In this document: piece by piece, positions 1-35,191 of the stretch | Layout of the letters: each line of letters opens with the position of its first letter | How positions within the stretch are numbered: the first letter of the stretch is position 1 | From: Candidatus Woesearchaeota archaeon | GTDB taxonomy: Archaea; Nanobdellota; Nanobdellia; SCGC-AAA011-G17; JACQNH01 | DNA: 35,191 nucleotides | Assembly (NCBI GenBank): GCA_023246445.1 | Contig: JAHFIJ010000008.1 | Coordinates: 1-35,191 of the forward strand | Direction of reading: 5' to 3' | Notes under the pieces: generated by a model | Databases searched by the model: none | Seen by the model: the letters and a program-made list of their open reading frames with translations, nothing else | What the model was told of the DNA's origin: nothing | Program-made: the position numbers and the translations under genes

Positions 1-2
1 CC

Positions 3-650
3 ATTAGATGATAAAGAGTTAAGAATACATAGCCTAGGCACAGGTAAACCAGGAATAATCTTTACATTAAATCTAAGGGAGGGTAATGAAAAAAGAATAG
101 TCGGTTATAAAGCAAAAAATTACCCCCTAGACCTATTGAATTAATAGCTGGAGCAAAAGTCCCAAGACTAAGAAAGTTAGATCCTAAAGAATATTTTGAG
201 CCAATATATGAAACAGAAGAATTAACTCTAGAACCCGGTAATTTTTATATATTAGCCACAAATGAATGTTTTAGATTGCCGGGAACATTATGCGGGACTT
301 TAGTAACCCAAGATCCTACAATGAATGATTATTTAAGAGCTCACTTTGCTGGTTTTATTGATCCTTATTGGGGAACAATGCATGTAATTAATAAAAACAG
401 AAAGATTGAATATATTGAAAAAGAAAGTAGGGGTAAACCTATAACACTGGAAGTAAGAGTCTTGGGGAATCAATCACTTACCGTTTTTCATAGACAAGAA
501 GTATCTAAAGCTATTATTGATCGTGTGGCGGCTCCCCCTGATGTTGTTTATGGTTTAATGAGAGAAGGCGAAATGATGGTTAGCAACTATAATCTTCAAA
601 CAGGACCTACACCTACATTAGCAAAATATTTTAAAGGTTGGGAAAATTAA
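3..650 (+). CDS. dCTP deaminase/dUTPase-superfamily protein, 5' partial and apparently frameshifted near 120-130
   Basis: The ORF at 276..650 extends upstream in the same frame to ~123 (PPRPIELIAGAKVPRLRKLDPKEYFEPIYETEELTLEPGNFYILATNECFRLPGTLCGTLVTQD...). Frame 1 carries PLDDKELRIHSLGTGKPGIIFTLNLREGNEKRIVGYKAKNY up to a CCCCC run at 123-127. DCD/dUTPase-like motifs are recognised by eye. Confidence 0.6.
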
Positions 651-739
651 AGTTCATAGCCATAATCATTATGTAGTCTATATTTTTTGATTCATGGGAA
701 CATTTATTAAGTATAAATTTCTTCATCAAAGGAGGTAAC

Positions 740-1903
740 ATGAGAGATATTTCTGAAAGAGAGCTGGAATTGCCGGATTCAATTCTAGGCAGGTTATCTG
801 AAATTTCTTCAGAACATAAGGAAATAATTTCAATTAGCCTGGGTGAACCTGATTTTGATGCTCCCCTGCCTTTAATACAGGCAATAAAAAAAATAGCCTC
901 AGATTATAAAAAAAATAAATTATCACATTATTCTTCAACAACAGGAAGAACAGATTTAAAAGAGTTAATAATTAATAAATTAAAAAAGAAAAATAAAATT
1001 AATGCAGATCTAAACAATATATTAGTAACCTGCGGTTCTCAAGAAGCATTATTTTCTGGTTTTTTGGCTGCGTTAGATCCTTCTGAGGAAGTAATACTGC
1101 CAAATCCGGGCTACTTAGGTTATATCCCGGCAATAGAATTAGTCAATGGAGTTCCTTTATATGTAAAACTAGAAGAAGAAAATAATTTTGAAATAGATCC
1201 AAATAAAATTAGAGAATTAATAGACAAGAAAAAGACTAAAGTTATATTAATTAATTCCCCCTCAAATCCAACTGGCAATGTTTTATCCAAAAAAGTCCTA
1301 GAAGAAATAGCAGAGATAGCAAGAGAGAATGATCTCTATATATTTTCAGATGAAGCCTATGAAGATTTAATTTACGGCAAAGAGCATATTTCAATTGGTT
1401 CATTAAATGGAATGCAGGACTATGTAGTTTCTTTTTATACTTTTTCAAAATCTTATGCAATGTGTGGTTTTAGATTAGGTTATGCAGTTGGTCCTGAAGA
1501 GATAATAAGCGCAATGGCTAAATCAGTTCATTATATTACAATTTCCCCGCCTACAATCTCGCAGCTAGTCGGCATTGAAGCCTTAAAATTACCCTACAAA
1601 TACATAGAAGAAATGAAGAAGGAATATGACAGAAGAAGAAGATTTATTGTTGGAAGATTAAATGAAACTGGATTAAAAACTAAAATGCCGGATGGTGCTT
1701 TTTATACTTTTTCAAATATTACAAAAGTTACAGATAAATCAAGTCTAACATTTGCTAAAGAATTATTAAATAAAGCCAAAGTAGCAGTTATCCCTGGAAC
1801 AGAATTTGGTAGGTTTGGAGAGGGTTTTATCAGATGTTCTTACGCTGCTAAATTTGAATTAATAGAAAAAGCAATGGATAGAATTGAAAAATTTCTAAAA
1901 TAG
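740..1903 (+). CDS. Pyridoxal-phosphate-dependent aminotransferase, class I/II (aspartate aminotransferase-like)
   Basis: Motifs NSPSNPTGNV, SDEAYEDLIY, SFSK-like FYTFSKSYAMCGFRLGY, and FIRCSYA. An RBS-like aaaggaggt precedes the ATG. Confidence 0.93.
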   Translation: MRDISERELELPDSILGRLSEISSEHKEIISISLGEPDFDAPLPLIQAIKKIASDYKKNKLSHYSSTTGRTDLKELIINKLKKKNKINADLNNILVTCGSQEALFSGFLAALDPSEEVILPNPGYLGYIPAIELVNGVPLYVKLEEENNFEIDPNKIRELIDKKKTKVILINSPSNPTGNVLSKKVLEEIAEIARENDLYIFSDEAYEDLIYGKEHISIGSLNGMQDYVVSFYTFSKSYAMCGFRLGYAVGPEEIISAMAKSVHYITISPPTISQLVGIEALKLPYKYIEEMKKEYDRRRRFIVGRLNETGLKTKMPDGAFYTFSNITKVTDKSSLTFAKELLNKAKVAVIPGTEFGRFGEGFIRCSYAAKFELIEKAMDRIEKFLK

Positions 1904-2003
1904 CCTCAAAAACAGTTATATCCTTCCCTGTAGGTTTATTAAAATTACTTTAAAGTAGTAAAAATATAGAAAGATTTAAAAAGGGCTTATTCTATTTAGA
2001 TAT

Positions 2004-2513
2004 ATGGTAATGATTTATTATGGGGCCTATGTTGGTGAGGCAATTAAAATAGCGAATAGAGGAGCGATTTTATCGCCTTTGGAAGAGGAGATAGAATTCT
2101 TAAAAACCCACCATAAACCAGATGCTAAAAATAAACTTGCAATGGAAATTAATAGTGGCAAAAGTTTTGAAGAATTAGCTATAGAGGGATTAAAAGGACA
2201 ATATAATGAAAGGGAATTTGAACAAAGAGTTAGAAATGTTTTTGTAAGACCTGATTTAGCTTCAGCTTTATTAGATATAAGAGGAATTAATGGTTTGGTT
2301 TTAGCAGTAGAAACAGACCTAAAAATTAATCTGAATATCCCCCAAATACTAATCCCTAAAAGCGTAAATATAAAAGCTTTGAAAGAAGTTCACATGCGGA
2401 ATGTTGATCAACCAGACATAGAAAGGGTAAAAGAAGCATTTAGTAAATACGATCCCAATTTCATTTGCACAGCTTATTTACCAATTTCATTTCCATTTGC
2501 ACAGCTTATTTAA
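2004..2513 (+). CDS. Hypothetical protein
   Basis: 169-aa ORF with codon usage typical of the window. Its 3' end carries a short tandem duplication. Confidence 0.65.
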   Translation: MVMIYYGAYVGEAIKIANRGAILSPLEEEIEFLKTHHKPDAKNKLAMEINSGKSFEELAIEGLKGQYNEREFEQRVRNVFVRPDLASALLDIRGINGLVLAVETDLKINLNIPQILIPKSVNIKALKEVHMRNVDQPDIERVKEAFSKYDPNFICTAYLPISFPFAQLI

Positions 2514-3354
2514 CATGAAACTCTACTATATCATTATCTTCTAATTTATGGCTTAAACCACCCATCTGTCCTTTAAATTTTACACTTTTTCCCCAGATTC
2601 GGGCATATTTAAATTTCTTTAAAAAATCCTTATGAACTAATTCAGCTAAATCTTTTACATTGGAATTAACCTTCAAAGCAATTGCTATATCTTCAACTTT
2701 TTTTCCGGGCTGTTTTGTAAACACTTTAATCAAACCAATATTTCTCCAAATTAAATCTTTTATTGATTCTTCATTATTAAAAACCGTTTGTCTTGTGTCT
2801 ACCTCATTTTTTATTAATTCTTTATCTATTAATTGCTTTTCTTCCGGAGTATTAAAAAATATTACTAGTAATTCTACTTGTTTTATAATAGATATATAAG
2901 CAGGTCCTTCTTTTTTCTTGCTGTAATTTTCAACTATAGATGGCAATTCAACAACCTGGACTTTAATTCCAGAATAATCCATCATCCCTATTTCTGGTTT
3001 TTTAGTTGTAAACTCTGATTCAGATATCTCAACATCTGCATTTGTTAATTTTTTTAAAATATAACTTTTGCCTGTATTTGTTGTGCCTATAAAACAAACA
3101 GTTGCAGCACCATCCTTTTTTAAGCTGAAGCCATGTTTCCCCCCACCCTTCTTTTTTTGAATTTTTTCTTTGAGTATTAATTCCTTATATCTAGCCATCC
3201 TTTTTTTTATCTCAGCCCTTAACACCTCTCCACCTTTGTGGGTAGGAGCTTCAGATAGCATCTTCTTCAAAGCCTGTAACTTTTCCTCATTGGTTTCTGC
3301 TTTGGCAAAATTCTGCTCTGCTAATTGATATCCTACAGTTGTATTAGTTGGCAT
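2506..3354 (-). CDS. OBG/DRG-family GTPase-like protein with C-terminal TGS domain
   Basis: N-terminal AEIKKRMARYKELI, P-loop CFIGTTNTGKSYILKKLTNA, ARIWGKSVKFKGQMGGLSHKLEDNDIVEFHVK (TGS). Confidence 0.85.
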   Translation of the reverse strand: MPTNTTVGYQLAEQNFAKAETNEEKLQALKKMLSEAPTHKGGEVLRAEIKKRMARYKELILKEKIQKKKGGGKHGFSLKKDGAATVCFIGTTNTGKSYILKKLTNADVEISESEFTTKKPEIGMMDYSGIKVQVVELPSIVENYSKKKEGPAYISIIKQVELLVIFFNTPEEKQLIDKELIKNEVDTRQTVFNNEESIKDLIWRNIGLIKVFTKQPGKKVEDIAIALKVNSNVKDLAELVHKDFLKKFKYARIWGKSVKFKGQMGGLSHKLEDNDIVEFHVK

Positions 3355-3430
3355 GAATTTAGATAAATTCTCGGGGTTTTAAACATTTTGGATAATAAAC
3401 TTTATATTTACTTCTTTTCTTATTTTTATA

Positions 3431-3655
3431 ATGAAATTAAACATTAAAGTAATTCCAAACTCAAAGCAGGAAAAAGTAATCCAGGAAGAAAACAGATTAA
3501 AAGTCTGTCTTAAATCCAGGGCTTTAGAAGGAAAAGCGAATAAAGCTTTAATTCAATTACTGGCAAAACATTTTAACACTAAAAAGAGCAATATTAATAT
3601 AATCATAGGATTAAAATCTAGGAAAAAAGTAGTAGAAATAAAAAATGAAACTTGA
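3431..3655 (+). CDS. DUF167/YggU family protein
   Basis: MKLNIKVIPNSKQEKVIQEENRLKVCLKSRALEGKANKALIQLLAKHF...IIIGLKSRKKVVEI is the characteristic DUF167 pattern. Confidence 0.85.
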   Translation: MKLNIKVIPNSKQEKVIQEENRLKVCLKSRALEGKANKALIQLLAKHFNTKKSNINIIIGLKSRKKVVEIKNET

Positions 3656-3845
3656 ACATTCCTTAATGCAAGACTTAGGCAGAATAGAAGCCTTCTGTAT
3701 ATTATATGGTATTAAACCAATTGAAATTAAAACAACAACAGAACATGGTTGTAAAGAGTGGGTATATTTCTTTTCAGATAATCTTGGCGGCTATACAATA
3801 GATGGAATTAAAGCGTCTATAAGGGAAAAGGTTTTGGAAAATTAA
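3645..3845 (+). CDS. Hypothetical protein
   Basis: 66-aa ORF overlapping the preceding gene by 11 nt. Plausible operon member. Confidence 0.5.
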   Translation: MKLEHSLMQDLGRIEAFCILYGIKPIEIKTTTEHGCKEWVYFFSDNLGGYTIDGIKASIREKVLEN

Positions 3846-3898
3846 TCATTAATTTACATATCCCAAAATTATTTAAATACTAATCTCGATGTTAAATT

Positions 3899-4165
3899 AT
3901 GCCAAATGCAATAGATATATTTTCAGATAGAATTAGAATTTTACAAGGCCTTACAAAAGAATATCCTGAAAGAAATGAGCTTGAAAGACTAGTTACACAT
4001 CTCGCTAAAACAATCAAAAGCAGGAATTTAAAAAATCCAACAGATAAAGAAGCACATTACGAATGGCGGCAAAAAGTAGCAGATGCATGGCAACTCTACA
4101 AATTATCAGGTGGAAAAGGGGATAGCTTAGCATCTTTTTACTTAAATAATAAAGAACTGTTTTAA
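3899..4165 (+). CDS. Hypothetical protein
   Basis: 88-aa ORF with a low-repeat, native-looking composition. Confidence 0.6.
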   Translation: MPNAIDIFSDRIRILQGLTKEYPERNELERLVTHLAKTIKSRNLKNPTDKEAHYEWRQKVADAWQLYKLSGGKGDSLASFYLNNKELF

Positions 4166-4171
4166 AATAAT

Positions 4172-6241
4172 TTAAATATTATAAACCTGCGATACATGTC
4201 CTGTTTTCTCTAATCTTATTATATTTTCAGCAAAGCTTTCTATCTTGCTTTCATGTGATACTATTATAATCTGTTCAGCATTTAATTCTTTTATTACATC
4301 TCTTAACTTGTCTAACTGCTCTTCAGAAAATCCGTCAGTAGGCTCATCTAATATAATCAAATTATTTGTTTTTATAGTGGAATATATCGTATTTAATACT
4401 TTATTTAATGCTAATCTATAAGCCAGGGCAACAGCAGTCTTCTCACCACCTGATAAATTAGTATATTCAATATCATACCCATTTTGGATTATTAAAGGAG
4501 TAAACTCGTAATTCAATTTAACATTTATATTCTCGCTGTTTATTAATAAGGAAAAAAACCTCTGGAAAAAACTGTTAAATTCCTGGTTTAACTTTAACAT
4601 TACTGTCTTCTCAATTGCACTTGTTATAGTAATTAAGGAATTTGAAAAGAATTCATTTAGCCTTATAATCCTATCCAATTTTTTCTTAGCTTCTTTTTTA
4701 ACATTTATCTCTTCAGTTATTTTGATAATAAATATCTCGTTATTTTCTATATCGCTCTTTATTGCCTGCTGTTTTATTAATAATTTTTTCTCTTCATATC
4801 TTAAGTCTTCTAATCTTTTTCTTATTTCCAGGAATTCATTTTCAATATTGCTGTAATCTGATAATTTTTCGTTTAATTCCAAATTTTTCTCCTTAAGCTC
4901 TTTAATTTCCTTCTCAGAAACATTAATTTGTTCTTTAAGAAGGTTAAAACCATCATTAAAATCTCCTAGGCTCTCATTCTTAAATTTAATTAATTCATAT
5001 CTGGACTTTTGCTCATTTAAATCCTGCACCCACATATCTTTTTTGTTTATCTCTTCAGAAATCCTGGAAAGGTCATTTATTAGCTGGTTTAATCTTATTT
5101 TAGAATCCACTATAATCTTAAATTGCTGGTCAGTTATAGAAGATTTGTGGGCATGTCCAACCTTCTGAAAACATAAAGGGCAGTTATCAATGGTTTTAAT
5201 CTGGTCTATAATCTCTTCAGAAGCCCTTATATTAGCCTTAATTTTCCCCATATTTTCAGTTATTAAAGCCCGGTTATTGATTAAATTCCTTAAAACAATC
5301 CTTTCATTCTCAATGTTTTCAATAATCTTATTATCAATTTTATTATCTAATCTTAATTCTTTCTCTAAATTTTCTATTTTAATCTTTAAATTATTCTTAT
5401 TATCTGACAATTTTTCAATTTGCAATTCCATATTTTTTATGTTATTATTTGTAACATTAGCTAAACTTTTAATTTCTCTTAAGGATTTTAATTTCTCTTC
5501 CATAACATTTAAAGAGTTATCAGCATCCTTTAATTCCCCGTATTTTAGTTCTATTTCTTTCATAACAGGCTTCAGCACTTTTTCTAATTCCTCTTTCTTG
5601 TTTTTTAACATTCTGAGATCTTCTTCTTTGTATTCTAAGTCAGAAATAAATCCCTTTAACTCTTCTCTTCTTTCCCTTAACACTCTTGAAAAAATTATGG
5701 TATTTTCCTTTATTCTGCTGTATTTATCTATTCCAAAAACCTTTCTTAAAGTTTCCAATCTTAATTCTTTATCCCCTAATAATATGCTTTTCATCTCTTC
5801 CTGTGGTGTAAAAACCGTATAATAAAAAATTAAATCTTTGGATTTAGTTAAATACTCTTTGGGGTAATTTAATAATTCTAATATGATTTGCTTCAACTCT
5901 ACTGGTGTTTTAACATTCTCTTCATTGTTTATAACTATCTTCCCAGGCATTTGATTTATATTAGAGTCTCTTTTTAATTTCCTTTCAATTATTATGTCTT
6001 TATCATCAATTGAAAAATTTAATCTTACTAATCCATCGCTTTCACCGTTTCTTAATATCGCATTTCCTGTCAGGAAACCCCTGCTTATCCCAAATAATGC
6101 AAAGCATAATCCTAATAAAACAGTAGATTTCCCAGAGCCTATATCTCCTGACAATAGGGTTATCCCTTTATTAAAGATAATCTCCTGGTCTACAAAACTT
6201 CTTATATTTTTTAGCATTATTGAATTAATTTTCATTTTCAA
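4172..6241 (-). CDS. rad50: DNA double-strand break repair ATPase Rad50 (SMC-like)
   Basis: Walker A GDIGSGKSTVLLGLCFALFG, zinc hook CPLC, signature LSGGEKTAVALAYRLAL, Walker B LIILDEPTDGF. Overlaps mre11. Confidence 0.96.
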   Translation of the reverse strand: MKMKINSIMLKNIRSFVDQEIIFNKGITLLSGDIGSGKSTVLLGLCFALFGISRGFLTGNAILRNGESDGLVRLNFSIDDKDIIIERKLKRDSNINQMPGKIVINNEENVKTPVELKQIILELLNYPKEYLTKSKDLIFYYTVFTPQEEMKSILLGDKELRLETLRKVFGIDKYSRIKENTIIFSRVLRERREELKGFISDLEYKEEDLRMLKNKKEELEKVLKPVMKEIELKYGELKDADNSLNVMEEKLKSLREIKSLANVTNNNIKNMELQIEKLSDNKNNLKIKIENLEKELRLDNKIDNKIIENIENERIVLRNLINNRALITENMGKIKANIRASEEIIDQIKTIDNCPLCFQKVGHAHKSSITDQQFKIIVDSKIRLNQLINDLSRISEEINKKDMWVQDLNEQKSRYELIKFKNESLGDFNDGFNLLKEQINVSEKEIKELKEKNLELNEKLSDYSNIENEFLEIRKRLEDLRYEEKKLLIKQQAIKSDIENNEIFIIKITEEINVKKEAKKKLDRIIRLNEFFSNSLITITSAIEKTVMLKLNQEFNSFFQRFFSLLINSENINVKLNYEFTPLIIQNGYDIEYTNLSGGEKTAVALAYRLALNKVLNTIYSTIKTNNLIILDEPTDGFSEEQLDKLRDVIKELNAEQIIIVSHESKIESFAENIIRLEKTGHVSQVYNI

Positions 6242-7406
6242 ATAAATCCATTATTTTTAATCCATTTTTTACATCTTCTTTTAACCTATTTTCAAAATCA
6301 TTTACAGTTTCACCCTCTTCTTTTTCTTTATTCATAATATTAAGCAGATTTATTACTTCACTAATCTTAAAATCATTAATTAATTCCTTATTCTCTTCTA
6401 TAACTCTTAATTCTATATCTTCAACCTTATCTTCAACCTTAATCTCTTCATATTCTTTAGAAGTTAATTTTCCTGTATTCTTTAAAACTATATAAGCATC
6501 CTTTAAATTATTCAAATTAAAATTAATATCTGATGGATTCCCTTCTTTTAATCCACCCTCAACTCTTATTAAAACAATTTTATCTTTTACGTCTTTTACA
6601 TTTTTTAATTCTTCTTCTATCTGATAAGGGCTTTTATTATCTGCATTAATCTTAACTTTTAATACTTCTTTTAATTTAATTTCTTCTCTTTTAATATTTA
6701 ACTTCTCATCCACAATATAAAACCCCCCATGTTCTAAACTCTCTAATTCGCTAAAATTATTAGGGAATAAAGGCCCTGGATAAGCTACTATAGAGTTTTT
6801 TCCGATTTCCTTGGTAAAAACATAATGAACGTGCCCTGCAGCATAATAATTAAAATTTTTAGGCAATAATCCCAAAGATAAAGCAGTAAATGGTAAATTT
6901 GATGGCATAAATTCAGTAATTCCTGAATGCAGAATAAATATCTTAAATCCCTCTTCTCTTTCTAATTCTTCCTTATTTAAATTATCAAATCTTGAAAGCT
7001 CTAAAGAAGCCCTTAATCCCAGCATTCCAGTTATTTTTGTATTTGTTTTTTTATCTATTGTAAATTTTAAATTATTTTCAAATTGTCTATAAACATTTGT
7101 AACTAATCCAGCCTTCTCAAAAACATCTAATATAGTTTTTCCTGAAGGAGAGAAATCATGAGATCCAGGCACTAAGTAAATGCCTATATTTTCATCTTTC
7201 AACCGCTTTAATTCCACTGTAGCCTGTTTTATTAGATCAATCTGTGGTATAGCTGTATTAAATAAATCCCCAGCTATTATAACAAAATCAACATTTTCTT
7301 TTAAGCAGATATTAACTGCTGTTTTAAAAGCATTAATGCCCAGTTCCTTTAATTTTTCTTCTATCCAGCCTCCTATATGGCAGTCAGATATATGTGCAAA
7401 TTTCAT
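6225..7406 (-). CDS. mre11: DNA repair exonuclease Mre11
   Basis: MKFAHISDCHIGG, VIIAGDLFNTA, LVPGSHD, YYAAGHVHYV metallophosphoesterase motifs. Immediately upstream of rad50. Confidence 0.95.
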   Translation of the reverse strand: MKFAHISDCHIGGWIEEKLKELGINAFKTAVNICLKENVDFVIIAGDLFNTAIPQIDLIKQATVELKRLKDENIGIYLVPGSHDFSPSGKTILDVFEKAGLVTNVYRQFENNLKFTIDKKTNTKITGMLGLRASLELSRFDNLNKEELEREEGFKIFILHSGITEFMPSNLPFTALSLGLLPKNFNYYAAGHVHYVFTKEIGKNSIVAYPGPLFPNNFSELESLEHGGFYIVDEKLNIKREEIKLKEVLKVKINADNKSPYQIEEELKNVKDVKDKIVLIRVEGGLKEGNPSDINFNLNNLKDAYIVLKNTGKLTSKEYEEIKVEDKVEDIELRVIEENKELINDFKISEVINLLNIMNKEKEEGETVNDFENRLKEDVKNGLKIMDLFENEN

Positions 7407-7488
7407 CTATTAAAGAATTAGCCCTTGATTATAATAAGATAACTATCCTGTGTTATATATAAAGAAAAATATAAAAAAGAAAGAGTAT

Positions 7489-7869
7489 CTAATTTGTGTA
7501 TTCAGATACTGCACAGGATACACCATCTATCCTTTGCATTGCAATATTGTTTTCAGGACAACTTTGTGTTACCCATTCTCCGTTTGAACATGTTACATAT
7601 AATCCCCTTGCCCTGTCAATAACATGCTGATTACCCTCTTCAACATCTAAACATTCATTATTACCTGCACCTACAACTTGTTTAGGCTGACTCTTAGGTT
7701 GACCACTAAATCCCTCTGTAACACTGCTTCTTGAATCACTGGAATAATCTGCTCTTAAAGTAGGAGCCACATCCACCACTGGTCTTCCAGTATAAGTCCC
7801 TACACTAGTAAATAAAAATCCTGCAAATATCACAATTATTGCTATTGTGTATAAATATTTTTCTTCCAC
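7489..7869 (-). CDS. Small membrane-anchored protein with four-Cys ectodomain (paralogue A)
   Basis: N-terminal TM MEEKYLYTIAIIVIFAGFLFTSVGTYTGR. Ectodomain spacing C-x20-C-x9-C-x14-C. Tandem with two paralogues. Confidence 0.85.
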   Translation of the reverse strand: MEEKYLYTIAIIVIFAGFLFTSVGTYTGRPVVDVAPTLRADYSSDSRSSVTEGFSGQPKSQPKQVVGAGNNECLDVEEGNQHVIDRARGLYVTCSNGEWVTQSCPENNIAMQRIDGVSCAVSEYTN

Positions 7870-7994
7870 TTTTTTTCACCTCTTGAGTGTTTATTTAAAC
7901 GTTAATACTATTATTTATCTAGCATATATAAATATTTCTATTGTTAAAAACCACTATTAAGTAAAAAATAAAAAGAGTTTTTCCTAAAGAAAAA

Positions 7995-8312
7995 CTATGC
8001 TAAACACACAACATAATCCCCTCTTTGTAGGGCTTGTTCACCAGGATGACAATATTTTTCTACTCTGCTGCCATCAACACATACTTCATATGCACCATTA
8101 TCTTGGTCTACTACACTTTCCATTCCCTCTTCAGATGGTAAACAACCAGCAGCACTGCTAACATACTGCTCAGCTATCTCTCTATCCTGCCCCTCATCCT
8201 GCTCAATGCTTGATACTCTACCAGTATAAGTCCCTACACTAGTAAATAAAAATCCTGCAAATATCACAATTATTGCTATTGTATATAAATATTTTTCTTC
8301 CACTTTTTTCAC
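7995..8312 (-). CDS. Small membrane-anchored protein with four-Cys ectodomain (paralogue B)
   Basis: Same TM segment as paralogue A. Ectodomain C-x20-C-x9-C-x14-C. Confidence 0.85.
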   Translation of the reverse strand: MKKVEEKYLYTIAIIVIFAGFLFTSVGTYTGRVSSIEQDEGQDREIAEQYVSSAAGCLPSEEGMESVVDQDNGAYEVCVDGSRVEKYCHPGEQALQRGDYVVCLA

Positions 8313-8323
8313 CTCTTTGTTAA

Positions 8324-8617
8324 TTATGCCCTCACATTTACATTACTTTGAACACATTGGACAACACTCCCACTCCCTAAAAATGCTCTTTCACCTGCAT
8401 CACATTGATATGATTCCCATCTATAATCCTCACATACTGCATAAGTTCCTGCATCTATGTTGTCATCATAATTATTTATCACTGCTTCCTGCCCATTTTG
8501 AGTGCAGTCAATTCCAACTACATTACCACTTAAATTACCGCCACTTGTAAATAAAAAAGATAAAGCTACTACCACCACAAATAAAGCTAATAAATATTTT
8601 TCTTCCACTTTTTTCAC
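8324..8617 (-). CDS. Small membrane-anchored protein with four-Cys ectodomain (paralogue C)
   Basis: Related TM segment MEEKYLLALFVVVVALSFLFTSGGNLSGN. Ectodomain C-x23-C-x9-C-x15-C. Confidence 0.83.
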   Translation of the reverse strand: MKKVEEKYLLALFVVVVALSFLFTSGGNLSGNVVGIDCTQNGQEAVINNYDDNIDAGTYAVCEDYRWESYQCDAGERAFLGSGSVVQCVQSNVNVRA

Positions 8618-8693
8618 CTCTTTAAAGTATTGCTTGTAGTTATAATATAATCACTTATAAAGATTTCTATTCAAAAAAACTACTTTAAAGTGA

Positions 8694-10439
8694 TTAATTG
8701 TGCATATACCGGAACATATAAATATTGTTTTTAATAGAATCTAACTTGCAGAAGCCAAACCTCTGAAACTGTATAATTGTATTTAATTTTAAATCCTTTA
8801 TTCCTTCTTCTGCCAAACCATTCTTTAAACTTCCATCTGGCATTAAAACTTCAACCCTGATTAAATCTTTACTTTCAGGCAGCCAGTGTATTAATTTTAT
8901 TTTATCATCCTTCTTATGCTCCAAAGAAGTAAATTTCAAATTTTTAAAATTAAAAGCACCTATTAGCCTGTATTCTTTATTCTTTTCCAGCTTATCCTGT
9001 ATGTATACCTTATCTTTAGTTTTAAATAATCTAAACCTATCCTTTTTACTGGGATGACATGGTAATCTAACCTCTAATTTAGGCGTGTTTTTAATACATA
9101 TTAATTTAGGTTCTTCAACAAAGAAATACCTATCAGTTTTAAAATCAATCAATTCTTTATTAAAATGGAACAATAGCTCTAAAAAATCCTTGGATCTTAA
9201 TTTTTTATCTACAGGATTAGGCCCCATCTCATGAACTAATCTAACAAAAGCCTCTTGTTTGATACCTCTTCTTTTAAGAGCCTCTACTGTTGGCAGTTTT
9301 ATATCATCCCAGCCGCTAAATTTCCCCTCTTTTATTCCTTGTTTTATTAATGAAGTTTTTAATTTTAAATCCGTGAATTGTATCTTTCCATAATGCACAT
9401 ATTGTGGAACTGGTAAATTAAAATGCTTGTAAATCCATTTCTGCCTCTCTGTATTTACTATATGATCTTTTCCTTTTATAACATAATTAATTCCGGATTC
9501 ATAATCATCTATAGCAACGGCAAAATTCATTAAAGGCCATACTCTATATTCTTTTCCCCTTCTTGGATGTTCTGTATCTAAAATTCTAAAAGCAGGCCAT
9601 TCTCTCAAGGCAGGGTTCTTATCATTTAAATCAGTTTTAATTCTTAGCACATAATTCTCAGCATCTTTAAACATTTTCATCCATCTTCTCATGTTATCTT
9701 CAATTTTTAAATTTCTACAGGGGCATGGTTTTGATTTATCCACCAAAGCCTTAAATTCTGCTTGAGAACAATTGCAAACATAAGCCTTTCCTAATTTTAT
9801 CAGCTGATCAGCTTTTTCATAATATAACTGCATATTATCCGATTGAATCTGAACCTCTGGATCTGAATTTGTCAACCATTTTACTTCCTCTACAATCATG
9901 TTATAGGCTTCTGGCAGAATATTTTCCGGATTCGTATCTTCAATCCTTAAAATAAATTTGCCTTTATATTTTTTAGCATATTCTGAGTTCAGCAATAATC
10001 CAATTGTATGTCCTATATGCAATGGTCCTGATGGTGAAGGAGCTAATCTAAAAACAGGCTTCTTAGGAACATTTTTTAATTCAGTTAATCCTTTCTTAAT
10101 ATGTGGCTTTTCTTTCTTAAATTCCTTAGGATATATTTTCTTTAATAATTCTTCCTGTTGTTTTAAGCTTAATTTATTTATTTTTTTAACCTCTTCTTTA
10201 ATGTCTTTTTTTAACTCTTGGATTTTAGATTTTAATTCTGGATTTTGGCTTAATATCATTCCTAATACAGAGCCTTCATTAGCCTTCCCGCCATATCTTA
10301 CAGCATTTATTATTGTTAATTCTTTTATTTTATCTCTCATGTTCTTTCCGAGGTTTCTTCTTAAGAAAGCTCTTTCATAAAGCTTTAAATAAAGATTGTT
10401 TTTAAAGGTTATTATGAATCTCTTAAGAAAATCAGGCAA
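8694..10439 (-). CDS. gltX: Glutamyl-tRNA synthetase (archaeal type); true start possibly internal near 10340 (MRDKIKELTI)
   Basis: HIGH motif APSPSGPLHIGHTIG, FILRIEDTNP, archaeal GluRS C-terminal region. The long N-terminal extension overlaps the divergent ORF, favouring the internal start. Confidence 0.95.
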   Translation of the reverse strand: MPDFLKRFIITFKNNLYLKLYERAFLRRNLGKNMRDKIKELTIINAVRYGGKANEGSVLGMILSQNPELKSKIQELKKDIKEEVKKINKLSLKQQEELLKKIYPKEFKKEKPHIKKGLTELKNVPKKPVFRLAPSPSGPLHIGHTIGLLLNSEYAKKYKGKFILRIEDTNPENILPEAYNMIVEEVKWLTNSDPEVQIQSDNMQLYYEKADQLIKLGKAYVCNCSQAEFKALVDKSKPCPCRNLKIEDNMRRWMKMFKDAENYVLRIKTDLNDKNPALREWPAFRILDTEHPRRGKEYRVWPLMNFAVAIDDYESGINYVIKGKDHIVNTERQKWIYKHFNLPVPQYVHYGKIQFTDLKLKTSLIKQGIKEGKFSGWDDIKLPTVEALKRRGIKQEAFVRLVHEMGPNPVDKKLRSKDFLELLFHFNKELIDFKTDRYFFVEEPKLICIKNTPKLEVRLPCHPSKKDRFRLFKTKDKVYIQDKLEKNKEYRLIGAFNFKNLKFTSLEHKKDDKIKLIHWLPESKDLIRVEVLMPDGSLKNGLAEEGIKDLKLNTIIQFQRFGFCKLDSIKNNIYMFRYMHN

Positions 10440-10869
10440 AAATGACTTATTCCAAAGAATAGATAAGGATTATAATTGTAATTCAAATAAAATATTAGGT
10501 AAATTAGCCTTATTCATGGACAAAGACAATAATGTTTTTCTAGTTACAAAGGACTATGATAAAATTAACCTAAAAGACTTCAGAATTAAAGGTGCTGGTT
10601 TGTTAATCGGTTACTTATCAAGGGGTTTTATTTTTACAGTTGAAGGTTCCCAGTTAATTGGAAATTCAGTTAAGAACATAGCTAACTTAGATTCTAAACA
10701 AATACAAGAATGGGTTAAAGGTAAAGATATTAGAATTAATTTAAATAATGGCTTGTATATAATAAAGCATAAAAACGATTTCTATGGCTCAGGATTTATT
10801 TTAAACGGGGTTCTGAAAAATTCTTTAGATAAAACAAGATTAGTTAAATATAATGTTGAATTAAATTAA
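10396..10869 (+). CDS. Hypothetical protein (start may be MNLLRK, ~10414)
   Basis: 157-aa ORF divergent from gltX. Confidence 0.65.
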   Translation: MFLKVIMNLLRKSGKNDLFQRIDKDYNCNSNKILGKLALFMDKDNNVFLVTKDYDKINLKDFRIKGAGLLIGYLSRGFIFTVEGSQLIGNSVKNIANLDSKQIQEWVKGKDIRINLNNGLYIIKHKNDFYGSGFILNGVLKNSLDKTRLVKYNVELN

Positions 10870-11526
10870 CTTCTCACAAACCTGATTTAAAGGACAATTA
10901 CCACATATTGGAACTTTCCTGCAATTTCTTTTAGCTAATTCTACTAATAAAGCGTGATACTCATTAAATAATTTATAATCTTTAACTAAATTCTTATGAA
11001 ATAACTCTTGAAATTCCTTATAATTTTTTAACTTAAATCCAATTCGGTTAAATATTCTTTTAGTATAAGCATCTATTACAAATATTGGAAAATTATAAGC
11101 ATACAATAATATCGAATCAGCAGTTTCTTCCCCCACACCCCAGATTTCTAATAAATTTTCTCTTGAGATTTCCTTATTAAATTTTAAAAACTCTTTAATT
11201 TTTTTAGCTTTCTGGTTAAAATATCCTGCAGGTTTTATTAATCCAGCTAGTTTACCAACATCAATTTTTAATAAAGCTTCTTTAGACAATAAATTCTCTT
11301 TATTTAGATTAATCACTGCTTTCTCAACATTTTTCCAGTTAGTATTTTGAGCCAAAATAGCAGATATAGAAATAACAAAAGCCTCATCTTCAGAAGGTTT
11401 AGAATTTTTAAAGTCTTTATTGTAAATGAATCTATTATTATCAAATCTAGGCCACCATCCCTGTCTACCAAATGATTTTAAAAGAAGATTATAAGCTTCA
11501 TAGATTTTAGTTTCTGTCATATACAA
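10861..11526 (-). CDS. Endonuclease III-like HhH-GPD DNA glycosylase with [4Fe-4S] motif
   Basis: LLEIWGVGEETADSILLYAYNFPIFVIDAYTKRIFNRIG (HhH-GPD) and C-terminal CRKVPICGNCPLNQVC. Confidence 0.93.
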   Translation of the reverse strand: MYMTETKIYEAYNLLLKSFGRQGWWPRFDNNRFIYNKDFKNSKPSEDEAFVISISAILAQNTNWKNVEKAVINLNKENLLSKEALLKIDVGKLAGLIKPAGYFNQKAKKIKEFLKFNKEISRENLLEIWGVGEETADSILLYAYNFPIFVIDAYTKRIFNRIGFKLKNYKEFQELFHKNLVKDYKLFNEYHALLVELAKRNCRKVPICGNCPLNQVCEKLI

Positions 11527-11573
11527 TCAATCATACAAATGCTTTTTAAATACCTTCTTTTTTGTGTTAATTT

Positions 11574-12899
11574 ATGCAAAATCTAGAGGAGTTTCTTGAA
11601 AAACAAGACCAGGATTTTAATAGAGAACAATTTCAAATTAATTACAGACACTTAGAGAAGAATATTGCTGATCCTGCTTTTCCTTATGTCTTATTAGTAA
11701 TTAAAACAAATGAAGATGATAAACCATCTTCTGGTGGAACTTCTTCAGAGCAATATCTCGGGGTTATTGATCCAGAAGGAAAAATAGATATATCCGGATC
11801 AAATGTGCTTTTTCCGACATTTATAAGTGCAGAAGGTTTAAAAGATGGTTACGCTGAATTTAAGAAAGAAGAAAAATTAATAGCTCTACATAGTGGGAAT
11901 TTCTCTTTTCCTGTTGATCTTCTAGGAATAGCTGCACCATTTTGTGGAGGAAATGTTTTTTATTTTAATGCGCCAGATAAAGATATGGAAGGATATTTAA
12001 TTTTAGGCAGAGCAGTTCCTCCATATTTTAGGTTAACTCCTTGGTTTTATCACAATATAGCTGAACAAGAAGGATCAACTATTAAAAATCTAGAAGACAG
12101 CGTGAAACAACTTGGAGAAGATGAAGATCCATGGTTTAACTGGGGATTAAAAGCAATTAAAGGGAATTGCGAACCAATCAATCCAAAAGATATAACAGAA
12201 GCTATAAAAAAATTATATATTCAGAGCAGGCTTAATTCTATCGCACCATTAGTTAAAGAAACAGGTGCTAAAGATAGGACTGCATCACATTTAGACCAAT
12301 CCGAAGTAGTAAAAAAGCTCCTTGAATTGTGTGTTAAACAAGGTTTTCATCAGATTGATACCGAAGTTGTTCTAGACCCAGATAATGATTTTTCTGTATT
12401 TCCAAAGAAGTTTATTTCTGAAATAGCTAAAAGATTTGGTTTAGAAAATTTGTTAACCCCTACATATCAACCAAAAACATTCTATGTAATGGCCCCAACA
12501 GGAGATCAAGATGATAAAGGGAATCCCGTTAAAACTGGCTCTTTTTTGGGTCTCCTAAATGGTTTACCTAGGACAAATATAACTGGAGAGCTGGCAGAAT
12601 CAAAAGAAGAAACACCTGCTTTGGAAAGAATAAACCCTGATGGATTAGAAACACTTGAAGTTATGACTGAAGATGTAGAAGCTGTAATTGAAACCAAAAC
12701 TGTTGAAAAAGAATTAAAACCCGGTAAAGTGTTGGAAACTGTTGAAGATATTAGAAAAGATAGAGATCCTTTACCATTTGCAGGGGGATTCCCTGTAGTC
12801 CCATCTGAAAAAATGCAAACACAAAAAGCAGAAGGGTCATCTTTAGGAGGTTTATTTGGTTATTTTAGAGCATACTTGAAAACTTATTTTAACTTATAA
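11574..12899 (+). CDS. Hypothetical protein, 441 aa
   Basis: Long ORF with native codon usage. No family recognised. Confidence 0.75.
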   Translation: MQNLEEFLEKQDQDFNREQFQINYRHLEKNIADPAFPYVLLVIKTNEDDKPSSGGTSSEQYLGVIDPEGKIDISGSNVLFPTFISAEGLKDGYAEFKKEEKLIALHSGNFSFPVDLLGIAAPFCGGNVFYFNAPDKDMEGYLILGRAVPPYFRLTPWFYHNIAEQEGSTIKNLEDSVKQLGEDEDPWFNWGLKAIKGNCEPINPKDITEAIKKLYIQSRLNSIAPLVKETGAKDRTASHLDQSEVVKKLLELCVKQGFHQIDTEVVLDPDNDFSVFPKKFISEIAKRFGLENLLTPTYQPKTFYVMAPTGDQDDKGNPVKTGSFLGLLNGLPRTNITGELAESKEETPALERINPDGLETLEVMTEDVEAVIETKTVEKELKPGKVLETVEDIRKDRDPLPFAGGFPVVPSEKMQTQKAEGSSLGGLFGYFRAYLKTYFNL

Positions 12900-12934
12900 A
12901 AATCTTTTTAAATAGCAATTACTTAATTATTTTT

Positions 12935-13474
12935 ATGCAAAACTTTAAAAGAATCGCATCTTTGATTGCAATAGCAGTTTTGTCTTTATTAGTTATAACA
13001 CTTGGCATAGAAGCATTCTACAAATCCCCTAAATATGATGAGTTCTGTAAATTTACTCCTGAACCAGCTTACCCTAAAGAAACCATGCCTGGAAAAGTCT
13101 GCGATTATTCCCAATCAAATGAAGAATATCAATGTTCATTAAATAAGGGAATGCCTGTCTACGAGTTTAATAAAGAAGGATGTAGAAATTATAAAGAATG
13201 CAATTACTGCAATAAAGATTTTGAAAATGCCAGAAAGCCGTATGACAGAACTGTTTTCATTTTTCATATAATAGCAGGTGTAATTTTAATCTTAATTGGA
13301 ATGTATTTTAAACTGGATTTTATAGGAACTGGATTTATTTATGGTGGAATTTTAAATCTTTTAACAGGTGTAATAAGATATTTCTCAGAAATGTCGCCAA
13401 TAATAAGATTCATTACAGTCTTACTTGCCTTGATTATAGTAGTTTTAGTTGCAGTTAAGAAGTTAGGAAAATAA
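12935..13474 (+). CDS. Hypothetical membrane protein with Cys-rich extracytoplasmic loop
   Basis: N-terminal TM, loop with multiple Cys (CKF...CDYS...CSL...CRNYKECNYC), then several TM segments. Confidence 0.75.
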   Translation: MQNFKRIASLIAIAVLSLLVITLGIEAFYKSPKYDEFCKFTPEPAYPKETMPGKVCDYSQSNEEYQCSLNKGMPVYEFNKEGCRNYKECNYCNKDFENARKPYDRTVFIFHIIAGVILILIGMYFKLDFIGTGFIYGGILNLLTGVIRYFSEMSPIIRFITVLLALIIVVLVAVKKLGK

Positions 13475-13885
13475 TTATTTTTTAATTTTTTTGTAGATTA
13501 TCAAAATAATAGCAATAGTGATAAACGAATCTGCTAAATTAAAAACAGGCCATATCTTAAAATCTATGAAATCACGAACATATCCAAATAATAATCTATC
13601 AATTAAATTCCCCATAGCGCCGCCAATAATAAAGCTTAATGGCAAATAATGAAATTCTTTTTTCTTAATCCATTTAAAGCACAATACTATAACAATTATA
13701 GTTACAATGATTAATATTAAATTATAACCTTTAAATATCCCAAAAGCAGCGCCTGTATTTGTCGTATAATTTAGGCTTAAAACATTCTTAATCAGTTCAA
13801 TAGTTTTGCCTTTAAATAAATATTTTGTTATCTGATCTGCTAAAACTACAAATAAAATTATTGATAATGATTTTAAATATTTCAT
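13475..13885 (-). CDS. lspA: Lipoprotein signal peptidase (signal peptidase II), LspA
   Basis: NYTTNTGAAFGIF, GGAMGNLIDRLLFGYVRDFIDF and FNLADSFI contain the conserved LspA motifs with both catalytic Asp. Confidence 0.93.
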   Translation of the reverse strand: MKYLKSLSIILFVVLADQITKYLFKGKTIELIKNVLSLNYTTNTGAAFGIFKGYNLILIIVTIIVIVLCFKWIKKKEFHYLPLSFIIGGAMGNLIDRLLFGYVRDFIDFKIWPVFNLADSFITIAIILIIYKKIKK

Positions 13886-14385
13886 CCTACCACGTGTAGA
13901 TTCATGAATGCTTTTATTTCATTTATTAATTCCATGACGTCTCTCAATAATGCCTCTTCTGCATCTTCTACCTTGCTTCTTATTATATATTTCTCATACA
14001 ATCTTCTTAATTGTTTTCCAAAATTGCCTTTTCCAAAAAAGTCTTCTTTTTTGTCGAGATAAGCTGAGAAATTAAATTCCATTAAGCCCTTAAGTCTTTC
14101 TAGCTTCTTTCCATCTTCTTCAAGTTCAATCTTCTTAGCGATAATTAAAACATCCATAGTTACTACAAAACTAATATACCTGTCAAATTCTTTATCAGCC
14201 TCCCAATTAAACTCTATGACTTTTCCACCATCAGGTCTTGTTGAATCCCTGTAGCTTATTTCCTTCCAGCTCCATCCATTATGATCAAACCACCTCATGC
14301 AAAATTTATATATTTCTTCTAAATTAAAAACTACATTAGTGCCTTTTACTTTATACCCCTCAGGTAACATATAAGCTCTTACCAT
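13882..14385 (-). CDS. Hypothetical protein, paralogue of the 14435..14932 product
   Basis: Shared C-terminal LRRLYEKYII element and similar overall layout. Overlaps the lspA start by 4 nt. Confidence 0.75.
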   Translation of the reverse strand: MVRAYMLPEGYKVKGTNVVFNLEEIYKFCMRWFDHNGWSWKEISYRDSTRPDGGKVIEFNWEADKEFDRYISFVVTMDVLIIAKKIELEEDGKKLERLKGLMEFNFSAYLDKKEDFFGKGNFGKQLRRLYEKYIIRSKVEDAEEALLRDVMELINEIKAFMNLHVVG

Positions 14386-14434
14386 TTCTATTCTTCTACA
14401 ATTTTCATTAAACTATTTCTTTTTACGATAAAAT

Positions 14435-14932
14435 TCATTTATACATCTCCATCGCATCCTTAGCAGCATTCATTATGTCAGTTGTTTCCCTATATAGCTC
14501 AACTTCTCTGCTTATTAATCTATCAGGTATGATATATTTTTCATATACTTCCCTTATTAAATTTTTAAACCCTTGCCTTCCAAATATGTTTTTCCAGTCC
14601 TTTTCTACTTGAGAAGTAAAAGATATGGTTGCTATTCCTGACCCAAGGATTTTTCCATCCACATCTACTTCATTGAAATTCTGTATCAAAAATTTTACTG
14701 TAATGCTGAATTTTACATAATTATCAACTTTTTTAGAACCGCTGAACTCCATCTCATATTCCTTTCCCTCCGGCAGTATTCTAACAGAATTGCCTTTTTC
14801 TATCATAAAATATTTTCTTGCAGAAAAAGCTCCTGCTATTACTTCTCTTATTTTAAAAAGATCAAAAACGCCAGCTACCTTAAGCTGTGCACTCGTGAAT
14901 ATAGGAAGCTTATGTAATTTTTCTTTTCCCAT
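14435..14932 (-). CDS. Hypothetical protein, paralogue of the 13882..14385 product
   Basis: Contains LIREVYEKYIIPDR, similar to LRRLYEKYIIRSK in the neighbour. Confidence 0.75.
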   Translation of the reverse strand: MGKEKLHKLPIFTSAQLKVAGVFDLFKIREVIAGAFSARKYFMIEKGNSVRILPEGKEYEMEFSGSKKVDNYVKFSITVKFLIQNFNEVDVDGKILGSGIATISFTSQVEKDWKNIFGRQGFKNLIREVYEKYIIPDRLISREVELYRETTDIMNAAKDAMEMYK

Positions 14933-14994
14933 ATTTTAATCTAGAGAAATTAAGTTTAAATGTATTTTGGTTAAAAAATTAATTGAATTTTATT

Positions 14995-15495
14995 CTATTT
15001 CCAGGCTTCTCTTTCAACACAAACACTGATTTTTTTGGTCTCAAAGACTTTTTCAGTTAATTCTTCAGACCTAAACCATAATTTTATCTCTGCTTCAGCC
15101 TCTTCAGGAGTTGCAGACGTATGCACCACATTTTCAAAAACACCTATCTCCATCTTAGGCTTACCGAATTTAGCCCTTATAGTATTTTGTTCAGCCTTTG
15201 AAGGATCAGTAGCTCCCGCCTTATCTCTAACAATCTTAATAGAATTTTCTCCAGCATAAACCAAAGCCAGAACATTTTCCTTATGAAAATGCCCGGTTAT
15301 ATGTCTTACCAAAATCTCAAAAAAAGGCTTGCCCTCATGAGCCTTGTAATGCTTCTTTGCAAGCTCCTCGCTTACTTTAACTAATTTCACCCCCACTAAT
15401 CTTAGTTTTGTTTTCGACAATTCTTTTATTACATCACCTGCAATACCCCATTTTAATGCTTCAGGCTTCAATAATACTAATGTTTTTTGTGGCAT
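14995..15495 (-). CDS. ndk: Nucleoside diphosphate kinase
   Basis: TLVLLKPEALKWG, GATDPSKAEQNTIRAKFG, ENVVHTSATPEEAEAEIKLWF with catalytic His. Confidence 0.95.
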   Translation of the reverse strand: MPQKTLVLLKPEALKWGIAGDVIKELSKTKLRLVGVKLVKVSEELAKKHYKAHEGKPFFEILVRHITGHFHKENVLALVYAGENSIKIVRDKAGATDPSKAEQNTIRAKFGKPKMEIGVFENVVHTSATPEEAEAEIKLWFRSEELTEKVFETKKISVCVEREAWK

Positions 15496-15530
15496 TAAAT
15501 AAATCTCTAATTAACTATTTTTAAATGTTT

Positions 15531-15956
15531 TTATTTGTAGCTTTTATCCGCTCTATATTCCTGAACACTCTGCTGTCTAACCTCATAATTGGGTTTTTCA
15601 GTTATTTTTTGAACCTTATTTAATTCATTTTGAAATTCCTTATCTTTATTTGTTAATACAAATTTCTGTCCGCAGCAGCATGAAACCTGAACCTCTGTTT
15701 TAGCTATACTGGAAGAATACAAATCATTAAAATTCTGTGATACTGCTTTTTTATATGATATCCTTTCATTATTTAATTGTTTATTACTTATCTCAAGTTT
15801 AGATTCTTTTTCAATTATTTTAGCATTTAACTCTATCGAATCTCCTAATGAGCATTTATCCTGATGTCTTCTCTTTACTATCTCAATCGCAGCCTTCATT
15901 ATTAAATCCCTGAATTTTGACAGCATAAATCTGATTTTTGCTTCTAAATCTACCAT
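15531..15956 (-). CDS. Hypothetical protein
   Basis: 141-aa ORF with a CCCGQKF cluster. Confidence 0.65.
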   Translation of the reverse strand: MVDLEAKIRFMLSKFRDLIMKAAIEIVKRRHQDKCSLGDSIELNAKIIEKESKLEISNKQLNNERISYKKAVSQNFNDLYSSSIAKTEVQVSCCCGQKFVLTNKDKEFQNELNKVQKITEKPNYEVRQQSVQEYRADKSYK

Positions 15957-15994
15957 CGAAAGTATTAAATATATTCTAGTATATAACTTTTGCC

Positions 15995-17488
15995 ATGTCT
16001 GAAGAGAAAAAAGAGGGGAAAAAGAAGTTTTCTATAGGGAATATATTATTTGGGGAAAAAGAAGAAGCAAATAAAAAAGAGTCAAATCCATTAAAAGAGG
16101 GAAAATCCATTGATTTAAAATATGCAAAAGGCAATAGATATAGAATAGTCTTGGAAAATGTTCAAAAAGGTATTGAATCCTATTATTTTGCAATTCTGGG
16201 CTTATTGAGAGGAGTTGGAAAGGATTTATACACTCCAAGGTTCGGCTTTAATTTTGAAAATATTCTAAAAATTGGTGATGTCTATAGAGCCTCAGAAAGC
16301 AGTGCGTTTTGGGGTTCATTAGAGCAAAGAAAAGGACTTCAGCAGGAAAAAGCATCTCAATATTTAAGGGGCATTAGTGAAATGGTAAAAGGCTTATTCC
16401 AGTTAATCAGGGAATTGAGAATTATAGATGAAAGGCTAGGCTATTATGAAAAAAGCAAAAAAGGTGAAGAAAAAGATCAGGAAAGTGCAGAAATTTCTTT
16501 AAAGGGGATCTGGGTAGATTTAGTAGAAGGTGGAGCTAAAAATCCCGCATCAGTATATGGATTAGCAAGAGAAGTTGGTTTTGTGACATTGCCCGATTTA
16601 TTCTTTAAGATAAGGGCAAAGAATGCAGATGATATAGACAAAGTAGTCGGCAGAATAGAAGGAATAAACAGAAAAGTCAAAGAGGTTTTATCAAGAAAAT
16701 TATTCCAATATTATCAATGGAAGGATAAGACAGAAAAAGAATTAAGCGACAGAAAAAGATTTTTATTAAAATATATGCGGCAGCATTATCATATTATAAA
16801 AGAATATATTTCATGGGTTAAGCCTTATTTGCAGAATTTAAGGAAATTAAATCTACAGGGCACTACTCAGGATCCGGATGTAGTAATGGCATTTGAAACT
16901 TCTAAAACTGAACTGGAATTGTTGGCTTACACAAAAAGAGACTACACTATCCAAAAAACCTATGAGCAGGAAGAAACTTTTAAAGCTGAATTCAAAAAAT
17001 TCTTTCCCGTCTTAAGAATTAAATTTATTTCTGTTGCTATCCCCCAAATCTCATTCCAGGAAGAAGGCCAGAGAGGAGCGGTCCATCTAGGCACTACAGA
17101 AATTATAATTGAAGCCTTTGTGGCAACTCAGGAGCAGATAAATGAATATGTTGAAAGCAAAGCAACTGAAGACCTGGAATTATTAGCCAGCGTTAATAGT
17201 GCAATGGATTCAATGATGGATGAAATTAAAAAATACTTGAAAGAAGCAGGAGAAACATTTAAGGATGAAGAAACCAAAAAAGATGAAAAAAAAGCAGAAG
17301 GTGTTTTAACTCCATTCAAGCAGGTTTTAGATGGTTTTAAAGATATATTCTCTTCTATGAACATCACTAAAAGAGGCGAAGTAAGAGATAATAAAGCTGA
17401 AGAACAAGCAGCTAAAGACATGATCAGGTTTAAAGCATTTTTGTTATGGGATGTTTTCAAGAAGTTACAAGGGTTGCAGGCTACTTAG
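15995..17488 (+). CDS. Hypothetical protein, 497 aa
   Basis: Long ORF, charged helical composition. No family recognised. Confidence 0.8.
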   Translation: MSEEKKEGKKKFSIGNILFGEKEEANKKESNPLKEGKSIDLKYAKGNRYRIVLENVQKGIESYYFAILGLLRGVGKDLYTPRFGFNFENILKIGDVYRASESSAFWGSLEQRKGLQQEKASQYLRGISEMVKGLFQLIRELRIIDERLGYYEKSKKGEEKDQESAEISLKGIWVDLVEGGAKNPASVYGLAREVGFVTLPDLFFKIRAKNADDIDKVVGRIEGINRKVKEVLSRKLFQYYQWKDKTEKELSDRKRFLLKYMRQHYHIIKEYISWVKPYLQNLRKLNLQGTTQDPDVVMAFETSKTELELLAYTKRDYTIQKTYEQEETFKAEFKKFFPVLRIKFISVAIPQISFQEEGQRGAVHLGTTEIIIEAFVATQEQINEYVESKATEDLELLASVNSAMDSMMDEIKKYLKEAGETFKDEETKKDEKKAEGVLTPFKQVLDGFKDIFSSMNITKRGEVRDNKAEEQAAKDMIRFKAFLLWDVFKKLQGLQAT

Positions 17489-17701
17489 ATAACCAGAATC
17501 CTGCAATAGTTAATTATACCAATTAGTATAATGCATAAAAAACTAAAATATCTGCAAAAAGAAAACATTTTGGATTAGATACTGTAATGATAGTAGAAGA
17601 TGCATTAAGAAAGTTTGGTGAGAATAACATTCCAATAAATTTGTAAAATTTTCAGAAACTACTAGCAAAACATTTAAGTATTGTAGAATCTATTTTAATT
17701 T

Positions 17702-18256
17702 ATGGCAAGTGAATTAAAATTTAGGTCATGGGAAGAGTTATTTGATTTCTTGTTAAAAGTTCCGGTTGACATAAGATTAAGATACTTAGCATTATTATTA
17801 AAAAGAAAACTAAACAAAAATATTCATGATAAACTGGAAGAAATACAAAGCAAGGCTCAAACTGAATTAGATGCATTAAAACTATGGAAAAGATCCCCTT
17901 CACAACAAAGAACTCAAGTAAAGGAAGTAGAAGAAAAGAGAGAGGGTGTTAAAAAAACTGCATTAGAAAGTGCAGTTGCAGAAAGCAATACTAATCTTAA
18001 AAGAACAGGAGGCATAGTTGAGTATGGGCAGATTGGAGCAGAAAATAGAAACGCAGGTATAACTTATGGTGCTAAAAAATTGGAAGAAGCAAAAGGTGTT
18101 TCATACACACAAAAACAAAATACTCCTGATTATATGTCAAAAGCTGAAACAGAATATACATCACGTGTCTCAACAAGTGGAATAGGAAGCTTTAAATCCT
18201 CAGAAGAAATATTAAAAGAATCAGAAAAATATAAATTAAAGTATAAACAAAAATAA
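17702..18256 (+). CDS. Hypothetical protein
   Basis: 184-aa ORF. Confidence 0.7.
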   Translation: MASELKFRSWEELFDFLLKVPVDIRLRYLALLLKRKLNKNIHDKLEEIQSKAQTELDALKLWKRSPSQQRTQVKEVEEKREGVKKTALESAVAESNTNLKRTGGIVEYGQIGAENRNAGITYGAKKLEEAKGVSYTQKQNTPDYMSKAETEYTSRVSTSGIGSFKSSEEILKESEKYKLKYKQK

Positions 18257-18281
18257 ATTATATTTAACAAAAGAGGTAAAA

Positions 18282-20135
18282 ATGTCACAAAAATTTGGTG
18301 GAAGTTATTGGCACGCTCTTGATAAAGATAGTCTAGTTAAATATAGCGCTGATATAAAAGAAATTGGTGTTTCTCATGGAATAGGGGATTCATTACAGGG
18401 ATTAAGAGCTAATATTTTTGTTGGTGCTCCTATTGTTGAATTAGGTTTCTCTGGTGCAGGTAAAGGCCAACGTGGACAAAGACCAACACCAGAAAGTTAT
18501 GGAAGAGATGAAAGGGAAGCTATGAGACAATTAGCAAAAGTAAATGAAGTTAAGATTACTACTCATTCAAGTTTTGGTGCTCCACCTTTATCTGGTTTTG
18601 GTGAAGGGGGTTTCAATAAAGATGTAGCTGCTAATTCAGTTCAGGAATTAAAAAAAGCTATTGATTTTGCAGCTGATGTTGCTCAAGGCGGCCCAATAGT
18701 AGTTCACACAGGAGAATGGCAAAGACCTGTAAGAATGGAAAATGTTTTTGGAAAAGAAAAATTTCAGGCATATGAAGGTGAACCTGAAACAGCTTTATTA
18801 GCACATAAAGAAACAGGACAAATTGTTGCTTTAAAGGGGGATATAACTATTGCAGCACCAGAAGCTGCTGGACCGGGTGTAGATCCATGGTTAAATCCGA
18901 AAAGAGATGAAGTTACAGGGGATATAATCTGGAGAAAAGAACCTATAAAATTGAGTCAATTAGCTGCAGAACAAAAAACAGCAGAAGGAAAACAGAAGAC
19001 CTTAGCAGAGGTTTATGGAGATTACCTAGCAAAGGAAGTAGCGCTAGAGGGTGGTGAGGCAGAAAGATATAAAGAAACTGCCAGAGATGCAAGAAAGCAA
19101 GGTAATAAGTTCAAAGAATACTATAACGATATTGAAAATATTAAAAAAGTTAATCCTAATGAAGCAAATTGGAAAGCTAGGGATTTATTTTATAGACCCA
19201 CAGGTGAAAGAGGGCCTCTTGCAGATTTCGCTCCATCTATGGATAGCAAAGAGTTTGAAGAAAAGGTAATACAAAAACCAGTTGAGTTACTAAAAGAAGC
19301 AATAAAAAAAATAGATAGCCAGGAAAGAAACTATGAAAATATTTCAAAATCATATGAAGCCAGAGCTATAGAAAATAAACATAGAATTGATACTACAAAA
19401 CCAATAGAAGAAGTTGGATTGCAAAGAACAGCAAATAGCATTGCAACAGCTGCAATGTATGCCTATGCAAAAGAAAAAAAACAAAATTTGAAAGAACCTA
19501 TTTTTATTGCTCCTGAAAATGTTTTTGCAGAAACATATGGTGGAAGGCCTGATGAATTAAGAGAAATAATTAAAACCAGCAGAAAAGCAATGGTTGAAAA
19601 ATTAAAATCAAACATGTCTGAAGATGAAGCATGGAAAGTAGCAAATGATCATATTAAAGCAACAATAGATATTGGCCATGCCTACACATGGAGAAAATAT
19701 TTTAGTGGGAATGATGAAGATTTCAAGAAATGGCTGATGAATGAAATGAAACAATTAGCTAAAGAAGGAATTATTGGTCACGTTCACTTAACAGATAATT
19801 TTGGTTATGACGATGAGCATCTAACCATAGGTGAAGGTAATGTTCCTGTAAGAGAATTTATAGATGAAATAAAAAAAGAAGGCTACAAGGGTGTAATGAT
19901 TGCTGAGGTTGGTGGTCAGCCAGAAGGAAAACTTCATGAAGCCTTGTTAGGATCCTGGAGATCATTAAACAGCCCGGTTTATAGGATTGATCCTGGTGGT
20001 TCTGGTTTCGGATGGAGTGATTTCGGTTCATATTCTTTTGGCAGAACAACGAATCCATTTTCAATAGTGGGTGAATATTCCCCATCAGAAGAATTTAAAG
20101 GCTCACCATTTTACTCAGGATTAGGATTAGAATGA
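18282..20135 (+). CDS. Xylose isomerase/AP endonuclease family 2-like TIM-barrel protein with large insertion
   Basis: ITTHSSFGAPP, PIVVHTGEW, ATIDIGHAYTWRKYF, IIGHVHLTDNFGYDDEHLTIGEGNVPVREFIDEIKKEGYKGVMIAEVGG. Confidence 0.8.
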   Translation: MSQKFGGSYWHALDKDSLVKYSADIKEIGVSHGIGDSLQGLRANIFVGAPIVELGFSGAGKGQRGQRPTPESYGRDEREAMRQLAKVNEVKITTHSSFGAPPLSGFGEGGFNKDVAANSVQELKKAIDFAADVAQGGPIVVHTGEWQRPVRMENVFGKEKFQAYEGEPETALLAHKETGQIVALKGDITIAAPEAAGPGVDPWLNPKRDEVTGDIIWRKEPIKLSQLAAEQKTAEGKQKTLAEVYGDYLAKEVALEGGEAERYKETARDARKQGNKFKEYYNDIENIKKVNPNEANWKARDLFYRPTGERGPLADFAPSMDSKEFEEKVIQKPVELLKEAIKKIDSQERNYENISKSYEARAIENKHRIDTTKPIEEVGLQRTANSIATAAMYAYAKEKKQNLKEPIFIAPENVFAETYGGRPDELREIIKTSRKAMVEKLKSNMSEDEAWKVANDHIKATIDIGHAYTWRKYFSGNDEDFKKWLMNEMKQLAKEGIIGHVHLTDNFGYDDEHLTIGEGNVPVREFIDEIKKEGYKGVMIAEVGGQPEGKLHEALLGSWRSLNSPVYRIDPGGSGFGWSDFGSYSFGRTTNPFSIVGEYSPSEEFKGSPFYSGLGLE

Positions 20136-20286
20136 TAATATTAACATGGAAGGACATTGAATATTGTTATGCTGGCAAACTATTAGCAATTATAAAACCG
20201 GGATTATAGAAATAGACCAAACTTATACTGACATTGAATGGTAAAGAATCTTTAAATAATTAAATTTTATTAAAAAAGAGGAAATA

Positions 20287-21096
20287 ATGAAGTTTGATAT
20301 AAAAAAAGAGGATAGAAAAAGGAAATATTTTTTTCCTGAAAAAGACTTTGAGATAGCTAAAAGATTCGCAGAAAGAACCTACAAGGAATTTGGCGGACTA
20401 ATCAAGGCTGTTGTAATCTTTGGAAGCACAGTAAAAAGAACATCTATAGAAAATAGAGACATAGATATTTTAGTAGTTATAGATGATGTTTCAATTATTT
20501 TAACAAAGGAAATTATCCAGACTTATAGGGTTATAATAGAAAAAATAATGTGGGAAATAGAGCCGAATAAATTGCATGTTCAATCAATGCGCTGGACTAG
20601 TTTTTGGGATTATATAAGGGCGGGGGATCCAGTCGCAATTAATATATTAAGATACGGCTATGCTCTGGTTGATACTGGTTTTTTTGATCCATTACAAGCC
20701 TTATTAGATAGAGGCAGAATCAGGCCTAGCCAGGAAAGTATCTACACCTATTACACAATGGCTCCAGCATCATTACAAAGAAGCAAAGAGCATTTATTGC
20801 ATGCTACAATGGATTTATATTGGGCATGTGTAGATTCAGCGCATGCGGCCTTAATGGCAGAAGGTGAAATCCCCCCATCTCCTGATCATGTTGCAGATAT
20901 GATTGACAGAGATCTGGTAACTAAAAAATTAACAACTAAAAAACATTCAGATATAATGAGATTAATGTTTAAAATTTTTAAGCAGATTGTCCATAGGGAT
21001 ATTGCTAATATTTCCGGTTTGGATTATGAAAAATACAGAGCTCTATCTGACGAATTTGTGAAAGAAATGAAAAAAATAATAGAAAGAAAAAGATGA
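20287..21096 (+). CDS. Nucleotidyltransferase (pol beta/MNT superfamily) with helical, possibly HEPN-like C-terminal domain
   Basis: AVVIFGSTVKRTSIENRDIDILVVIDD matches the GSx...DxD MNT signature. The C-terminus is all-helical. Confidence 0.8.
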   Translation: MKFDIKKEDRKRKYFFPEKDFEIAKRFAERTYKEFGGLIKAVVIFGSTVKRTSIENRDIDILVVIDDVSIILTKEIIQTYRVIIEKIMWEIEPNKLHVQSMRWTSFWDYIRAGDPVAINILRYGYALVDTGFFDPLQALLDRGRIRPSQESIYTYYTMAPASLQRSKEHLLHATMDLYWACVDSAHAALMAEGEIPPSPDHVADMIDRDLVTKKLTTKKHSDIMRLMFKIFKQIVHRDIANISGLDYEKYRALSDEFVKEMKKIIERKR

Positions 21097-21102
21097 AGTG
21101 GT

Positions 21103-21534
21103 TTAGCCACCTAATCTATAAACTGACTCACCAAAAAATGTGTCATATCCGCTTCCTGCCAAAGCATCCTGCTTTGCTAATTCTTGTCTATTTGTAGGTG
21201 CTTCAAAAGCAACTGCTGCATAAGATCCTAAAATACTTCTCTGCAATGTGCTTACTAATCTCGCAAGAACTTGGGCTTTTTCCAAAGGGTTTATTCTCTT
21301 CCCTGCCTTTTCAGCTTCTTTCTCAAGAAACAGAATATTCAAGACAGACCTAACCTCAGCATCGCTTACTGGATGTAGCCTTGAAACGTTTCCTTCAGAT
21401 TTGACAACTGTTAAATCCTGTAACTCCTTAGCCCCTTCAACTAATTTTGAAACAGATAATTCACCTTTTAATACATCAGCAAATCTACCAAATACTTGTT
21501 CTTCTAAACTTGGAATCTTTTTTTCTTCTGCCAT
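21103..21534 (-). CDS. Hypothetical protein
   Basis: 143-aa ORF preceded by an RBS-like gaggaaa. Confidence 0.7.
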   Translation of the reverse strand: MAEEKKIPSLEEQVFGRFADVLKGELSVSKLVEGAKELQDLTVVKSEGNVSRLHPVSDAEVRSVLNILFLEKEAEKAGKRINPLEKAQVLARLVSTLQRSILGSYAAVAFEAPTNRQELAKQDALAGSGYDTFFGESVYRLGG

Positions 21535-21698
21535 TTTTATTTTCCTCCTTTAAACTATTTTTATTAATTTTAATTTGATTATTATTACTATTATATAGTA
21601 GCAAACTATATATAAATCTATCTATTTTAACACTTAAAATTCATCGTTTTAAATGCTTATAACCACCTTAAAATAGGTTTTATACTCTCATTAAACAG

Positions 21699-24083
21699 CT
21701 ATTCTGAATGCATTCTAGCCGCATCCAGCATTAATTTTCTCTCAGCTCTGGATACTATTAATCTTATCTTCTGAACAGCATCTATATTAGCAGAAATAGA
21801 ATCTATCCCTGTTTTAACCAGAAATTCAGCCATTAAAGGATTAGACCCTGCCTGCCCACAGATAGAAGTCTCAACATTATATTTCTTGCAAACCTTAATA
21901 ACATAACTAATGCATCTTAAAACAGCTGGATTTAATTCATTATATAAATTCTGCAGATTCTCATTATTCCTGTCAACAGCCAATACAGTTTGGGTTAAAT
22001 CATTGGTGCCAAAAGAAATAAAAGATATCCCCTCCTTGCAAATATCCTCAATCATCCAGACAGCAGCAGGAGTTTCAACCATGACACCCAATGGAACCTT
22101 TGAAGCATTTATCTCATTTAAAATTTCTTTAGTTTTTCTAATTTCTTCAGGCGAAATAACAAATGGCAGCATTACAGATATATTAGTTAAACCCTCGTCA
22201 TATAACTCTTTTATAGCCTTTAATTCAGCCTTTAAAATCCCTATATCTTTTAATGATCTCCTTATTCCATGAAAACCCAGCATAGGATTAAATTCTTTAG
22301 GCTCTTCCTCACCACCATCTAGATCTCTGTATTCATCGGTTCTTATATCTGAAGTTCTAACCCAAACAGGTCTAGGATTAAATCTTTTAGCTATATCCCT
22401 TATACCTTGTTTAATTAAAACAGTATATTCTTCATCTCTATTTTCCTTAATATATTTAATAGGATGCGTTCTTCCCTCAGCTATTATAAACTCTAATCTT
22501 AATAAGCCTACACCATCAGGATTTTGTTTTAAAGCATTTTCTACACTTTCAGGCATATCACAATTAACCTTGATCTTAGTTATAGTCTCTAATTGTGGTA
22601 AAGGTTCATAATTTTCTTCTATAATCTTTTCTTTTATTTCCTGTTCACCTTCATAAACTAAGCCTTTAACTCCGTCTACAGTAATTAATTGATTTTCTTG
22701 TAATATTTTAGTTGCAGTTTGAGTTCCAATTACGCAGGCAATTCCCAATTCTCTTGATACAATTGCAGCATGGGAAGTAATCCCCCCTTCATCAGTAACA
22801 ATTGCAGAAGCTCTTCTCATCGCAGGAACAAAGTCTGGATTTGTCATTTTCGTTACTAAAACATCACCCTTCAGAACCTTATCCAAATCATTCACATCTT
22901 CAACGATCTTCACTTTACCAGAACCAACATGTGGAGAAGCAGCTAAACCTTTTAATAAAATTTTTTTATCTGAAATATTTCCCTCTTTATCCTGTATTTG
23001 TTTCAAAGTTGTAATAGCTCTTGTCTGCACAATGTAAATCTTGGAATTCTCAGTCGCAAATTCTATATCCTGCGGATTTCCATAATGCTCTTCTAATCTT
23101 TTTCCAATCTCAGCTAATTTAATAATATCATAATCACTTAATTTCTGTTTTTTAGCCTCATCTTCAGTTAAATTTTTCTTGGCATTTTGATTAGTATTCA
23201 AGTCTAATATTAATTTAAATTCCTGCTGATTTATGGTTTTATTTTTAATTGTTAAACTCTCTTTATCAATAATATACATATCAGGAGTTACTTCCCCGGA
23301 TACTACAGTTTCTCCCAGCCCAAAAGCAGCTTCAATTACAATTTCCTCTTTATTATTAGTTGATGGATTAGCAGTAAACATTACTCCTGAAGCAACAGAC
23401 TGAATTTGTTTCTGGACTATAACTGCAATAAAAACTTTTTCATGTGGGAAATTATTTTTAACTCTATAATAAGTAGCTCTCGCAGTAAACAAGGAAGCCC
23501 AGCATTCTTTAACCGCTTTTAATAAATTTTTATTTCCTTTAACATTTAAATATGTAGCCTGTTCCCCTGCAAATGACGCTGTCGGTAGATCTTCTGCCGT
23601 AGCACTAGATCTTACAGCTACATAAGGAGCATCTCTTCCGGTCTTTATAATATCCAATGCGCCCTTTGAGATATTCCAAATATCAGAATTAACATTCATA
23701 GCATCATAAGACTCTAAAATCTCTATTTTCAGATTTTCAGGCATTTCAGAATTCAAAATTAAATTTCTGCAGTTCTCCGCTTTTTTCTGCAGTTCCTGAT
23801 TATTCTCCACATCTAGATTATTCAATTCTTCATATATCTTTTCTTTAATATTATTAGCCTCTAAAAACTCTCTATAAACCCTGGTTGTTATAGCAAACGC
23901 AGGGGGTATAGGCAGGTCTAAAGAATACATTTCCCCTAAGTTAGCGCCCTTGCCACCCACTTCAGGAATGTTTTCCTTCTTAATGTCCCTCAGCCAAAGA
24001 ATATTATCTATTTTGATCACCTCTTTAAAAGAAAAAACTAAAATTGTATATAAATCTTTTGGAATCCTTTTGATTGAAGTCAA
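21699..24083 (-). CDS. ppsA: Phosphoenolpyruvate synthase; true start probably ~24018 (VIKIDNILWLRD...)
   Basis: VGGKGANLGEMYSLDLPIPPAFAITT, SSATAEDLPTASFAGEQ, swivelling-domain GGITSHAAIVSRELGIACVIGT, and C-terminal SICGQAGSNPLMAEFLV. Confidence 0.95.
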   Translation of the reverse strand: MTSIKRIPKDLYTILVFSFKEVIKIDNILWLRDIKKENIPEVGGKGANLGEMYSLDLPIPPAFAITTRVYREFLEANNIKEKIYEELNNLDVENNQELQKKAENCRNLILNSEMPENLKIEILESYDAMNVNSDIWNISKGALDIIKTGRDAPYVAVRSSATAEDLPTASFAGEQATYLNVKGNKNLLKAVKECWASLFTARATYYRVKNNFPHEKVFIAVIVQKQIQSVASGVMFTANPSTNNKEEIVIEAAFGLGETVVSGEVTPDMYIIDKESLTIKNKTINQQEFKLILDLNTNQNAKKNLTEDEAKKQKLSDYDIIKLAEIGKRLEEHYGNPQDIEFATENSKIYIVQTRAITTLKQIQDKEGNISDKKILLKGLAASPHVGSGKVKIVEDVNDLDKVLKGDVLVTKMTNPDFVPAMRRASAIVTDEGGITSHAAIVSRELGIACVIGTQTATKILQENQLITVDGVKGLVYEGEQEIKEKIIEENYEPLPQLETITKIKVNCDMPESVENALKQNPDGVGLLRLEFIIAEGRTHPIKYIKENRDEEYTVLIKQGIRDIAKRFNPRPVWVRTSDIRTDEYRDLDGGEEEPKEFNPMLGFHGIRRSLKDIGILKAELKAIKELYDEGLTNISVMLPFVISPEEIRKTKEILNEINASKVPLGVMVETPAAVWMIEDICKEGISFISFGTNDLTQTVLAVDRNNENLQNLYNELNPAVLRCISYVIKVCKKYNVETSICGQAGSNPLMAEFLVKTGIDSISANIDAVQKIRLIVSRAERKLMLDAARMHSE

Positions 24084-25237
24084 TTAATTACCAATGAATT
24101 GGTAATCTTGTAGTTACCCTGTGGCACTACTATTGGTTGATTGACTTGCAACCTACTAATTTCAGATTTACCGAGATTAGCGATGTTTCTTGAAGCATTT
24201 AAATCTGAATGTAATTCAAATCCACAATTTACACATTTAAAAATACTTCCTTTTCTATTTGCTTTTTCTATATGATTACATTTAGAACACATTTGACTTG
24301 TATGTTTAGGATTTACTTTTACAAGTATTTTTCCCAATGCTTCTAATTTGTAATCTAAGAATGTTTCAAATTGTTTATAGCTCCAACCACCTAATTTTTT
24401 ATTAAATCTTTTTCCATTCTTCTTTTTAGTCTTAATGTTTAATGCTTCAATTGAAAATACTTTAAAATCACTATTAGCAATTGCTTTGCTTAAACAATGA
24501 TTCGTATCAGAAACAAACCGTGTTTCTTTTCTGCTTATTTTTTGAAGTTTTCTAATAGCAGACTTAGTGCCTTTATTCTGCAATACTTTTTTTAAGTATT
24601 GATATTTTCCTTTCACATCTTTAAGATGATTTGAATGAAAGAATTGATTATTGGACATAACAACAATATTATTAATACCTCTGTCTATTCCAATTATATC
24701 CTCAACTTTTATACCCCCGAGATTTATTTTTGGTGGATTATCCTTTTCTAAAACAACATTAAGATATAACTGATTATTTCTAAAACAAAGTGTTCCTGCA
24801 ATAGCAGAGCAGTCTTTATATCTTATTGTCATAGGATTATCTATGAATGTTAATTTCTTTCTTCCTACAATAGAAGATATTGAAATTTTGTTATGTAGCA
24901 TATCAACTCTTAAATTTCTTTTGTCTAATCTCATTGAAGAATATTCTTTGCCATTGATTTTCTTTTTAAGTTTAGTTCTCTTTAAAATTTCAGAAGCAAC
25001 ATCTCTTGCAGTCTGTAATATTCCAGTAGGCATATTAGGATATTGTTTTTTTAACTTTTTATAAGTCCATTTGTGCAACTTATTTTTGTTGAAAGAGCTT
25101 TTCTTTAATCCCAAATCACATATCTGCTGTTTTATTTTAGAATATTCTTTGATAGTATTAACTAAATCATTATTATTCTCTAACTTGATTTTTACTGTTC
25201 TATTCATAATTATGCTAATATGGATAAGTTTATACAC
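24080..25237 (-). CDS. tnpB: IS200/IS605-family TnpB (RuvC-like RNA-guided nuclease)
   Basis: GIDRGINNIVV, FSIEALNIK, CSKCNHIEKANRKGSIFKCVNCGFELHSDLNASRNIANLG. The RuvC D/E/D residues and zinc ribbon appear intact. Confidence 0.93.
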   Translation of the reverse strand: MYKLIHISIIMNRTVKIKLENNNDLVNTIKEYSKIKQQICDLGLKKSSFNKNKLHKWTYKKLKKQYPNMPTGILQTARDVASEILKRTKLKKKINGKEYSSMRLDKRNLRVDMLHNKISISSIVGRKKLTFIDNPMTIRYKDCSAIAGTLCFRNNQLYLNVVLEKDNPPKINLGGIKVEDIIGIDRGINNIVVMSNNQFFHSNHLKDVKGKYQYLKKVLQNKGTKSAIRKLQKISRKETRFVSDTNHCLSKAIANSDFKVFSIEALNIKTKKKNGKRFNKKLGGWSYKQFETFLDYKLEALGKILVKVNPKHTSQMCSKCNHIEKANRKGSIFKCVNCGFELHSDLNASRNIANLGKSEISRLQVNQPIVVPQGNYKITNSLVIN

Positions 25238-25321
25238 TTATCTATTGTTAAGGCTATATGGTAGAACAATTTATTATTAAAGCTAATTTAAGTTATATTG
25301 ACAAGGGGGGTGAAAATTCAT

Positions 25322-25636
25322 CTAACCAATGAATTGGTTATTTTTCTTTTCACATGAAATATATAATTTTCTGGTTACATAGCCTTTCAGCATTTTCGCT
25401 ACTTGTGGCCTTGAATAATTTCCTATATCTATTTTCATATGCACATGATTTGAATCAAAGCCCTTACCACCTATAGGGATTTCATATTTTCCAGAAGCTT
25501 AGTCAAATAATCTGCTACATTCTTCCCTTACTTCCTTGATATCAAAGATATTACGGCAGTATTTTACCTTAAACATTGCTTGCAACCACACTTCGCCAAC
25601 TGCAGAGCTGTATCTAACTGGATTTTCTTTTCTCAT
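25322..25636 (-). pseudogene. tnpA: IS200-type TnpA (Y1/HUH transposase) remnant with in-frame stop and shortened C-terminus
   Basis: Hand translation: MRKENPVRYSSAVGEVWLQAMFKVKYCRNIFDIKEVREECSRLFD*ASGKYEIPIGGKGFDSNHVHMKIDIGNYSRPQVAKMLKGYVTRKLYISCEKKNNQFIG*. HUH motif is HVH; the TAA stop lies at 25499-25501. Confidence 0.8.
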
Positions 25637-26012
25637 TTTTCATTTCTCCTGATGCAAAGTTTTATTAAGAAATAAAGCTCACGCTATATGTAAAGTTACA
25701 GTAGCGTAGCACCAACGCTACGCTTTTTCTTTATTTTTGTATTAGAAATAGATTTCGGTTAGCCACCAGTCAATAGACTAGGTGGAAATCTTTTGTATTA
25801 TAATATTTAATCTTTTCTTTACACTCTTTAGTAACCTCTTAGTCTTTACAATATTTTCGTAATATTTACAGAAAAGTCATAATATTTACGTATTTTTGAC
25901 AAAAATACGCAATTCCTCTCAAGACCTAAAGGAATGAGATTTCTTGCTTAGAAGGTTTTAAAAACTCTAAAATGATTATAACTCTACTTAAAAGTTGTGA
26001 ATAGAAAACAAA

Positions 26013-26342
26013 ATGGAAACCCCTACTATCGTATGCTCACAGTGTAAAACAAAAGTCCCAACAAATAGTGTTAAGGCAAATAGAACAGGGACAGATTGGA
26101 TATGTCTGGAATGTTATAATAAAGAGCATAAGGCAAAATTAGAAGTCCAAAAACCCAAATGGATAGGAATTAAAGAAGAACAATTAGAAGACAAAAAAGA
26201 AAGAAACTATTATTGCACAAAATGCACATACGCTTTTACTAAAAACGGACTTTTCTATGGTAAATGCCCTTATTGTGGCAGGGAAAATTCTGTAAAAATG
26301 GAAAATAAAGGCGCAGACTGGATCGAAGATTTTATGGAGTGA
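26013..26342 (+). CDS. Small protein with two zinc-ribbon-like motifs
   Basis: CSQCKTK...CLECYN and YYCTKCTYAF...CPYCGRE. Convergent with tRNA-Ser. Confidence 0.75.
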   Translation: METPTIVCSQCKTKVPTNSVKANRTGTDWICLECYNKEHKAKLEVQKPKWIGIKEEQLEDKKERNYYCTKCTYAFTKNGLFYGKCPYCGRENSVKMENKGADWIEDFME

Positions 26343-26344
26343 AG

Positions 26345-26533
26345 CGCCGAGGGCAGGACTTTCAACGTTCTTTCTTTTTACGATGTTTTTCTTTCCTAAA
26401 GAAAAAACTCTTTTGAACCTGCACGTCCTTTCGGACACAAGCTACCGGGTATTTCCCTTAATTCCTTTTCTTAAGTGTTTTTCCAAGAAAAGCTATTCCA
26501 GGCTTGCGCTATACCAGGTTAAGCGACCTCGGC
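26345..26533 (-). tRNA. tRNA-Ser(GGA) with two predicted introns (26359..26411 in T-loop; 26444..26495 in anticodon loop)
   Basis: Acceptor GCCGAGG/CCTCGGC, anticodon arm CAAGC-CTGGAA|intron|A-GCTTG, variable arm GTCC-GAAA-GGAC, T-arm GCAGG-TTCAAA|intron|T-CCTGC, discriminator G. Mature length is 84 nt. Confidence 0.94.
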
Positions 26534-26621
26534 ACAATAAGAATTGTTTTAAATTAACTTTTATAAGCTTTATTAATCCATGAAAATAAGTGCATAACTC
26601 ATAATCTAAAATAACTTCATA

Positions 26622-26819
26622 TCAGCTCTTCATAATTTCATTATCTATTAATCTGCTATTCAAATCCATAATCTCCTGCATTATAAATCTTTGATGTTCT
26701 TTCAATATTTTAACCTCTTTCTGTATCATCTCTAATTGTCTGAATATTTTATCTATATCTTCTTTTACAAATTCAAAAGAGTTAATTGTATTCCATTCAA
26801 GTTGTTTATTACTAATCAT
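26622..26819 (-). CDS. Hypothetical small coiled-coil protein
   Basis: 65-aa heptad-like ORF. Confidence 0.5.
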   Translation of the reverse strand: MISNKQLEWNTINSFEFVKEDIDKIFRQLEMIQKEVKILKEHQRFIMQEIMDLNSRLIDNEIMKS

Positions 26820-26937
26820 ATTGTTTTCTCTTCAAAAGCACTATTTAAACCTTCCTATTTTAACTACTATATAATAACTATGAATACAGTTTTAACTCTC
26901 AGAAATCTTTATATTAAATCCTTTTATCTGATTTATA

Positions 26938-27504
26938 ATGGAAGAAAGAGTTAGATTAAATATACTTAATATTTTAAGGGGGGTAAAGCAATCTATTAAA
27001 TCTCTGGATATTACTAAACTAAGGGATCTAAGCAATCATACTCTGCATGACGCTAGTATACTGCAGGAAGAAAGCTCCATACAAATAGCAGTTATTGTTT
27101 ACTCATTAAGCAAGATATTTGAAAGGGAAAACTACCAAAATTACAAAAGTTGGAAGTATTTCTACAAGAATTTAATGCTATATCTGGAAAATGCAATAAA
27201 ATACTTAGAAAGAAAAGATGAAAATAATTACACAAAAACCACTAAAACATTAATTTACTTTATTAATAAATTAGAATTTAAATTAAGGCATTACATAATT
27301 GAAGTAATGGAAAAAGCTAGAATCCATAAAGCCTCAAGAATCCACGAACATGGCATTTCAGTTGGAAGAACCTCAGAACTATTAGGGATTTCACAATTTG
27401 AATTAATGGAATACTTGGGAAAAACAGGAATAGCAGACATTAATCTAAATATTTCAATGGATATTAAAAAAAGAATAGAGTTTGCAAGGAGCTTATTTAA
27501 ATGA
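26938..27504 (+). CDS. Hypothetical helical protein with C-terminal HTH/UPF0175-like segment (antitoxin-like)
   Basis: ISVGRTSELLGISQFELMEYLGKTGI near the C-terminus. Overlaps the downstream PIN gene by 4 nt (ATGA). Confidence 0.7.
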   Translation: MEERVRLNILNILRGVKQSIKSLDITKLRDLSNHTLHDASILQEESSIQIAVIVYSLSKIFERENYQNYKSWKYFYKNLMLYLENAIKYLERKDENNYTKTTKTLIYFINKLEFKLRHYIIEVMEKARIHKASRIHEHGISVGRTSELLGISQFELMEYLGKTGIADINLNISMDIKKRIEFARSLFK

Positions 27505-28172
27505 AAACCTTAGTCTTTGACGCAGGCCCGGTTATTAGTTTAGTGACAGATAACTTAATAGGGATATTAGAAGAATTAAAAAAAAAATTTGAAATAGAGT
27601 TTATTATCTCTAATTCCGTAAAGCAGGAGCTGGTGGATAATGCTTTAAATACAAAAAAATTTGCTTTTGAAGGAATGTTAATAAGTTCTTATATTAATAA
27701 AAATGTTTTAAAACTATCTAGTTTAAATATAAATACTAAAGATTTAGAAAGTTATGCCAACAATATATTTTTAGCCTCTAATAAGCCGCTGCAATTGCTT
27801 CAAAAAGGAGAGCTTGCATCTATACTATTATGCAAAAAAATTAATGCCGATGCCTTAGTTGTGGATGAAAGAACTACTAGACTATTAATTGAAGATCCTG
27901 AAAACTTAAAAAAATTATTGGAATATAAGCTGCATTGTAAAATTAAAATTAATAATGAAAATTTAAAGCTGTTTCAGAAAATTACAAAAAATATAAAAAT
28001 TATAAGATCTGCAGAATTATTGTTTATAGCTTATGAACAGGGCTTATTTGACAAATTTAAATGGAATTTCAGTAAAAAAGAATTATTATCTGGTATCTTA
28101 TGGGGCACTAAATTAAGAGGCTGTTCAATTTCAGAAGAAGAAATTAATACTGTTGTTGAGGGATATAGTTAA
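27501..28172 (+). CDS. PIN-domain-like nuclease
   Basis: TLVFDAGPVISLV, KGELASILLCKKINADALVVDERTTR: PIN-type acidic residues. Confidence 0.75.
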   Translation: MKTLVFDAGPVISLVTDNLIGILEELKKKFEIEFIISNSVKQELVDNALNTKKFAFEGMLISSYINKNVLKLSSLNINTKDLESYANNIFLASNKPLQLLQKGELASILLCKKINADALVVDERTTRLLIEDPENLKKLLEYKLHCKIKINNENLKLFQKITKNIKIIRSAELLFIAYEQGLFDKFKWNFSKKELLSGILWGTKLRGCSISEEEINTVVEGYS

Positions 28173-28174
28173 TC

Positions 28175-28313
28175 TGCGGGTGTAAGGACTTTCAGTTGTT
28201 TTCTTTCAATCTTTTTTTACGAGGTTTTTTTAAAGAAAACTCTTTTGAACCTTAGTAGGCACTAAGCCACTAGCACCTCAAGCTAGTTCATTTGGCCGCT
28301 CTGACACACCCGC
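28175..28313 (-). tRNA. tRNA-Leu(GAG) with predicted T-loop intron (28189..28243)
   Basis: Acceptor GCGGGTG/CACCCGC, anticodon arm CTAGC-TTGAGGT-GCTAG, variable arm GGC-TTAGT-GCC, T-arm TAAGG-TTCAAA|55-nt intron|T-CCTTA, discriminator A. Mature length is 84 nt. Confidence 0.95.
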
Positions 28314-28420
28314 ACAACATTGCAATAAAAAATCAGAATTTAAGCTTTGCTAATTAAATTTTACACTAGTGTCATATAAAATACATGTGTAGGGGCTGTC
28401 ACTTGTTTTGAATAAGAGCA

Positions 28421-29356
28421 TCACAAAGAAATAATTGCTCTTGCTATCTTTTCAGGGACGTGCCTCAATATTGTTTTCGGCTCTGAAGGATAGGCAGCTG
28501 CAAAATCGCCGCGCACAACGCGTGAGTCATTGCTTAAGTCATCTTCAACAATCCTTGATTTTTCAGAAAAATACTTGTCTAGCACTGCTTGTGATGGCTT
28601 ATCCGTGTTCAGGATTATCTTGTCCAGTTTAATTCCTGAGTAGCTTTCGACCTCTCGAACGAAATCACTTGCCTTGAAGTTCTCATTGCCCTGTTTGGTG
28701 ACAAGATTGCAGACATAAATCTTTATTGCATTGCTTTTCTGCAATGCCTCCTTAATTCCTTTAACAAGAAAGTTAGGAAGAATGCTGCCATAAAGGTCGC
28801 CAGGGCAAATCACTATTTTGTCAGCATTGTTCAATGCTTCGGCAGCTTCCTTAAACAAGAAAGCATCCTGATTGAAAAAAATTCGCTTTATGTGGATTCC
28901 TTCTCCAGGATAACTGACAGTCCACTGTGTCTTGATTGTCTGTCCTTCCATTGTTTCTGCGCACAACAGAACGTTATCAGTGCTGACAGGAATGACATTA
29001 CCTGCAATTTTAAGCAGTTTGGCGGCTTCCTTCAATCCCTGCACGTCACTGCCCATAATTTTTGTGAGCGCGGTAATTATGAGATTTCCTAGATTATGGT
29101 CATCGTTGAACCTGAACTTGAATAACTCGCGAAGAACTTTTCCTTCATGCTCGTCAGCAAGCGCGATAAGGCACTGCCTTGCATCACCTGGTGGCAAAAC
29201 ACCGTATTCATCCCTTAATCTACCTGAAGAAGTGCCGCCCTGTGCTCCATCATCAGCCACACTGACAACTGCAGTAATCAAGCACTCATAGTTTTTTAAT
29301 CCTCTGAGAACCTGAAAATGGCCTGTTCCGCCCCCAATAGTTACTATTTTTTGCAC
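28421..29356 (-). CDS. YvcK/CofD-like protein (gluconeogenesis-factor family)
   Basis: IVTIGGGTGHFQVLRGLKNY, VSVADDGAQGGTSSGRLRDEYGVLPPGDARQCLIALA, HNLGNLIITAL. Confidence 0.88.
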   Translation of the reverse strand: MQKIVTIGGGTGHFQVLRGLKNYECLITAVVSVADDGAQGGTSSGRLRDEYGVLPPGDARQCLIALADEHEGKVLRELFKFRFNDDHNLGNLIITALTKIMGSDVQGLKEAAKLLKIAGNVIPVSTDNVLLCAETMEGQTIKTQWTVSYPGEGIHIKRIFFNQDAFLFKEAAEALNNADKIVICPGDLYGSILPNFLVKGIKEALQKSNAIKIYVCNLVTKQGNENFKASDFVREVESYSGIKLDKIILNTDKPSQAVLDKYFSEKSRIVEDDLSNDSRVVRGDFAAAYPSEPKTILRHVPEKIARAIISL

Positions 29357-29621
29357 CGACAGTAAAAAACCTTATGCTTTTTAAGGATTAGGTATCAGGA
29401 ATACTTCAGAAAACTTTAGGGGAAGTAACCAGAAGAGCAAAAATATTCTATCATCTTTCGTAAAACGCCTGTTTTTTCAGTAACAACACGTATAAACGAA
29501 TGCGCGGCTCGGCAAGTGTGGAACTCTGCTATTCAGAATATGTAAGCAAACGCATTACACACTAAATACCGCTTCATCGTAGTGTGAAATCATTATTAAT
29601 CTTGAGGAAGAAATATCGGTT

Positions 29622-29797
29622 ATGGAAGCAAAAGCCGACGCATTATACGAAGCAAGCTGGGGGGTGTGCAATAAGGTTAGTGGGATATATATTGTGTAAG
29701 CAGCAAGGCAAGAGAGATTATTGAGCATTATGGAAACAACTACTGTCTGACAGGTCCATCCAGAACAAGGTTCAGGGTGTGTTTTTTTATTCCTTAG
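29622..29797 (+). pseudogene. N-terminal fragment of a glycogen synthase (GT3/GYS-like), frameshifted
   Basis: Frame of 29622: MEAKADALYEASWGVCNKVSGIYIV*. Shifted frame continues VSSKAREIIEHYGNNYCLTGPS. Together these resemble the LFEVSWEVCNKVGGIYTVVSSKA...EHYGNNYCLIGP pattern. Confidence 0.7.
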
Positions 29798-29870
29798 GTA
29801 ATCATATATAACTAAAAAATCGGGCTTAAACAATGAAACAAAAAGGCAACAGACAAAAACTGTTTTAAGT

Positions 29871-30074
29871 TTATCCACCGGAAATAACAGATATCAACTC
29901 AACTTTATCATTATCACTTAAATCTTCCTCTTCAGTAACCAAAACACCATTTTTAACAACCAACACTACTTCTTTACTAATATTTAAATTCTTCAATAAC
30001 TCTTTCACATTACCAGCTTTAACATTAATATTCCTATTTTCCCTTTCAATAAACACTTTAGCCATTTTCTTCAT
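29871..30074 (-). CDS. MoaD/ThiS-type ubiquitin-like sulfur carrier protein
   Basis: Short beta-grasp-like ORF ending ...DKVELISVISGG. Overlaps the E1-like gene. Confidence 0.85.
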   Translation of the reverse strand: MKKMAKVFIERENRNINVKAGNVKELLKNLNISKEVVLVVKNGVLVTEEEDLSDNDKVELISVISGG

Positions 30075-30942
30075 TAATTAATTCCAAATATAAATTTTTT
30101 GCTTTAATTTTATTTTCAGCTTTTAACATTACTTTATCTCTATATACCATTATGCCTTTATAATTAAAAGCATTTCCATAATCTTCAATTTTATTTTTAA
30201 GTTTATTCTTTAATTTTAAGAAATCAAATTCATCTTTTATCATATAACATCCAGAACCACAAAATTTTACAATTCTGGTTTTAGATTTAGAATTCAAAAA
30301 CTCATAATTTCTTCTAATACAGCATTTGCAGTTTAATCTATTTTTTACCATAATATTCTTTTCTTTATTGTTAAAATATATTAATTCAGATAAAACTTCC
30401 CCTTTATTTAAAATTTTTAATCCTAATTCCAGTTGTTTATCAGTAACTTTTTCAACAACATTTAGCTCAACACCCAAAGTTTCACAAGATTGAAAATTTA
30501 ATGGATCTTCAAATACACATCTTAAACAAGGTTTATTAACCATTATAGGAAATACCATTCCTTTATTTTGTATTACAGAAGAGAATATATAGGGTATAGA
30601 ATTTTTAACAGCAAAATCATTCAATAAAAATCTAGTTTCAAAATTATCAGTTCCATCAATGATTAATTTAGCATCTTTAATTAAATTCATATTATCAGAA
30701 GATAAATCCTCAACAATCCCATTAATATTCAATTTCTTTTTTAAAACCAATGCCTTAGGTTTTCCCAAATCCCCTAATGTAAATATATACCCATCTTCAA
30801 CATTGCTTTCTTCAACTATATCTCTATCAATGATTAGGATATTTTTATAAAATTTTAATATTTTTTCAGCTATTTTACTGCCAATCCTACCAGCGCCTAT
30901 AATCACAATGCTATTTTCCATTTTTACAGCCAATAGTATCAA
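30058..30942 (-). CDS. ThiF/MoeB/UbaA-type E1-like adenylyltransferase
   Basis: IVIIGAGRIGSKIAEKI, IIDGTDNFETRFLLNDFAVKNSIPYIFSSV, CLRC and CKCC zinc cysteines. Confidence 0.9.
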   Translation of the reverse strand: MILLAVKMENSIVIIGAGRIGSKIAEKILKFYKNILIIDRDIVEESNVEDGYIFTLGDLGKPKALVLKKKLNINGIVEDLSSDNMNLIKDAKLIIDGTDNFETRFLLNDFAVKNSIPYIFSSVIQNKGMVFPIMVNKPCLRCVFEDPLNFQSCETLGVELNVVEKVTDKQLELGLKILNKGEVLSELIYFNNKEKNIMVKNRLNCKCCIRRNYEFLNSKSKTRIVKFCGSGCYMIKDEFDFLKLKNKLKNKIEDYGNAFNYKGIMVYRDKVMLKAENKIKAKNLYLELINEENG

Positions 30943-31086
30943 AATTCAGATAAAAAAGCGTTCCGAAACCTTTAAATATCACTTCAAGGAGATAAATCAA
31001 TTTAAGAAACCTAAAAGCTTTCTTAAATTCTAATCGTATCACTAAAAATGATACGAAATGAGTACTTAATAAAATGATTAAGTATG

Positions 31087-31119
31087 AAGTACAAGCAAGT
31101 CGATAAAATGAAAGTAGTG
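31087..31119 (+). promoter_or_regulatory. 5' strand of the 16S pre-rRNA processing stem (BHB-like)
   Basis: AAGTACAAGCAAGT-C-GATA-AAA-TGAAAGTAG pairs with 33094..33123. Confidence 0.8.
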
Positions 31120-31875
31120 ATTCATAATTTCATTGCGACCAAAAATTCCTATTTATCCTGTAGGAGGTCACTGCTATTTGGATTCGATTGAGGCATGCAA
31201 GTCATGGGGCTTCGCAAGAAGCACCGGCTGAAGGCTCAGTAACACGTCGATAATCTGCCTTGTTGTCCGGAATAACCTCGCGAAAGTGAGGCTAATACTA
31301 GATAGAGAATTTATACTGGAATGTTAAATTCTTTAAAGGAAACGCAACAAGATGAGTCGGCGGCCGATTAGGTAGTTGGCGAGGTAAAGGCTCACCAAGC
31401 CTTGGATCGGTAGGGGGGATGGAAGTCCTAACCTCGAGAATGGTACTGAGACAATGACCATAGCCCTAAGGGGTGCAGCAGCTACGAAAACTTTACAATG
31501 CACGAAAGTGTGATAAGGGAATCCAAAGTGCCTATCCAATGGGTAGGCTTTTGTCAAGTCTAGGAAGCTTGGCGAATAAGTGGTGGGTAAGACTGGTGCC
31601 AGCCGCCGCGGTAACCCCAGCGCCACAAGTGGTGATCACGATTATTGGGTCTAAAGCACCTGTAGCCGAACTATTAACTCCCTTGTGAAATTGTTAAGCT
31701 TAACTTAACAGCTTGCAAGGGAAACTGTTAGTTTAGAAACCGGGAGGAGACAGAAGAATTCTAAGGGGAACGGTAAAATGTGATAATCCTTAGAAGACTA
31801 CCAATGGCGAAGGCATCTGTCTAGAACGGGTTTGACGGTGAGAGGTGAAGGCTAGGAGAACGATCGGGATTAGAT

Positions 31876-31915
31876 ATAAGAACCAAGTTTCATTAATTTC
31901 TTGGTCATACTAAAT
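31876..31915 (+). other. Predicted 40-nt BHB-type intron in 16S rRNA (E. coli ~793/794)
   Basis: GGGATTAGAT|ATAAGAACCAAGTTTCATTAATTTCTTGGTCATACTAAAT|ACCCCAGTAG. TTAG/CTAA helix with ATA bulges; ACCAAG/CTTGGT hairpin. Confidence 0.82.
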
Positions 31916-32014
31916 ACCCCAGTAGCCCTAGCAGTAAACCCTGCGAGCCATGCGTGGCATATTCTTCGGGAATGTGCTGCGCAGTAACGAAGGTGTTAAG
32001 CTCGCCACCTGGGG

Positions 32015-32056
<42 letters not shown>

Positions 32057-32528
32057 ACACTACAACAGGTGAAGCGTGCGGTTCAATTTGACTCTACACA
32101 GAAAATCTCACCAGGAACGACGGCAGGATGAAGGTCAGATTAAAGGTTTTACCTGACAAGCCGAGAGATGCTGCATGGCCGTCGTCAGCTCGTGCCGTGA
32201 GGTGTCACGTTAAGTCGTGCAACGAGCAAGACCTATACCTATAGTTACTAACGGGTTCTCCGGAATGACTGAGTACTTTATAGGGACTGCCTTGGTAACA
32301 AGGAGGAAGGTGTAGGCAACGATAGGTCTGTATGGCTCGAATTCCCTGGGCTACACGCGCGCGACAATGACATGGACAATGGGATGCAACTCCGTAAGGA
32401 GAAGCCAAACCTCTAAACCATGCCTTAGTTCAGATTGAGGGCTGTAACTCGCCCTCATGATGCCGGAATCTGTAGTAATCGCGTCTCAAAAGGGTGCGGT
32501 GAATACGTCCCTGTTCCTTGCACACACC

Positions 32529-32952
32529 GAAAGAAATGTGCCAGGCAGTTTACAAAACTAGTTGGTGCAAATCCAACCTCTCAAAAAGAGTAGTCAAAAT
32601 AGCAGGCGTTATTTCGTAAGAAAATCGCTGAAGGGCCTGAGACAAAATCCAGCCTCTTATCTCGCAAGGGATATAAAATAGATGACACTTATTACGGGTC
32701 GGTGGTAAGTGGAAATCTAAAAATTCAAAAATTGGATGGATAAAAAAGTTTTGTAAATGACCCTGGGAGATCCTATTTAAAAAACAATAAATAGGAAGTC
32801 AGCCTACCTCATAGTACCAAAAGGAAGGGGGTAGACCTTAGTGCTAAAGAAATTCAAGATCTTAAATCATAATTGCACTTTGGGCTCGCCGTATACGGGA
32901 AAACCGTCCGTACGGTGGAAACGCCTAATAGCTTTTAAAAGCAAAAGGCAAT
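32529..32952 (+). other. ORF-less group II-like intron in 16S rRNA (E. coli ~1400/1401)
   Basis: Interrupts CACACACC/GCCCGTCAAACC. D5 CGCCGTATACGGGAAAACCGTCCGTACGGTG folds with a 2-nt bulge. D6 at 32922..32952 ends in AT. Motif AGTCAGC...CATAGTACC; GTGCC at 32538. Boundaries ambiguous by 1 nt. Confidence 0.88.
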
Positions 32953-33093
32953 GCCCGTCAAACCATTCGAGTCGTGTTTAGATGAGTTTTAATTCTCGGA
33001 TTAACACGAATCTAGGCGCGGTAAGAAGGGTTAAGTCGTCACAAGGTACCCGTAGGGGAACCTGCGGGTGGATCACCTCCTATTATATTTATT

Positions 33094-33123
33094 CTACTTT
33101 CATATCAGAATTTGTTTGTACTT
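33094..33123 (+). promoter_or_regulatory. 3' strand of the 16S pre-rRNA processing stem (BHB-like)
   Basis: CTACTTTCA-TATC-AGA-ATTTGTTTGTACTT is complementary to 31087..31119. Confidence 0.8.
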
Positions 33124-33133
33124 TATCAGTAAT

Positions 33134-33267
33134 GGGCTCGTAGCTCAGCCTGGAACCATTTCAGGTGGGAAATAGAGCACTGCTCTTGCAAAGCGGGGGC
33201 CTCGGGTTCGAAAGAAACTTTTCTTAAATTTTTCAAGAAAAGAAACCGAATAATCCCGACGAGTCCA
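33134..33267 (+). tRNA. tRNA-Ala(TGC) with two predicted introns (33155..33171 in D-loop; 33213..33253 in T-loop)
   Basis: Acceptor GGGCTCG/CGAGTCC, anticodon arm CTGCT-CTTGCAA-AGCGG, T-arm TCGGG-TTCGAA|41-nt intron|T-CCCGA, D-arm GCTC-AGCCTGGA|17 nt|ATA-GAGC. Located in the 16S-23S spacer. Mature length is 76 nt. Confidence 0.93.
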
Positions 33268-33344
33268 TTTTAAATGCAGCTCTGTAAATGAAATTTCAGG
33301 GTGAAGGACAATGTATCTCATACTGTTACATTGTCGTGCATAGG

Positions 33345-35191
<1,847 letters not shown>

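Follow-up and report, generated by a model that had tools for sequence, protein, structure and literature searches.

In the Thermoproteales (Pyrobaculum), tRNAs with several introns, introns at position 59/60 and the transposition of introns have been described (Sugahara 2008 and Fujishima 2010, as cited in PMC8450103 and PMC4090602). The origin of new tRNA introns in archaea is an open question; according to PMC4090602, transposition in Thermoproteales was inferred and its mechanism is unknown. The tRNA genes analysed here resemble those of Thermoproteales in carrying at least two introns per tRNA, at canonical and non-canonical sites that include 59/60, and in sharing near-identical introns across tRNAs. 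They differ in their host, a member of the Woesearchaeota (DPANN) and not of the Crenarchaeota, and in the dominance of the T-loop site. Moreover, the core of these introns is found also in protein-gene, intergenic and 23S rRNA sites, unlike in the accounts of Thermoproteales given in PMC8450103 and PMC4090602. The open-access literature, which was the scope of our search, did not report a burst of T-loop introns for Woesearchaeota, and what it held on bulge-helix-bulge (BHB) motifs together with DPANN was unrelated. The lineage, the scale, the prevalence of T-loop introns and the hairpin dispersed outside tRNAs appear to be new.

Structure of the tRNA-Ser(GGA) Gene

The window, that is, the whole 35,191-nucleotide stretch of DNA analysed, is contig C44 of an archaeal assembly (G000) of 883 kb in 46 contigs, 90.8% complete. 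The tRNA-Ser(GGA) gene runs from 26533 to 26345 on the minus strand; the original prediction had placed it correctly at 26345-26533 and had left the strand out. Its 5' exon (26496-26533, tRNA positions 1-37) has CTGGAA at its 3' end and is followed by intron 1 (26444-26495, 52 nt) at the canonical site 37/38, whose excision yields the loop CTGGAAA on the stem CAAGC/GCTTG. The middle exon (26412-26443, positions 38-59), which holds the long variable arm GTCC-GAAA-GGAC, is separated by intron 2 (26359-26411, 53 nt), at the T-loop site 59/60, from the 3' exon (26345-26358, positions 60-73), all on the minus strand. The two insertion sites and their lengths are as first proposed, with exact boundaries and a canonical tRNA restored by excision; the variable arm is whole, and the exons of 38, 32 and 14 nt add up to the expected mature length of 84 nt. 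Once both introns had been removed, ARAGORN called the 84-mer as tRNA-Ser(gga) with a full cloverleaf, which agrees with the identity originally assigned and with the exon limits given above, while removal of the anticodon intron alone from the locus gave no call. A TATA-like CTTATAAAAG lies ~30 nt upstream of the gene.

The suspicion that standard annotation would overlook this gene was borne out for the two tools shown, ARAGORN and Rfam. ARAGORN did not call the unspliced locus, whether introns were disallowed or allowed, and Rfam gave no tRNA match to it at the gathering threshold or at E<=10; the families matched at E<=10 were due to chance, and neither a group I intron nor any RNA known to reside in introns had a meaningful match. 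tRNAscan-SE 2.0 includes archaeal intron models (PMC8450103). Spurious ORFs had also been noticed over the gene, and one of 84 aa indeed covers part of it (26184-26438, minus strand). The ~38 tRNA genes of the genome were collected by Rfam RF00005, a T-arm pattern and the T-loop-intron model; the check proposed earlier, for a second or intronless tRNA-Ser(GGA), found none among them in this 90.8%-complete assembly. The two-intron architecture is real and not a product of chance, since its boundaries are exact, 15 tRNA genes in the genome are built alike, position 57 covaries with its partner, and the fold of the locus has a z-score of -4.3. In these genomes, a tRNA finder in which introns of this kind are not modelled will overlook many of the tRNA genes, with consequences for estimates of completeness and for studies of codon usage in DPANN archaea.

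Splice Motifs and Splicing Machinery

Inspection of intron 2 revealed a BHB of the form TTCA-AA↓A ... TGAA-AG↓T (arrows, intron boundaries), in which the T-stem GCAGG/CCTGC is followed by a 4-bp central helix TTCA/TGAA flanked by the 3-nt bulges AA↓A and AG↓T; next to the motif lies the inner helix GAGTTTTTTCTTT/AAAGAAAGAACGT. This is the succession of 3-nt bulge, 4-bp helix and 3-nt bulge that characterizes archaeal BHB tRNA introns. Intron 1 begins one nucleotide 3' of the anticodon, as canonical 37/38 introns do, and has a relaxed motif only, with no strict hBHBh': CTGG at positions 32-35 can pair with CCGG at the intron 3' end, and the 3' bulge is then 2 nt long with no helix directly stacked. 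Pairing in the central helix of T-loop introns was analysed by a scan of the collected loci that required only TTC/GAA, the T-stem and an acceptor stem and left the partner of position 57 free. The free nucleotide tracked position 57, with A57 opposite T in 34 cases and C in 1, G57 opposite C in 9 and T in 3, and other combinations in 12. The G57-C/A57-T covariation has a Fisher p = 1.5e-6, calculated on cases that are uncorrected for relatedness and include a few false positives.

The genome has a single EndA gene, of the alpha type. The best solved relative of its product is the alpha subunit of Nanoarchaeum equitans (PDB 3iey_A), whose splicing system is also similar in its broad use of BHB motifs; unlike in N. 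equitans, a beta partner was not detected by PF01974 in G000, nor in nearly all genomes of the order, which is weak evidence since beta subunits are divergent. Among named genomes, the nearest relative is the EndA of Candidatus Woesearchaeota isolate NC_groundwater_1250, with 79% identity. Broad-specificity EndA enzymes, which are (alpha-beta)2 or epsilon2, cut relaxed motifs and are marked by an arginine plus a tryptophan (PMC6379350). The alignment places a tryptophan near the C-terminus where the M. jannaschii alpha subunit has a tyrosine; this would be the residue meant in PMC6379350, and the arginine-tryptophan pair and the N. equitans match together suggest that the EndA of G000 is of the broad type. 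Genes for RtcB and archease (the latter named by eye) are present and adjacent, and an apparent break that would have split rtcB turned out to be a 10-N assembly gap.

We consider it likely, with good confidence, that the locus encodes a functional tRNA-Ser(GGA), predicted to be cut by EndA at two sites and joined by RtcB with archease, and that it contains a member of an intron family fitted to the T-loop and associated with a dispersed hairpin. The precursor would be cut by EndA at both intron sites and the exons joined by RtcB with the help of archease. The T-loop intron would leave through a BHB in which the conserved TTCR of the T-loop pairs with YGAA near the intron 3' end, so that an intron fitted to one T-loop would suit nearly all of them. 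The near constancy of TTCRA among tRNAs would explain why T-loop introns occur in 15 tRNA genes and why some are near-identical; likewise, the T-loop site would dominate because its invariant letters let one intron pair with nearly all T-loops. We infer that splicing takes place in vivo and that the introns have spread by copying. The relaxed motif of intron 1 weighs against this reading, as does the single alpha-type EndA with no beta partner detected by PF01974, the known broad-specificity enzymes being (alpha-beta)2 or epsilon2.

T-Loop Introns in the Genome and Its Relatives

The 15 tRNA genes of G000 with T-loop introns are those of Ser(GGA), Ser(TGA), Leu(GAG), a second Leu, Ala(TGC), Ala(GGC), Arg(CCT), Arg(GCG), Arg(TCG), Glu(TTC), Gln(TTG), Thr(TGT), Ile(GAT), Val(GAC) and Lys(TTT), the anticodons having been assigned by ARAGORN on spliced forms where possible and otherwise by eye. 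Besides tRNA-Ser(GGA), the window includes tRNA-Leu(GAG) (28175-28313, minus strand), with a 55-nt T-loop intron (28189-28243); it matches R1, a covariance model of T-arm plus intron, with E = 6.6e-14, and its spliced form is called tRNA-Leu(gag) by ARAGORN. The tRNA-Ala(TGC) of the window (33134-33267, plus strand; R1 E = 6.3e-7), located between 16S and 23S rRNA, is interrupted in the D-loop by an intron of 19 nt (33154-33172) and in the T-loop by one of 41 nt (33213-33253). With both inserts out ARAGORN called tRNA-Ala(tgc), while excision of the T-loop insert alone led to a wrong anticodon. The T-loop intron of Ser(GGA) agrees with that of Arg(CCT) (L005) at 52 of 53 positions, and that of Ala(GGC) is almost identical to that of Arg(TCG); near-identical introns in separate tRNA genes, a feature of the Thermoproteales type of intron transposition, are present in this genome as well. 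An identical tRNA-Leu(TAG) gene occurs at two contig ends (L014 on C6, L015 on C30), probably as an assembly overlap.

R1 matches at E<=0.001 were obtained in 30 of the 103 genomes of the order. Ser(GGA) genes from other genera of the order, L062 (G079) and L063 (G063), have introns at both positions, so the two-intron architecture is not unique to the window. Comparison with G001, a genome of the same genus, uncovered differences at orthologous sites. The tRNA-Gln(CTG) gene is intronless in G000 (L011) and holds a 40-nt T-loop intron in G001 (L095), with boundaries exactly at 59/60 and no target duplication; this is the one clean instance in which closely related genomes differ by the gain or loss of an intron at the corresponding site. 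In Val(GAC), Ile(GAT) and Ser(TGA), the same site is occupied by different T-loop introns in G000 and G001.

A Dispersed Hairpin Element

Most T-loop introns of G000 contain a hairpin of ~37 nt, and partial R1 matches pointed to copies of this intron core outside tRNA genes. The core was modelled (R2) with the hairpin GAG-TTTTCTT/AAGAAAA-CTC, whose pairs covary; an alternative pairing, CTTTTC/GAAAAG, had no covariation support. Both introns of tRNA-Ser(GGA) harbour a copy on the minus strand. That of intron 1 (26462-26497), the first 2 nt of which fall within the exon, was matched by R1, which was not trained on it, with E = 9.5e-4 in the window and 0.025 over the genome, and by R2, to whose training set it belonged, with E = 5.4e-7; that of intron 2 (26372-26412) has an R2 E = 1.2e-5 in the window. 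At E<=0.05, R2 gave 31 hits in G000, 29 in G001, 59 in G072 and 33 in G079, whereas four other genomes of the order yielded 0-2, the training set having included part of the G000 and G001 copies and left out G072 and G079. Hits at E<=0.001 were distributed over 23 of 103 genomes of the order, and those at E<=1e-4 over 35 of 378 genomes of the class. Many dispersed copies per genome, with hardly any in other members of the order, constitute the pattern of repeats of the REP/MITE/RPE type. More than half of the copies in G000 (16 of 31) are in tRNA genes, which occupy well under 1% of the genome, and the 15 non-tRNA copies match the intron core along the whole 37 nt, covarying arm included.

Other arrangements were observed in the introns. 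The 5' arm of T-loop introns can pair either with the purine tract beside it or with another copy of that tract near the 3' end, and in 28 of 41 scanned introns, a few of which are false positives of the scan, it can pair with both beyond shuffles. Alternative 5'-arm pairings recur in intron families from other genera that are unrelated in sequence, which looks like conservation of a two-state fold. The T-loop intron of tRNA-Ser(TGA) in G001 (L293, C24:2186-2270) contains two element copies in inverted orientation. A tRNA-Pro(TGG) gene of G000 (L024/L036, C26 ~21950-22085) seems to have an acceptor-stem intron at 3/4 (GGG↓19 nt↓GTTG against CAACCCC), and also has a 37/38 intron bearing the hairpin element; introns at 3/4 are described as an extreme case in Thermoproteales.

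In the window, the copy outside tRNA genes lies directly upstream of, or at, the gltX start (10340-10374, minus strand), with an R1 E = 0.036 (model not trained on it) and an R2 E = 4e-6 (in the training set). In the 23S rRNA of G079 (L301), the element forms a 42-nt insertion in which two 3-nt bulges accompany a 4-bp central helix, GCTC/GAGT, as in archaeal 23S rRNA BHB introns, from which it differs in being very short and in sharing the hairpin core of the tRNA introns; the 23S rRNA of G000 is uninterrupted at this position. The same G079 gene also holds a group I intron (RF00028, 77 bits; L301 1869-2157, minus strand).

Coding regions are interrupted by copies in L302, L312 and L326, and in-frame copies within ORFs occur, L312 among them. 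The clean case of a coding copy with an uninterrupted counterpart is the geranylgeranyl-reductase-like protein L312 (named by eye), which when aligned with its G072 homologue L324 (39% identical) shows a 13-residue gap exactly at the element; the presenilin-like L302 is too divergent from PDB 4hyc to show a clean gap. The possibility that protein-gene copies are spliced as BHB introns was discarded for L221, L229, L227, L228, L245 and L312, whose flanks, inspected by eye, lack complementary 4-mers in register. Since these 4-mers are missing and several ORFs remain open across the element, these copies are probably translated. The gltX copy could by eye be read as a BHB intron (TATG/CATG), with the spliced start MKDKIKEL. 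The hairpin can be compared with Rickettsia palindromic elements, which are small palindromic repeats situated in frame inside protein genes and elsewhere. The woesearchaeal hairpin is likewise palindromic and in frame within protein genes as well as elsewhere; however, it is ~37 nt long and archaeal, has no known sequence relationship to them, and is predicted to be removable as an intron in tRNA and rRNA genes.

Further copies begin at the stop codon of an upstream ORF or finish just ahead of the following start codon, and some are arrayed in tandem (L115, L281). The array L281/L134 (G000 C27:6580-6716) comprises three to four 48-nt tandem copies antisense to an ORF, in which they give rise to a peptide repeat close to the beginning of what is putatively a membrane protein. 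Among copies that overlap heuristically called ORFs, ~33 run in the sense direction and 3 in the antisense direction (p = 2e-7, two-sided binomial test). This bias fits a route at the RNA level, or it could alternatively reflect selection on mRNA composition.

Origin of the Introns and the Hairpin

The copy number, the patchy distribution, one clean gain or loss in a tRNA and one gap in a protein are the grounds on which we infer that the hairpin element is mobile. Tentatively, it might be a woesearchaeal mobile element of small size that enters mRNA, rRNA and tRNA genes in sense orientation, is excised through BHB motifs in structural RNAs, and spreads as excised RNA by reverse splicing into the TTCRA of a T-loop and copying back into DNA. 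If this is true, a small transposable element doubles as a source of new tRNA introns. The copies tolerated in structural RNAs would be those that EndA can excise. The route by which the introns spread may have been recombination between one T-arm and another, or else reverse splicing of the RNA after its excision. Some T-loop introns of relatives (L079, L081) are devoid of the hairpin, so the element is not the maker of all of them.

These element-free introns fit an alternative that we regard as a serious one, though still short of probable, namely that ordinary T-loop introns spread by recombination or gene conversion between T-arms and that the hairpins outside tRNA genes either escaped from them or are unrelated AT-rich sequences. 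Introns that are nearly identical also have short stretches of identical sequence at their flanks (GGTTCAAA ... TCC), and large-scale intron transposition is on record for Thermoproteales (PMC4090602, citing Fujishima 2010). Against it, the outside copies in G000 correspond to the whole 37-nt core with its covarying arm, number 15 and occur also in tandem (L115, L281); their near absence from other genomes of the order means that base composition does not account for them. A further, rather unlikely reading takes the hairpin as a conserved regulatory RNA signal of mRNAs (e.g. for protein binding or translation restart) that is tolerated in tRNA introns and does not move. It would account for the strong sense orientation (~33 against 3), for the many copies at stop codons or just ahead of the next start and for the two alternative pairings of the 5' arm, but it is at odds with the insertions within coding regions (L302, L312, L326), the tandem arrays, the patchy spread over distant families and the gain or loss in tRNA-Gln. 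Finally, that tRNA-Ser(GGA) is a dead pseudogene broken by two insertions is very improbable: a replacement gene could sit in a gap of the 90.8%-complete genome, but none was found among the ~38 tRNA genes, all stems are intact, the excision boundaries are exact, the splice helix covaries, the same two sites carry introns in other genera, and the same fate would have to be assumed for 14 further tRNA genes in this genome.

The Woesearchaeota add a second, distant lineage with the same intron burst as Thermoproteales, and one with donor-like copies outside tRNA genes. As such copies coexist with intronless and intron-bearing orthologues in one genus, the direction and mechanism of intron spread are testable.

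Two observations lie beside the tRNA genes. Orthologous element copies in G000 (L282, C28:13983) and G001 (L287, C9:14667) are embedded in a conserved non-coding stretch upstream of a gene; the stretch has no Rfam match and may be an undescribed RNA gene with an intron. In the window, an ORF at 24080-25237 on the minus strand resembles, as judged by eye, a TnpB/IS605 OrfB protein with its C-terminal CxxC zinc finger.

Follow-up and report, generated by a model that had tools for sequence, protein, structure and literature searches.

The locus considered here raises the question of how a tRNA gene of a woesearchaeon came to carry an intron in its T-loop, and from which source. Transposed tRNA introns of recent gain are known from Thermoproteales (Fujishima et al. 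2010, as reported in PMC4033280 and PMC4090602), and the mechanism of tRNA intron transposition was termed unknown in a review (PMC4090602). The window, i.e., the whole stretch of 35,191 nucleotides which was analysed, is contig C44 of a genome (G000) of 883 kb in 46 contigs, with a completeness of 91%. A genome of the same genus, representing a sister species, was used for comparison (G001, with contig JACQNH010000091.1, Candidatus Woesearchaeota archaeon; 83% complete, 6% contamination). Genome G028 was left out as an independent genome, because one of its tRNAs was identical with one of G001 and cross-contamination is possible.

The tRNA-Leu(GAG) gene with a 55-nt T-loop intron, which had been proposed in an earlier note on this DNA, was confirmed on the minus strand at positions 28313–28175 (discriminator included). 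It encodes a class II tRNA without an anticodon intron, with the acceptor strands GCGGGTG/CACCCGC, the anticodon GAG and the T-stem TAAGG/CCTTA. The intron (28243–28189, minus) is located between T-loop bases 59 and 60, which is a listed non-canonical intron position (PMC4090602), and its excision yields the T-stem with a regular 7-nt loop, TTCAAAT. On the same strand, tRNA-Ser(GGA) (26533–26345, read by eye; T-stem GCAGG/CCTGC) contains two introns, one of 53 nt in the T-loop (26411–26359) at the same 59/60 site as in Leu, and one in the anticodon loop (26444–26495, boundaries by eye, ± 1–2 nt). A further T-loop intron, with an irregular central helix, was present at about 33213–33253 in tRNA-Ala(TGC) of the 16S-23S spacer (33134–33267, plus strand); this gene has an apparent D-loop insertion as well (about 33154–33172). 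ARAGORN reported no tRNAs in the window, and the Rfam tRNA model also missed Leu(GAG) and Ser(GGA), due to their introns. Elsewhere in the window (7489–8617, minus), three successive small ORFs with near-identical starts (VEEKYL...) appear to encode paralogous exported or membrane proteins.

For the recognition of a bulge-helix-bulge (BHB) motif, a central helix of 4 bp with 3-nt bulges on either side at the splice sites was required. The helix is formed by TGAA at the 3' end of the intron and TTCA of the T-loop, and it was perfect in 50 of the 73 distinct T-loop introns scanned, including those of Leu(GAG) and Ser(GGA). T-loop base 57 covaries with its partner in the intron (Fisher p = 3e-7 for the 73 distinct introns; the p value is indicative, since related sequences are not independent). 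An example is provided by the Ser and Gln introns of G001, two 40-mers which differ at a single base (T in one, C in the other), the partner T-loop base 57 being A or G accordingly. The lowest-energy folds of most introns did not contain the BHB central helix. A gene for the splicing endonuclease (EndA) was detected in G000 by a single PF01974 match (E = 4e-30) in an open frame of 241 aa. Because of the BHB motif and the EndA gene, the T-loop introns are putatively removed by splicing. Scans with Rfam gave no match to a catalytic intron family in the window or at the copies outside tRNA genes described below, and neither the introns nor these copies were assigned to any other family.

The Leu intron had been thought to be homologous to the Ser intron, since both share start, end and a core beyond what the BHB requires. 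For the core this was borne out; the common ends are partly forced, as the terminal TGAAAG consists of the strand pairing with T-loop TTCA plus the bulge letters. In pairwise tests the ends dictated by the BHB were trimmed and the scores were compared with those of dinucleotide shuffles (n = 20,000). Leu(GAG) versus Ser(GGA) gave a score of 32 (mean of the shuffles, 19.6), and 124 of the 20,000 shuffles did equally well; thus, the pair by itself is weak to moderate evidence of homology, modestly beyond chance. The comparison became decisive when third introns were included. The score of Leu(GAG) with Arg(CCT) was reached by 28/20,000 shuffles and that with Arg(TCG) by none (0/20,000), while the introns of Ser(GGA) and Arg(CCT) were identical at 52 of 53 positions (z = 19) and those of Arg(TCG) and Ala(GGC) were nearly identical (z = 16). 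Judged from these alignments, homology of the Leu and Ser introns is established via the intermediate introns, not by the strength of the pair itself.

An inventory of the tRNA genes of G000 was obtained with the Rfam tRNA model, sequence patterns, a T-arm-plus-intron model and the reading of targeted stretches; it is partial, and anticodons were assigned by eye. The model and pattern searches and the stretches read revealed 15 T-loop introns in class I and class II tRNAs, namely in Leu(GAG), Leu(CAA), Ser(GGA), a second Ser, Arg(CCT), Arg(TCG), Arg(GCG), Ala(GGC), Ala(TGC), Glu(TTC), Ile(GAT), Thr(TGT), Gln(TTG), Lys(TTT) and Val(GAC). At least seven of them belong to one sequence family with a core of the type CMTCGTAAA or CCTTGTAAA, and the introns are flanked throughout by conserved GTTCRAA and TCC. 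The comparison with orthologous tRNAs, which had been suggested as a check for intron gain, was informative: Arg(GCG) and Glu(TTC) of G001 have exons close to those of G000 and no T-loop intron. Ile(GAT) contains a T-loop intron, and Pro(TGG) an anticodon intron, in both genomes, in each case of differing sequence subfamilies. In another genome, G042, an identical 56-nt intron was found in a Glu tRNA and a Ser tRNA. Movement of introns between tRNAs, as in the earlier proposal of "transposition or gene conversion", is therefore supported, since near-identical introns are shared by tRNAs whose bodies are unrelated and whose T-stems differ, and some orthologues of the sister species are empty.

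Related introns are not confined to the T-loop. In Thr(TGT) and Pro, the introns of the T-loop and of the anticodon, respectively, have a common body (z = 13), as have the Glu T-loop intron and an intron in the D-region of initiator tRNA-Met (z = 8.7); the anticodon-loop intron of Ser(GGA) in the window resembles the Thr(TGT) T-loop intron, with a score reached by 0/3,000 shuffles. One tRNA-Lys of G001 contains the same body twice, the copies being located in the T-loop and close to the D-arm. The gene for tRNA-Pro(TGG) (L031, G000:C26, about 21960–22085) has an apparent acceptor-stem intron near position 3/4 besides the anticodon intron, and initiator tRNA-Met has several introns in the D-region and anticodon (L032, G000:C7; L111, G001:C5); in G001 there is also a T-loop intron, together with another insert on the 5' side.

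Between protein-coding genes, copies of the same core were found by reading the stretches which contained interior-only matches to an element model (R1), an occurrence which the earlier note had not foreseen; these copies often adjoin a stop codon or immediately precede a start codon. An exact pattern of three short tracts was counted in each genome and compared with control hits, with the results 18 vs 4 in G000, 22 vs 1 in G001, 27 vs 4 in G042 and 18 vs 2 in G109. In G000 there were 12 copies outside tRNA genes at nine loci, partly in tandem (C12, C15, C27), and in G001 up to 11, a number which includes two on C85 taken from the pattern alone. A copy on C14 of G000 matches the Arg(TCG) and Ala(GGC) introns exactly over 35 nt, and a copy on C70 of G001 has 35 nt in common with the Gln intron of that genome. 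In the window, one copy (10373–10340, minus; match to model R2, E = 1e-13) lies directly upstream of the likely start codon of gltX. Compared with G001, it is an insertion of 36 bp (140 nt instead of 104 nt), with both flanks aligning and an orthologue of 77% protein identity; in this one relative, the gltX locus directly represents an empty site at a place other than a tRNA gene. A weak 9-bp repeat, ATGAAAGAG/ATGAGAGAT, is present at the gltX copy; no clear target duplication was found there, and none was evident at tRNA sites. When the context was readable (judged visually and from the output of a simple ORF finder), 16 of 17 copies outside tRNA genes were in the sense of a neighbouring gene. 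One array, on C27, is antisense. One copy lies within the reading frame of a long ORF, close to its start (L231, G000:C32, minus, about 4404), between KR and a GQASY-like segment; the copy itself contains no stop.

The core of the element can be described as a hairpin, consisting of N3, a Y/C mismatch, UUUCUU, a loop, AAGAAA, C and N3', with a purine tract, GGAAAGAA or GUAAAGAA, on its 3' side. Cores of equal length were used to build the model, since MAFFT gapped the ends when loops were unequal. In the resulting alignment, which was produced by the model itself and thus leans towards its own structure, 98.6% of cells were paired, compared with 59–88% in slid control versions, and two-sided changes occurred in 7 of 9 pairs (61 such cells against a shuffle mean of 11.5). 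Among cores from many genomes, the basal helix varies in a compensatory manner (GC, AU, UA and CG types) and the pyrimidine/purine helix is conserved. The first 33 nt of the Leu(GAG) intron fit the model (R2 match at 28243–28211, E = 0.002). From the reading of several introns, the purine tract 3' of the hairpin could re-pair with the pyrimidine strand and provide an inner BHB helix.

Strong model matches extended beyond the genus to other families of the order and to at least one other order of the class, with related hairpins in G109 and G294. Pattern counts were clearly above control in G042, G109, G294, G038 and G010; in most other, distant genomes exact-pattern matches were at control level and were not counted. 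G038, G010 and G027 contain a longer dispersed repeat which ends in a related hairpin, and they have few or no T-loop intron matches; the repeat (L250–L269) terminates in CACACTTTCTTTTTAGGAAAAAGAAATCGTGTCCAAAGAAAAA and was seen at 13 or more places in G038. A pattern match in Maribacter (L037) was rejected as due to chance, as the stretch read had no tRNA features. Inverted doublets were present inside introns of three genomes. T-loop introns of 80–90 nt consist of one copy followed by an inverted second copy, similar to REPIN doublets (L117, G001; L156, G042; L129, G109).

Taken together, the T-loop introns of Leu and Ser are probably copies of one short structured element of about 35–60 nt, which has multiplied in this lineage. 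A copy would insert into a tRNA loop and be kept if its ends form a BHB with the exon; the splicing endonuclease would then remove the insert. In this structure UGAA of the intron end would pair with T-loop UUCA, and the inner helix could be formed by the purine tract with the pyrimidine strand. Copies landing between genes would persist as dispersed repeats. The inverted doublets and the tandem arrays favour insertion at the level of DNA, by which the element itself most likely moves. An IS200-type transposase does not explain the spread, since it does not track copy number: only one, which is broken, was found in G000, none in G042 and G109 despite many copies, and an intact one in G001. The window itself contains a degenerate element of the IS200/IS605 type (24080–25594, minus), with a broken TnpA interrupted by an internal stop (25594–25325) and an adjoining TnpB-like ORF (25237–24080); the core was absent from the ends of this element.

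A spread at the level of RNA appears possible and distinctly less probable than the above reading. Excised intron RNA would reverse-splice into tRNA loops or other transcripts, be reverse-transcribed and recombine into DNA. Such a route would account for copies in tRNAs being at spliceable positions and for nearly all other copies having the same orientation as a neighbouring gene, in several cases right at stop codons; excised BHB introns were described as circularised (PMC11782384). The sense orientation of 16 of the 17 copies thus suggests an RNA role or route, but the bias could also come from selection, and inverted doublets in introns, tandem arrays and the antisense array on C27 would not be expected. 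An RNA role was also considered in another sense, namely that the copies outside tRNA genes are a regulatory RNA, e.g., a leader or 3'-end hairpin, which the tRNA introns resemble by convergence or constraint. Sense bias, locations at stop codons or immediately 5' of start codons, and a covarying hairpin would suit such a function. It is nevertheless very improbable in view of the exact identities over 35 nt between an intergenic copy and a tRNA intron in each of two genomes, the lineage-specific variants common to tRNA and non-tRNA places, and the 36-bp insertion at gltX.

Gene conversion between tRNA genes, which the earlier proposal had named beside transposition, would act by recombination across the conserved T-arm; on its own it is an unlikely explanation, if somewhat less so than the regulatory RNA. 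The conserved sequences flanking all introns could serve for such exchange, and Arg(TCG) and Ala(GGC) have GGG/CCC stems in common beside their nearly identical introns. Yet the T-stems of Ser(GGA) and Arg(CCT) differ 3 nt away from introns with 52 of 53 equal bases, and the same body recurs in the anticodon loop and the D-region as well as outside tRNA genes. As the sole route, gene conversion is ruled out by the copies outside tRNA genes; among the tRNA genes themselves it may still contribute.

The multiplying element, as proposed here, resembles the transposed introns of Thermoproteales in that unrelated tRNAs of a genome carry near-identical introns and that orthologues in a close relative are intronless. 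It differs in its host, Woesearchaeota (DPANN), and in the occurrence of the core outside tRNA genes, with a covarying hairpin. Bacterial REP/REPIN sequences (PMC3116915, PMC2817692) are likewise short, extragenic and palindromic apart from a mismatch, and they occur singly, as inverted doublets or, in some cases, in tandem; however, the exact-pattern copies outside tRNAs number about a dozen here, as compared with >100, no link to a Y1 (IS200-like) transposase was found, and copies double as tRNA introns. Similarities exist also to eukaryotic introners, which are mobile and create spliceosomal introns (PMC11782384): short dispersed copies act as introns at several places, and empty sites are found in and out of host genes (tRNA sites, gltX), in this case from one relative only. 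In contrast to introners, a BHB and the tRNA endonuclease would take the place of the spliceosome, splicing being predicted here, and no transposase link was found. No description of tRNA intron spread in Woesearchaeota or of extragenic copies of BHB introns was found in the open-access literature, which is weak evidence of novelty. With about even confidence, the element could be considered the first archaeal "introner", i.e., a mobile dispersed hairpin across DPANN orders, which creates tRNA introns at several positions wherever a BHB can form and is thereby the source of intron gain in these lineages.

The data suggest that a small mobile element, by multiplying, gave rise to these tRNA introns in a tiny uncultured archaeon. 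For the question of how archaeal tRNA genes gain introns, the introns, the extragenic copies and the empty sites of the sister species supply a concrete source element, and intron gain becomes testable through the comparison of close genomes. Since standard tools overlook many tRNAs in such genomes, the tRNA counts for these DPANN genomes will come out too low.
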